Shown here: in pieces, positions 1 to 46,113 of the stretch
Numbering within the stretch: position 1 is the stretch's first letter
Layout of the letters: the number at the start of each line of letters is the position of its first letter
DNA from: a virus
Virus record (IMG/VR): IMGVR_UViG_3300027881_000022
Coordinates: 1 to 46,113 of that record
Length of the DNA: 46,113 bases
Direction: 5' to 3' (one strand)
Position numbers and translations under genes: made by a program
Notes under the pieces: generated by a model
Told to the model about the DNA's origin: nothing
Seen by the model: the letters and a program-made list of their open reading frames with translations, nothing else
Databases searched by the model: none

Positions 1-1835
1 CATGCAAAGATCTCAATCTGACCCACCTCGATTGCTGGGTCTGTTGAATAGTCATCAACAGTGGTTCCTGAGATTCCACTCACTGACAGAACCGCAGCCT
101 CTATGGCTGCAAGGGTTCCCTTGGCAGCTGCTGTTGTTCCACTCTTCACCCTTACCTTGTAGTTATCATCGGTCTCGACATCTGCACCATCAATGAACTG
201 GTTGTACCACGTATAGTCCAACAGAAGATTGGCTGCATCGAAGAGAGGCCATAACAACTCAAGAGAGTCACCGTCTACAACATATTGGTATGCGGTTCCA
301 GCTCCTGCAGTCTCTTTTGGCACATATCCGAACCTTACATTCTTGGTGCCATCTGATCCATAAGTTGTTTCCCAATCTCCAAGATCTGTATTGGTGTATG
401 AATAGTAAGTCCTGTCGTATTCACTACTGATGCCAGTAGCCTCAGATCGTGTCCAGCTGCTAGTGTCATCACTCCATGATCCAGCACTGTACACCTGCAC
501 TGTGTCGTATGCATCATCAGTGGCAAAGAGAGAGGTGAACCCAGAATCAACCCTGTCTCCTACTGCCTGACCAACGGAATCACCTACAATGTAGTTTGCT
601 GATGGACACTCTATTCTTACTGTCCTAGTGTCAAGTCCGCCACTCGGACCGGAGAATGTGATGTAGTAAATATACGTGAACTGGATAGAACTGGTTAGAG
701 GACCGACTTCTGCGGTGAAATCAACAGTGTCTGATGCATTGTCACCCTCTCCTGCAGAGTATCCAACAATAGTCATGGTTCCTGTCCAACTGGCACTCAG
801 TGTAGCGGTGACGGTGCCTGCACTTGATGGCTGATCCATCCACCCCCTGATGTCCTCATTCTCTACCTCAATGGCCTTGCCGTCTGAATCCTTATCCACA
901 AACCCGCTGCTGTCTACTGTGTGTGGTAGAGTAAATACCTGTTGTGTGCCAGTACCAACCACTGAGATGTCTGATGCATCAAATGACAGTGGATTTGTTA
1001 TGTCCGTGATCACACTGTTCGCGTTCACGTTCTTTGTGATGGCATTTGCTGACACATTCCCTGATGTTCCGGGTGAGGTCGCTTGTACTGGGATCCATTC
1101 TTCTCCGTAATGATCGCTTGTGGCGTCTGATACCGTTGCTGCTGTCTCTGTGTTGTCGATCTGAGCAGAAACCGTGGTTTCAAACACTGCTGGAGATTCC
1201 CCAGTGGTGCCAACCTGAGTGCCTACTGGTATGGTGACTATGCCTGCTGTGAGGTTGGTTGGTCTTGCCATGGTCACGTACCCTGTTGTGCTTATTGCGT
1301 CATTCCTAGTGACACTGACAAGTTCTCCCAACTCATCAAGTTCAAGACCATCAGCAGAGTCAATGAAACTGTCTCTTGCTATGTCATTGAGCTTGAGTTC
1401 TGTATGTCTTACCTGCAATGCAAACGCATCAATGATCGTCATGAGCACAGATCCGGGATTTATGTCAGTGAGTCCACTTGGAATCACCATGTACCGATAG
1501 TCCACGTAGAACACAGTGGTGTCGTCAGGATCGTCACCTGCTGGACTCCAAGATATGCTGTCATAGTAGCCATCACCTGTCTCGTCTACCAGAACATAGT
1601 CTGCCTCTGCTGCGAACTCTGTTGATATGCCATCCTGTATTCCTATCACCCTGATGACATCATAGACCTTCTTAATTGACGTGTAATCACATAACAGGGT
1701 GTAAGATGAGGTGCCGCTGATGAATGTGATGGGTTCTCTCCATACTGGTCTGTAACCATCAACGATCTGTTCCTGTATCTGTAATATGATCTCTTCTGTT
1801 GTTCGTAGGTTTGCTATCTCATAATCTTCGCTCAT
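1..1835 (-). CDS. Baseplate J-like protein (3' end beyond window)
   Basis: The frame stays open from ATG at 1835 to the window edge (611 codons), so the C-terminus is missing. The N-terminal part (MSEDYEIANL) precedes a region with an ELDELGELVSVTR-type segment. Near residue 580 there is an ETDDNYKVRV segment followed by KGTLAAIEAAVLSVSGI, the signature of the baseplate J family. In phages these proteins form the outer wedge of a contractile-tail baseplate. The middle (about residues 200-450) is long and beta-rich, more than in Mu or P2 gpJ, so an inserted domain is likely. The start follows AGGTGTGACC. It lies 3 nt after the gp25-like gene, the usual W-J order. Confidence 0.85.
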   Translation of the reverse strand, partial: MSEDYEIANLRTTEEIILQIQEQIVDGYRPVWREPITFISGTSSYTLLCDYTSIKKVYDVIRVIGIQDGISTEFAAEADYVLVDETGDGYYDSISWSPAGDDPDDTTVFYVDYRYMVIPSGLTDINPGSVLMTIIDAFALQVRHTELKLNDIARDSFIDSADGLELDELGELVSVTRNDAISTTGYVTMARPTNLTAGIVTIPVGTQVGTTGESPAVFETTVSAQIDNTETAATVSDATSDHYGEEWIPVQATSPGTSGNVSANAITKNVNANSVITDITNPLSFDASDISVVGTGTQQVFTLPHTVDSSGFVDKDSDGKAIEVENEDIRGWMDQPSSAGTVTATLSASWTGTMTIVGYSAGEGDNASDTVDFTAEVGPLTSSIQFTYIYYITFSGPSGGLDTRTVRIECPSANYIVGDSVGQAVGDRVDSGFTSLFATDDAYDTVQVYSAGSWSDDTSSWTRSEATGISSEYDRTYYSYTNTDLGDWETTYGSDGTKNVRFGYVPKETAGAGTAYQYVVDGDSLELLWPLFDAANLLLDYTWYNQFIDGADVETDDNYKVRVKSGTTAAAKGTLAAIEAAVLSVSGISGTTVDDYSTDPAIEVGQIEIFA

Positions 1836-1837
1836 GG

Positions 1838-2233
1838 TCACACCTTCAAAGAAAGGTTTACTTCTGCTAACCCTGCTGTATTGATTCCGATCACAGTGAA
1901 TGATATGTTCAATTCATCGGCACTGTATTTTATGGTCATGTTGTCAACAGAGACCTGTCTTGTCTCTTTCATCAGAGCCTCGCCCACCATCATATGAGCA
2001 ATATACTCGTTCTCGCTGCTCTGACCCTTGCCTAACATCTGTGATAATCTGCTACCAAACTGTGGTTGTAATGGCAATGCCCCTACTGGACATCTAAGCC
2101 TCAAAAGAACTGCCTGAGCCAGATTGTCGTTTCCCTCAATGGTAGAGATGTCTGTTCCGCCGGTCTCTATGTCCGACAGATCAGAGTTCATCTTGATGTC
2201 TTTTCCAATGAAGTCGGCATCATTCTGGCTCAA
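1838..2233 (-). CDS. gp25/GPW-like baseplate wedge protein
   Basis: 131 residues, normal length for the T4 gp25 / P2 gpW lysozyme-like wedge family. The diagnostic core is present: DISTIEGNDNLAQAVLLRLR, then PVGALPLQPQFGSRL. The family sits at the baseplate periphery and bridges sheath and wedge. The start codon is TTG, placed 2 nt after a perfect GGTGATC Shine-Dalgarno site (2225-2240 area), a layout used by several genes here. Its stop is 3 nt from the baseplate J start, so the two are translationally coupled. Confidence 0.9.
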   Translation of the reverse strand: MSQNDADFIGKDIKMNSDLSDIETGGTDISTIEGNDNLAQAVLLRLRCPVGALPLQPQFGSRLSQMLGKGQSSENEYIAHMMVGEALMKETRQVSVDNMTIKYSADELNISFTVIGINTAGLAEVNLSLKV

Positions 2234-2245
2234 GCGATCACCACA

Positions 2246-2569
2246 TTATGCTGTACTGAAGAAGTCGATGCGATCCAATTTTAATATTGCCTTTAGGATC
2301 TCTTGGACACCTGCCCATAATATGAACCCTGCAATGAATGCCTGTAATGGGTTGTCAAAGATGGGGACTGTCAGTCCTGTCATCTCAAGTACCACCTGAA
2401 ACACTGCTACTATGAGTGAAACGAAGAACGGTACGAGATATTTCTTGTCAAAAGCAAGGTTTGGATCTTTGTTATGCTTCAACCAGTATTGGTACACCAT
2501 CATGAAGACAAGTCCGCAGACCACTCCAACGAAGTACCATGTTTCTATATTGATGTCTAGTAATTGCAA
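2246..2569 (-). CDS. Small membrane protein with three predicted helices
   Basis: 107 residues with three hydrophobic segments at about 10-29, 44-64 and 75-97, and short charged loops (KHNKDPNLAFDKKY). It starts with TTG 2 nt after GGTGATC, as the next gene downstream does. It lies between the tail fibre block and baseplate genes. Size and topology would fit a holin or a membrane protein acting at exit or entry, but no holin family is recognised and no endolysin is adjacent. Function is therefore open; membrane location is the only firm inference. Confidence 0.7.
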   Translation of the reverse strand: MQLLDINIETWYFVGVVCGLVFMMVYQYWLKHNKDPNLAFDKKYLVPFFVSLIVAVFQVVLEMTGLTVPIFDNPLQAFIAGFILWAGVQEILKAILKLDRIDFFSTA

Positions 2570-2624
2570 ATGATCACCACTTATGCTAGTGTTTCACTGT
2601 CTTAAATGTCATTCTCTGTAATTA

Positions 2625-3014
2625 TTATGGTTGTATTAATTCAATTATTGATCCATCAACAGGTTTATTGTCAATATTGAAATAGTCTGTCATTTCCAAG
2701 TCCATAGTAATTGTGGCCAAAGAATCGTTGGTATTCATAATGGCAAAGAAAAGTTCGATCTTATCACTAATATTCAGTTTAGCATTAACGGCTTGAAGAC
2801 CAGAAACAGAAAATAACATATCACTGGTGTCCAATTCAGACAGAGTGCCTTCCATGATCTTCACCAATTCTGGATCTCTGCATATCATTATATCAACACC
2901 AATATCAGATTGAAACAATAATTCTAAGGTGGTAAGCTCTCCTATTATCCTTATCCCGAAGAACTCATTTGGTTTGATTGTGAATTTGTTTTCCATATTG
3001 AACACATCATACAT
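2625..3014 (-). CDS. Hypothetical protein after tail fibre
   Basis: 129 residues, no family recognised. It overlaps the end of the tail fibre gene by 8 nt, which suggests coupled translation and a fibre-related role (chaperone or accessory fibre protein). That is inference from position only. A second in-frame ATG at residue 7 (MENKFTIKP) is an alternative start. The gene is more AT-rich than its neighbours, as is the 3' end of the fibre gene, so this segment may have been acquired with the fibre tip. Confidence 0.65.
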   Translation of the reverse strand: MYDVFNMENKFTIKPNEFFGIRIIGELTTLELLFQSDIGVDIMICRDPELVKIMEGTLSELDTSDMLFSVSGLQAVNAKLNISDKIELFFAIMNTNDSLATITMDLEMTDYFNIDNKPVDGSIIELIQP

Positions 3015-6000
3015 AACTGAAAGTAAATTTGAAACCTCTAATTGTGACGGTGCCTGTTGAAGATCTTATGTCAAGAGCCACACGATATGAATATCCGGTG
3101 GCAATAGATAGATTCACAGTTTCATTGTAAGTATCGTCACCACTAACAAATCCTTTGTTTGTGCTATCAGCAAATACCTCACTACTTGTACCATCCGTAA
3201 GTAAAGTCCTTCGTACCCAGAAATCATCAATCCAATCTGTACTGGTAGAAGTGGTAAAGTGTAAATAAGCAATAACATTTTGAAGATAGAGTGTGCCATC
3301 AGCAAACCGTTGGGGGATAATATTACTGAACTCAAAATATCCAACATCATCACCACCGGTATATGTCACTTTACCACTACTATCTTCTTTGACTCCTGCG
3401 GCACCAGAACCTTCTCTCAAAAGGGCAGATGCTGACGCATAAACAATACATGCACTACTATCTGTGTTTAATTCTTTGATAAGAAGAGATCCATCAGACT
3501 GAGTTGCTGCACAAAGAGTTCCATCGTCATCATAGATGTTCTGAACATAGATACCGAGGAATGTAAGATCAGCAGAACCAGCATAATCAACAAGATCGGC
3601 TTCTGGCATAAACCCATCACCTGTTACAATGCCAGTGGCAGTGAGAGCACCGGCAACCGTAGCAGTAGATCCATCATCAGCTATGATTGAGTCCTGAATT
3701 GTAACCCCCTGACTTAGCCATTTGACGATCTGGTTGTTGGTTCCAGATCCAGTGACTCCACCACCACCACCAATGGTTGAAGGATCTGTCCAAGTTAGAT
3801 CTGCACCATCCCCACCCGAGGTGAGAAGATATGTGTCTGTACCAAGGGCGATCTCAGTGAACGTTGAACCTTTTGTCATGAAGATCTTGTTATCACCTTG
3901 AGTATGAGAACTGAGAGCGTGAGATATGGGAGCTGGTTGTGATCCTGTGAGTTCAGACCAATCTACTGTTCCCCATGCCACATCCGTAGCACCAGCCTTG
4001 AGAACATAGGTCTCGGTTCCTAATGCATATTCTTCCCAATCAGAAGCACCACGTCTTATGATACCACCTTGGGTTCCTACAGCAAGATCTGCAAGAGGCA
4101 GAGTACCACTATGCGGTCCTGACGTTGCAAGAACATGAGCAACTGGCGCAGGCTGGGTTCCTACCAGTTCAGAGTAGTCAACCTGACCCCAAGCAACATC
4201 AGAGGCTCCTGCTTTCAAAACGTAGTCTTCAGTGCCAATCGCATATTCTTCCCAATCAGAGGCTCCGCGTCTGACAATGCCTCCCTGAGTACCCGCGGCC
4301 ATATCAGCCCAAGGCAATTCTCCTGTATGTGGACCAGATGTAGCAAGTGCATGTGCTTCACCAGTAGCAGCTGCTCCTATGTCACTAAGTACCTCAGCCC
4401 CTGTTCTGAACTTGATCTCACCACTGTCTGACACTAGAAACTTGTCCAAGTCAGAGGTGGCTGCGTTGATCGTGTTGATCGTGATGATTCCACTGGTAAG
4501 CAGTTCTCCTGTGATGCCCAGACGCTGAAGAGTACCATGGTTTGAGTAGATCTGTGGATCGCCACCAGCACCCTGATTGCCAATATCTAGGGTACTATCA
4601 ATCGTTGTGGCAGCATTAACTGACAGAGTTCCTTCAATGGTGGTGGCTATCTGATCTGATGCTGTTCCTATTGCTAGGGTTCTAGCGGTGGTGTCCAATG
4701 CCCACACTGTCGCATTCCCATCATCAGGGTCTTTGATCTGGAACACGTCTCCAGTGAAAACATGTATTGGATATGCACCAGCATTGATCTGCCATGCAGA
4801 ACCATTGAACCTGAAATGAACATCATCCTCAGTGCCCATATAGTGATATAAGGAATCAGCAATATGGGTGTCTTCTCCAAATGTGACGTCTCCAACAAAG
4901 TCAGCAGTGGTGTCTGGATTGAGAGTGAGGACTAGATTACTATCAGCCTCAAACTCCAATCTACCATCAGTGCCAGTGCCTGATGTTTTGGTGCGGAATA
5001 ATATCTTATCCAACACCTGTGTTCCGGCGTTGTAAGAGGCTACCATGGTCGCATTGTTATTTGTGTCGGTAGCACCCACCAAGACATATGCTAGTTTGTC
5101 ATTCACTGGTGCTATTATATCAATGTAAGAATGCCCACCAGATGTGAGTAAGACCCGACCATCACTTGCACTGGTAATGGTTGTTGTTGTTCCCCCAGAG
5201 TCCTGTGAGATCATTGAGTCTCCAATTGCAGTTCCGCCAGCATCACTCCACATTGTCAGATCATATTGTGTTCCTGATCCTGTCACACCACCAGTAGGGT
5301 CTTGCCATGAGAGATCAGTGCCATCAGATGTGAGAACTTGATCAGCATCGCCTTTTGTGAGTGCTTCCCAATCGGCTCCGCCACCAATGATGAGAGAGCC
5401 TTGGGCATATGAAGCAATGTCAACAAGATCTACATCTCCGGTGTGAACATCAAAGTCATGTGATACAGGAGCTGGCTGTGATCCTGTCAGTTCACTCCAA
5501 TCAACCGTACCCCAAGCAACATCGGTAGCTCCTGCCTTCAAGACGTAGGTCTCGGTGCCAAGGGCATATTCTTCCCAATCCGTTGCCCCTCTTCTGACTA
5601 TGCCACCCCGAGTTCCAGCCGCCATGTCTGCCCAAGGAAGGGTGTCTGTGTGAGGACCTGTTGTAGCAAGAGTATGGGTCTCTGAATGACCACTTGCAGG
5701 GGCAGCCCAAGCTGGTTCACTAGCTCCCATTGTCAATACATGGGTCTCTGTGCCAGCACCTAGAGCTTCCCAGTCAGACCCACCACCAATGATGATTGAA
5801 CCCTGAACATAAGAGGCTATGTCAATGAGTGGGAGTGCTCCCGTGTGTACGCCAGTAGTAGCCAGCGTGTGAGCAGACAGACCACCAGCAGCCACCACCT
5901 GCCATGAGCCATCATAATACTTGAGTTCATCAGTGCCAGAGTCGTACATCATTGAGCCAAGGGTGTCTGGTGCTGTCGCCTCCGTTGTTGGATTGAGCAC

Positions 6001-6297
6001 AATCCCCGGATCAGCCGTGATCTTCCCAAGTTCTACCTTCAACTCTCCATTGGAGACGACCCCCGGCCATGAACCAGAGGCATAGACGCCTGCTCTGAAG
6101 TATCCATCCTGACCACCAGCAGTAGCCTCACCAACAAGCTGTAAGAATGGATTGTCAGTCGCAACGGTGTTTACAGGTGTATCCAGATCTTCAGCAAACA
6201 TTGCCAGATATCTAGGTCTTGTTGGATGTGTCCACGTAGGTCCAGTCCAGTCATAGTCATGTGAGTATTCAGCCTTGAACCCCGGATAATCGCTCAT
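3007..6297 (-). CDS. Large modular tail fibre protein
   Basis: 1096 residues. It opens with MSDYPGFKAEYSHDYDWTGP and then carries repeated 60-75-residue modules. Three strong copies share PWADMAAGT, RRGA(T/S)DWEEYA, YVLKAGA(T/S)DVAWG and W/YSELxGxQPAP; one is at residues 209-280 (nt 5458-5673), and two adjacent ones lie about nt 3916-4350. Weaker copies read ASYxQGSxIIGGGxDWEAL. The VTGSGT...MWSDAGG / VKWLSQG modules also repeat. The C-terminal 200 residues are unique and beta-rich, as expected for a receptor-binding tip. Such fibres attach to host surface sugars or S-layer. The start follows GAGGTGA. It overlaps the spike gene by 4 nt. Confidence 0.85.
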   Translation of the reverse strand: MSDYPGFKAEYSHDYDWTGPTWTHPTRPRYLAMFAEDLDTPVNTVATDNPFLQLVGEATAGGQDGYFRAGVYASGSWPGVVSNGELKVELGKITADPGIVLNPTTEATAPDTLGSMMYDSGTDELKYYDGSWQVVAAGGLSAHTLATTGVHTGALPLIDIASYVQGSIIIGGGSDWEALGAGTETHVLTMGASEPAWAAPASGHSETHTLATTGPHTDTLPWADMAAGTRGGIVRRGATDWEEYALGTETYVLKAGATDVAWGTVDWSELTGSQPAPVSHDFDVHTGDVDLVDIASYAQGSLIIGGGADWEALTKGDADQVLTSDGTDLSWQDPTGGVTGSGTQYDLTMWSDAGGTAIGDSMISQDSGGTTTTITSASDGRVLLTSGGHSYIDIIAPVNDKLAYVLVGATDTNNNATMVASYNAGTQVLDKILFRTKTSGTGTDGRLEFEADSNLVLTLNPDTTADFVGDVTFGEDTHIADSLYHYMGTEDDVHFRFNGSAWQINAGAYPIHVFTGDVFQIKDPDDGNATVWALDTTARTLAIGTASDQIATTIEGTLSVNAATTIDSTLDIGNQGAGGDPQIYSNHGTLQRLGITGELLTSGIITINTINAATSDLDKFLVSDSGEIKFRTGAEVLSDIGAAATGEAHALATSGPHTGELPWADMAAGTQGGIVRRGASDWEEYAIGTEDYVLKAGASDVAWGQVDYSELVGTQPAPVAHVLATSGPHSGTLPLADLAVGTQGGIIRRGASDWEEYALGTETYVLKAGATDVAWGTVDWSELTGSQPAPISHALSSHTQGDNKIFMTKGSTFTEIALGTDTYLLTSGGDGADLTWTDPSTIGGGGGVTGSGTNNQIVKWLSQGVTIQDSIIADDGSTATVAGALTATGIVTGDGFMPEADLVDYAGSADLTFLGIYVQNIYDDDGTLCAATQSDGSLLIKELNTDSSACIVYASASALLREGSGAAGVKEDSSGKVTYTGGDDVGYFEFSNIIPQRFADGTLYLQNVIAYLHFTTSTSTDWIDDFWVRRTLLTDGTSSEVFADSTNKGFVSGDDTYNETVNLSIATGYSYRVALDIRSSTGTVTIRGFKFTFSYV

Positions 6298-7469
6298 GGT
6301 ATTTTCACCTCGCTTTGTGATGCCACAACAGTGTGACTGTGCCCCGGTGTTACTGTCTGATCATAACATGGCGCTCCCATAAAATTGATAGTAGAATGTA
6401 CTGTAGTGCTGTCACCGTGCTTTACAATGTCCTGTGGTGATGAACCAGAGTCACCAAGATACAGGGTCTGACCATTAGTATCGATATAGACGTTTCCAGA
6501 GGTGTCTATTCTGATCTTCGCCCCCGACTCATGCACTATGTTCAATTCTCCTGTCACCACAGTGCTATCAAGAGCAGGACTGTCATGAGTGTCCTTGTTC
6601 TGTAACCCAGCATCCCAATACTTGGTGCCAACCGCTATGGTCATTCCGTCTGATGACATCTTGGTGCCTGTATAGTCGGTGTTGATCGGAGCCATCTTCA
6701 GGAGACCGCCCCCCTGATGTAGCAGATAGAACTCATCTGATCCTACATCAGCATCTGCATTAAGATCTGCATGTGGTGGACCAACGAACTTCTTGCCTGA
6801 TGCGCTGGTATCCCAAGGCTGGTAGTACGTACTGCTTGGCTCTGCATCATCAAATATGTCAGCATAGGCATACCCATCAGACCCATCATTGATGCCTATA
6901 TTCACATCCTGTGAGGCATGTTCTGCCATCAGTCCATATGGCAAGAACTTTGATCCTATGAGATGGATCGCCCTGTTAGCCACCGTGGACATGGCACCTG
7001 TGATACCGTCGTACTCATCCTCTGCAGGTGCTGTCACACCGGGATGTTTGTCATTGATCCTGATCGAAGCACCGCTTCTATGAATGAAAGACAGATCATG
7101 TTTTGAAAATGATGGGGGTTCGTTGCCACCGGGAGCAGGAAACACACCAATGACAAAGTATTCTCCTGCATATACGACCAGTGCACGATCACCGCGTCTT
7201 GGTGGTACGATCACTCCATATTGCTGATTCATTGGTGAGGTAAGTTTGTTTGCTGATGAGTTGTGTTCCTCTGTACTTGGCTGGAACGAATATGGAGCCA
7301 GCAGCAGTGCGTCTGTGGTCTCGCTTGTTATTGCAGGGTGATTTGACTCCTTGACGTATCCAAGAAGATTTACCTGCACCCACCCGTGTCCTGTGATGCC
7401 CGCTTCCTCGTCAAGCATTGTGGTTTTGTCGTAGACCTTTGTTATCTTTGCGTCTGGATAGAATGACAT
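6294..7469 (-). CDS. Baseplate spike / gpV-like protein
   Basis: 391 residues from the ATG at 7469, which follows the hub stop codon and GTGATGAC. An upstream in-frame codon at 7532 would overlap the hub gene by 59 nt and is less likely. The N-terminal half has the OB-fold pattern of phage spike proteins (AKITKVYD, GWVQVNLLGY, GVIVPPRRGDRALVVYAGEYFVIGVF). The C-terminal half contains GELNIVHESGAKIRID and NVYIDTNGQTLYLGD, typical of the triple beta-helix needle, and ends near a PGHSHTV segment that could bind metal. The protein sits under the hub and pierces the cell envelope. Hub-spike order matches myoviruses. Confidence 0.8.
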   Translation of the reverse strand: MSFYPDAKITKVYDKTTMLDEEAGITGHGWVQVNLLGYVKESNHPAITSETTDALLLAPYSFQPSTEEHNSSANKLTSPMNQQYGVIVPPRRGDRALVVYAGEYFVIGVFPAPGGNEPPSFSKHDLSFIHRSGASIRINDKHPGVTAPAEDEYDGITGAMSTVANRAIHLIGSKFLPYGLMAEHASQDVNIGINDGSDGYAYADIFDDAEPSSTYYQPWDTSASGKKFVGPPHADLNADADVGSDEFYLLHQGGGLLKMAPINTDYTGTKMSSDGMTIAVGTKYWDAGLQNKDTHDSPALDSTVVTGELNIVHESGAKIRIDTSGNVYIDTNGQTLYLGDSGSSPQDIVKHGDSTTVHSTINFMGAPCYDQTVTPGHSHTVVASQSEVKIP

Positions 7470-7473
7470 GTCA

Positions 7474-9378
7474 TCACGGTCCTTGTGCCTGTTGTGCTTT
7501 TCTTCTCTGTATCTGATGCTGTCTGTACGCATCAGTGGTTGCTATCAGTGACTGTGGTTCTTTTACAAAGAAAACCTTACTGGTTATCATGTCCTGTCCA
7601 ACATAGTGTCTTGATTTCCATATCCAATACACGTCTTCTATTCCTTTCAACCCAAGATTCACTGTCTTCCCAGCAAGTCTTTTTTTCTTAGACAGGCTAG
7701 GGAACCTTTCTGCAATGGCAGAATCAAGCTTAGAAGCTGCTGCTTTACCAATATCAATGGTCGCCGAGATTGCAGTTCCAAACCCTTCCTTGTCTCTGAT
7801 ATCGACTATCCTCACTGCATCCCCCGGCATCATCTTTGGATTAGCCACCATATAACTGGATCCTCGCATGCCAAAATACTTGTATCTGTCAGCCACTTCT
7901 TGCAACACCTCGCCAGCATAACCATATCCTCTTGAGGGATCATCGTAGTAGAACAGGTTTTCGTTGCCCCAATATGATCCCGGTCCGTAGAACCCAAGGG
8001 TCTCTTGTGTTATTCTGCCTCCTAGGTTGATCTGTCTGTCGCTTGTAGCATGTGTCAGTGATGGTTCTGGTACGCTAGGATTTGGTGTCATGTGATGCAG
8101 GGCGATTCTTCCAGCAGACATTCCTATGGTTGATGTCATTTGTAGATGAATGATGTTTCCGCCTATCACTGCATCGTGAACCCTCGCCCTGTTTTTGTCA
8201 TGGGTGGGTTTCCCCTTTCCTGCCACTATCTCTGCAGTGCTCATCAGCTTTCCCATGATGGTTGGTCTTCCATCATAGTCGAAGTAGAAAGAAAATTTAC
8301 TATAATAGTTCTCAATTATATCTCTCTTTGCAAGTTCCTCTTGTGACTCAATTGCTGCCTGCGGACTGGGGGCAAGTCTGTTGAGTGCATCAAGATAGCT
8401 CATTGCTTTTCTTGGTCCTTTTGGTGCCTGCCCCTTCTTCGGTCTGTTTGCGTGTAGTGGGAAATCTACATCATGTAACAACGCCGGTCCTCTTCCAGTC
8501 GTTCTTGCATAGCTGTTCACCATGCGTATGTTCTTCCAGATCTTCTTGACACTAAGAAGTCGGTTCCTCTTGTCAATTAGCCCCATTGCTCTGAGAATTG
8601 GAACAGGCCATTTGAGTGCGGCTTCTGGTCTGGTGGGTCCAAATCTTGAGTCTGGATCTGGCTCTACTGGTTGGTTCTTATGGTCCTTAGTGCCGTAGTG
8701 ATCTGCCATTGTAGCAAACTGGTGCAAGAGCCTAGCAAACACCTCTCTGAGATGATCCCCCTTTTTGGCTTTAAACTCATAAAGAGGTGCCTTTGATAAC
8801 AGGTACTCGAACCCATAACATGTGATCTGGAACCTGTCACCACTGCTGACAATCTCCTGTGTCTGTGCGGCGACCATTCCTGTGAAGGTTGGATAGATCT
8901 TGCTTGCCGAAAGAGATCCAAGCAACGATGTTTCATATGGGTGTTGTATGAAGTTTCCTTCTGGTGTCAGTGCACCAAGGGTCACCCTTATTGGAAACCC
9001 GCACTCTATCATGTCCTCACTCAGATACTCGTTGCCTGTTGGTTTGTTCTTCAGAACGTTCTGAAATATCAGGTTAGCAATGGTACGGTAACGATTCATA
9101 AATGCATGGTCAATCATGACCCCAAGCAGGGGGGTGTCTGTTGACTGTGACCCAAGAAATTCTGCCACCTTGGTCTTTATGATGCCTGTTGCATCGAATC
9201 CCTTAGATCCTGCGATCTTCACCCATGCAGGAAACGTGTCTTCTATGATCTTATCACCAATGGAACCACTCTTGAGGCTCTTACAGGTCTCGACCTTGAA
9301 CACTGGCTTGAGACCAGCAGTCATCGCATATCGTTGTTTGAAACCAGTCTTAATGTCCTTCAGTAAGTCTTTTGACAT
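7474..9378 (-). CDS. Baseplate hub protein (gpD/gp27-like)
   Basis: 634 residues, long for the gpD/gp27 hub family. The recognisable part is the N-terminal hub-type segment with SSGDRFQITCYGFEYLLSKAP, and the C-terminal region (MVANPKMMPGDAVRIVDI) that resembles the second hub barrel. The middle (residues about 250-400) is basic and charged and has no recognised domain. In contractile tails this protein forms the trimeric hub that joins tube to spike, and the gene sits directly before the spike gene. The start follows GTGATAC. The assignment rests on motif style plus position rather than a close family match. Confidence 0.65.
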   Translation of the reverse strand: MSKDLLKDIKTGFKQRYAMTAGLKPVFKVETCKSLKSGSIGDKIIEDTFPAWVKIAGSKGFDATGIIKTKVAEFLGSQSTDTPLLGVMIDHAFMNRYRTIANLIFQNVLKNKPTGNEYLSEDMIECGFPIRVTLGALTPEGNFIQHPYETSLLGSLSASKIYPTFTGMVAAQTQEIVSSGDRFQITCYGFEYLLSKAPLYEFKAKKGDHLREVFARLLHQFATMADHYGTKDHKNQPVEPDPDSRFGPTRPEAALKWPVPILRAMGLIDKRNRLLSVKKIWKNIRMVNSYARTTGRGPALLHDVDFPLHANRPKKGQAPKGPRKAMSYLDALNRLAPSPQAAIESQEELAKRDIIENYYSKFSFYFDYDGRPTIMGKLMSTAEIVAGKGKPTHDKNRARVHDAVIGGNIIHLQMTSTIGMSAGRIALHHMTPNPSVPEPSLTHATSDRQINLGGRITQETLGFYGPGSYWGNENLFYYDDPSRGYGYAGEVLQEVADRYKYFGMRGSSYMVANPKMMPGDAVRIVDIRDKEGFGTAISATIDIGKAAASKLDSAIAERFPSLSKKKRLAGKTVNLGLKGIEDVYWIWKSRHYVGQDMITSKVFFVKEPQSLIATTDAYRQHQIQRRKAQQAQGP

Positions 9379-9381
9379 GTA

Positions 9382-10077
9382 TCACATCATCCCCAACCCT
9401 GCAAGTCCTAACATCTTTAATATTTGTGGCAGTCTGCGATACTCTATCAGATCAATTGTATAGTTGATCCATCCGGGTTTCCCGCCGTCTTGTTTCAACT
9501 GCACCCGTTTGACGATCACCTCTGCAATGTCGTACTCACACATGAACGGAGCAGGAACCCCTGATCTTTCTAACAGTCTGAGCAACTGAGTATTTCCAAC
9601 CGCAACGTTATTGTCAAATGTCACCTTGAATATTGGGGAGAATGGAGTGGATGGTGTGTCCTTCGGATCTACTGCAAAGAACCTACCAGTGATTCTGTAC
9701 TTTACTGACTTAGAGCCTAGATTCTGAATGAAGTCGCCCTCTCTTCCCGGAACATCAATGGTAGCAAGTCTGCGTTCCTCGTCTATGTCTACCACATTTG
9801 CATTCAGGTCAAAGAAAGTGATCAGTGCTTCTAACGGGTTTACTCTTGTTCCAAGATCGTCTGCATCCTTGTTGGCATCCTTGTTGAACATGTCTGATAC
9901 TGCGGGCACAATGGCACTAAGAGCACTGACAGCAGCAACACCACCGACCACTGCCTTTGCACCTGTCGCTATCCTACCTCCAAGCACCCCACCAATTGCA
10001 CCCCCAAAATTAGCACCGCCCGTGAGTATTCTTGTCATGAGTTGAAATGGAAACCCTATCACTGCTCGCTTACCCAT
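9382..10077 (-). CDS. Baseplate/tail-tube initiator-like protein
   Basis: 231 residues. The N-terminal 70 are small, glycine- and alanine-rich and hydrophobic (GGAIGGVLGGRIATGAKAVV). The body has the pattern RRLATIDVPGREGDFIQ, GSKSVKYRITGRFF and INYTIDLIEYR, resembling the DNA-circularisation-N / tube-initiator proteins found between tape measure and hub in many myophages. That placement is kept here. A role in connecting tube, tape measure and hub is inferred. The start follows GGGGTGATATAG. Confidence 0.6.
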   Translation of the reverse strand: MGKRAVIGFPFQLMTRILTGGANFGGAIGGVLGGRIATGAKAVVGGVAAVSALSAIVPAVSDMFNKDANKDADDLGTRVNPLEALITFFDLNANVVDIDEERRLATIDVPGREGDFIQNLGSKSVKYRITGRFFAVDPKDTPSTPFSPIFKVTFDNNVAVGNTQLLRLLERSGVPAPFMCEYDIAEVIVKRVQLKQDGGKPGWINYTIDLIEYRRLPQILKMLGLAGLGMM

Positions 10078-10082
10078 CTATA

Positions 10083-11270
10083 TCACCCCATTCCATCTGT
10101 TTCATCACTCTCGGTGTGTCTTTGTGACCTTCCCAGCATATCAATCTCTCTTGATGCCGCATCAACCATTATTGCTGCGTCTATCTCACCAATGTGTTCT
10201 AATGATGCTGCTATCCTGTTAAACACTTCTACTACTTTTCTTAGGTCAATCGTTTCTCCTGCACGTTCTGCTGGCGTGTCTTTAACGTCAAACTCAGGTT
10301 TAGGAATGACATCTCCGATCTGTTTTGTCATGCTTTCTGCATCCACAATGCCACCATACTGTTCGGTAGCAAACTCAGCACTTCTTGCTGGATCCGCCCC
10401 AAACTCAGCAGCAAACTGTCTTCTTCCTGCGCTGATGAAGCTGGTGAATGTCGATGAGAGTTCATCCTCCAAGAACTTGTTTATTCTATCAGCCCTTGTC
10501 TGCTCGTCATCTTCTTTAACAGGATCGTACTGTGCCACTGTCACTTTTCCTTCACCAACAGCAACAACAACCTCTCTTTCCAGCACGTCTTGTGGTGTGC
10601 CGCTGGTGTCTTTGTCAAGCAAGCCCATGAGCTTTTCAATGGTCATGGTCTCAGCCTTGCCCTCAGAAGATTCCATTGTCTTCCGCAATGTCTCCATGCC
10701 TTCGGATCTTTCACTGAGATAGTCCTTCACTGATGATGGCAGGGAGTCGATTGTTCCCCAAGCGTCAACACTCGTATTGATCTTGTTCAACATGCTCAAC
10801 AGGTTGCTCAGTTCACCATATCTGCTTGTTTGCGTCATGACGCTAGACGCTGGTGACTCAAGCACCTGTGCAGCAGCAGTAGGGTTCGCACGCAGATATC
10901 CAATGATCTGGGATACGATGATGCCAGTTGTTGATTGCACAACAGACGACATGGGAGTCTCATCCATGACAGAGGCAGTCTTTTCCAGCATGGTTCTTAC
11001 GGTGTCTGGGGTGGCTGGCATGTCTGATGATTCTTGTCTGGCACTAGATACTGCTCTTCGGTACTCGTTCCCCAGTTCGACATCTAACTGAATTGTTCCA
11101 AGACTCTTCGCTGCCTGCATCACTGATTCTTTCAGTGATTCGGTGATGACCTCTTGAAGCATGGTATCTATTGCAGGTTTGGACTCCGTGATCGCCTCAC
11201 TGATTGATGATACTAGGCTTTCTTCATCAGACTCGAACTCTATCGTGTATGAGAGCTTATCTTCCGACAT
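10083..11270 (-). CDS. Tape-measure protein candidate
   Basis: 395 residues, highly helical and acidic at the N-terminus, with no Cys-rich or catalytic motifs. It occupies the tape-measure slot: directly after the frameshifting tail-assembly chaperones and before the tube initiator and hub. No strong transmembrane stretch is visible, unlike many tape measures. If the family rule of about 1.5 angstrom per residue holds, the tail would be short (about 60 nm). The start overlaps the second chaperone frame by 14 nt. The identity is from synteny and composition only. Confidence 0.55.
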   Translation of the reverse strand: MSEDKLSYTIEFESDEESLVSSISEAITESKPAIDTMLQEVITESLKESVMQAAKSLGTIQLDVELGNEYRRAVSSARQESSDMPATPDTVRTMLEKTASVMDETPMSSVVQSTTGIIVSQIIGYLRANPTAAAQVLESPASSVMTQTSRYGELSNLLSMLNKINTSVDAWGTIDSLPSSVKDYLSERSEGMETLRKTMESSEGKAETMTIEKLMGLLDKDTSGTPQDVLEREVVVAVGEGKVTVAQYDPVKEDDEQTRADRINKFLEDELSSTFTSFISAGRRQFAAEFGADPARSAEFATEQYGGIVDAESMTKQIGDVIPKPEFDVKDTPAERAGETIDLRKVVEVFNRIAASLEHIGEIDAAIMVDAASREIDMLGRSQRHTESDETDGMG

Positions 11271-11436
11271 TTACCAACTCAGCCTCCATGATCATGCGTT
11301 CACGAACAACAAGTAACTCATTGATCTCGTTCTTTGTCATGGTCTTGAACTGAGATGGTAGGATCTTGAAATCGAATGCCTTGACCAACAGGTACAGTTG
11401 TTCCCCTATGGGCGTTCTGTAGAACGCCTCAATCAT
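11257..11436 (-). CDS. Second frame of tail-assembly chaperone (GT-like extension)
   Basis: A 59-residue frame open from the slippery A-run to TAA at 11257-11259 (MIEAFYRTPIGEQL, then helical and charged). It lies in the -1 frame relative to the upstream chaperone and overlaps the tape-measure start by 14 nt. It also has its own ATG at 11436, which overlaps the slippery site. In phages the equivalent frame is mostly expressed as a C-terminal extension of the upstream chaperone (gpGT in lambda, the E/E' pair in P2). Here the predicted fusion spans 11257-11759. Its conserved layout makes it real despite its small size. Confidence 0.75.
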   Translation of the reverse strand: MIEAFYRTPIGEQLYLLVKAFDFKILPSQFKTMTKNEINELLVVRERMIMEAELVNVGR

Positions 11437-11759
11437 TTTTTTTGCAGACCACCGGAGATCTTACCGATCTCACTGTTGAGTCGCATTACAATGCCGACCT
11501 TGAGCACTTCGACCTCAGCCTCGGTCATCTTTGGCTCTACAAGACCAGCATGCACGGTGAGTTTCATGTACTCACGGTCTGCAACTTCCTGTGGTACTCC
11601 CTTCTTGACAAGGTTGGCGGCAGCACCAGCAATGGCAGCTTCCTGTTGCCAAGTGAGAGGTTTGATCCTTACTGGCTTCTCAAGTCCAACATCGACCTCT
11701 TTGATCTGATTGGCTTGTGCCATGAGTTCTATTTTCAGTGCTTCTGGATCTTCGGTCAT
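11433..11759 (-). CDS. Tail-assembly chaperone, first frame (G-like)
   Basis: 108 residues, helical and charged, with the MTEDPEALKIELMAQA start and a KPVRIKPLTWQQEA segment typical of tail chaperones. It follows the tail tube gene and precedes the tape measure, as in most long-tailed phages. The frame ends LQKK-stop, with the codons CAA AAA AAA TGA giving the heptamer A AAA AAA. The chaperone and its frameshifted longer form bind the tape measure and recruit tube subunits. The start follows AGGTGATTGA. Confidence 0.75.
   Translation of the reverse strand: MTEDPEALKIELMAQANQIKEVDVGLEKPVRIKPLTWQQEAAIAGAAANLVKKGVPQEVADREYMKLTVHAGLVEPKMTEAEVEVLKVGIVMRLNSEIGKISGGLQKK
11436..11443 (-). promoter_or_regulatory. 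Programmed -1 frameshift slippery site (A8)
   Basis: Eight A residues on the minus strand give an in-phase heptamer A AAA AAA directly before the TGA stop (11433-11435) of the first chaperone frame. A -1 slip lets ribosomes read ATG ATT GAG and on to the stop at 11257. Position between tube and tape-measure genes is the standard place for this signal. No downstream pseudoknot was worked out. Confidence 0.75.
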
Positions 11760-11770
11760 TCAATCACCTG

Positions 11771-12352
11771 TTATGTTCCATCTATCATTTTTATGCCCAC
11801 TCTTGGGGATACAAATGTTAGGGTCTCTCCGACCTCGCTATCCTGAGTGAATCCCAAACGATAGGTGTCTATCTTGCATTTGTCGAGTTTGTATTCCATG
11901 TACTTGTTGGTACCATCGATATGAAGTTCACAAGTGATGGTGAACTCATAGAGCTTCCACCATGGCTGTTGACCCGCATCTGGGGTGAGTGGTGCGTCTG
12001 AGAGTCCATCGTTTGAGTTCAAGAGTGTTCTTGCATCGATTGTTTTCAGGCTCTGATTGGCACCCACAAGGTCTCTGGCACTGCCCATGGCAAGCCTGAT
12101 CTTCATGGTGTCAAACACCATGCCCCTGATGGTTCCTCGACAGTCAAAGTTTCCTTCAACATACCATGGCACCCTCGATCCAACCTCATAATATGCCTCA
12201 AGATTGTTGTCAACAGTGAAGTTCATCTCCTGACCACGACCAATGAGTACTCCTGCAAGAGTGATATGGGCATTGAATCCTTTGTAGATACCTGCTTGTG
12301 GTACGTTTCCTTCGTCTAGTGCGCTTACGTTAGTTGCTTTGTTTTCTGACAT
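11771..12352 (-). CDS. Tail tube protein
   Basis: 193 residues, normal size for a myovirus tube subunit. It follows the sheath gene by 10 nt and precedes the chaperones, the canonical tube slot. Visible features are an N-terminal segment GFNAHITLAGVLIGRGQEMNF, then RVPWYVEGNFDCRGTIRG, and a C-terminal beta-rich half (CELHIDGTNKYMEYKLDKC) consistent with the tube beta-sandwich that stacks as hexameric rings inside the sheath. The start follows AGGTGATATGAA. Confidence 0.8.
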   Translation of the reverse strand: MSENKATNVSALDEGNVPQAGIYKGFNAHITLAGVLIGRGQEMNFTVDNNLEAYYEVGSRVPWYVEGNFDCRGTIRGMVFDTMKIRLAMGSARDLVGANQSLKTIDARTLLNSNDGLSDAPLTPDAGQQPWWKLYEFTITCELHIDGTNKYMEYKLDKCKIDTYRLGFTQDSEVGETLTFVSPRVGIKMIDGT

Positions 12353-12362
12353 TTCATATCAC

Positions 12363-14621
12363 CTACTCAATGTACTGAATGATAATGATGAACTTGATCG
12401 CCTTCACTGGTTTGATGGTGACCGTCACCTGCACAATGCCTGCCGCCTGCTGAGCAGGAGTTGACGTAGCCCTAGCCGTATATGAGTTTGGCTCGTCTGA
12501 CAGCATCTCTGCGCTCTTCATGGTCTCAAGGAACCCAATACAGGCATTCTCGATTGCTTGTCGTGAACTGCCAAGGTTCTTGCGCCCTATGAACTGGTTA
12601 CAGATCGACCTGATGCCTACAGTGGCATAGTCGGCGATCCTCACCGTGGTGATCTCTTTCCACTCACTATCAGAAGTGGTGTTGATCGATTCTCTCCAGC
12701 GATATCCACCTTCGGACATCTCACTTGCTGGTATGATCCTACGCTGCACGATCTGTTCAAGTTCTCCCTCGGAGTATGTGGTCTCAAGACCAGCAACACT
12801 GAGTGTCTTGAACAGGTTGGACTCAGAGATGTCTCCCTTACACAACTGACCTGCGAAATAGGCGGCAGTGTATGATGCAGGAAGGGTCTCTACTTCACCA
12901 GTGGCAACGTTTGTTCTCTCTATTCCGGGCGACACATATGCCAGTCGTTTTGATGCATATGGTCCACTGGACTGTAACACCTCGTTCAATGTCTTGTCAA
13001 ATCCATGTCCTGCGACAGAAACTCTCTCTTTCTTCTCATCAGACTGGTTCTCACAGTGGGTGACCATTGATGAGATCACTGGTCTGTCAGACCTCCCGGC
13101 GGCTGTCAAGACATGTACTGCTGTCTGTTCCAGTGCTACGAATCCCTCATCATAGTCTCCTGATGTGACATCAGTTGCACCACTATCCCCTGTGGTTCCT
13201 GCTCCAAGCCCGAACTGTTGGAATCCTGTTGTGATGAGAGGTTCCTCTGCAGAATTAGCAGCGGCTGCTGCTGTTGCAAGGGATGATCCTGCATTGACAT
13301 CCACAACCATGTCATCACCGTCTACCACCCAGAATGCCTCTTCAAGACCTCCGTATTTTATGGTGACCTTTCTTGAAGATGCTGTGTAGTAGTTGATGTT
13401 TGCATATGTGGTGTCTGCAGGGGTTGAGGTGCTTGACCACCTGATGTGCTTGTATTCTCCACCCGGCCATGCGGTTCCCCAGTTGTTCACAACAAACTCA
13501 CAGTATGCCTCTGGTATATCTAATGTGATGTCGAACATATAGTCCTCGACAAAAGCAGAGGCTGCCCATGCAACCCCACTGTCTGATGAGTACCATCCGT
13601 CACCCTTGGTGTAGGTGTCTGTGCCATCAGCAGTTAGACCACCTACATATGCTATACCAGCAGTAAAAGTATCAATGTAAACGACAATGGCATAGTCAGT
13701 ATCTGCTTCCAGATCATAGGTTGATCCAAATGTGAATACCTCTGTTGAATATGAAGAGGACAGTGCCAATGTACCGTGTGCAATAGCAACACTGGCAAGA
13801 TTTGCACCAGTTGGTTTGCCCGTGGTGGTATCAACTGCTCTCAATGCAGCAGTAATACTACCTTCAAAAGCATCATTGTCTGCAAGTCTCAGCCTCACGC
13901 CTGCTATTGTACAGGCGTCAAGGGTACTGAATGTCTGTGCGTTGTACATAGTAATTGCTGAAAGAGGTTCTCCAGCAACGTCAGCACTCTCCTTCAATGC
14001 GTGAGCATCAGAGTGTATGATCGTCATATCAACCGTTGTGCCTGCGCCAGAGTCATAGATCACCTGAACGCTGTTTCCTGCGTTCTCTTCTGCATAGTAG
14101 TTTGCAGCTGTGTCTATGTCCAGATAATCAAAAGGAGTTGTGGCAGTAGAGGCATCGGTGTACGAGTCCTCGACAAACCCAAAGTGCTGTGCTACGTGTC
14201 CTGTGGTCTCAGTGTCACCATCAGCGATCTCGATCTTGAACTGTAGATCATTGCCCCAAGTTCCTTCTGAGGCTGCTGAGAGAACCACACAGTCACCACT
14301 TGTTGACTGCACGTCTCTGGTTGCACTGGCTGCGTTACTAGACGCAACACGGACAGCATAAATATTACCAGCCCCACCATCGAAAGCAAGCTGAATTGCC
14401 CGAGTAAGGCTAAGCTCTTGCATCTCCGAGGAGCTATCAAACTCATCAGGATATCCAAAGGTGTCGTAAGCCTGTTGGATATCGGTTATCAGGGTAGGAG
14501 TATCCAACACGCCTCTGTTGGCTGTTCCCACCACTGCTAGAGTGTTCAAACTAACAGGTCCAGCAACTGCTAGGGCACCTGTTCTTTGTTCACTATATGT
14601 TCCGGGAAGTATTCTTGACAT
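12363..14621 (-). CDS. Contractile tail sheath protein with inserted jelly-roll-like domain
   Basis: 752 residues. The N-terminus has the sheath pattern LPGTYSEQRTGALAVAGP, TLAVVGTANRG and TRAIQLAFDGGAGNIYAVRV. The C-terminal 300 residues carry the conserved sheath core (SSMVTHCENQSDEKKERVSV, ASYTAAYFAGQLCKGD, RIADYATVGIRSICNQFIGR, RQAIENACIGFLETM). Residues about 220-370 form an extra beta-rich domain that looks like a lectin or jelly-roll fold (LEADTDYAIVVYIDTF, GDGWYSSDSGVAW, YMFDITL). Sheaths are often shorter (about 350-660). The gene gives the strongest proof of a contractile tail. The start follows GGTGACCACAT. Confidence 0.92.
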   Translation of the reverse strand: MSRILPGTYSEQRTGALAVAGPVSLNTLAVVGTANRGVLDTPTLITDIQQAYDTFGYPDEFDSSSEMQELSLTRAIQLAFDGGAGNIYAVRVASSNAASATRDVQSTSGDCVVLSAASEGTWGNDLQFKIEIADGDTETTGHVAQHFGFVEDSYTDASTATTPFDYLDIDTAANYYAEENAGNSVQVIYDSGAGTTVDMTIIHSDAHALKESADVAGEPLSAITMYNAQTFSTLDACTIAGVRLRLADNDAFEGSITAALRAVDTTTGKPTGANLASVAIAHGTLALSSSYSTEVFTFGSTYDLEADTDYAIVVYIDTFTAGIAYVGGLTADGTDTYTKGDGWYSSDSGVAWAASAFVEDYMFDITLDIPEAYCEFVVNNWGTAWPGGEYKHIRWSSTSTPADTTYANINYYTASSRKVTIKYGGLEEAFWVVDGDDMVVDVNAGSSLATAAAAANSAEEPLITTGFQQFGLGAGTTGDSGATDVTSGDYDEGFVALEQTAVHVLTAAGRSDRPVISSMVTHCENQSDEKKERVSVAGHGFDKTLNEVLQSSGPYASKRLAYVSPGIERTNVATGEVETLPASYTAAYFAGQLCKGDISESNLFKTLSVAGLETTYSEGELEQIVQRRIIPASEMSEGGYRWRESINTTSDSEWKEITTVRIADYATVGIRSICNQFIGRKNLGSSRQAIENACIGFLETMKSAEMLSDEPNSYTARATSTPAQQAAGIVQVTVTIKPVKAIKFIIIIQYIE

Positions 14622-14664
14622 ATGTGGTCACCATTCTTTTCATATCATTAGTCATTGATTAATC

Positions 14665-15138
14665 TTACGTAACTTCCTCATAGTCGGTTTTTAGCATCTG
14701 CCAACCATGAACAGTGATGTGGAGGTGTCCTGCTGAGACCGTCACAGCAGACTCTTGTGTGATCTTGTATGACTCAGTTGCTGAGGCATCACATTTCACT
14801 GGTATGTTGTATTTGAATCCACCACTGATCTTATTGGTTCCAGTTGGGAAGACAACAAGCACACTGGCTTCGCCCAGTGCGACCAGTTGATCCGCCTCAG
14901 TGATGTCGATTGGGGAGTTTGGTGCTGCCTCATCACTGTGAGTGAACCTCAGAGTGCCAGCACTTATGTCAAAGTCCTCAGTCATGAAGTACGTGATCTC
15001 CTTCACAAACAGGATGTATGAGGTCTCTGGTGAAACCTCCAGCTCTGGCTTAGAGACTGTAGTCCATAACACCTGCTTGGTCACTGGAAATCCATAGGGC
15101 AGGTTGTCCTTGTAGAAGTCAAAACTCTTGTTTACCAT
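14665..15138 (-). CDS. Hypothetical virion protein before sheath
   Basis: 157 residues, beta-rich and acidic (VLWTTVSKPELEVSPETSYI, GGFKYNIPVKCDASATESYK), with no recognised family. It overlaps the tail-terminator-like gene by 7 nt and precedes the sheath gene. A minor tail or neck protein is inferred from position. The start follows AGGACTTACT. Confidence 0.7.
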   Translation of the reverse strand: MVNKSFDFYKDNLPYGFPVTKQVLWTTVSKPELEVSPETSYILFVKEITYFMTEDFDISAGTLRFTHSDEAAPNSPIDITEADQLVALGEASVLVVFPTGTNKISGGFKYNIPVKCDASATESYKITQESAVTVSAGHLHITVHGWQMLKTDYEEVT

Positions 15139-15842
15139 AGTAAGTCCTCAATAAATTCTAGTCCGTCAAACAGATGGCTATCAAGGGGCAGGTCTGTTGC
15201 CATGCCTATCTGTGTCTCGTACTCATTGACGCTGAGATCGATCTGCTCAATGATGCCCCAAGTCTCATCCTTCTCGGGTATCCAGTTCAGATCATACTCT
15301 GCATGAAATGTCATGACCTTTCTCCACACTCGTGTGGTGGTCTGTGATATTCTCGGGTAGAGGGTGGACTGTGACTGCTCGAACATCCTTGTCTGTCCAA
15401 GATCAGGGAACAGGTCTCTGAACCCAAGTGAAGCAAAATGTCGCCTGCTTGACTGCATGATGTACATGATGGCATCGCCTATCATGTCTCTCTCCATGGA
15501 GTTACGTGCCCACACGTCTATCTGGAAGAGAAGATCCTTCTTCATGCCTTCGTACTCACCAAAGTCTATGCCACCGGGCACCTGCCCAATGCCAACATTG
15601 CCTGTCAGCTCTGACACGAAGGTGATGGCAACGAATGGGAGATCTATGAGCATGTCTGGGAACTCAAGGGCATAGGTGATTGGTTGAACGGTGTGGTAGT
15701 CAGAATCATCACCGAAAGTATAGGTGATGCTTGGCAACTTTTCTCTGAGTCTTGTGATCACGTGACCATAGACTGCTAGTTGTCCTGCTGGTCGGTATCC
15801 ATCAGAAGTGAGTCCAATGGTGTTGCTGTAGTTGTAACTCAT
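15132..15842 (-). CDS. Tail terminator/completion-like protein
   Basis: 236 residues. The segment LLFQIDVWARNSMERDMIGD, followed by a helix (AIMYIMQSSRRH), resembles the tail-terminator class that caps tube and sheath and joins the tail to the head. A WxRNS-type pattern with a following helix is common in that class. It overlaps the gp10-like gene by 4 nt and sits between neck and sheath genes, the expected place. The family match is approximate. Confidence 0.6.
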   Translation of the reverse strand: MSYNYSNTIGLTSDGYRPAGQLAVYGHVITRLREKLPSITYTFGDDSDYHTVQPITYALEFPDMLIDLPFVAITFVSELTGNVGIGQVPGGIDFGEYEGMKKDLLFQIDVWARNSMERDMIGDAIMYIMQSSRRHFASLGFRDLFPDLGQTRMFEQSQSTLYPRISQTTTRVWRKVMTFHAEYDLNWIPEKDETWGIIEQIDLSVNEYETQIGMATDLPLDSHLFDGLEFIEDLLW

Positions 15843-16276
15843 CCAACAGCCCCCGCCACTTCCTCTATCATGATGGTGTTGGCAATGTTGTTATGCTCAA
15901 AGTAGTGTACAGCAGGTCTGAAGAACGGTCTTGGGGGCACATAGTGTTGACCATATTCTAATATCATGGCCTTCACGTCATTGACAGATACCTCGAACTT
16001 TCCATCTCCCAGATCGTTCACGGTGACCGATCTATACAGATCTCCTGATCTGACCTGACCGGGATCATAGCCCACCATCCTAAGCCACTTTTCGCTTATG
16101 GGCTTCCACTTTTCATCACCAAGAAGTGTCTCATATCCACCACGAATGTTCGCCCTTATGATGTCTGCAAGAACCTCAGCAGCTTTGCCTGCGGCTGTAT
16201 TCTTAGGTCTCTTGATCTTACGCAGGAACAGGTCACGCATTCGGTCCTGTTGCGCAGACATCTTTACTTTGATCAT
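15839..16276 (-). CDS. HK97 gp10-like neck/tail-completion protein
   Basis: 145 residues from ATG at 16276, which overlaps the upstream stop as ATGA; a longer reading to 16357 lies wholly inside the upstream gene. The C-terminus has the hallmark LEYGQHYVPPRPFFRPAVHY of the HK97 gp10 family (E-G-x-PPRPFxRPA). The N-terminus is basic and helical (RMRDLFLRKIKRPKNTAAGK). These proteins act at the head-tail interface. A start at 16261 (MSAQQD) is also possible. Confidence 0.8.
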   Translation of the reverse strand: MIKVKMSAQQDRMRDLFLRKIKRPKNTAAGKAAEVLADIIRANIRGGYETLLGDEKWKPISEKWLRMVGYDPGQVRSGDLYRSVTVNDLGDGKFEVSVNDVKAMILEYGQHYVPPRPFFRPAVHYFEHNNIANTIMIEEVAGAVG

Positions 16277-16998
16277 ATCAATGGATATCCTCGTACAGTT
16301 ATCGTGGTACCTGCAGGAGTAGCATTTACGCCCGTGTCTACGACACCCAGACGCCATGCGTCATCCTCGATCACAATTCTGAGGTTCGGGAACTCTGTGC
16401 TGCTGTTATACAACTGGTTGATACCAGTCTTTGCAAACTTGATGTTGGCTGTGGTTCCTGTGGTTGCACCTCCCGGATAGATGCCAATCTCGATGTTTGT
16501 ACCATCGGTGTTGACCTCGATCTGGGTGATTACCACCCCTGAGAGTGGTGGCACAAAAGGAATCTCGGCTGCTAGGGTCTGACCAGTAGCGAGACCTGAG
16601 ATCTCATAGTTTACTGGTGTTGCACTGTCATTGGTTCCGTTGATGCCTGACAGAATTGTAGGCGCAGTAGCAATTACTCCACCGCCTTCTGGTAGGGGCA
16701 CCCCTGATGCAATGATCTGGGTGTCAACAATGTACGTGACCCAGTATGATGTGTCTGCTGTTGATGCAGCAGTGGCTTCTGGTCCAAGTTGGATCCAGTT
16801 TCCATCGACCATGTTCCGTGGAAAATCATTCCAAAAATCAGTACCAGTACCAGCAGCATTTGCCCATATACCTGTTACTCCGCCAGCATGGTAATCAAGT
16901 GGTATCTGATTAACAGGCCATGCGGAACCATCACCAGTAGCACTCAGTTCCATGGTTATAGTGTACTTTTTTGAATGTAGAAATATGCCATGTGGCAA
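16273..16998 (-). CDS. Virion protein, beta-rich, unknown
   Basis: 241 residues with a TTG start 2 nt after GGTGATC (16996-17007), the same start layout as at 2233, 2569 and 24546. An ATG 7 nt further on is in another frame and closes after 11 codons. The protein is rich in Gly, Thr, Ala and Asn (SATGDGSAWPVNQIPLDYHA, NWIQLGPEATAASTADTSYW), with a C-terminal half suggestive of a beta-sandwich (VVITQIEVNTDGTNIEIGIY). It is likely a head or neck decoration or fibre-like protein. No family is recognised. Confidence 0.75.
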   Translation of the reverse strand: MPHGIFLHSKKYTITMELSATGDGSAWPVNQIPLDYHAGGVTGIWANAAGTGTDFWNDFPRNMVDGNWIQLGPEATAASTADTSYWVTYIVDTQIIASGVPLPEGGGVIATAPTILSGINGTNDSATPVNYEISGLATGQTLAAEIPFVPPLSGVVITQIEVNTDGTNIEIGIYPGGATTGTTANIKFAKTGINQLYNSSTEFPNLRIVIEDDAWRLGVVDTGVNATPAGTTITVRGYPLI

Positions 16999-17038
16999 GT
17001 GATCACCACTCCTGCTAATGCTATGCCTTCTTATATGA

Positions 17039-17446
17039 TTATTGACTGACTCTCTCAAGTGCGCAACACAACAACAGATCTCCGTTAAGACCACTCATTA
17101 TGTCTGAAGAGAGCACTTCGTACTGCTTGCCCTTGTGCACTATGATGTCATTGATCTGGACATCCTCTGTTGGCGGAAAGTAGGCTAGGATGTCTGATAG
17201 GGGCACTTCATCATCGTCATCCCAGATGGTAAGTGCGTTCTCAAAGCACATCTCAGCCTTGGTGAGCCGCTGACCCTCTGTGACAGCATGATCTATGGAG
17301 TGTGTGATCTGACCAGTACCTCTACAATACTGGCAAGCAGGGTTAGCATGACCAAGAAGACGATCAACACATATGCATGCCATTGACTCAGAGTTGATGT
17401 CCTTCTTGGGATCTCTGATGACGATGACATTTTCCATATGTCTCAC
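17039..17446 (-). CDS. Zinc-binding neck protein, head-closure-like
   Basis: 135 residues. The N-terminal third has CICVDRLLGHANPACQYCRGTGQI, a four-cysteine zinc knuckle. The C-terminal part (DVQINDIIVHKGKQYEVLSS, then a strand to the end) resembles the beta-barrel of head-closure/stopper proteins. A related arrangement occurs at 23276-23791, so the two are probably paralogues. The annotated start is GTG overlapping the upstream TAG; ATG at 17437 is an alternative. Confidence 0.6.
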   Translation of the reverse strand: MRHMENVIVIRDPKKDINSESMACICVDRLLGHANPACQYCRGTGQITHSIDHAVTEGQRLTKAEMCFENALTIWDDDDEVPLSDILAYFPPTEDVQINDIIVHKGKQYEVLSSDIMSGLNGDLLLCCALERVSQ

Positions 17447-17934
17447 TACGGTGCAGGTACCTGTCTTCCGCCCTTAAGAGTTCCTAATGCCTCTCCTGTG
17501 GAACCGGGATCCTCGTGATCTTCAAGTATCACATCCCACACTGCACCAGCATCCCCACTGCCGCCAGCAGTCTCGATCAGACCTGCGGTGTTTGCTGTCC
17601 TCACAGAGACCTGATTCAGGGTCAACACGTCTGCAAAGTTGGTGTTAGCCCCATTAATAGCAACGGCGTACTGTCCATCCTCAAATGTCATGGTATAGTC
17701 ATTGATGATCTCAACAAGTCTTGCGAATGTGGTGCCCCCCAGTGTGACAATGGTGGTGTGGTTATGAGTGGCATCATTGATGATGCCCTGCTCTGTCACT
17801 TCTTCTGCTCTAAGGTCAAGGTGGAACTGGTTTGCTTCAAGAATGTATATGTCATATGGATCGCTTGTGTCTAGTGTCATGTACGCCTTTGGAATCGTAA
17901 TTACCTTATTAGGCCAATCAATGCTCAATGACAT
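17446..17934 (-). CDS. Conserved-type phage virion protein, unknown
   Basis: 162 residues. It has the style of a protein often found in metagenomic tailed phages next to tail genes: IDWPNKVITIPKAYMTL at the start, a HNHTTIVTLGGTTFARLVEI strand, NDYTMTFEDGQYAVAINGAN, then LNQVSVRTANTAGLIE. No function is established for that group as far as I know. The tail of the protein is Gly- and Pro-rich. It lies in a tight series of virion genes with 1-nt spacing or overlap to its neighbours. Confidence 0.75.
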   Translation of the reverse strand: MSLSIDWPNKVITIPKAYMTLDTSDPYDIYILEANQFHLDLRAEEVTEQGIINDATHNHTTIVTLGGTTFARLVEIINDYTMTFEDGQYAVAINGANTNFADVLTLNQVSVRTANTAGLIETAGGSGDAGAVWDVILEDHEDPGSTGEALGTLKGGRQVPAP

Positions 17935-17935
17935 T

Positions 17936-18247
17936 CTACTTCAGCTCTCTGACCACTCCACGCAGCCGTTCTATTTCCTGTAGATACTCGTCATTCTGTC
18001 TATTAGATTTTTCGAGCTGCTGATTCATGATGCTGGTCTGAGTCTCCATGCTTGAATGTAGTTGTTCTATTGCCCTGTCACGGTTCTTGATGGCATTGAA
18101 ATATCCTTGTAGTTTCTTTTGATTGTCAGCAATGACATCCTCAAGGACAATGCGCTTCTTCATGAGATAGATGACCTCTTTCTCAAGGTCTGTCCTGCCA
18201 AGGTTGTTGATCTGTTGAATGTCAATATGTCTTGGGTCTGTTGTCAT
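17936..18247 (-). CDS. Coiled-coil protein
   Basis: 103 residues, almost wholly helical with heptad-like spacing (residues about 18-102: LEKEVIYLMKKRIVLEDVIA, DEYLQEIERLRGVVRELK). Such small coiled-coil proteins beside fibre-like genes may act as trimerisation or assembly factors; here that is inference. Its start abuts the stop of the beta-helix protein gene. Confidence 0.7.
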   Translation of the reverse strand: MTTDPRHIDIQQINNLGRTDLEKEVIYLMKKRIVLEDVIADNQKKLQGYFNAIKNRDRAIEQLHSSMETQTSIMNQQLEKSNRQNDEYLQEIERLRGVVRELK

Positions 18248-20097
18248 TATTCATCAGAGTCCATCTGTATTGGTAGTATTAACCCACCTGAAACATCTGA
18301 TCCTGAATATTTCACGTCACGCCAGATGTTCGGGGTTGTGCTCCATCTCACCACGCCCCTATAAGGCTGTGTACCTCCTGCATTATACGATTGTTCTGCA
18401 ATGCCACCTGCAATGGTCAATTCTGAAATGTAACACTGGGTTGCTGTTGGGCTTCCTGTTGCTGGGCTTGCTGGACCACCTGAGATGGTGTAAGTATAGG
18501 TATCAACGTCTACCCAAGTGATCACCTTGCCAGCACCATTGTACTCCGGTTGGGTACATCCCCTGATGTTCACCATCTCACCAGTGGCAAGACCATGCCC
18601 AGTGTGATCAACAGTTGCAGTGGTAGTAACGGATGTGATCGCCACAGAGTCCAGATATGGATCCGCCCCGCCAGTGTCAGCCTCCATCAGACACCTAGCG
18701 CCGACGAGTGCATTGCCATCTGCATCTTTGACAATAAGCTTGAGGTTTACTCCTGAAACAACGGTAGTATCAGCACTTGTACCATTATAGTAACTCGGTG
18801 TGTCACCACCAGTCACCGTAATGGTCACTGATCCGCCTGAATTGTTATAGATAACTGCGTCAGTTGTTCCTGTAATACCATATCCAGAATAGGTGAAGTC
18901 AGTAAGAGTGTAGCTGCCTGTTGCACCACTTGGAATGTAGATGGCATGCCCACTGCCCCCAGAAGTGAACTTTAATCCAGACATATTTCCTGAACCAGTT
19001 GCATCTAGTAACATTGCCCCCGTTGTTGGTGCATTGGTATCAATGAATGAACAGTCAGTCAATGTTACGGCTCCCGGATCAACCTGTCCACAGTTATTGA
19101 ACGTGCAGTCCACAACATCGTGGCTATAACTAGCAGAGTCACTTGGAAAAGAGACTGCGTTCAATAGGTTAGAGAACGTGACAGTATTAAGATCAAGAGT
19201 GTTTATTCCAGTTGATGACATATCAACTTCTACACCTGCTCGTGCTGATGCTATGATAGAGTTTGAAAGATAGAAGTGAGTTTCTTCGCCACCCGTGACA
19301 TTCCCAAGAACTATTAACTTGAACTTATCATCACTCACATCTCTGTCTTCAAAGGTGACCACCACATTAGAGTCCTCAAACCATGAATCGCCTGTACTGG
19401 TGGTTCCAAACTTCATGGTTCCCTGAACACCATAAGTGTTTGCAGTGTACTCTCTGATGATGCCATGCCCTTTCAAATCTCCAGTGGCACGGTCTTCAGT
19501 CACAATCTCAAGGAATGTCCCACGAGCACCAGTTGTTCCAGCAGTGATTGAGATGCCCTCAGTACCATATCGAATGATATCTACAAAGGTGTTTGTTCCA
19601 CCTGCAAGTGCTTTTGAGAGGGTGATGAAATGCGACCCAACTTCTGATACAGACGTTTCATCAAAAGAAGCATATGAGCCAGCCACTGCTGTTATCTCTC
19701 CATTGGTATTCTTGGTGCCAAGATAATCAATATCAATTAGAAAGCACTGAAACTGTACTTGATTGTCTGCATGTTTGAATACGTCTCTATCGTTCCCAGC
19801 CTCATGTAGAGCAAGGTCATTTGTTCCGTCTGACAACCACATGGCATGTACTGCACTTGCCCACGAACCTTGCAATGCAGTGTTTGAACTCCATAAATAA
19901 ATGAGTTCGTTGCCTGCTGTGGTAAAGTTGATCCCAGTGCCTGTCCAGAATAACTGACCTGTTGAAGTATTAATGGCAAGGGTCACAGACCCAGTAGCTT
20001 CTGCAAAATCAGTAGTAGTAACTGCACCCAGATTCCAATTGGTTATCACATCTGCTGCGTCTAGGGTTGTTCTGTTATCTGTCACTGTGACTGTCAT
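18247..20097 (-). CDS. Large virion protein with predicted parallel beta-helix
   Basis: 616 residues from ATG at 20097, which follows AGGATGATGA and overlaps the upstream stop as ATGA; a TTG 51 nt further upstream is less likely. Residues about 230-430 have repetitive short strands with N/D/S/G turns (VVDCTFNNCGQVDPGAVTL, TDCSFIDTNAPTTGAMLLDA), as in pectin-lyase-like beta-helices. A C-terminal segment (TVDHTGHGLATGEMVNIRG, VDVDTYTYTISG) is a known small beta domain of phage fibres. A role as a fibre or host-binding decoration is inferred. The N-terminus is a beta-sandwich-like region. Confidence 0.75.
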   Translation of the reverse strand: MTVTVTDNRTTLDAADVITNWNLGAVTTTDFAEATGSVTLAINTSTGQLFWTGTGINFTTAGNELIYLWSSNTALQGSWASAVHAMWLSDGTNDLALHEAGNDRDVFKHADNQVQFQCFLIDIDYLGTKNTNGEITAVAGSYASFDETSVSEVGSHFITLSKALAGGTNTFVDIIRYGTEGISITAGTTGARGTFLEIVTEDRATGDLKGHGIIREYTANTYGVQGTMKFGTTSTGDSWFEDSNVVVTFEDRDVSDDKFKLIVLGNVTGGEETHFYLSNSIIASARAGVEVDMSSTGINTLDLNTVTFSNLLNAVSFPSDSASYSHDVVDCTFNNCGQVDPGAVTLTDCSFIDTNAPTTGAMLLDATGSGNMSGLKFTSGGSGHAIYIPSGATGSYTLTDFTYSGYGITGTTDAVIYNNSGGSVTITVTGGDTPSYYNGTSADTTVVSGVNLKLIVKDADGNALVGARCLMEADTGGADPYLDSVAITSVTTTATVDHTGHGLATGEMVNIRGCTQPEYNGAGKVITWVDVDTYTYTISGGPASPATGSPTATQCYISELTIAGGIAEQSYNAGGTQPYRGVVRWSTTPNIWRDVKYSGSDVSGGLILPIQMDSDE

Positions 20098-20534
20098 GAT
20101 TTCATCATCCTGTCGTATAGTACCACGAACAGACACTGATATGCCCAAGGCACACCATTATCAATTATGGTCTTGATTGACACTACGTGGTCTTGTTCCT
20201 TAAGTCTTCCCAATGATGGGTTAAAATGTGCTGACCCAAAGATGTAGATACATTCCTCTGGATGAACAAAATCATGTAGCCATGTTGTCTCTGGGTTGTG
20301 ATGAGAAGTACGTGGTTCAAGGAATACACGGGGAAGTTTCTCATTCTCCAATGCATCATCAAAGCTATGAAACTCAATCAGATTGACCCTACTTTCTTCA
20401 AGATGTTTGATACCTGTTACAGGTGACATTAGCCAGTCTTTTATAGCAAACTCACGCAAGATTAAATTCCAGTGATGAGCTTCCATGATTGGTGTCATGT
20501 AGCCGATTTCCCAGTGTCCAAGCACCTTTATCAT
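20094..20534 (-). CDS. Hypothetical protein, possible enzyme
   Basis: 146 residues, unlike its beta-rich neighbours: mixed alpha/beta with many aromatics, His and charged residues. Conserved-looking stretches are RVFLEPRTSHHNPETTWLHD, ECIYIFGSAHFNPSLGR and WAYQCLFVVLYDRMMK. The alternation of strand, glycine loop and helix is faintly like SPOUT methyltransferases, but no motif is decisive. It sits between two fibre-like genes and overlaps the next by 4 nt. The start follows GGTGATGGAAG. Confidence 0.7.
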   Translation of the reverse strand: MIKVLGHWEIGYMTPIMEAHHWNLILREFAIKDWLMSPVTGIKHLEESRVNLIEFHSFDDALENEKLPRVFLEPRTSHHNPETTWLHDFVHPEECIYIFGSAHFNPSLGRLKEQDHVVSIKTIIDNGVPWAYQCLFVVLYDRMMKS

Positions 20535-20552
20535 CTTCCATCACCATCACTC

Positions 20553-22475
20553 TCACGTATCAGGTGTTCTGATCGCCGTAAAGCCACCACCACCTGAAGT
20601 GAACGTGGTAACATAGTCTAATGGTTTTGTCGGCGTTCCGCCACCATCTCTGACTCTTCCCAACAAGGACACGTCACCAGAATAGACTCCGGTGAATGAC
20701 TCAGTTGCCGCCGTGGCTTCCTTATCAATGAGTCCTACGAACACATTGTTTGCAGCAGTAGCAACATTTGCACCTGACCAATCAGTAGAAGCGGTCTGGA
20801 ATGTGGTATTTGTGGAAAATGCATGTGACGTGTATGCTATGATCTTATAGGTGGCAAGATCTCCAACGGGTGTTGGAACATCTAACATCACCCGCAGCCA
20901 TCCCTGTTGTGGGGTCATGCCATCCACAGCACCAGTAACAACTACCTCAGACACCGTGGAGTTGAGAGTTGTCTGAAGTGCGTACTGATCATAGTCCATA
21001 TTGTCGGAACCATCATTGGCTGCAACAAGTACCCTGTCCTGACCAGATACCAACCCAGTAACGTCGAACTGTTGGTTGTTTGGCGGACTCTGTGGTGCGT
21101 TGAGCAGATCAGTGAGAGCATCTGCAGTCAATAGATCAGCAGCCTCTACACCGACGCCGAAGGCACCAATGATGGCTGTACCAGTTGACTGACCAAAGAA
21201 CTCAGCATTGACAGCACGACTCGTGACAGAACCGTTGACCTGATTGCTGTTCTCGCTTGTCCTTCCAAATACAAACAATGGGTCAACTGGAACTGAACCA
21301 GATATCAATTGTATCCACATGGTATCAGTGGCATCGTCTGCAATTAATAGCCCAGTGCCACCAGCAGCAGTACCACCAGCAACAGTACCTACATCTGCGG
21401 TCTCTGTTGAAGTTGCTCCTGTAACAGTGTCAGAAGCAGTGGGAGTTGCTGAGTTAGGATCAAGATATATGACTTGAGTGCCAGCTGTTGGGCCATCATC
21501 ATAGATGAGTTGTCCAACCGCACCACTTGGGGAGAATGTGACCCTCTCACCAATGGTGAAAGCGCCTGATCCAGTAGTGTATGCATAAGATGTTCCCCAA
21601 GCAAGTATTTCACCCTCGGTCATGGCACCAGTCTCGTTGTCGTAGTCCCACTGATGGGTGATTCCCCGGAAGAACTCAGCACCAAATGAGGTGTAAAAGT
21701 CCTCGGTTGTGCCTCTCCTTGTGAGATACTTGGTAGTCTCATAGAGATCATTGATTCCCCAACCTGCCTTGTCCCACTCGGAGTAGTAAGGCTGTGGACC
21801 ATTACCGTTGTTCAGGTCAATGGTGTTGTAGCCTTCAGTAGTGTTGTTAGGTGGGGTTGCAAGTGGAAATGACCCAACAGCAGTTGTGTTGTTAAGATCT
21901 GGAACCGTGAATATAGCTGCGGTTGAGTTGCCAAGCCCAAGAGTCAACTGGAACTCAGCATACTTGTCATTGAACTCTCGTGCCATGACAGTGATCTTCT
22001 TGCTGTCAATGTCACAACCAGTGAAGTCATCAGTTCCATTGGTTCCACCACGGGAACGAATAAGCATCCGTGAGATGATGTTGTTCGCAGCATCCACATT
22101 TATGCCTGTGCTCCACCATGAGGTCACGATCTTGTTGTCACGAATGATAATCAGTTCTGTGCCTGTCTCAACAGTGCCTACAACCACCAGTCCTGAATAG
22201 ACCTCATCACCACCAGCCTGAGTGATAGATCCATCAAACAACCACTCAGCAGTGGAATCATCAATGTTGTAATCACCATTAAGCGTGATAATGTTGTCAG
22301 TTGATCTGTCTGACGGGTCAGCACTTGTGATGTCCAGAAGGTCATTACCTGCCATCTGTTCATCATCTGCATATGATTGCAGGTATCTGTGAAACTCAAG
22401 AACTGAAAAATAACTGGGTCCAGAAGAACGGATGTCTCCATTCAGACCAATAGTAAACTCGTCTTCAATTGCCAT
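20553..22475 (-). CDS. Large virion structural protein, common phage type
   Basis: 640 residues. The start MAIEDEFTIGLNGDIRSSG, then VLEFHRYLQSYADD and ITSADPSDRSTDNIITLNG, is a pattern I associate with virion proteins of many uncultured tailed phages; no function is established. The middle holds GLGNSTAAIFTVPDLNNTTA and a beta region (GERVTFSPSGAVGQLIYDD) like those in fibre and decoration proteins. The start follows GGTGACTATCT. Together with its neighbours it suggests an elaborate fibre or whisker set. Confidence 0.75.
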   Translation of the reverse strand: MAIEDEFTIGLNGDIRSSGPSYFSVLEFHRYLQSYADDEQMAGNDLLDITSADPSDRSTDNIITLNGDYNIDDSTAEWLFDGSITQAGGDEVYSGLVVVGTVETGTELIIIRDNKIVTSWWSTGINVDAANNIISRMLIRSRGGTNGTDDFTGCDIDSKKITVMAREFNDKYAEFQLTLGLGNSTAAIFTVPDLNNTTAVGSFPLATPPNNTTEGYNTIDLNNGNGPQPYYSEWDKAGWGINDLYETTKYLTRRGTTEDFYTSFGAEFFRGITHQWDYDNETGAMTEGEILAWGTSYAYTTGSGAFTIGERVTFSPSGAVGQLIYDDGPTAGTQVIYLDPNSATPTASDTVTGATSTETADVGTVAGGTAAGGTGLLIADDATDTMWIQLISGSVPVDPLFVFGRTSENSNQVNGSVTSRAVNAEFFGQSTGTAIIGAFGVGVEAADLLTADALTDLLNAPQSPPNNQQFDVTGLVSGQDRVLVAANDGSDNMDYDQYALQTTLNSTVSEVVVTGAVDGMTPQQGWLRVMLDVPTPVGDLATYKIIAYTSHAFSTNTTFQTASTDWSGANVATAANNVFVGLIDKEATAATESFTGVYSGDVSLLGRVRDGGGTPTKPLDYVTTFTSGGGGFTAIRTPDT

Positions 22476-22532
22476 AGATAGTCACCACAACTACTCTTTG
22501 TGTCATGTAATCAGTCGTAAATAAATCTGTTG

Positions 22533-23279
22533 TCATTGAACAAGCATCAACTCCATTTTCAATGAGACCGTCTGTGGAGCGTCGAACTCCACCCTGAGAT
22601 ACGTGACAGTCCCTTGTTCACCATTGTGAAGTGTCACTTGTGAGAACTCTGATATCTTAGAGATACCAGTACCAATATCATGAGCACCAACAATGTCCTC
22701 GGCGATCATGGTGTCGGCATGGGTTCCTATTCTTGCTATCTCACCATCATCAATGAACCTTGCAACGTTCTGTGATGCAAAGAAAGTATGATCGTCAGGG
22801 GTGATGTTTGCGTCACTACCTGTGGTAGCAACCTCAAGATCAGTATATGCAAGTGTTGCAATGTTCCTGTAGTATGCGTGTTCTCCCCTCATGACACTCT
22901 TGTTATAGAACGTGAAAGAAGTCCACTGGTTGAACTCAGCACCGGGATCCTCGTCAATGTAGAGCTTCCCAATGAGAACAAGCCTGACTCCCTTGCCCAT
23001 TGATATCACAACATCCTCAGAGTCGGATGAATTGAAGTCAATATCGACCTCTATGAACTCTGGAATCATGTACAGACCAGTGCCGCCTTCAGGAGTAGAC
23101 AACACACTTCCTAAGCCGCCGCCACCAAACCCCATGCTTGCTGGCATGCCGAACCTGTATTCTCCCGGATCATATGTGCCTGTTGGAAATGTTATTGGGT
23201 CAGAGGTTCCTGATGGAGTCGCACCTACCTTGTCAGTCCTTGTTCTAGATCCTGACATCCCAAACCTCTCTTCACTCAC
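22533..23279 (-). CDS. Virion protein, unknown
   Basis: 248 residues with a GTG start after GGAG, overlapping the zinc protein stop by 4 nt. The N-terminal 80 residues are Gly/Ser/Pro-rich and flexible (GMPASMGFGGGGLGSVLS). The body is a predicted beta-sandwich (FIEVDIDFNSSDSEDVVISM, VTYLRVEFDAPQTVSLKMEL). Capsid decoration or neck fibre are possible roles; no family is recognised. Confidence 0.7.
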   Translation of the reverse strand: MSEERFGMSGSRTRTDKVGATPSGTSDPITFPTGTYDPGEYRFGMPASMGFGGGGLGSVLSTPEGGTGLYMIPEFIEVDIDFNSSDSEDVVISMGKGVRLVLIGKLYIDEDPGAEFNQWTSFTFYNKSVMRGEHAYYRNIATLAYTDLEVATTGSDANITPDDHTFFASQNVARFIDDGEIARIGTHADTMIAEDIVGAHDIGTGISKISEFSQVTLHNGEQGTVTYLRVEFDAPQTVSLKMELMLVQ

Positions 23280-23791
23280 GGTGGGAACTCCTTTGCAATG
23301 TCATAGCTGGTCTTTCTCATGTCTGCTCTGGTGAATATGTGATCGTAATGACCTGTACCCATACCAACCACCCTTGGCATGATGGTGTAGATCTCAAATT
23401 CCTCATAGATCTCTTCAGTAGCAGTCGCTGTTGAAGTAGTGAACAGGATCAGATCTCCCATTCGCACGTCTGTGCCGCCAGCAAAGTAGCCAGCAGCCTC
23501 TACCCTCTCGACCACACCGGCCTTGGTTCTCAGGTTGCCAAACCTACCAGCACCGTCTGGGGCATTGAACAGAAGAAATCCGCGTATCACTTCATCCTGA
23601 TACCCTGAGACCGTACCAGTGCCTTCACAGAACTGACAGGTAGGGTTAGGCTGAAGCCCAATTGGATCGTAACACGGACAGTCCTTAGTCTGTGACACCC
23701 TGCGTCTACGCATGTTGAACCCATAGGTCTCCATGACCTCTCTGAAGTGTTGACCGTCTAGGATGGGTGCACCATCAGAACCCATCTCCAT
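23276..23791 (-). CDS. Zinc-binding neck protein, paralogue-like
   Basis: 171 residues. Residues about 38-65 carry CPCYDPIGLQPNPTCQFCEGTG, a four-cysteine zinc knuckle similar in spacing to that at 17039-17446. The C-terminal half (GTDVRMGDLILFTTST, EEFEIYTIMPRVVGMGTGHY) fits a head-closure-like barrel. It follows the head-tail adaptor gene, where a stopper is expected. That function is inferred from position and fold style. Confidence 0.65.
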   Translation of the reverse strand: MEMGSDGAPILDGQHFREVMETYGFNMRRRRVSQTKDCPCYDPIGLQPNPTCQFCEGTGTVSGYQDEVIRGFLLFNAPDGAGRFGNLRTKAGVVERVEAAGYFAGGTDVRMGDLILFTTSTATATEEIYEEFEIYTIMPRVVGMGTGHYDHIFTRADMRKTSYDIAKEFPP

Positions 23792-23814
23792 GAATGCATA
23801 CGGGCTTGAAAAAC

Positions 23815-24546
23815 TCAGTGCACATCACCCTTGTCATCCATTCTGTAACCGTGATATCCTCTGCCACCAGTCCTGTAGTACGGCTCTCTCGGATCAGCAC
23901 TGGAAGCAACAACAAAGTACTCGTACTTGCCAAGCATGGAGAGATACTTGTTGACCTCATCTGTCCACATCATCAACAGGTCTTGTATTCCCATTGATCC
24001 TGCCCATGTCTTGGACTCCACCTTGAACTCTGCAAGTGACCAGTTGTAGCCCTTCTGCATGATGTCAGGGGCGTACATGTAGATCAGTGCACCAGTTGCA
24101 GCCCTCCAGATCATGGCAGCATTGGCGATGTTTGTCCTGTCGTCGGTGTTTGTCCACGTGAACGTCTCATTTGTGTACCACTGGATGTACAGTTTTGCGT
24201 TTGAGACCATCTCATCGATGACCTCTGGGGGCAGACCCTTGTAGTATGTGTAGTTGATCAGAACATTGGTACTTGGATTAGCAAGGGAGGTGTGTAGTGT
24301 GATCTCCCCAGTATAGATGTCAAAAGCAGCGGACACGCCAGTATAATAATCAGTACCAGTATGATCTGGATCGGTTGCAAGCCAGACGCCTGTGACACTC
24401 TTGACCTGCTTGTATCTTGTATTTACCAGAGAAGCGGTCTCAGAAGTCCTTAACTCGTCTATAATGGTCACTGTGTTCATCTCGGCGGCATCACCGAGCA
24501 TCCTTCTTACTCGCAGAATCTCTGCGTCTGTGTTTACCAACGACAA
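23815..24546 (-). CDS. Head-tail adaptor/connector-like protein
   Basis: 243 residues with a TTG start 2 nt after GGTGATC. It follows the major capsid protein, the usual site of the head-completion adaptor. A beta-rich N-terminal half (VYLATDP-like strands, GEITLHTSLANPSTNVLINY) is followed by a helical C-terminal half (WTDEVNKYLSMLGKYEYFVV). The predicted product would sit under the portal. The family match is approximate. Confidence 0.6.
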   Translation of the reverse strand: MSLVNTDAEILRVRRMLGDAAEMNTVTIIDELRTSETASLVNTRYKQVKSVTGVWLATDPDHTGTDYYTGVSAAFDIYTGEITLHTSLANPSTNVLINYTYYKGLPPEVIDEMVSNAKLYIQWYTNETFTWTNTDDRTNIANAAMIWRAATGALIYMYAPDIMQKGYNWSLAEFKVESKTWAGSMGIQDLLMMWTDEVNKYLSMLGKYEYFVVASSADPREPYYRTGGRGYHGYRMDDKGDVH

Positions 24547-24593
24547 ATGATCACCACTGCTCTAACATGAGCGGCTGATAATAAAGGTTAGTA

Positions 24594-24619
24594 GAGGGCG
24601 ACCGGGCACAGTCGCCCTC
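24594..24619 (-). terminator. Hairpin after major capsid gene
   Basis: Perfect 9-bp stem GAGGGCGAC / GTCGCCCTC with an 8-nt loop, in the 112-nt gap after the capsid gene. On the minus strand it is followed by a modest U-rich stretch (CCTTTATTATC). It may be a partial terminator or an mRNA-stabilising hairpin that sets capsid dosage. Confidence 0.6.
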
Positions 24620-24658
24620 CACTTGGGGGTATGTTATGAGAGTTCAGAAGGCAGGTGA

Positions 24659-25720
24659 CTACGTTACGATGGTAGTTTTGCCACCTGTAAGCATTACTGC
24701 AGCATCTCTGCGAATAGCAGCAGGCATCAGCCTCTGTGTGAGGACAATCCCTTCCATCTGTCTGACAACATCGTTGTACTTGTCCATGCTGACGGGTCTC
24801 CGTTCAGCAAGCACTCCGTACACTGAAGAGTCAAACATCAAGACCTGTCCTGCAGGCTGGTTAGCACTGACCACAACACGCATGCCGCCGATAGAACCAA
24901 TTGTTCCATTGGACATGGCACTTGTTACCCTCTCGGGTAGGGTCAGGTATGCCTTCTCTGTTGCACCAATGAAGTCGCCTTCCATGGTGAGCAGATCGTA
25001 CATCTGAACTGGGTGTATCAACATCACGTCAGGGGTGTAGTTCTCAAGTCGCATGACAGTGAGTGCCTTGGCAATGGATCTCCATGTAAGTGAATCTCCA
25101 GCACCTCCAGAACCCATGTTGATCCTGTGACTTCCAACTACGGTTCCAATTCCGCCAACACCATCAGTGATGGCTGCGTTATTGGGTACTCCCGCATTCA
25201 GTGCGTTCATGATCATCCAGTCTTCATACCTTGCCATAGCAAGAGCTGCTTGATCTAAGTTCCTGCGCACAACATCCCAGTGGGCATCCTCTATCATCTC
25301 CCGTGTGATGACTGGTCTAACGCCAATCTTTACAACGTTGATGTAGAATTTCTCCCAAGTGGCATGCTTGATCGGTACCTCTGCGCCTTCAGGAACCTGC
25401 TCTGCCTCGAATCCTGTTTCCTCTAGCCACGCCATGCTGTCACCCGCTAGGCTGACAGTCTGGACCAGCTCTCTTCCAACACGTGCTTCTTGCACCTTTG
25501 TTTGAATCTGTTCGTTAAGAACCTCTGGAATCAAAACTCTAGCATCATCTCGTCTCAGAACGCCGTCTATCTCTGATAGTTTTGTCTTGGGCTTAAAGAG
25601 CGCAAACTCCTTGAGCTTATCGACATCGACGTTTGTGGTGATCATTTTGTCCATTTCAAACAGGTTAGAATACCCGTCTTCATCGAACTTGATCCATCCA
25701 TTTGAATAGTCTGTTGCCAT
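24659..25720 (-). CDS. Major capsid protein, HK97 fold
   Basis: 353 residues. Features typical of the HK97-fold capsid include an N-terminal arm, RVLIPEVLNEQIQTKVQEAR, VSLAGDSMAWLEETGFEAEQ and VPEGAEVPIKHATWEKF (E-loop region). Further on come VKIGVRPVITREMIEDAHWD (spine helix), VMLIHPVQMYDLLTMEGDF and MRVVVSANQPAGQVLMFDSS (A-domain). It has one of the strongest Shine-Dalgarno sites in the window (GGAGGTAATC). The gene follows protease and decoration genes and precedes neck genes. Confidence 0.9.
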   Translation of the reverse strand: MATDYSNGWIKFDEDGYSNLFEMDKMITTNVDVDKLKEFALFKPKTKLSEIDGVLRRDDARVLIPEVLNEQIQTKVQEARVGRELVQTVSLAGDSMAWLEETGFEAEQVPEGAEVPIKHATWEKFYINVVKIGVRPVITREMIEDAHWDVVRRNLDQAALAMARYEDWMIMNALNAGVPNNAAITDGVGGIGTVVGSHRINMGSGGAGDSLTWRSIAKALTVMRLENYTPDVMLIHPVQMYDLLTMEGDFIGATEKAYLTLPERVTSAMSNGTIGSIGGMRVVVSANQPAGQVLMFDSSVYGVLAERRPVSMDKYNDVVRQMEGIVLTQRLMPAAIRRDAAVMLTGGKTTIVT

Positions 25721-25726
25721 TCTTGA

Positions 25727-26335
25727 TTACCTCCAAAGGCTCACCCAGATCCCCTCATGGAGACCTGTGTATTGTCCAGTGTTCAAATTCCAAGTGCCTT
25801 CGTGATCAGCGTGGGTTCCGGGGACTGTGAATCCAGTCTCGGCGATCCCAAAGCATCCATCAACCTCATCCTGTTCAAGGGCAAGGTCTGCTGCCTGTAT
25901 GTGTCCATCGTGGGTGTCGGTCACTGCAACGTGGTCAGCTTCAGTGTTACCAATGAATACTGGCGCTCCGGCTGCAACTGTGGCCTGTGGTATGCACATT
26001 GTCCTGCAACGGTGCAGTGTGGTGAGCATATCCCCAGTGCTGAACCCAGCATCAGTTGATGGTGTGGAGTCTCCACCGCCATACGGAACAGAAAGGTTCT
26101 GTCCATCATATGGGTGTGCGAGAGCGGCTGTCATCTCTGTGTAGGGAAAGTCAGTGAATGCAATGCCAGCATACGACATACCAATGGTAAGTGTATATGC
26201 TTGGGCACCTACTGAAGACTCGACAGTGTGATCAACACCGGTGTAGACCAGTGCGTGATGACGCTTGTGAGTTGCGAAAGTAGTTGTGTCGAAGATCATC
26301 TCGTATTGAGTACCTTCTCCGTAAACACCTGACAT
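25727..26335 (-). CDS. Head decoration-like protein
   Basis: 202 residues between the protease/scaffold and capsid genes, the usual place of a capsid decoration (D-like) protein. Sequence style fits: beta-rich with DGHIQAADLALEQDEVDGCF and a C-terminal segment ending WVSLWR. It overlaps the stop of the protease gene. Decoration proteins cement the expanded capsid. The role is inferred from synteny. Confidence 0.65.
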   Translation of the reverse strand: MSGVYGEGTQYEMIFDTTTFATHKRHHALVYTGVDHTVESSVGAQAYTLTIGMSYAGIAFTDFPYTEMTAALAHPYDGQNLSVPYGGGDSTPSTDAGFSTGDMLTTLHRCRTMCIPQATVAAGAPVFIGNTEADHVAVTDTHDGHIQAADLALEQDEVDGCFGIAETGFTVPGTHADHEGTWNLNTGQYTGLHEGIWVSLWR

Positions 26336-26811
26336 TACTTATCATCTCCCTTGTAGAAACTGGCATATTCCGCAGCCATTGGATGATCGGAGTTTCGACG
26401 CATCTTAGCGACGACCCTCTTTGCTTCCTTGGCTGGTGGGGGTAGTCCGAAGACTGCCTCACGGAGCCATGCCTTAGCCTCTTCCACTGTGATCTGATTT
26501 GGGGCACGTGTCTCAGAATCTGTGGCTATTGCTCCCTTAGACTCAGGCTTTGGTTTCTGCACTTTGAGCCTGTTCTTAATGGAGGATTCCAGAAGTTCAA
26601 GAGCCTCTTTTGGTTGTGCAGAAAGCTCTTCAATTCTTTTGTCCGAGTCCTTGATGTACCGTTCTTCAAGTTGGACTTCCGCTTCAGCGATCCCAGTAGC
26701 AATCCTTCGCCTTTCTCGGGCATCGGACTCACCGAGTTTCGCTTCAAGCGATTCGATCTGTTCCTCAAACTTTGAGGTGTCGATCTCTGGTTGGGTGTCT
26801 TGTTCAGACAT
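26335..26811 (-). CDS. Nested scaffolding protein (internal start)
   Basis: An in-frame ATG at residue 301 of the protease gene (MSEQDTQPEIDTSK) is preceded by a strong site GAGGTAAT 3 nt upstream of the ATG (26815-26822). The 158-residue product is a coiled coil with a basic C-terminus. Nested scaffold genes inside prohead proteases are known from lambda (Nu3 inside C) and Mu. Excess scaffold over protease would be made this way. The start is called from the RBS and from where the coiled coil begins. Confidence 0.75.
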   Translation of the reverse strand: MSEQDTQPEIDTSKFEEQIESLEAKLGESDARERRRIATGIAEAEVQLEERYIKDSDKRIEELSAQPKEALELLESSIKNRLKVQKPKPESKGAIATDSETRAPNQITVEEAKAWLREAVFGLPPPAKEAKRVVAKMRRNSDHPMAAEYASFYKGDDK

Positions 26812-27711
26812 GTTATTACCTCGGTACGATTCAGCCAGAGCAACAAGAGCCGACTCCATAGAGTCATGGCTCATTACACCGGCAGATGCTCTGGGATCTG
26901 CTGGAACGGGTGTGACAGAGAGTTCAACGAAGTTGAGACCCTTACCTATTGCGGTAGCGACCTCACCATCATATTCTCGACCAACCCGATGTCGGCAGCC
27001 ATCACGGACTTTAGATTCTCCGCATATGCTGCACGTCACGTCTTTTGCGTAGGCTCCAATTGAAACAGTGTCGATGTCACCAGACTGCACCGATAGTGCA
27101 ATTGGATGTTCGATCTGTATTCTGCCCACGTAACTGACTGATTGTGAAGACTCATCATAAGATGAGACGATCACCTTCCCGACTGTATCAATAGACTTCA
27201 TGCTATGATCCAGTTGAATGGTCTTGCCTGCTAGAGTTGGTGCCGCCAGACGTAACTCTTCGGCAAGATATGTGTTCATGTTCCGTGTGGTCAGAGCATG
27301 AATTGCTTCACCAGCAATGTAGAAGTGTGTGGGTACTTGGGGGGTTGCTGACTCGATGAAGCTCTGAGAGGTTGTAGAAGTGGCGTAAATGACATCACCA
27401 GTGCCAACATATTGATCATTGGCTGTAGTACTGGGTTCGGATTCCATGATCTTCATGGCTTCTTCTCGACCATAGACGACTCCGCCCTTGTCATCGACAT
27501 AAATCAGTGCCTCACGCATCGATGAAAAGGTCTGCATCTTGGACTGAAAATGAAATATCTCTTTCGCCATTTCCTTCTTCTTCCTCTTGTTATATAGACC
27601 CTGACAGATAGCAAATGCCCTAGACGTGATTCTTCGATCACTGTCCTTGGGAAACTTCTTACGTAGTTGAGGCTTTGTGCTCTCTACGCATTCTTCTACC
27701 CATTGAGGCAT
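26335..27711 (-). CDS. Prohead protease fused to scaffold
   Basis: 458 residues. Residues 1-45 (PQWVEECVESTKPQLRK) form a helical module of the type seen ahead of phage prohead proteases. The protease domain (about 125-285) has the probable catalytic His169 (QLDHS) and Ser217 (DTVSIGAYA), then FVELSVTPVPADPRAS, as in the phage-type S78 proteases. A small zinc motif (C227, C230, C239, H241) is inserted near the active site. Residues about 300-430 are a charged coiled coil, the scaffold. It cleaves the scaffold and capsid N-termini during head maturation. An internal start with its own RBS lies at 26811. The start follows GGTGA. Confidence 0.8.
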   Translation of the reverse strand: MPQWVEECVESTKPQLRKKFPKDSDRRITSRAFAICQGLYNKRKKKEMAKEIFHFQSKMQTFSSMREALIYVDDKGGVVYGREEAMKIMESEPSTTANDQYVGTGDVIYATSTTSQSFIESATPQVPTHFYIAGEAIHALTTRNMNTYLAEELRLAAPTLAGKTIQLDHSMKSIDTVGKVIVSSYDESSQSVSYVGRIQIEHPIALSVQSGDIDTVSIGAYAKDVTCSICGESKVRDGCRHRVGREYDGEVATAIGKGLNFVELSVTPVPADPRASAGVMSHDSMESALVALAESYRGNNMSEQDTQPEIDTSKFEEQIESLEAKLGESDARERRRIATGIAEAEVQLEERYIKDSDKRIEELSAQPKEALELLESSIKNRLKVQKPKPESKGAIATDSETRAPNQITVEEAKAWLREAVFGLPPPAKEAKRVVAKMRRNSDHPMAAEYASFYKGDDK

Positions 27712-27731
27712 GGGTCAGGCGTCACCACACT

Positions 27732-27747
27732 TGGAACACGTGTTCCA
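27732..27747. repeat. 16-bp perfect palindrome between portal and protease genes
   Basis: TGGAACACGTGTTCCA is a perfect palindrome, centred in the 91-nt gap after the portal stop. It could be an operator, an RNA hairpin or an endonuclease site. No T-tract follows it on the minus strand, so an intrinsic terminator is unlikely. Confidence 0.6.
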
Positions 27748-27802
27748 GCATTAAGAGTCTTTCCTTTTGTTACCACTCTCAGTGGTGGTATTGGTCACAA
27801 AA

Positions 27803-29302
27803 TCACTTGTGTTCTTTGGGCGGACCGGTCTTTGGTTTCTGGGCAGATTTCTTGTCCTTCTGTCTGCTGCTTGATGCTGACGGACCGGTGGTTCCGGGGG
27901 TACCAACATTGGGTGCCACATCTGCAGCATGCTTGGTGATCTCCATCTGCTGATCCATGGCTCTCTCACCCTCTGGAACGTCTGTTGGGTACATCTGAAG
28001 CATCTCACGCCCTTCCTCTATGGTACCAATGTTGCTGTTTATGATGGTACTCACCCTGAGATAGCGTTGCTCAGTGGTCTCTGGCGGATTGAACACCAGA
28101 CGTGGTATCTTGTTCCACTCCACCCTGTTTATCGGGTCTTTGCCGTCGGTGACCCCAAGTTGACGTGGGAATATCCTCTTTCGGCATGCGTCAGACAACT
28201 GACTCTGTACCTCGCCGATCTTTCTTGAGAATGCCTCAAGCTTGATCTCGTCGCCACCACTTGAACCCTTGGTGTTACCACCAAGCACTGCCTCTGGCAC
28301 TGCGACTCCTGCAAACAGATCATTACGGAGTGCCTGAATGTACGGGTCGAGATCCATTGCCTTAGTGCCTGCACCAAGAACCTCATGTTCAACAATGCCG
28401 GGCACAACAGGATCGTCACCTATGTTTCTCTTTCTCATGCCAGCCTCAAAGTCACGCATCATCTGTCCACTCGCTGGCATCTCTGGAGTGCCGATCTTCC
28501 ACACCACCATTGGTGCAGAGTATCGTCTGATGAGGGCTGACATGTCCTGTATCATTCCTACATATGTGGTCAGGGTACCTTTCATGGGTTCGATGGTGCT
28601 CAGACCATAGTAGGAGTTTGGCATGGCGTTCCATTTCAGGTGAATGATCTCCCAGTGATCGAAGACAATGGCATCCTTGTTTGCAGCCTTCACCTCTGCC
28701 TTCCACCCACGCTGGGTGCGACCAGTAGTGTACCTTCGTGGTGAGAGGTCAGTAGGATCTCTGAACCTCTTGCTGTCTGGATATTGAATGTAACCAATGA
28801 TGTCGCCAGTCTCACTGACGTAGACAAACATTGAATGTGGATGTAGTAACTTCAGTTCTGCTATTCCCCAGTCAGCGTCATCGTCTTCGACCACCTCAAT
28901 GAAGCAGTCTCCCCAGATCATGAGATGCTTGACCACATCATGCAGGATCCTGTGAAACTCGATATACTCTGACCAGTCTCTGACCTTCTTCTGCGCCTCA
29001 TCATCATCCCCGATGATCCTGTACCCACTCTGTAAGACGTGATCTGCTGTGGTATTTATGCCCCTGAAGACGATCTCGTTCTTCTTGTAGATCTCCCCAT
29101 AGGTCTTCTTGTTGTACCCATGCTCTGCACCACGTACACGATCACCTGCCTTTGGCATGCCAACACTGGCTCTACCCATCTCGGTGAACGATTGGGTCCA
29201 TCGCATCCTCTTGCCTGCATCACTACCAAACAACTCTAACGCACTAGGTTGATCTGCTATTGGAAAACCATCATCCTTGACATATACGAACTCAGTCGTC
29301 AT
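27803..29302 (-). CDS. Portal protein
   Basis: 499 residues, usual portal size. The body has features of the SPP1/HK97-like portals: FRGINTTADHVLQSGYRIIG, HRILHDVVKHLMIWGDCFIE, ELKLLHPHSMFVYVSETGDI, HLKWNAMPNSYYGLSTIEPM, LFAGVAVPEAVLGGNTKGSS and EAFSRKIGEVQSQLSDA. The C-terminal 50 residues are basic and disordered (SASSSRQKDKKSAQKPKTG). The portal forms the dodecameric DNA channel at one capsid vertex. The start follows AGGTGGTATTCA and overlaps the upstream gene by 4 nt. The terminase gene that usually precedes the portal is absent here. Confidence 0.88.
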   Translation of the reverse strand: MTTEFVYVKDDGFPIADQPSALELFGSDAGKRMRWTQSFTEMGRASVGMPKAGDRVRGAEHGYNKKTYGEIYKKNEIVFRGINTTADHVLQSGYRIIGDDDEAQKKVRDWSEYIEFHRILHDVVKHLMIWGDCFIEVVEDDDADWGIAELKLLHPHSMFVYVSETGDIIGYIQYPDSKRFRDPTDLSPRRYTTGRTQRGWKAEVKAANKDAIVFDHWEIIHLKWNAMPNSYYGLSTIEPMKGTLTTYVGMIQDMSALIRRYSAPMVVWKIGTPEMPASGQMMRDFEAGMRKRNIGDDPVVPGIVEHEVLGAGTKAMDLDPYIQALRNDLFAGVAVPEAVLGGNTKGSSGGDEIKLEAFSRKIGEVQSQLSDACRKRIFPRQLGVTDGKDPINRVEWNKIPRLVFNPPETTEQRYLRVSTIINSNIGTIEEGREMLQMYPTDVPEGERAMDQQMEITKHAADVAPNVGTPGTTGPSASSSRQKDKKSAQKPKTGPPKEHK

Positions 29303-29781
29303 TGAATACCACCTGCTATTGGCACTACGAATGCACCACCAAACAACCTAATGAACTTCTCGTACATTGTCGATGTCATGGTGACGTTCTCTCCTATTAC
29401 CTGACACTCAAGACCATCCAACGGGTTCACTGGGGCACTTGGTAACCGCTTGGACTGTTCTTTCCCTTTGATCGCTTCTTCTGGGATCGCTTTACCAAAA
29501 TATCTCTGTTTGATCCTCTGATCAGTCTTACACCAGTACCTCTCGTTGATGTACCTGCCATGATATGTCCTTCCATTTGATGTGTGTGTCGATCTCACCA
29601 CGAAGCGGTTGTCCGTGAGATCCTTCAGCCTCTTGTTGTAGACATCGAGATCCTTGGCATACCTCTCGTACTCCCTCATGATGATATGCTTAGCACCTAT
29701 CACTAAAACATAGGATACGAGTGGAACCTTTTTAGAAATAACACTAGATTCTGCTTCCCGTGTAGTCTGCATAGTTTCCAC
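29299..29781 (-). CDS. Hypothetical protein before portal
   Basis: 160 residues if the GTG at 29781 is used, or 157 from the ATG at 29772. It is basic in the middle (RYWCKTDQRIKQRYFGKAIP), with a hydrophobic N-terminal stretch (KKVPLVSYVLVIGAKHIIM) that could anchor or form a helix, and a Gly-rich hydrophobic C-terminus. No family is recognised. It may be a head-associated or packaging accessory protein because of its place next to the portal. Confidence 0.65.
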   Translation of the reverse strand: METMQTTREAESSVISKKVPLVSYVLVIGAKHIIMREYERYAKDLDVYNKRLKDLTDNRFVVRSTHTSNGRTYHGRYINERYWCKTDQRIKQRYFGKAIPEEAIKGKEQSKRLPSAPVNPLDGLECQVIGENVTMTSTMYEKFIRLFGGAFVVPIAGGIQ

Positions 29782-29783
29782 TC

Positions 29784-29801
29784 GTTAGTTGTTATACTAA
29801 C
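29784..29801 (-). promoter_or_regulatory. Inverted repeat with TATA-like core between two genes
   Basis: GTTAGT (29784-29789) and ACTAAC (29796-29801) flank TGTTAT. On the minus strand the sequence contains GTATAAC, a weak TATA-like element directly upstream of the GTG start at 29781. It may be a secondary promoter or a hairpin. The signal is weak. Confidence 0.35.
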
Positions 29802-30286
29802 TACCAGAATGCTGAGTCGTCGATCAGTCTTGCGTTGACGGTGATGGTCAGAGCAACTGCATTGGTTCCAACATAGTTGTCACCTGCAGCGGCATTCCTG
29901 CCGTCAATGGAGATCGAGTCTCCCGTGGGAGCCATGATGAATGAACCTAGACTCTTGTTCAGCCAAAACGCTGCTGTGTTGGCAGCAGGATTGGGATCAA
30001 GATAGTCCATGAATCCCCAGATGGGGGCTATCCCATCGGCTCCAAGTTCGTCATACTCCAATGCAAAGGTCTTCAACCCAACAAAGTCGAGGGTGAAGTC
30101 CGCATCGGTTGGAATGTCGTCACAACTGATGTAAACAGAGTCTACAACAGTGTATGATCCAGCAGTGCTGGCAGCTATTTCGATTGCGGCGTCTGTGACG
30201 CCAGTTGTACTTGCCAAGATGGCGGAGAACCCAACAGGGGTGCCTCTTCCAGATCTTGCAAGCCATTCATGCTCGTTTAGTGGCAT
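29801..30286 (-). CDS. Hypothetical virion-type protein
   Basis: 161 residues from ATG at 30286; an in-frame GTG at 30295 is an alternative. It is beta-rich and acidic (DAAIEIAASTAGSYTVVDSV, GDNYVGTNAVALTITVNARL), a composition like the virion proteins of this operon. No family is recognised. It lies between the RING-like gene and the portal block. Confidence 0.7.
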   Translation of the reverse strand: MPLNEHEWLARSGRGTPVGFSAILASTTGVTDAAIEIAASTAGSYTVVDSVYISCDDIPTDADFTLDFVGLKTFALEYDELGADGIAPIWGFMDYLDPNPAANTAAFWLNKSLGSFIMAPTGDSISIDGRNAAAGDNYVGTNAVALTITVNARLIDDSAFW

Positions 30287-30310
30287 TTTAGTCACTCACA
30301 TCATTTTACT

Positions 30311-30324
30311 GTCCTTTTTAGGAC
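30311..30324 (-). repeat. Short hairpin GTCCT-TTTT-AGGAC
   Basis: A 5-bp stem with a 4-nt loop in the 55-64-nt gap between the RING-like gene and the next. Read on the minus strand the loop is AAAA, so it is not a U-tract terminator. It could act as an RNA processing or operator site. Confidence 0.4.
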
Positions 30325-30350
30325 AACTACTTCAATGGTGTCAGTCCTAA

Positions 30351-30779
30351 TTAAACATTCGCAACCGCTTGGTAGGTAGCCCTCTGACCCTTGTATGCTC
30401 CAGACTCGTCATAGACGGACACCGTCTCGACCTCGACCACCGTGTACTTTGGCTGGTGCTTGGTCATGCCATGACTGTTGAAGCAGAACTGGTGCACCAA
30501 CTTGCCACAGTGACACAGGATCGCCTTACCACTGTAGATGATTGCCTTGCAGTAGTCACACTGAGGATCGATCTCTAGTCCGGCCAGCCTATCTTCTGCC
30601 ACCACTTCTTCTTTGGGGGCGTCTTTTCTCCCTGCATCTTTCTTTTTGGTCTCAGCCTTCGCTTTGTCATCAGACTTCGCCTTTGGTTTCTTCTTTGTGC
30701 CCGATTTCTTCTCACTCATAGCAATCAGAAAGATTATTATCTGTTCGATATTAATGTCTTGTGTTGGTTTCTTTCCCAT
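30351..30779 (-). CDS. RING/treble-clef-like zinc protein at head of late operon
   Basis: 142 residues. Residues 22-60 form a lysine-rich, disordered linker. Residues 74-108 hold eight possible zinc ligands, C74-x2-C77-x11-C89-x-C91-x4-H96-x2-C99-x3-H103-x4-H108, in a cross-brace-like order with a CHCGKLVHQFC core, as in RING/PHD or treble-clef fingers. No E2 or ubiquitin partner is visible, so a ligase role is not claimed; DNA, RNA or protein binding is as likely. The start follows a strong AGGAGGTCTCA site. It is the first gene of the late operon, just after the structured leader. Confidence 0.7.
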   Translation of the reverse strand: MGKKPTQDINIEQIIIFLIAMSEKKSGTKKKPKAKSDDKAKAETKKKDAGRKDAPKEEVVAEDRLAGLEIDPQCDYCKAIIYSGKAILCHCGKLVHQFCFNSHGMTKHQPKYTVVEVETVSVYDESGAYKGQRATYQAVANV

Positions 30780-30803
30780 TGAGACCTCCTAACATAACTC
30801 CCG

Positions 30804-30870
30804 GTGCTGCCAAGTCCTAGAGTCTAATCCTCTCTCAGGTTGCGCGTTCTCCATACCGTGTTGGCAGCAC
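30804..30870 (-). ncRNA. Structured 5' leader of late operon (candidate)
   Basis: GTGCTGCCAA (30804-30813) and TTGGCAGCAC (30861-30870) are perfect 10-bp complements that close a 67-nt element. Inside, one arm pairs CCT-AGAG with CTCT-C-AGG (one bulge) and another pairs CGCG with CGTG, so a three-way junction is possible. The late TATA box centred near 30897 predicts a start near 30872, so the element would be the first part of the late mRNA. The Shine-Dalgarno site of the first gene follows it by about 15 nt. No known riboswitch is recognised. Confidence 0.55.
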
Positions 30871-30893
30871 CCCCTGATTTTACCTATGCGGTA

Positions 30894-30901
30894 ATTTTAT
30901 A
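30894..30901. promoter_or_regulatory. Shared TATA box for divergent late and helicase operons
   Basis: The run AATTTTATATG reads TTTATAT on the plus strand and TATAAAAT on the minus strand. On plus, the ATG at 30925 is about 28 bp from the box centre, so the transcript would be leaderless. On minus, a start about 25 bp away falls at about 30872, at the foot of the structured leader. Confidence 0.6.
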
Positions 30902-30924
30902 TGATGGAATGTCATTGTTTTTAC

Positions 30925-31224
30925 ATGCAGTATGGAACAGATGCTTTCAAAGTCGGAATATCTGATCTGAAACACACCAAATGTAAGACATCACTGATCA
31001 TGAATCTGGATGGAGAGAGTATAACGGCGTACTGTCCGAAGTGTAAGGAGTTCCTATACGACAGGGGCAAGATCAGGCTGAGCAAGAACCCAGACACCAA
31101 GAGAAAGATAATAGCCATGATCCTGACGATAGGTTCCATTGAGTTTAGGGTAGAGTACTTGAAGAAGTTAAGGAAGAAGGAGAATGAGCATAGACGAAAA
31201 ACTAAGCCAACTGAAGGAACTTGA
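30925..31224 (+). CDS. Hypothetical small basic protein
   Basis: 99 residues from ATG at 30925, chosen because it lies about 28 bp from the TATA box and so fits a leaderless start. ATG at 30901 overlaps the TATA box and would be untranscribed. One CPKC pair is present (AYCPKCKEFLYDRGK), and the C-terminus is strongly basic and helical. It overlaps the helicase gene by 41 nt. A nucleic acid-binding role is possible; no family is recognised. Confidence 0.65.
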   Translation: MQYGTDAFKVGISDLKHTKCKTSLIMNLDGESITAYCPKCKEFLYDRGKIRLSKNPDTKRKIIAMILTIGSIEFRVEYLKKLRKKENEHRRKTKPTEGT

Positions 31225-33100
31225 GGATGAGATAAACCAAGACATCGAGAACAGAAGGAGATCACTGAAGAAACAACAGCAGGATCTCGAAGAGATAGAG
31301 ATGTTCGGTCAGTTCGACACCGACATGGTGGGGGACTTCTTCAAGAAGCCCTATCTGATCCTTCCGAGGGGCAACAAGCAACAGGAATGGATGCTGATAG
31401 TGCCCAAGTTCTTCAGCCTCAACGTCGGGTGGCTCTTGCAGAGCACCCCCTCTTACAACGTGTTCATAGTGAACAAGTATGCGGAGTACCTTGGTGCAGT
31501 GCCCAAGGAGTTCAGCAAGCTGTTCAAGTTCAAGCCACAACTGCCACTGAAGGTCATGAATGGCATGATGCTGACTGGTGAGGATCATCAGGATGCAGCT
31601 TGGGAGAGGTACAAGAAGCACCTCACTCGTCGGGAGGGCAGTGACAAGATCAAGATCAAGAAGGGCAAGAGCTTCGAGTTGATCGCCGCTCTCATTGATG
31701 ATGGCATATTACCGTTCATGAGAAAGCCAGTACAAAAGGAGCACAAGGTAAAAGCAGAATGGAACATAGAACACATGGATGAGGATGCCAAGGACAACAT
31801 TCTCAAAAGAATGGGAATGCCGTTCTTTGGAGACGCCTTCAAACAGTTCGAGAAGACAGGCGCAGTGGGCATATTCTGGGCAACAGGAGTGGGCAAGACA
31901 CTGATAGGGTTAGAAGCCCTGTCCACCATCAAGGTTGACGACAGACCTAACGTTGTGATCAGTGGAACCTCTGCCGCACTCAAGAAGCAGTGGGAAGACA
32001 GGCTCAGTAGCGTAACACTGCCTGCCCCAGTGATAGTGGTTCCGTTTCAGAGCTGGCACAAGATCAAGGATCTCGACATTGGGGTGCTTGTCATTGATGA
32101 GTGTCATCACTTGCCAGCAAACAGCTTCTCCAAGATCGCCACCATGAGAGCAGAGTACAGGATGGGACTGTCAGCCACACCATATCGAGAGGATGGTAGA
32201 TCTGACTACATCTTTGCACTGACTGGTTTCCCAGTAGGTCTGGACTGGCGTGTGCTCATAGAACTAGGACTCATCACAGAGCCAGAGATCACCCTGTACC
32301 TGTGCAGCAACTACAACCAGAAGAGAGCAAAGTTGGGCGAACTGCTGCTTGATGTGAAGAAGACACTCATCTACTGTTTCAGCATAGAACTTGGCAAGTC
32401 CTTATCCAAGGAGTTCAACATCCCCTTTGTGTACGGCGACACGCCAGTGAAAGAGAGACTGCAGATCATCAAACAGAGCAATCAGACCATTGTGAGTGCT
32501 GCCATGGGTGAGGGCATCTCGGTGAGAGATATCGAGAGGACAGTGACCTACAACTTCCTCTTCGGATCCAGAATGGAAGAGACGCAGTTCTTCGGCAGAC
32601 TGCTACATGGCAAGGAAAAAGGCAGACACGTCATTCTCATGACAGACGATGAATATGAGAAGTACGGCAAGCGTCTCTATGGCATTCAGGAAAAGGGCTT
32701 CAAGATACAGGTGGTCAGGATCGGTGGTTCTGCACCAAAGAGAAGGGAACCAGTGTCAAAGTCAAAGATCAGGAAGGGTACTGGCGGTCACTACACCAAG
32801 GAGCAACGACCAATGCCAGTGATATACAAAGACGAGCATCCAATGGCAACAAACATGCCACTGCTCGATGACAGAGACCTGTTCAACAGAGAGATGATGA
32901 TCAAGATCCTTCAGTCTGCACACTCCACAACCCAAGGCGGACTTGCCATCGGTGACATCAGGGCAGTGTTAGATCACAGCAACATCAAGTACGGCTCTTA
33001 CAGCAGACTCAAAGATGCCATCAGGACATACTACAACAACAGTGACCGTAAGATCGCCCGGCGAAAAGACGGAAACAAGATGAGGTATTACGCAACATGA
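31184..33100 (+). CDS. XPB-like superfamily 2 helicase
   Basis: 638 residues. N-terminal coiled coil (1-40), then a region of unknown fold. Motif I is ATGVGKT (233-239), motif II DECHH (305-309) and motif III SAT (330-332). An RED triplet (335-337) follows SAT closely, as in XPB/Rad25 helicases. The second RecA-like domain has motif V-like VSAAMGEGISVRDI (437-450) and motif VI-like QFFGRLLHGKEKGR (468-481). The C-terminal 80 residues resemble a winged helix (LAIGDIRAVLDHSNIKYG). It likely unwinds or remodels DNA in replication, recombination or transcription. It begins the plus operon with the gene at 30925. No nuclease partner is visible. Confidence 0.85.
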   Translation: MSIDEKLSQLKELEDEINQDIENRRRSLKKQQQDLEEIEMFGQFDTDMVGDFFKKPYLILPRGNKQQEWMLIVPKFFSLNVGWLLQSTPSYNVFIVNKYAEYLGAVPKEFSKLFKFKPQLPLKVMNGMMLTGEDHQDAAWERYKKHLTRREGSDKIKIKKGKSFELIAALIDDGILPFMRKPVQKEHKVKAEWNIEHMDEDAKDNILKRMGMPFFGDAFKQFEKTGAVGIFWATGVGKTLIGLEALSTIKVDDRPNVVISGTSAALKKQWEDRLSSVTLPAPVIVVPFQSWHKIKDLDIGVLVIDECHHLPANSFSKIATMRAEYRMGLSATPYREDGRSDYIFALTGFPVGLDWRVLIELGLITEPEITLYLCSNYNQKRAKLGELLLDVKKTLIYCFSIELGKSLSKEFNIPFVYGDTPVKERLQIIKQSNQTIVSAAMGEGISVRDIERTVTYNFLFGSRMEETQFFGRLLHGKEKGRHVILMTDDEYEKYGKRLYGIQEKGFKIQVVRIGGSAPKRREPVSKSKIRKGTGGHYTKEQRPMPVIYKDEHPMATNMPLLDDRDLFNREMMIKILQSAHSTTQGGLAIGDIRAVLDHSNIKYGSYSRLKDAIRTYYNNSDRKIARRKDGNKMRYYAT

Positions 33101-33369
33101 ACGAAAAAGATCGAGATTGTGGTAACTGTGAATGGTGGGGTCAGGGATGCCAGAGTGAGAAGTTCATGGCCTGCAGTTGCTGTTTCAAGGAGATAAGCGA
33201 AGAGGAACGGATAAAGAGGGCAAAGGCAATGCTATGGTTTCTAACAGAAGTGAAGCCTGACATATTGATGAAGGTAGAGACCGTTATCCAGTCTGAGATG
33301 AAAAGTGACGATCCTGAGATCATAGCACAAGAGGCCATGCTAAAGATGATTGGAGTGTTGGTGTCATGA
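33097..33369 (+). CDS. Small cysteine-rich protein
   Basis: 90 residues with six cysteines near the N-terminus (C8, C11, C18, C26, C28, C29), followed by an acidic helical part (EISEEERIKRAKAMLWFL). It probably binds zinc. It overlaps the helicase stop as ATGA, so the products are coupled. Function is unknown. Confidence 0.7.
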   Translation: MNEKDRDCGNCEWWGQGCQSEKFMACSCCFKEISEEERIKRAKAMLWFLTEVKPDILMKVETVIQSEMKSDDPEIIAQEAMLKMIGVLVS

Positions 33370-33527
33370 GAGACTATGCACACACCACCATATTCAGGTT
33401 CGTCAGGATCTTCGCAAGACTCATTGTAGATCTACAAGAGATAGGAGTATCAAAGAGAGCAATTGACAACATCCTTGAGATACTGTCCAAAGACCTGATC
33501 CGATACATGAAGGAGGACTTTGCATGA
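33366..33527 (+). CDS. Small hypothetical helical protein
   Basis: 53 residues, beginning MRDYAHTTIFRFVRIFARLI. It overlaps the zinc protein by 4 nt (ATGA) and the radical SAM gene by 4 nt, so it fits the operon exactly. Predicted mostly helical, basic in the first half. Function is unknown. Confidence 0.65.
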   Translation: MRDYAHTTIFRFVRIFARLIVDLQEIGVSKRAIDNILEILSKDLIRYMKEDFA

Positions 33528-34477
33528 AAATACTGATGGTCGATGCTGACTCAGTGAATGGGTTCCCCAACCTTGCACTCATGAAGCTCTCTGCTTACCA
33601 CAAGGGCAAGGGCGACAAAGTAGATCTGATAGTTGGAGTACCAGAGGTAGCACCTCTGTTCGAGTACGATCATACCTACATATCATGCATATTCTATCAG
33701 AACAAGGACAGGGTGATGGCATACTTCAACCAGTTTGAAGACCAGAAGGTGTGGGCAGGAGGAAGCGGACTCAACATGAAGAAGACCCTCCCAACCTATG
33801 TCGAGCACCTGATGCCAGACTACACCCTATACCGCACTGGCTTTTCCATGGGCTTCACATCCAGAGGATGCATCAGGAAATGCAGGTTCTGTGACGTGCC
33901 AGAGAAAGAGGGCAAGATCCACGATCACGCCCCCATATCAGAGTTCCACCATCCCAAGCACAAGAAGGTGGTGCTACTGGACAACAACTTTCTGGCATCA
34001 CCAAGGTGGCAGGACACCCTGCAGTACATCATAGACCATGATCTGAAGGTGAACTTCTGTCAGGGTCTGGACATCAGACGGATGACGAGGATGCGGGCGA
34101 AGTTCCTGCACAAGGTGCAGTACTACAACTGGACATTCAGCAGACGGGGACTGCACTTTGCATTCGACCATCCAAGCCACCACCACTCTGTGGAGAACGG
34201 TCTCAAGATCCTTAACGACGAGGGCATCAGGCCGTACAGGTGCATGTTCTATGTGCTTGTGGGCTTCAACACCACTCCAGAGCAGGACATGTACAGGATA
34301 CAGCTGCTGAAGAAGCTGGGGGCAAAACCATTCGTCATGATCTACAACAGGAACAAGGATCACGAGTTGCGACGACTGGCAAGATGGGTGAACGGGAGAT
34401 TTCACGAGTTCCTGCCATATGACACATTCAAACTAGAGGGAGAACATCATGAAGTACATACTAGAGATATGTTATGA
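33524..34477 (+). CDS. Radical SAM protein
   Basis: 317 residues. The cluster-binding motif is C116-x3-C120-x2-C123 in SRGCIRKCRFCDVPEKEG, which holds the 4Fe-4S that cleaves S-adenosylmethionine. A strand-loop LLDNNFLASPRWQDTL and a later FYVLVGFNTTPEQD region fit the partial TIM barrel. Similar radical SAM proteins occur in many tailed phages with unknown substrate; tRNA or DNA base modification is one idea. The first 100 residues (KILMVDADSVNGFPNLALM) resemble the N-terminal segment of B12-binding radical SAM proteins, without a recognisable cobalamin motif. It overlaps the preceding small gene by 4 nt. Confidence 0.85.
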   Translation: MKILMVDADSVNGFPNLALMKLSAYHKGKGDKVDLIVGVPEVAPLFEYDHTYISCIFYQNKDRVMAYFNQFEDQKVWAGGSGLNMKKTLPTYVEHLMPDYTLYRTGFSMGFTSRGCIRKCRFCDVPEKEGKIHDHAPISEFHHPKHKKVVLLDNNFLASPRWQDTLQYIIDHDLKVNFCQGLDIRRMTRMRAKFLHKVQYYNWTFSRRGLHFAFDHPSHHHSVENGLKILNDEGIRPYRCMFYVLVGFNTTPEQDMYRIQLLKKLGAKPFVMIYNRNKDHELRRLARWVNGRFHEFLPYDTFKLEGEHHEVHTRDML

Positions 34478-34640
34478 CGAACCAGACGACTCATCCACCA
34501 TGAGTGAGGATCTTGAGAACATAGTGCTGCTGACAATGTGCAAGGAGTTTGTCAGGGCAGTTGGTGAACTCACCAACAACATCACCCTCTATATTGAGGA
34601 TGAAGAACATTCATGGGAAGTAGTAGGTAGAGAAAAATGA
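34449..34640 (+). CDS. Small acidic hypothetical protein
   Basis: 63 residues, acidic and helical (SEDLENIVLLTMCKEFVRAV). It overlaps the radical SAM gene by 29 nt; the ATG follows GAGGGAG. Its stop overlaps the next start as ATGA. No family is recognised. Confidence 0.55.
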   Translation: MKYILEICYDEPDDSSTMSEDLENIVLLTMCKEFVRAVGELTNNITLYIEDEEHSWEVVGREK

Positions 34641-34918
34641 CAGAAGAGAAACCAAAACCAAAGAGAAAGAAATACAGACAGAAGATGCAACCCAAGCACC
34701 TCGTGCTACGTGAGGTCTTTGAGGGGGCATTCAACGAGATCGCACAGCTCAGGGATGAGATGCAGGAGAACGTTGACAACATGCAGGAACACTTCATGGA
34801 GACACAGAGGTACATGGACACCGAAGAGGCTCTGGGCACCCTTGATGAGAAAGTGGAGCAGTACTTCGACGGCTGGGAGGAAGCCCTTAAGGCAGCCCCA
34901 AGGCGTTCATTGATGTGA
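34637..34918 (+). CDS. Coiled-coil protein with basic N-terminus
   Basis: 93 residues. The first 20 are strongly basic (KPKPKRKKYRQK) and the rest is a long acidic amphipathic helix (NEIAQLRDEMQENVDNM). The charge split suggests a DNA- or RNA-binding tail with an oligomerising helix. Function is unknown. It overlaps the next gene at its stop. Confidence 0.65.
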   Translation: MTEEKPKPKRKKYRQKMQPKHLVLREVFEGAFNEIAQLRDEMQENVDNMQEHFMETQRYMDTEEALGTLDEKVEQYFDGWEEALKAAPRRSLM

Positions 34919-35154
34919 CACACATCGTGCACCAGTACACTTGGTTGAAGCGAAGAGGACTGGCACGATGGAGACGCATGGCAAACTGTGTGTTCGCACT
35001 GGACTATTGCAAGAACAGGCTGGAAGAATACATGGACTCCACCCCAGCAGACATGCTCACCAAACCACAGATCGACGCACTTGCACGACTGCAGGAGATA
35101 TGCGACGAGACAGACGGACTTGAGGACATAGAATGGCCGAGGATGTACGGATGA
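34915..35154 (+). CDS. Small hypothetical helical protein
   Basis: 79 residues with a GTG start that overlaps the upstream TGA. Mostly helical (RWRRMANCVFALDYCKNRL, DALARLQEICDETDGLEDI). Two cysteines only, not a zinc finger. Function is unknown. It overlaps the next gene as ATGA. Confidence 0.6.
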   Translation: MTHIVHQYTWLKRRGLARWRRMANCVFALDYCKNRLEEYMDSTPADMLTKPQIDALARLQEICDETDGLEDIEWPRMYG

Positions 35155-35339
35155 TGAATGAAGAAACAATGGGGCACATAGACGCAGGCGACAGGGTGTT
35201 CTGGGAGTGTGGATGCATCACCATAAAGGGCGATCCACTGGAACACAGAGCATGCAAGGACACCAACTGTCCAGTAGTGACATCACTACACAAGACAGCA
35301 AAAAAGAGAGGCACCCCAGTGGTGCACAGGAAGGGATAG
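35151..35339 (+). CDS. Small zinc-finger-like protein
   Basis: 62 residues from ATG at 35151 (ATGA overlap with the previous stop). Ligand candidates are C20, C22, H32, C35 and C40 (ECGCITIKGDPLEH, ACKDTNC). This resembles a short treble-clef-like or zinc-ribbon peptide. An upstream in-frame ATG at 35133 exists but lies within the previous gene. Function is unknown. Confidence 0.6.
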   Translation: MMNEETMGHIDAGDRVFWECGCITIKGDPLEHRACKDTNCPVVTSLHKTAKKRGTPVVHRKG

Positions 35340-35340
35340 T

Positions 35341-35610
35341 ATGACAGAGAGAGTGAAGAACACGAGAACAAAGTACAGGCTATGGAAGTCTGAACGACAG
35401 TACAGAAAGATAGTGAAGAGGGTGCAGGCAAAGAACTCTTGCCCCAAGTGCAACAAGACGGAGCCGCACGTGGACAGGATATACAGAAGCACGGATCCCA
35501 AGCTGCCAGAAGAGGACAGAGGGATATGGATAGCAGCCATGATCTGCACCAGATACGGATGCAACACCACGTGGTCGGCACCACAGACGCTATCCATGTT
35601 GCTGGACTGA
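35341..35610 (+). CDS. Zinc-ribbon protein
   Basis: 89 residues. CPKC at 34-37 and C69/C74 (ICTRYGCNTTW) make a likely zinc ribbon, preceded by a basic helix (KYRLWKSERQYRKIVKRVQ). Nucleic acid binding is plausible. The stop overlaps the next start as TGATG. Confidence 0.65.
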   Translation: MTERVKNTRTKYRLWKSERQYRKIVKRVQAKNSCPKCNKTEPHVDRIYRSTDPKLPEEDRGIWIAAMICTRYGCNTTWSAPQTLSMLLD

Positions 35611-35831
35611 TGGACATGCCGGAGAAGAAGATGGACATATTCACCTTTAGAATCCTTACCACATGCTGGAACTGCGACACGGAGTACAACATGATCGTCA
35701 GAGAGGTCAAGCAGTACCACCATGCATCAGGCAGGTGCCCAGAGTGCAATGCCAACCAGCAGATCGTGTTCAGGATACTGCAGATGGGCAAGGAGACGCC
35801 CCCCATCAAGGGATGGAAGGCAAGGGGATGA
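35610..35831 (+). CDS. Zinc-ribbon protein
   Basis: 73 residues from ATG at 35610, which overlaps the previous stop; longer readings upstream are the previous gene in another frame. C19/C22 (CWNC) and C43/C46 (CPEC) give a classic ribbon with a 20-residue loop. It overlaps the next gene as ATGA. Function is unknown. Confidence 0.7.
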   Translation: MDMPEKKMDIFTFRILTTCWNCDTEYNMIVREVKQYHHASGRCPECNANQQIVFRILQMGKETPPIKGWKARG

Positions 35832-36124
35832 CCATGGGTAGTGGTAGTGCGGGACACCTGAAGTCCTTAGCAGAGGTTGACCGCAACCACATCGCCAGCA
35901 AATGCATGGAAGTGGTGATGGAACAACTGGTGAGGTCACGCGACGGCCAGTACGTCACCAGCATGAAGGCGATCAGCAAGAAGGTGGCACGGTTCTTCGG
36001 CCTGCGAGTGTCAGGCGGCTTCACCACCATCATCAGACAGACCCTTCTCCATACCACCCACCCACACCTCACAGTGGAATGGTTCGACGACAGACACACC
36101 CTGCTAGAAATATCTCGGCGGTAA
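35828..36124 (+). CDS. Small helical protein, possibly winged helix
   Basis: 98 residues from ATG at 35828 (ATGA overlap). The order of helices and a possible two-strand wing (SKKVARFFGLRVSGGFTTII, LTVEWFDDRHTLLEI) suggests a winged-helix DNA-binding fold. It is the last gene of the plus operon. The repeat-rich region at 36.18-36.27 kb lies just beyond its stop, so it could be the protein that binds there; this is inference. Confidence 0.6.
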   Translation: MTMGSGSAGHLKSLAEVDRNHIASKCMEVVMEQLVRSRDGQYVTSMKAISKKVARFFGLRVSGGFTTIIRQTLLHTTHPHLTVEWFDDRHTLLEISRR

Positions 36125-36184
36125 TATCAGCGGGTCTTGGGAGAAAATTTTCTGTAAGGGGTAGCCCTTAGTTTCGACGATTGT

Positions 36185-36270
36185 CTAATCTATTCGCTCG
36201 GTTTCTAATCAAATGCTTATTTCATCGATTAGACATATGCCTAATCAAATGACTATCTAATAGATTAGAT
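36185..36270. repeat. CTAATC repeat region, operator- or origin-like
   Basis: Six CTAATC-type elements lie in 86 bp: CTAATC at 36185, CTAATCAAATG at 36205-36215 and again at 36241-36251, inverted GATTAG at 36227-36232, and a near-palindrome ATCTAAT-AG-ATTAGAT at 36255-36270. The segment is AT-rich in an otherwise gene-dense stretch. Spacing of the two 11-bp direct copies is 36 bp. It could be an origin iteron set or a regulator binding array. Confidence 0.6.
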
Positions 36271-36310
36271 GAGAGTCTATAAGTTTAGCCCCCTATGATA
36301 TACCCGAAAA

Positions 36311-36341
36311 GGTTATATACAAACACCCCCATGATATTACT
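36311..36341 (+). promoter_or_regulatory. TATA promoter for gene 36342
   Basis: GGTTATATAC (centre about 36316) lies 26 bp before the ATG at 36342, giving a leaderless transcript. The region before the ATG (CCATGATATTACT) resembles the ATGATATA block of the other promoters, but there is no ACTCGG operator. Confidence 0.55.
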
Positions 36342-36590
36342 ATGCAAGAACTGACCGACCAACTAGAAAGCGCGGGACTCGACAGCCAAGATTGCCCGAT
36401 GATGGACTGCTTCGGACACCTCAACTTTATTCCCACAAACGCACTGTTCAAGTGCTCAGTCTGTGGTGAGGTGTTCCCCACAACCAAGGCCATGAGGGAG
36501 TGGGCTAAGACCAACCGCGAAGTGAAGGCAGCAGTTGCCTTCATGCTGGCTGAGGACAAGGCCAAGGCTGAAGAGGTGCACTACGAATGA
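36342..36590 (+). CDS. Zinc-ribbon protein
   Basis: 82 residues. Ligands C18, C23, C38, C41 (DCPMMDCFGHLNF, FKCSVCGEVF) form a zinc ribbon; the remainder is a charged helix ending EEVHYE. Probably translated from a leaderless mRNA. Function is unknown; the next gene overlaps as ATGA. Confidence 0.7.
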   Translation: MQELTDQLESAGLDSQDCPMMDCFGHLNFIPTNALFKCSVCGEVFPTTKAMREWAKTNREVKAAVAFMLAEDKAKAEEVHYE

Positions 36591-36820
36591 AGTTCAGCAC
36601 CACATCAGGAACCATCAAGACCCTTGATGAGCTGCGAACAGTCATCGCAGCAGCCCTTGAGACCTACGACCTCAACAAGGACTCAGAGATTGAGACCGAG
36701 AGGGGCACCGAAGACTCGGTGCTCTTCGAGTTCCTCGATGGGCAAGAGTTCGGGTACTGTGGAGACTGCGATGGCAGGAACTACGAGGACCGCGAACCAG
36801 AGCGAGACCCAAACGGGTGA
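36587..36820 (+). CDS. Small acidic protein with CxxC
   Basis: 77 residues, acidic. An N-terminal helix (TLDELRTVIAAALETYDLNK) and CGDC at 58-61 near the C-terminus. A single CxxC may bind metal with a partner chain or act in redox. No family is recognised. A C(UUCG)G hairpin follows the stop. Confidence 0.65.
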   Translation: MKFSTTSGTIKTLDELRTVIAAALETYDLNKDSEIETERGTEDSVLFEFLDGQEFGYCGDCDGRNYEDREPERDPNG

Positions 36821-36828
36821 ACTGGTGA

Positions 36829-36842
36829 GGGGCTTCGGCCCC
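36829..36842 (+). terminator. C(UUCG)G hairpin after gene 36587
   Basis: GGGGC-TTCG-GCCCC is a stem with the very stable cUUCGg loop, nested in a GAGGGG...CCCCTC stem. It lies 9 nt after the stop. No T-run follows, so it may stabilise the 3' end or cause partial termination. Confidence 0.55.
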
Positions 36843-36874
36843 CCTCCCCTCATCGCAGGACTGGAGGTGAACCA

Positions 36875-37090
36875 ATGAAAAAGAATAACATCAGACAACT
36901 GGACCAGCCGATACAGGCACTCTTCTTTGCCTGCCGTGCCTTCGTTGAAAAGGCAGGGCATCTGCAAGAACGAGCAGACCGCCAAGGCTACGAACCCAAC
37001 CCAGACCAAAGCCACTTCTGGGCATGGCTTCAGTCAGCCGTCGAAGGTGTCGAGGATGTCGTGAAAGACCTTCAAGCCACCACCGACTAG
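36875..37090 (+). CDS. Small hypothetical helical protein
   Basis: 71 residues. It has a strong Shine-Dalgarno site (GGAGGTGA, 4 nt upstream of the ATG). Sequence is helical with aromatics (FFACRAFVEKAGHLQERADR, FWAWLQSAVEGVEDVVKDL). No zinc motif. Function is unknown. Confidence 0.65.
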   Translation: MKKNNIRQLDQPIQALFFACRAFVEKAGHLQERADRQGYEPNPDQSHFWAWLQSAVEGVEDVVKDLQATTD

Positions 37091-37103
37091 GGGCACACGC
37101 CCC
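37090..37103 (+). terminator. Stop-overlapping G-rich hairpin
   Basis: GGGGC-ACAC-GCCCC starts at the last base of the stop TAG (37088-37090) and is followed by CACCCCTCTTTCTTC. This G-hairpin-then-pyrimidine layout recurs after other small plus genes (37822, 38936). Confidence 0.55.
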
Positions 37104-37197
37104 ACCCCTCTTTCTTCAGGCTGATCCGCCGCACCCCAGTAGGGCGGATTCAGATCAAAATTTCCGATCAAACCTGTAATAATAAACCCCCCCTTAT

Positions 37198-37216
37198 GTA
37201 TGCCCCCTATGTATCG
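37198..37216 (+). repeat. 19-bp direct repeat, copy 1
   Basis: GTATGCCCCCTATGTATCG occurs here and again at 38093-38111, 895 bp apart. Both lie in intergenic DNA downstream of minus-strand genes. Shorter relatives (TATGTAT) occur at about 39022, 40630, 42620 and 43648. Confidence 0.65.
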
Positions 37217-37239
37217 AGGATCAGTAGCAGTGAGTGGAT

Positions 37240-37272
37240 GCAAAATAAAAGTGTGGGGCGGACTGGCCGCCC
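37240..37272 (-). terminator. Intrinsic terminator for minus gene 37272
   Basis: On the minus strand GGGCGG-CCAGT-CCGCCC (37256-37272) follows the stop of the small minus gene directly and is followed by CACACTTTTATTTTGC (U-rich, to 37240). Confidence 0.6.
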
Positions 37273-37466
37273 TATGGTTTATGATACATGTTGATACCAG
37301 CCGTGATAAGCCTACCACCAACATCAATGACCTGATTGCCACGAGTGGAAAAATCAATCAGGGTCTTGCCGCTGGCGGAGGGCTTGGGCTTGGCAGCGAA
37401 CATGATGACAAGCGTCACACCGACCACCTTGCCTGACTTTACGATTGCTTCGTGTGTCATGCTCAT
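37272..37466 (-). CDS. Small protein on the minus side of a bidirectional promoter
   Basis: 64 residues from ATG at 37466, chosen because the promoter (TATA at 37500-37508) and the GAGTTTGG leader lie just upstream; readings further upstream would use promoter DNA. The start is MSMTHEAIVKSGKVVGVTLV, followed by a basic stretch (AAKPKPSASGKTLIDFSTR). No family is recognised. It diverges from the gene at 37567 across a shared operator. Confidence 0.7.
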   Translation of the reverse strand: MSMTHEAIVKSGKVVGVTLVIMFAAKPKPSASGKTLIDFSTRGNQVIDVGGRLITAGINMYHKP

Positions 37467-37499
37467 GTTAACCAAACTCAATATACCATACTCCCGAAG

Positions 37500-37546
37500 A
37501 CATATAAACCTATCACTCGGAGAAACCGAGTGAGACATTGATATGC
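37500..37546. promoter_or_regulatory. Bidirectional promoter, operator copy 1
   Basis: The operator ACTCGG-AGAAA-CCGAGT (37515-37531) is flanked on each side by exactly 6 bp and a TATA box. The minus TATA is TTTATATGT (37508-37500) and the plus TATA is TTGATATGC (37538-37546). It drives minus gene 37466 (leadered, GAGTTTGG) and plus gene 37567 (leaderless, 26 bp). Confidence 0.8.
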
Positions 37547-37566
37547 TTTCAAGTCATAGTACATAC

Positions 37567-37821
37567 ATGACCGACCAGAAAACTATCGGAGTTGATGAGG
37601 TGCAAGCCGCCATCGACCTAGAGGTTTCTGTTCTCAAGCAGGCAATCGAACTGGTTGTTGATAGCTTGGCTGGCATGTCTGAGCACATGAACGCCCAGTT
37701 CAACAGACAATCAGACGCCATCAGGGAAATGCAAGAGAAGCACAACGCTCTTGGCAAGATGGTGATTGGCTTGGTGGAGGCAACCGAGGCAGCCTTCAAG
37801 TCACTTGACTGCTTGGAATAG
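37567..37821 (+). CDS. Small helical protein
   Basis: 84 residues from ATG at 37567, 26 bp from the TATA centre. It is mostly one amphipathic helix (AAIDLEVSVLKQAIELVVDS, REMQEKHNALGKMVIGLV), so oligomerisation is likely. Longer upstream readings pass through the promoter. It could be a regulator or structural protein; function unknown. Confidence 0.65.
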   Translation: MTDQKTIGVDEVQAAIDLEVSVLKQAIELVVDSLAGMSEHMNAQFNRQSDAIREMQEKHNALGKMVIGLVEATEAAFKSLDCLE

Positions 37822-37845
37822 GGGGGCAACCCCCACACCCTTTTT
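37822..37845 (+). terminator. Intrinsic terminator after gene 37567
   Basis: GGGGG-CAA-CCCCC (37822-37834) followed by CACACCC and TTTTT (37841-37845). The G-stem starts right after the TAG stop. Just after it lies the RBS of the next small gene, so some read-through or a processed mRNA is likely. Confidence 0.65.
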
Positions 37846-37860
37846 ATTGGAGGTGAAAAA

Positions 37861-38004
37861 ATGACCGAGATCGAAATTGACCTATGCCCAGACTGCCGAC
37901 TCTTCAGCAATGGCTTTTGCCAGCAAGAGGACATCAGCGAGGATCAGAAGTACGACTCTGATATCATGGTGGATGAGTGTGTGCACCATGAACCCAAGGC
38001 CTGA
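37861..38004 (+). CDS. Small zinc-finger peptide
   Basis: 47 residues with cysteines C9, C12, C20 and C40 (LCPDCRLFSNGFC...DECVHH) and several histidines, so probably a compact zinc finger. It has a strong site GGAGGTGA before the ATG. Similar short cysteine peptides lie at 39687, 40069 and 45913. Function is unknown. Confidence 0.7.
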   Translation: MTEIEIDLCPDCRLFSNGFCQQEDISEDQKYDSDIMVDECVHHEPKA

Positions 38005-38020
38005 TCCTATGACAGGCCAC

Positions 38021-38053
38021 TTTTTTTTTCTCCTTGATCTGAAAGTCAGATCA
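38021..38053 (+). terminator. T9 tract and GATC hairpin
   Basis: A T9 tract (38021-38029), typical of archaeal T-rich termination, follows the small zinc gene. It is followed by a hairpin TGATCTG-AAAGT-CAGATCA (38035-38053). The hairpin is one of a family in the intergenic regions here. Confidence 0.6.
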
Positions 38054-38092
38054 GGCGCGGTCATGATCAGGCGATCACGGGGGGCGATCTAA

Positions 38093-38111
38093 GTATGCCC
38101 CCTATGTATCG
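38093..38111 (+). repeat. 19-bp direct repeat, copy 2
   Basis: Second copy of GTATGCCCCCTATGTATCG (first at 37198-37216). Its right part forms a small hairpin CCTATG-TATCG-CATAGG (38101-38117) in the 3' flank of the minus gene at 38123. Confidence 0.65.
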
Positions 38112-38115
38112 CATA

Positions 38116-38135
38116 GGTAGGTCTAGGTACCTACC
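38116..38135 (-). terminator. Hairpin at the 3' end of minus gene 38123
   Basis: GGTAGGT-CTAGGT-ACCTACC folds over the stop codon of the minus gene. No U-tract follows on the minus strand, so 3'-end protection is more likely than strict termination. Confidence 0.5.
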
Positions 38136-38302
38136 TCCTTGTAGATGTACCACAGTCCATATTTGCCATCCTCGACACCAGCAGTGACACGCACTATCCG
38201 ATGGTCAGGCTTGTGGGGTGCAAATGTCCATCCATCAAACTCGAACAAGACGAACACTTCAGTCTCGCCCTCATCTTCCATGGCTCTCATAAAAGTCTTC
38301 AT
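38123..38302 (-). CDS. Small protein on minus side of operator copy 2
   Basis: 59 residues, acidic then aromatic-rich: MEDEGETEVFVLFEFDGW, then TFAPHKPDHRIV and YGLWYIYKEVGT. Start at 38302, about 25 bp from a TTTAATTAG TATA box. The TTCGGGAGTATG block is present between box and start. No family is recognised. It diverges from the zinc protein gene at 38390 across operator copy 2. Confidence 0.7.
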   Translation of the reverse strand: MKTFMRAMEDEGETEVFVLFEFDGWTFAPHKPDHRIVRVTAGVEDGKYGLWYIYKEVGT

Positions 38303-38322
38303 ACCTAAACATACTCCCGAAC

Positions 38323-38369
38323 CTAATTAAATGGTTCACTCGGAAAAGACGAGTGATAGGTTTATATGC
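38323..38369. promoter_or_regulatory. Bidirectional promoter, operator copy 2
   Basis: Operator ACTCGG-AAAAG-ACGAGT (38338-38354, one mismatch). Both TATA boxes sit 6 bp away: minus TTTAATTAG (38331-38323) and plus TTTATATGC (38361-38369). Plus gene 38390 is 26 bp from the TATA centre (leaderless); minus gene 38302 has about the same distance. Confidence 0.8.
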
Positions 38370-38389
38370 ATTGGGGAGAATGATATACT

Positions 38390-38740
38390 ATGAGCGACAT
38401 GACCAAGATTCAAGTTCACGAGTTCCCGAAGTGTGACTTCTGCGGAGAGCCAGCACCCTTCGATGACAAGACCACCAAAGGACCATGGGCAAACATGTGT
38501 GCAGCACACCAGAGAGTCTATGGGTTCAACATTGGTTCAGAGAGAGAACTGATTGTCAAGAAGGCACCAGTCAAGGACTTCAAGGAGATACCAGTGGTTC
38601 AGTTGCCACTCACCATGAAGTCAGTGATAACAGCCAAGTGTCCATGGTGCAAGCAGAAGAGAAGAGTGGAGCCAGACGCGAACTACTTAGTGACCTGCGA
38701 GAGCTGCGAGAAGCCTTACAGGTTCAGGAGTGCAATCTGA
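38390..38740 (+). CDS. Protein with two zinc ribbons
   Basis: 116 residues. First ribbon: C15, C18, C37, H40 (CDFCGEPAPFDDK, MCAAH). Second: C84, C87, C103, C106 (CPWCKQKRRVEPDANYLVT, CESCEKPYRF). A strand-rich middle links them. Such two-ribbon proteins often bind nucleic acid or regulate transcription; this is inference. The transcript is predicted leaderless. Confidence 0.75.
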   Translation: MSDMTKIQVHEFPKCDFCGEPAPFDDKTTKGPWANMCAAHQRVYGFNIGSERELIVKKAPVKDFKEIPVVQLPLTMKSVITAKCPWCKQKRRVEPDANYLVTCESCEKPYRFRSAI

Positions 38741-38935
38741 ATGAACAGAGTCAAGAGATGGATACTCAAGAGGCTAGGGCTAATCCCCCTAGCAGAGATT
38801 GAAGAAGAGTTCGGTGTCACCCTCGACGGGTGGCATGAACCAGATGAGCCTGACTTCGACGAGGCGCAAGAGTGGGAGGACTTCGACCCGAGTTCGACCA
38901 TGGAGGCAATGTACGGCGGCGATGACGACTACTAG
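38741..38935 (+). CDS. Small protein, basic start and very acidic end
   Basis: 64 residues: basic N-terminal helix (MNRVKRWILKRLGLIPLAEI), then a strongly acidic tail (DEPDFDEAQEWEDFDPS). It follows the zinc protein stop without a gap, so translation is coupled. An acidic tail suggests a DNA mimic or partner-binding protein. Function is unknown. Confidence 0.6.
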   Translation: MNRVKRWILKRLGLIPLAEIEEEFGVTLDGWHEPDEPDFDEAQEWEDFDPSSTMEAMYGGDDDY

Positions 38936-38963
38936 GGGGGCTGATCCCCCAGCACCACTTTTT
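38936..38963 (+). terminator. Intrinsic terminator after gene 38741
   Basis: GGGGG-CTGAT-CCCCC (38936-38950), starting directly after the TAG stop, then AGCACCAC and TTTTT (38959-38963). Confidence 0.65.
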
Positions 38964-39075
38964 GATCTGAATTTAGATCAAGATCTTGATCGCCCATGAT
39001 CTCCCCACACATGGGGGGGATCCTATGTATGGTGTTATGTATGATCTAAGTAATGATCGTCGCAGGCGATCCGCC
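38962..39075. repeat. GATC-rich intergenic block
   Basis: About nine GATC sites in 114 bp, where less than one is expected. It includes the hairpin TTGATCT-GAATTT-AGATCAA (38962-38981) and a 16-bp perfect palindrome GATCAAGATCTTGATC (38976-38991). No coding frame is convincing. A divergent TATA box at 39083-39091 would transcribe it on the minus strand. Confidence 0.6.
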
Positions 39076-39082
39076 AGACCGT

Positions 39083-39129
39083 GTATATAAATGTGCAGCT
39101 CGGCAACACCGAGTGAAGGGTTTATATGC
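39083..39129. promoter_or_regulatory. Promoter, operator copy 3, with divergent TATA
   Basis: Operator GCTCGG-CAACA-CCGAGT (39098-39114). Plus TATA TTTATATGC (39121-39129) and minus TATA TTTATATAC (39091-39083), each exactly 6 bp away. The plus side has the TTCGGGAGTATGATATATT block and the GGAAGTTTGG leader before ATG 39165. No protein gene lies on the minus side. Confidence 0.8.
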
Positions 39130-39164
39130 TTTCGGGAGTATGATATATTAGGAAGTTTGGAATC

Positions 39165-39653
39165 ATGGCAGCAACAACACACGAATCATTTCATATGGGC
39201 GATGGAGACGAATACTTTTACGACAACCTGCATGAACAGGGCTATCTCTTGCTATGGAGACCAGCACCTTATCACTGGGTTGCAACACACATGAAGAAGC
39301 ACACCATCATAAGCTATACAGAGGGTGATGTGTCAGAGACTGCATACCACACATTAGAGGACTACATGAAAGGACTGCAAGAGACCAAGGACTGGTGGGT
39401 GAAGCATGAGGGCAAGAGTGCAAACCCAGTGCTGGCAGGATGTGCTGAGCCTTACGGGTTCCTGACTGGTGACCCAATCAACCTTAACCCTCCAAGGTGC
39501 AAGGTGTGCAACAGGCGCATGTACCCAGACAGCAACGGCGGCAAGTACAGCTGCCTGAGCAGGTGCAACCTCGAAGACTTGGGGGATCGCCTGAAGGCTG
39601 AGGGGGCAAGCGCAAAGGAGTATAATAAGCGCATACTCGGAGTTGACGAGTGA
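39165..39653 (+). CDS. Hypothetical protein with C-terminal zinc ribbon
   Basis: 162 residues. The N-terminal 90 are mixed alpha/beta with many aromatics (EYFYDNLHEQGYLLLWRPAP); the C-terminal ribbon uses C112, C115, C130, C134 (CKVCNRRMY, CLSRC). The last codons overlap operator copy 4 of the next gene. Leadered start with the GGAAGTTTGG element. Function is unknown. Confidence 0.7.
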   Translation: MAATTHESFHMGDGDEYFYDNLHEQGYLLLWRPAPYHWVATHMKKHTIISYTEGDVSETAYHTLEDYMKGLQETKDWWVKHEGKSANPVLAGCAEPYGFLTGDPINLNPPRCKVCNRRMYPDSNGGKYSCLSRCNLEDLGDRLKAEGASAKEYNKRILGVDE

Positions 39654-39666
39654 TAACATTATATGC
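39635..39666 (+). promoter_or_regulatory. Promoter, operator copy 4 (inside the 3' end of a gene)
   Basis: Operator ACTCGG-AGTTG-ACGAGT (39635-39651) overlaps the last codons of the upstream gene. Plus TATA-type ATTATATGC (39658-39666) lies 6 bp away; the next ATG (39687) is about 25 bp from its centre, so leaderless. A weak TTATTATAC (39628-39620) sits at the same distance on the minus side within coding DNA. Confidence 0.75.
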
Positions 39667-39686
39667 ATTCAGGAGTATGATATATT

Positions 39687-39815
39687 ATGACCGACGTTAA
39701 AACAACCTACCGATGCAGTGGTTGCCGATACCAGCAATGGATGGGCGAGACTGAGAACTGCTTGGACTGTGAGGACACCAGCATCTACGACAAAGGAGGA
39801 TGGGAACAAAAATGA
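39687..39815 (+). CDS. Small zinc-finger peptide
   Basis: 42 residues with C10, C13, C25 and C28 (RCSGCRYQQW, NCLDCEDTSI), a compact zinc ribbon. Start is leaderless, 25 bp from the TATA centre. It overlaps the next gene as ATGA. Function is unknown. Confidence 0.75.
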   Translation: MTDVKTTYRCSGCRYQQWMGETENCLDCEDTSIYDKGGWEQK

Positions 39816-40084
39816 AGCGAGTGTTCAGACACTCACGACCAGCCGAACAGGTTGGAATCGCTTGGACTTATGGCTCACTGAAAGACACAGCCATGATGTT
39901 CGATAAGGCAGAGGAACTTGACCGCCTACTGCAAGAGATTGTTGACAAAGTGAATGATGGCATCCTCAAGGATGAAGACGTGACCATCACCCTGAAGGCA
40001 GACGGTGTGATGGGTGGAACGATGACTGTGGAATGGGAAGAGATGACACAGATACAGAGGTTATGGCAATGGGTCAAGAAATAG
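39812..40084 (+). CDS. Small hypothetical protein
   Basis: 90 residues from the ATG at 39812 (ATGA overlap). N-terminal basic segment (MKRVFRHSRPAEQ), a helix (KAEELDRLLQEIVDKVND) and a strand-rich end (VTITLKADGVMGGTMTVEWE). An upstream in-frame ATG at 39800 is inside the previous gene. No family is recognised. Confidence 0.65.
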   Translation: MKRVFRHSRPAEQVGIAWTYGSLKDTAMMFDKAEELDRLLQEIVDKVNDGILKDEDVTITLKADGVMGGTMTVEWEEMTQIQRLWQWVKK

Positions 40085-40200
40085 CATGGGCAGCCCTGCA
40101 CTGGGAGCAGGGGTGCTATGGCTGTAAGTATGCCGACAAAGATCAACTTGGCAAAGGACCGGCCTGCACTCGATCCCCGCCCAAGTGCCCTGATAAGTAG
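40069..40200 (+). CDS. Small zinc-finger peptide
   Basis: 43 residues with C16, C19, C33 and C40 (GCYGCKYADKDQLGKG, ACTRSPPKC). Overlaps the end of the previous gene by 16 nt; GAGG is about 8 nt before the ATG. A start two codons earlier (40063) is possible. Function is unknown. Confidence 0.65.
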   Translation: MGQEIAWAALHWEQGCYGCKYADKDQLGKGPACTRSPPKCPDK

Positions 40201-40203
40201 GTA

Positions 40204-40235
40204 GCTCGGTAGAGCCGAGTAGAAAGTTTATATGC
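40204..40235 (+). promoter_or_regulatory. Promoter, operator copy 5
   Basis: Operator GCTCGG-TAGAG-CCGAGT (40204-40220), 6 bp, then TTTATATGC (40227-40235). The TTCGGGTGTATGATATAGT block and a GAGGAAGACAAC leader precede ATG 40268. The minus side has only a weak TATA-like match. Confidence 0.75.
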
Positions 40236-40267
40236 CTTCGGGTGTATGATATAGTGAGGAAGACAAC

Positions 40268-40501
40268 ATGACAAAGATGTATATCGAAATCCAACTCACC
40301 AACGCCCATGCGGACAAGTTGGTGAAAGACAACCTCAGTGATGAGTTCAGTAAGAAGTTCATCAGAGGGGAGAAGTACACGGACATCAGATTCGGACCAT
40401 TGGAACTTGAACCACATGAGTCTGATAAGGTGAGAGACGCATTGGACTTCATCATTGGTCTCAAGCCAAGAGGATACATGCTTACAAGCAAGCCCTACTG
40501 A
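40268..40501 (+). CDS. Small hypothetical protein
   Basis: 77 residues, mixed strand and helix (MYIEIQLTNAHADKLVKDNL, FGPLELEPHESDKVRDALDF). No metal motif. Leadered start. Its stop codon lies in the loop of a terminator hairpin that ends at the tRNA. Function is unknown. Confidence 0.65.
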   Translation: MTKMYIEIQLTNAHADKLVKDNLSDEFSKKFIRGEKYTDIRFGPLELEPHESDKVRDALDFIIGLKPRGYMLTSKPY

Positions 40502-40525
40502 GAGAGTAGGGTGCTCAATTTTTTT
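40493..40525 (+). terminator. Intrinsic terminator ending at the tRNA 5' base
   Basis: Stem CCCTAC (40493-40498) / GTAGGG (40506-40511), then GTGCTCAA-type spacer and T7 (40519-40525). The next base, 40526, is tRNA position 1. The stop codon of gene 40268 is in the hairpin. Confidence 0.7.
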
Positions 40526-40601
40526 CGGGGTGAGGTCAGATGGCACTGACGGTGGACTGTAAATCCACTCGAAGCAGGTTCGATTCCTGCCACTCCGACC
40601 A
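40526..40601 (+). tRNA. tRNA-Tyr (GTA), CCA encoded
   Basis: All four arms fold: acceptor CGGGGTG / CACTCCG (one G-U), D stem GTCA/TGAC, anticodon stem GTGGA/TCCAC with loop CTGTAAA (anticodon GTA), and T arm GCAGG-TTCGATT-CCTGC. Discriminator A, then CCA is encoded (40599-40601). C1:G72 is the archaeal and eukaryal tyrosine identity pair, against G1:C72 in bacteria. No intron. It would let the virus supply its own Tyr tRNA. Confidence 0.95.
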
Positions 40602-40690
40602 CGTGATCGTCGCGCGAGATCTTAGGTATATGTATCTGATCTGCGGCGGATCAGATCAGGCGCGAGCCATGGCGGGATCGCCCCGCGAGT
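40602..40690. repeat. GATC-rich intergenic block after the tRNA
   Basis: About six GATC sites in 80 bp, with a hairpin CTGATCTG-CGGCGGAT-CAGATCAG (40636-40659). TGATCGTCGC is shared with the block before 39083. A divergent TATA (40701-40693) would transcribe it on the minus strand, towards and antisense to the tRNA. Confidence 0.6.
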
Positions 40691-40692
40691 GT

Positions 40693-40739
40693 GTATATAA
40701 ATCCTTCACTCGGAAAAGCCGAGTGAGAAGTTTATATGC
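40693..40739. promoter_or_regulatory. Promoter, operator copy 6, with divergent TATA
   Basis: Operator ACTCGG-AAAAG-CCGAGT (40708-40724). Plus TATA TTTATATGC (40731-40739) and minus TATA TTTATATAC (40701-40693), each 6 bp away. The plus side has TTCAGGAGTATGTTATAGC and a GGAGTTTGG leader before ATG 40776. The minus side has no gene beyond a 4-codon frame at 40670. Confidence 0.8.
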
Positions 40740-40775
40740 GTTCAGGAGTATGTTATAGCATAGGAGTTTGGAACA

Positions 40776-41342
40776 ATGCCCGAGAAATCAGACTATCAGA
40801 AATACTGGGAAGAGATGAAGACCAGAGCACATCAACTCAGCAGAACCTTCAAGCGTGAGGTGCAACCATTCGAGGTTGGCAACACCGATGAGTACGATGG
40901 TAAGAGGGTCAACTGCAAGGGTTGGGAGATGGACCATGGCTACATCAATCAGAACCTATACGATGAGATGGGAGAGGTTGACGCAGCAGCTGATTACATC
41001 CTTAAGATAATCAAGGACGGTCCTCAGTGTCACTACTGCATCTGGAACGATGGCGGTCCAAGGTCATGTGTGCACCCTCAGATAGATGACTGCAAGCATG
41101 AGAACGTGAAGGTGGAAGTAGTGTGGACACTTGACATGATGAGGGTATCACTGTTCAGAGGAATGACATGGGGGAAAGACCCAAGCTTCACAGGCATGAT
41201 TACCCTTGAGAAGCCAGTGTCCTTCGATGGCACCCGCAACAGAGTGTACAAGGTGACCTGCGAGAAATGCAACAAAGACCTGCCACTGCACACGATAGAC
41301 TCCGACATGATAACAGCATTCGAGGATGAGTACGATGAGTAA
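40776..41342 (+). CDS. Protein with split zinc motif (CxH...CxxC family)
   Basis: 188 residues. Cysteines cluster in two regions: C85, C88, C98, C106, H108 (CHYCIWNDGGPRSCVHP, CKHEN) and C162/C165 (VTCEKCNKDLPL). The pair CxH and later CxxC with a 50-residue strand region between them recurs in genes 44038, 44564 and 45291. Leadered start with GGAGTTTGG. A regulatory or nucleic acid-binding role is inferred. Confidence 0.7.
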   Translation: MPEKSDYQKYWEEMKTRAHQLSRTFKREVQPFEVGNTDEYDGKRVNCKGWEMDHGYINQNLYDEMGEVDAAADYILKIIKDGPQCHYCIWNDGGPRSCVHPQIDDCKHENVKVEVVWTLDMMRVSLFRGMTWGKDPSFTGMITLEKPVSFDGTRNRVYKVTCEKCNKDLPLHTIDSDMITAFEDEYDE

Positions 41343-41673
41343 ATCAGAAATTCACAAACAAGTAGTTCTTGAAGTCACTCAGTTCTATGGAGACGCTGAG
41401 TCAATATCAACAATCCAAGAGATGTTCGCCGAAGAGATGAAAGGCGCAGAGGTATCAGAGTCCGAACACCAACACTGGATTTCATACAAGTTCCAGATGG
41501 ACCACGAGATCGCCCAGCGCATTCTCAACATGTTCAAGGCAATCTTCGGTGAGGGTCAGAACATTGGTGGAGGCAATGAACTGCAAGTAGAGATTCGTGA
41601 GCTTGAGCGAGACGAAGCCGCTCAAGACTACGACTACATAGTTCATGGCATTCCTTATGATGACGAGGAATAG
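41335..41673 (+). CDS. Small acidic hypothetical protein
   Basis: 112 residues from ATG at 41335 (ATGAGTAA overlap with the previous stop), chosen over an ATG 9 nt earlier. Acidic and helical (ESISTIQEMFAEEMKGAEVS, ERDEAAQDYDYIVHGIPYDD). No metal motif. Function is unknown. Confidence 0.65.
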   Translation: MSKSEIHKQVVLEVTQFYGDAESISTIQEMFAEEMKGAEVSESEHQHWISYKFQMDHEIAQRILNMFKAIFGEGQNIGGGNELQVEIRELERDEAAQDYDYIVHGIPYDDEE

Positions 41674-41716
41674 TTTATAAGCCTAGGGGAGTATAGTATA
41701 GTAGGAAGTTTGGAAC
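41674..41716 (+). promoter_or_regulatory. TATA promoter without operator for gene 41717
   Basis: TTTATA (41674-41679), the GGGGAGTATAGTATAGT block, then GGAAGTTTGG and ATG 41717 (about 40 bp from the TATA). No ACTCGG operator, so expression may differ from the operator set. Confidence 0.7.
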
Positions 41717-41923
41717 ATGGAAGAAGTGTACTGTAATATCTGTGAAGAGCTAGTCGGAGAGGCTGACTCCATCGATGGAGTGGGTGGTCTTGAAGAAGTG
41801 GCTCTATGGAATGGTGGTCACACTGGCGACATCGCAGGAGCAACTGTGGTGTGCAATGGCTGTGTGACCTATGGATACGACCTGATGATGAAGTTAAAGG
41901 AGAAGAGAAAGAATGAGAGTTAG
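41717..41923 (+). CDS. Zinc-ribbon protein
   Basis: 68 residues with C6, C9 and C46, C49 (YCNICEELVGEA, VVCNGCVTYGYDL), a long-loop zinc ribbon. It overlaps the next gene by 11 nt. Function is unknown. Confidence 0.7.
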   Translation: MEEVYCNICEELVGEADSIDGVGGLEEVALWNGGHTGDIAGATVVCNGCVTYGYDLMMKLKEKRKNES

Positions 41924-42266
41924 AATCCTTACCAAGTGGAGCGCCATGCCTGTCTGGGTAGACAGGCTGACCAAGGCAATCATTGTCGATTGGCATGGCA
42001 CTGAGGTCATAGCTGGCAAGGCTGTCTTCAGTGATGAGGCTGACACTTGGATGTTTGAAGAGTCTGATGGACTTGAGAACTGCCGCACCCCTGATAGCAG
42101 GTACACCATGTCAGATGAGATGGACAGTGGACTGCATGAAGAACTGGATGTGGCAATCAGCGAGAATCAGGGTGACTGGTTCAACGGATGGGTGGATGGC
42201 ACCTTCGTGGGTAGCCCATCAAAACTGCTCATGGGAGCAGACATGGATATGGGAGAGGATGAGTAA
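41913..42266 (+). CDS. Small acidic hypothetical protein
   Basis: 117 residues with a basic start (MRVRILTKWSAMPVWVDRLT), then acidic with Trp-rich strands (ENQGDWFNGWVDGTFVGSPS). No family is recognised. Its stop overlaps the next start as TAATGG. Confidence 0.65.
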   Translation: MRVRILTKWSAMPVWVDRLTKAIIVDWHGTEVIAGKAVFSDEADTWMFEESDGLENCRTPDSRYTMSDEMDSGLHEELDVAISENQGDWFNGWVDGTFVGSPSKLLMGADMDMGEDE

Positions 42267-42514
42267 TGGGTAACACAGACTGCCCTTGGTGTGAGGGTGA
42301 CGGACATGAAGAGGACATGGAACGGCTTGACTCTGACTTTGAAAAGGCACTAGACACTGCACTTGAAAAGGTAGACACTCTCAGTGCTGGAGTCGAGAGA
42401 GGCTGGCAAGAGGTTGGTGAGTGTGAAGAGTGTGGAGCCGCTTGGATAAGTGGTGAAGCAACAGTATCATTCCAAGTCATCACCAAGAAAGGAAAGGACA
42501 GCCTGAAAGTATAG
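42266..42514 (+). CDS. Zinc-ribbon protein
   Basis: 82 residues. C6/C9 (DCPWCEGDG) and C53/C56 (ECEECGAAW) flank a helix of about 40 residues. The ribbon with a helical insert is unusual. Function is unknown. Confidence 0.7.
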   Translation: MGNTDCPWCEGDGHEEDMERLDSDFEKALDTALEKVDTLSAGVERGWQEVGECEECGAAWISGEATVSFQVITKKGKDSLKV

Positions 42515-42547
42515 GCTGGATCACAGGTATAGGAGAGAAAAAGCAAT

Positions 42548-42611
42548 GCCGATCTTGATCGTCGATCTGGATTCCGAACTTCTATACGTCTTAGGTAAGA
42601 TCGAGATCGGC
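42548..42611. repeat. Long inverted repeat rich in GATC
   Basis: Arms GCCGATCTTGATC (42548-42560) and GATCGAGATCGGC (42599-42611) match at 12 of 13 positions with a 38-bp interval. Between gene 42266 and the promoter at 42643. It may be an RNA hairpin or a protein binding site. A 39-codon frame through it is not convincing. Confidence 0.55.
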
Positions 42612-42642
42612 ACCCCTTGCTATGTATCCTCAAAACTCAATG

Positions 42643-42687
42643 TTTATATGGCTTCGGGAGTATAATATATGTAGGAAGTTTGGTAAA
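42643..42687 (+). promoter_or_regulatory. TATA promoter without operator for gene 42688
   Basis: TTTATATG (42643-42650), TTCGGGAGTATAATATATG, then TAGGAAGTTTGG before ATG 42688 (42 bp). No ACTCGG operator. Confidence 0.7.
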
Positions 42688-42930
42688 ATGATAATAGCAC
42701 AAATCGTTGAAATTTTAGTAGCGGAAGAAGACTACAAGCATGACCTGTCCGAATGGGACACATTCACGGATGAGGTCAAGCAAGAAATCCTTCGTGATGT
42801 CAACAGTCACAAGGAGTCCTTCGTCTGGAGAGAAAGGTGGTTGATACCAACAGATGGTGACAACTTTCAGACCATGGACTGGGACATCCACAGCCTGCTC
42901 AACAGGTCTACCAAGGTGATGTTCAAATGA
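42688..42930 (+). CDS. Small hypothetical protein
   Basis: 80 residues from ATG at 42688, the first after the promoter leader; a longer frame would use promoter DNA. Hydrophobic start (MIIAQIVEILVAEEDYKHD), then mixed strand and helix with several Trp. No zinc motif. It overlaps the next gene as ATGA. Confidence 0.65.
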   Translation: MIIAQIVEILVAEEDYKHDLSEWDTFTDEVKQEILRDVNSHKESFVWRERWLIPTDGDNFQTMDWDIHSLLNRSTKVMFK

Positions 42931-43250
42931 CCGATTACAGAGCACTGGTGGTGGACATGAAGTTCCACAGGTCAAAGGATGAGCAGTGGTCATCCACACT
43001 CATCCGCACCTATGATCCAGATGCAATACTTGGCATACTGAGAGATGTGATTGCACACAATGCACAGAGCCAAGACCCACAGCCTACCATGGTGGCTAGG
43101 TACATCACGGACCTACCCATGCGATGCACCAACTGCAACAGGTGGGAAGAGCAACAAGAGTACGCACTCGATAAGAACGACACACAGGCAAAGTGTCCAC
43201 ACTGCGACACTTGGGTATTCATCGAAGAGTGTGAGATAGGAGAGATATGA
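42927..43250 (+). CDS. Protein with C-terminal zinc ribbon
   Basis: 107 residues. N-terminal half helical and basic (MKFHRSKDEQWSSTLIR); C67/C70 and C90/C93 (RCTNCNRWEEQQ, KCPHCDTWVF) form a ribbon. Function is unknown. Confidence 0.7.
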   Translation: MTDYRALVVDMKFHRSKDEQWSSTLIRTYDPDAILGILRDVIAHNAQSQDPQPTMVARYITDLPMRCTNCNRWEEQQEYALDKNDTQAKCPHCDTWVFIEECEIGEI

Positions 43251-43610
43251 ATGACAGTAGACGACTATAGGTATGTAGAAGGCAAGCCATGCAAAGTCCC
43301 CGTCTGGGGCAAAGAGCTGGCAGAGAAGAAATTGAAGAACAAGACGATCTTGACGATCACAAGTACGCACTTTTCACCAAGTATGGAACAGTGCACAGCC
43401 ATGATCGTAGGTATCCGATCCATCTATGAGATCGACGACAAGAACATGTCGGGTAAGATCATAGGTATGCAGCGCTGGACTGCAGAACTTGATCGCTGGT
43501 ACCCATTTGGTGATTCGGTGTCGGCTGGACACAAGGCCGTGCTCTCAGGATTCCTCATGGCTCGATGGTCAATGGGTAAACTGAGAGGTAGGATCAACCA
43601 CACACTATGA
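43251..43610 (+). CDS. Hypothetical protein
   Basis: 119 residues, strand-rich with a basic tail (ITSTHFSPSMEQCTAMIVGI, MQRWTAELDRWYPFGD, WSMGKLRGRINHTL). The coding DNA is also unusually rich in GATC (about eight in 270 bp). No family is recognised. A strong terminator begins at its stop. Confidence 0.65.
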   Translation: MTVDDYRYVEGKPCKVPVWGKELAEKKLKNKTILTITSTHFSPSMEQCTAMIVGIRSIYEIDDKNMSGKIIGMQRWTAELDRWYPFGDSVSAGHKAVLSGFLMARWSMGKLRGRINHTL

Positions 43611-43645
43611 TCTGGATGCTAGGTATCCAGATCTCACTTTTTTTT
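43609..43645 (+). terminator. Intrinsic terminator with GATC stem and T8
   Basis: Perfect 9-bp stem GATCTGGAT / ATCCAGATC with a 7-nt loop (43609-43633), then T8 (43638-43645). The clearest intrinsic terminator in the window. The stop codon is in the stem. Confidence 0.8.
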
Positions 43646-43668
43646 CCTTATGTATGACTGAGGTGACC

Positions 43669-43998
43669 ATGATGGATCACATTTCTAAGTATGCTGAGCT
43701 AAGGAGACTTTTGGTAGACCCAATGACCCGAGATCGGGCAATGGTACCAGTTGAAGCTCCTTTTGGTCAAGTCAATGACCTGAAAATCGCAATGCTCTGG
43801 GAGAGGCGGTGTGTATGTGGTGAGGGGGGGAGTGGTGGTTCACTGTCGGGAATGAGGGTTGTATCTGGGTTATGGCGCGGAAAGTACATGCATTCGCAAA
43901 GTGAAGCCGACTGGAGTGCAATATGTATATACATATTGTCTTCCACTCGGTGCTGGACATCGTATGCAAATCTGAACATGCATTCGCAATGTTTATAA
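43669..43998 (+). CDS. Small protein of uncertain extent
   Basis: 109 residues from ATG at 43669, placed after GAGGTGACC. The first 50 residues (MMDHISKYAELRRLLVDPM) look like a normal helical protein. From residue 52 the composition changes: a G7 run, CVCGEGGSGGSLSG, then codons that cross a 20-bp palindrome and the TATA box of the next gene. The C-terminal half may be a relic or a frameshifted end. Confidence 0.4.
   Translation: MMDHISKYAELRRLLVDPMTRDRAMVPVEAPFGQVNDLKIAMLWERRCVCGEGGSGGSLSGMRVVSGLWRGKYMHSQSEADWSAICIYILSSTRCWTSYANLNMHSQCL
43886..43989. repeat. Palindrome and direct repeats upstream of gene 44038
   Basis: Perfect 20-bp palindrome CAATATGTATATACATATTG (43919-43938), flanked by two copies of ACATGCATTCGCAA at 43886-43899 and 43976-43989. 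The right copy ends 2 bp before the TATA box of gene 44038. Looks like an operator array. Confidence 0.65.
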
Positions 43999-44037
43999 GG
44001 ATTCGGGAGTATGATATAGTAAGGAAATTTGGCAATC
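43992..44037 (+). promoter_or_regulatory. TATA promoter for gene 44038
   Basis: TTTATA (43992-43997), TTCGGGAGTATGATATAGT, then AAGGAAATTTGG before ATG 44038 (about 43 bp). No ACTCGG operator; a palindrome and repeats lie upstream instead. Confidence 0.7.
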
Positions 44038-44571
44038 ATGACAATTGATAATGACAACCCAGTGCCAGAAGCAAACGCAGTGCTACTGCGTGACGCAAAG
44101 ATTCTGGCTGAGAGACTGATAACAATCATGTCACAGGTCACCATTGACCTGCACGGAATACCAGTGAGCAACGAGGACTATCCAGCACTGGCAAGACAGG
44201 GTGACTTGGCGAAGGACATTCGCAAGCAGCTCAATGAGCTTGAGACCAAGAGAGCACAGGTGGTCACCTGTGAGCACCCGAACATAGAGGCTGACTACAT
44301 CTGGCAGGCAAACAAGCACCAGACCCTAGAGTACGAGGTGCATGACATATCACAACCCATGTACGCCGTAGTGGACAAGGGTGAAGAGAAGACTGGAAGC
44401 ACTGAGTCCTTTGAACAGTGGACTGTCACCTGCAAGGACTGCAAGAAGGTATTGTACGACCAGAGTGGACCTGACAGGATCGGACTGGACAACCTGACCA
44501 AGGAACAACAGGTACTACTGGACACACTGCTTGAGAACTTCGGAGAGGACAGGGGTGAACTACTTGACTGA
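44038..44571 (+). CDS. CxH...CxxC family protein
   Basis: 177 residues from ATG at 44038, the first after the promoter leader. N-terminal helical region (VLLRDAKILAERLITIMSQV). The paired motif C78-x-H80 (TCEHPN) and C132-x2-C135 (VTCKDCKKVLYD) matches genes 40776, 44564 and 45291. Heads a run of overlapping genes to the window edge. Function is unknown. Confidence 0.7.
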   Translation: MTIDNDNPVPEANAVLLRDAKILAERLITIMSQVTIDLHGIPVSNEDYPALARQGDLAKDIRKQLNELETKRAQVVTCEHPNIEADYIWQANKHQTLEYEVHDISQPMYAVVDKGEEKTGSTESFEQWTVTCKDCKKVLYDQSGPDRIGLDNLTKEQQVLLDTLLENFGEDRGELLD

Positions 44572-44908
44572 TGAACAACTGACCGAGAGACAACTAGCAG
44601 AGCAACTGCTATGTGAGCACGAGCACCTGAAGCTCTACCTACTAGAGGACATGGTGGTTAGGGTGCACGACACTGGCGGCGGTGGCAAGGGTTCGGACAA
44701 GTACGACTACAGTGACACCACTGCTTCAGAGGGTTGGTACATCTATGGCGGACACTGTGACGAGTGCGAGAAGATGTTCACACGAGAGGAACTGGCTGAA
44801 GTGATACAGCGACCAGTGGCAAAAAAGATCGACATCATGCCAGACGGAAAGTTCAAGGTAGAGTGGCACCTCAATAAGGATTGGAAGGAAGGAGACAGAG
44901 TAGAATGA
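44564..44908 (+). CDS. CxH...CxxC family protein
   Basis: 114 residues with a TTG start, placed 5 nt after GGTGA as in several other genes; a GTG at 44555 is an alternative. C17/H19 (LCEHEH) and C65/C68 (HCDECEKMFTRE) give the family motif. Gly-rich loop between them. It overlaps the next gene as ATGA. Confidence 0.65.
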   Translation: MTDEQLTERQLAEQLLCEHEHLKLYLLEDMVVRVHDTGGGGKGSDKYDYSDTTASEGWYIYGGHCDECEKMFTREELAEVIQRPVAKKIDIMPDGKFKVEWHLNKDWKEGDRVE

Positions 44909-45294
44909 CCGAGAAATTACAGATAAGGATGATACGGATGAAGATGGAGTTCAACCACGAACTGGGCAAGTGGATTTCGATCTGGACTGAAGAACAGAGA
45001 GATGCACTTCAGGGATCAGACCAAGCAGTGGGAGTAGAACTTATGGGCAAGGGCACCTTCGAGGTGACCTTCGACAACGACAGCCTTGAGTGCTGGGTGA
45101 CCATGACGCTTGATCGTCTGGAAGGCAAGTGTCCACTCTGTGGCAACGACGACACCAAGTACGAAGAGGTACAGTACACAGAATTGAGAGTGACAGAGCC
45201 AGACACCATAGTGCGTCACTATGAGTGCAACGAGTGCCATCACACTTGGGATGGAGACCATGTGTGCAATGTAGAGGAATGTGGAGAACTATGA
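44905..45294 (+). CDS. Protein with TFIIS-like zinc ribbon
   Basis: 129 residues. C76/C79 (KCPLCGNDD) and C108/C111 (ECNECHHTW), with an acidic strand region between them, resemble the ribbon of TFIIS-type and RNA polymerase small subunits. No catalytic acidic pair is obvious. Two more cysteines (C121, C126) follow. A transcription-related role is a guess. ATGA overlap with the next gene. Confidence 0.65.
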   Translation: MTEKLQIRMIRMKMEFNHELGKWISIWTEEQRDALQGSDQAVGVELMGKGTFEVTFDNDSLECWVTMTLDRLEGKCPLCGNDDTKYEEVQYTELRVTEPDTIVRHYECNECHHTWDGDHVCNVEECGEL

Positions 45295-45584
45295 CAAAAT
45301 TAGGTAAGGAAGTAAAGAGTGGTCAATACTTTATGAAGAACAGAGAGGTTGCTGACATACTTGAGAAGGCAGGGGCACCCAAGATCGACAACATCAAGAC
45401 TGGTGCCTATGGAGTGTTCATCACCTATGCAGAGCCATGCTCTCTTGACCATGAGCAGTTCGACCACAAGGACTGGGATCGAGAAGAGACCCAGACAAGT
45501 GCTGGTGGGTTCTACACCACGAGGCACAAGACATGTCCTGAGTGCGGAGAGTCTGTAGAGGTTGACGAGATAGCAGGAATGTGA
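45291..45584 (+). CDS. CxH...CxxC family protein
   Basis: 97 residues from ATG at 45291 (ATGA overlap). C50/H54 (PCSLDH) and C82/C85 (TCPECGES) give a shorter form of the family motif. The N-terminal helix is NREVADILEKAG. Function is unknown. Confidence 0.65.
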   Translation: MTKLGKEVKSGQYFMKNREVADILEKAGAPKIDNIKTGAYGVFITYAEPCSLDHEQFDHKDWDREETQTSAGGFYTTRHKTCPECGESVEVDEIAGM

Positions 45585-45590
45585 TCCAAG

Positions 45591-45920
45591 ATGAGTCCGA
45601 TAGAACACCACATAGGCGACATCTACGATCTGGAATTTTGGCACCAAGACATAGGTACAATCCAGATCAAGCTGGTGCATGATGAGCTTGGGTACAACGA
45701 TGACACCGAGATGCGACCAGTGTTCGAGGTTGCCTTCATGGATGTGAACGGCAACAGCTTCGTATGGGAAGACAATGACACCCTTGACGAAGCCAAGAAG
45801 TTGATTGAGAAAGAGACCGAGAGGCTGGGGATCTGGCCTCAAGTAAGGTGCATGATGCGGATTATAGATTTGAAAAGAGAGCTTGAAGAAGCAGAGAAGG
45901 AGCTGAAGAGATATGTCTAA
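45591..45920 (+). CDS. Small acidic protein with C-terminal helix
   Basis: 109 residues: an acidic strand-rich part (IGTIQIKLVHDELGYNDDTE), then a charged helix (LKRELEEAEKELKRYV). No metal motif. It overlaps the next gene by 8 nt. Function is unknown. Confidence 0.65.
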   Translation: MSPIEHHIGDIYDLEFWHQDIGTIQIKLVHDELGYNDDTEMRPVFEVAFMDVNGNSFVWEDNDTLDEAKKLIEKETERLGIWPQVRCMMRIIDLKRELEEAEKELKRYV

Positions 45921-46083
45921 GTTACAGTGCTTGAGGTGTGACCATCTCGATCTTGAGCAACAACGAAATGATGATGGCAAAGCGGTGATAGTGGCAGTAT
46001 GCACTGGCAACTACAACCCTTGGCAGCTACCACTGTCAATGCAAGGAGAAGAGTGCGATATACACAGGAGACAGACAAGATGA
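45913..46083 (+). CDS. Small zinc-finger peptide
   Basis: 56 residues with C6, C9, C30 and C48 (QCLRCDHLDLEQQ, VCTGNYN, ECDIHR). It is like the peptides at 37861 and 40069. ATGA overlap with the next gene. Function is unknown. Confidence 0.65.
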   Translation: MSKLQCLRCDHLDLEQQRNDDGKAVIVAVCTGNYNPWQLPLSMQGEECDIHRRQTR

Positions 46084-46113
46084 CAGATGACGATCATGAC
46101 CCGTGCATAGACT
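46080..46113 (+). CDS. Start of next gene (cut by window edge)
   Basis: ATG at 46080 overlaps the previous stop as ATGA. Only 11 codons are visible (MTDDDHDPCID), acidic with one cysteine. Likely another small protein of this run. Confidence 0.5.
   Translation, partial: MTDDDHDPCID

Follow-up and report, generated by a model that had tools for sequence, protein, structure and literature searches.

Operator-linked promoter modules in an archaeal tailed virus, likely serving early genes

Operators and core promoters

Six copies of an operator of the ACTCGG-N5-CCGAGT type span positions 37515-40724 of the window, that is, of the whole 46,113-nt stretch of DNA that was analysed. All six were recovered where an earlier note on this DNA had placed them: copy 1 at 37515..37531 (ACTCGG-AGAAA-CCGAGT), copy 2 at 38338..38354 (ACTCGG-AAAAG-ACGAGT), copy 3 at 39098..39114 (GCTCGG-CAACA-CCGAGT), copy 4 at 39635..39651 (ACTCGG-AGTTG-ACGAGT), copy 5 at 40204..40220 (GCTCGG-TAGAG-CCGAGT) and copy 6 at 40708..40724 (ACTCGG-AAAAG-CCGAGT). 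The right half-site CCGAGT that the note gave for every copy is present in copies 1, 3, 5 and 6, but copies 2 and 4 carry ACGAGT, with one mismatch each. The core CTCGG-N5-CCGAG, allowing up to one mismatch, matched seven times in the window against 0.72 expected from shuffles, and seven matches were reached in 0 of 100 shuffles; the seventh match, at 26722, lacks a TATA box. In the 6-N5-6 dyad, 11 bp, roughly one turn of the helix, separate the half-site centres, the spacing expected for a protein dimer.

The plus-strand TATA box starts exactly 6 bp past the operator in all six copies, as had been reported. TATA-like 7-mers occur at only about 2.8e-4 per position, so this exact register is not due to chance, and TTTATATGC is found four times in the window, each time at the plus-TATA position 6 bp past an operator. 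The plus-arm BREs have G at -6 in five of six copies and A at -3 in five of six, the two positions that define a strong BRE (PMC11065993). The note had also placed a minus-strand TATA box 6 bp before the operator in copies 1, 2, 3 and 6. This box is strong in copies 1, 3 (39083..39091, minus strand) and 6 (40693..40701, minus strand), within the best 0.02% of window positions, whereas that of copy 2, TTTAATTAG, is degenerate and falls only within the best 1.9%. Copies 4 and 5 have no minus box at this distance.

A further conserved element, TTCGGGAGTATGATATA, lies between the TATA box and the gene start and was overlooked in the first note. A matrix built on the TATA box and this element identified exactly 11 promoters in 46 kb, with a score gap separating them from the next site; eight of these are arms of operators and three have no operator. 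By this matrix every operator has a single complete arm (6/6). In copies 2 to 6 this is the plus core promoter, at 38361..38387, 39121..39147, 39658..39684, 40227..40253 and 40731..40757, respectively. In copy 1 it is the minus core promoter at 37482..37508, which scored 36.9 and ranked 8 in the window; the plus arm of copy 1 at 37538..37564 has the TATA box TTGATATGC without the downstream element and is weak (13.0 in sample, -9.9 when left out). The minus arm of copy 2 at 38305..38331 has retained the downstream element beside its degenerate TATA box and scored 11.2. The three operator-free core promoters, also overlooked previously, belong to the same family and lie on the plus strand at 41674..41700, 42643..42669 and 43992..44018. 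Operator-bearing cores match operator-free cores in score (35.9-41.6 for copies 2 to 6, leave-one-out; 33.9-40.6 for the operator-free copies, in sample).

Identity among the copies was 91% in the dyad halves, 93% in the TATA box and 69% in the downstream element, compared with 43% in the N5 core, 48% in the 6-bp linker and 26% beyond +70. Since the N5, linker and distal sequences have drifted without any indel, the pattern reflects constraint and not fresh duplication. Chance duplication of the modules was ruled out, as linkers have drifted while elements and spacing are unchanged. The proposal that the operator abuts the BRE at fixed spacing and that control is common to several promoters is supported.

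Divergent arms and the genes behind them

The modules had been described as bidirectional. This description held for copies 1 and 2, in which promoter elements and divergent ORFs were found, each pair served by one strong and one weak arm, but not for the other four of the six; in copies 3 and 6 neither a downstream element nor an ORF follows the minus box, leaving bidirectionality in 2/6 only. The minus arm of copy 1 leads to an ORF of 64 aa (37272..37466, minus strand) with its ATG at +42 from the TATA box, and its plus arm to an ORF of 84 aa (37567..37821, plus strand). Copy 2 serves ORFs of 59 aa (38123..38302, minus strand) and 116 aa (38390..38740, plus strand), the latter encoding a zinc-ribbon-like product with sub-threshold similarity to the Lar restriction alleviation protein (E 0.0028). 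The remaining copies each precede a plus-strand ORF: 162 aa from copy 3 (39165..39653, the 3' end of which contains operator copy 4), 42 aa with two CxxC pairs from copy 4 (39687..39815), 77 aa from copy 5 (40268..40501) and 188 aa from copy 6 (40776..41342). In four arms, those of the 84-, 59-, 116- and 42-aa ORFs, the ATG is at exactly +29 from the TATA start, the leaderless position. Short ORFans with CxxC motifs are a gene set in keeping with early expression, and the small genes of the modules are likely early and possibly anti-defence genes of a tailed virus.

The earlier note had suggested that a factor on the operator would touch two TFB sites at once. Only copies 1 and 2 would allow such simultaneous contact, and then only if both arms are used at the same time. 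We consider it unlikely that a single virus-encoded dimer touches TFB/BRE of two back-to-back promoters and couples their firing, as a two-way switch copied across the early region.

Viral context and candidate regulators

The portal is closest to those of haloarchaeal tailed viruses, the capsid protein to that of HGTV-1 and the helicase to those of Sulfolobales viruses, and these affinities support the archaeal virus context assumed previously. No close relatives of the virus were found. Neither the operator-TATA nor the core-promoter DNA pattern had a match in IMG/VR, the core-promoter pattern had no exact match in a genome collection of 84,980 species, and queries with the helicase, capsid and winged-helix proteins returned no relatives in IMG/VR. 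Radical-SAM matches had only the radical-SAM gene in common with this virus. The portal could be aligned with 56 viral and three genomic loci at 18-25% identity, at which we found operator-like matches without a TATA box in register, or no matches; these loci hold mostly structural genes and so provide no test of operator conservation.

A protein of 98 aa encoded at 35828..36124 (plus strand) is a candidate operator-binding factor. Its single-sequence AlphaFold2 model (pLDDT 81.6, pTM 0.72) has an H-E-H-H-E-E winged-helix fold. Its structural matches include CtsR, and winged-helix chains stand out among those listed by Foldseek and VIA, though with E-values >0.01 and a best Z of ~8. This predicted fold hints at a virus-encoded operator-binding regulator. 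Unrelated iteron-like repeats at 36205-36269 adjoin the candidate gene, and the protein may instead bind these. Other proteins were considered as regulators and rejected: a clear second ligand pair is missing from the C2H2-like protein at 36342-36590, and the 84-aa protein encoded at copy 1 is predicted to form one long helix with no obvious basic region. P0001 had no PDB relative found by sequence.

The earlier note knew of no described archaeal virus element of this geometry. Our literature search likewise brought up no exact counterpart, although published systems come close: the GvpE divergent promoters, the SMV2 inverted repeats at the BRE and the class I repeats of HF2. In its details the wiring is new, but it resembles early-gene promoters known from other archaeal viruses. 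In the early (anti-defence) sequences of SIRV2 and SMV2, a virus-specific sequence likewise surrounds a near-identical BRE/TATA core before many small single genes (PMC11065993), and a repeated core before several genes, with strong BRE and TATA box, is present here also. However, the virus described here is tailed, its dyad adjoins the BRE without overlapping it, the TATA box is followed by a second conserved element, and one operator can serve two directions. The published set covers rudi-, lipothrix-, bicauda- and fuselloviruses, and a text search of that paper gave no mention of Caudoviricetes or haloarchaea. The class I intergenic repeats of HF2, a tailed archaeal virus, combine a conserved upstream motif alpha, a BRE, a TATA box (beta) and a downstream gamma at fixed spacing; all were shown to be promoters, with some activity both ways but mainly one way (PMC8707807). 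Repeated modules of upstream motif, BRE, TATA box and downstream initiation element are found here too, but comparison with the extracted HF2 repeats showed no match to the alpha, beta and gamma sequence motifs, and alpha has no more than imperfect dyad symmetry, if any.

A proposed shared switch for early genes

We favour, with a probability of about 50%, the interpretation that the six modules are virus-specific early-gene promoters with a common dyad for a dimeric regulator, most likely a repressor. Each module would consist of a BRE, a TATA box, the downstream element and a start at ~+29, with the 17-bp dyad immediately upstream of the BRE. We infer early timing, DNA binding and repression, with the winged-helix protein as putative binder: a dimeric DNA-binding protein would recognise the dyad and block loading of TFB/TBP at the neighbouring BRE, and once enough regulator had accumulated the strong early promoters would be shut off jointly. 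A single operator would control the divergent gene pair in copies 1 and 2, while the three operator-free core promoters would escape dyad control. One regulator switching the whole battery of early genes is the most likely arrangement.

Precedents from archaeal viruses are mostly repressors, such as SSV1 F55 and SIRV1 SvtR, virus-encoded regulators that occlude several viral promoters; tandem repeats covering the BRE/start site are recognised by F55, and the main SvtR site lies ~80 nt from promoter elements (PMC5569661). Both are ribbon-helix-helix proteins, whereas none was recognised in this virus among the families listed at E 0.05 (25 of 36), a type of search that short proteins of this class can escape. 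The inverted repeats at the BRE in SMV2 early sequences have also been ascribed to a repressor (PMC11065993). Against repression, the operator here lies beside the BRE and covers neither the TATA box nor the start site, and occlusion does not need exactly 6 bp in all copies.

A tenable, though not probable, alternative makes the operator an upstream activating sequence, from which a dimer at about -52 to -36 would recruit TFB or TBP, in both directions in copies 1 and 2. The invariant register would then be a requirement of protein contact with TFB, and sites that immediately precede the BRE are often activating in Archaea. At the haloarchaeal gas-vesicle promoters PA and PD, GvpE elements abut the BREs of two divergent promoters, the short UAS-BRE distance is essential, and a short stretch controls both directions (PMC4390858). 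There, two overlapping 20-nt 8-N4-8 elements are used and the BRE-TATA units are 35 bp apart, whereas a single 17-bp 6-N5-6 dyad is shared here by BREs 17 bp apart, and no operator shows the GvpE-type layout. TrmBL1 activates from upstream TATCAC-N5-GTGATA sites (PMC4706686), and the TFB-RF1 site TCTG-N5-CAGA lies just upstream of the BRE (PMC5937170); the TrmBL1 regulon site has the same 6-N5-6 layout as our operators, but the letters differ from those of either factor, and both are host regulators. TFB-RF1-type activation has moreover been described at weak BREs, whereas most BREs and TATA boxes here are strong, the operator-free cores are equally good, so that there is no visible need for an activator, and the families listed (25 of 36; E 0.05, 40 proteins) include no GvpE- or TrmB-like protein. 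Strong cores suit repression better than activator dependence, and we regard a repressor role as more likely than an activator role for the dyad binder.

Capture of a host regulon signal by the virus, with a host regulator binding the dyad, is rather improbable. Archaeal hosts do use 6-N5-6 dyads, as in the TrmBL1 motif (PMC4706686), and the candidate virus binder is a prediction, but the closely repeated module is peculiar to this genome and brings a core promoter of its own, which gives it a virus-specific look, and its core pattern lacks an exact match in the 84,980-species collection.

In T4-like phages, stem-loops occur at early promoters. That the dyad acts in a comparable way as RNA (a hairpin, or a terminator for the gene before it) or marks the boundary at which gene cassettes recombine is very improbable: a 5-6 bp stem is possible, the dyads lie between small-gene cassettes, some adjoining GATC-rich spacers, and shuffling would put copies before unrelated genes, but copy 4 keeps its register inside an ORF end, copies 1, 3 and 6 keep TATA register on both strands, linkers have drifted without indels, no T run follows the dyads, and an Rfam search returned tRNA only, leaving structured RNA unsupported.

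Regulation in archaeal tailed viruses is little known, and the HF2 promoters were mapped without an assigned factor. The present virus combines in one genome matched promoters that either carry or lack the operator, strong/weak divergent pairs, a core that gives rise to both leaderless and leadered starts, and a winged-helix protein as candidate factor. This genome thus offers a ready test of early-gene control in an archaeal virus.

Operator dyads and the standard promoter

The earlier note placed six 17-bp operators of the form ACTCGG-N5-CCGAGT, or its GCTCGG variant, at 37515, 38338, 39098, 39635, 40204 and 40708 (copies 1 to 6). These dyads were borne out in the sequence, as was the plus TATA box 6 bp after the operator in all six. 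However, the right half is not CCGAGT throughout, as had been claimed, since copies 2 and 4 read ACGAGT, and copy 2 has TTTAATTAG for its minus box, which differs from the original description. The window contained 7 dyad matches compared with 0.72 expected in shuffles, and all occurrences of TTTATATGC within it fell in the modules, each an operator with its promoter arm or arms. Across the copies, identity reached 93% for the TATA box and 91% for the dyad halves, with 69% for the downstream element; the two linkers had 43% and 48%, and beyond +70 identity was at background level. Spacing was constant across copies despite the drifted linkers, suggesting that the operator-TATA register is probably under selection.

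All complete arms carried the downstream element, TTCGGGAGTATGATATA or a near copy, 3' of the TATA box. A matrix of 27 columns, covering the TATA box and this element, separated exactly 11 sites from background; they scored from 43.4 down to 11.2, the next site 6.0, and nine of them had served as the training set. The 11 were the six plus arms, two minus arms (those of copies 1 and 2) and three promoters without an operator, at 41674, 42643 and 43992. Leave-one-out scores were 35.9 to 41.6 for copies 2 to 6, and dropped to -9.9 for the copy 1 plus arm. Because these sites include promoters lacking the operator, its distribution indicates that the operator is an add-on to this virus's standard promoter.

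Other elements lie nearby. A leader element like TAGGAAGTTTGG precedes the ATG of most leadered genes (39148-39160, 40758-40772, 41701-41713, 42670-42682, 44019-44032) and is absent from leaderless ones (ATG at +29). Upstream of promoter 43992, a 44-bp imperfect palindrome (43907-43950; 18/22 pairs, the best in the window, against 14-16 in 20 shuffles) resembles the module inside out: its two ends are the half-operators CCGACT and ACTCGG, both separated by 6 bp from an AT-rich core, CAATATGTATATACATATTG. A direct repeat, ACATGCATTCGCAAWGT, occurs 90 bp apart at 43886-43902 and 43976-43992, the latter running up to the TATA box of the same promoter. Spacers rich in GATC that contain small hairpins and TATGTATC motifs were found at 37130-37230, 38030-38110, 38960-39080, 40600-40690 and 42550-42615, four of the five on the left side of copies 1, 2, 3 and 6; genome-wide, GATC occurs 374 times against a simple expectation of 180 (~2x).

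Two-armed modules and start positions

The modules had been proposed to be bidirectional, and sequence supported shared two-way control in two of the six. In copy 1 the minus arm is complete and the plus arm consists of a TATA box only; in copy 2 it is the plus arm that is complete, the minus arm keeping the downstream element but having a poor TATA box. An ATG at exactly +29 from both weak arms argues that they are real. This leaderless position also occurs in the plus arms of copies 2 and 4, and in the remaining complete promoters the ATG lies at +41 to +46. Neither an ORF nor the downstream element follows the minus box in copy 3 or copy 6, and no minus TATA box was found in copies 4 and 5.

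With the leaderless ATG taken as the transcription start, the dyad would span -52 to -36 (centre -44), with the BRE between dyad and TATA. Since 17 bp separate the two BREs in two-armed copies, a single dimer would adjoin both.

The virus and a candidate binding protein

The minus strand encodes tail sheath, portal, capsid and baseplate proteins. On the plus strand are genes for a helicase, a radical-SAM protein and many small proteins, as well as for tRNA-Tyr. Because the best-annotated matches of portal, capsid and helicase are archaeal viruses, at low identity, we read the record, all of which the window covers, as a tailed archaeal virus. It may be incomplete, since a large terminase was not recognised in its 46,113 bases. 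No close relative was present in the searched collections, which may leave out near-identical records, and distant portal relatives, represented mainly by structural regions, showed no operator in register with TATA. The radical-SAM protein (33524-34477) is also present in unrelated viruses, among them viruses of Methanomassiliicoccales and Bacteroides. The tRNA-Tyr (GTA) gene (40526-40601) lies between copies 5 and 6, and two small CxxC proteins (38390-38740, 42266-42514) show a sub-threshold likeness (E 0.0028) to the restriction alleviation protein Lar.

The families listed for 40 mostly early-side proteins included no recognised regulator family. A 98-aa ORF (35828-36124) close to where the helicase gene block ends has a predicted winged-helix fold (pLDDT 81.6), with structure matches including the winged-helix chains RepE54, CtsR and ORC. 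Next to it, at 36184-36273, lie iteron-like repeats of 29 nt (CTAATCAAATG...GATTAGA) at an interval of 36 bp, together with TCTAATCTATT/AATAGATTAGA as a perfect inverted repeat, possibly an origin or a second operator. With such repeats so close, the predicted protein could equally bind an origin rather than the operator.

Mode of action and known systems

We favour repression, at a probability of about 0.5, in which a repressor bound to the dyad would keep TFB off strong early promoters. Most BREs obey the strong-BRE rule (PMC11065993), and viral transcription factors so far are mainly repressors (PMC5569661). Activation from the dyad, which we consider rather less probable, would account for the exact operator-TATA register, and host regulators that activate from dyads upstream of the BRE set a precedent (PMC4390858, PMC4706686, PMC5937170). 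By matrix score, operator-bearing cores are as good as operator-free ones, which would suit repression better.

The closest kind of system is the virus-specific early regulatory sequence of SIRV2, SMV2 and others (PMC11065993); HF2 class I repeats (PMC8707807) are the closest match in a tailed virus, and GvpE divergent promoters (PMC4390858) come nearest as regards a shared upstream element. What sets the present module apart from these is its letters, the use of one shared 17-bp dyad and the pairing of that dyad with a downstream element. This operator-promoter module is of a known kind and new in detail.
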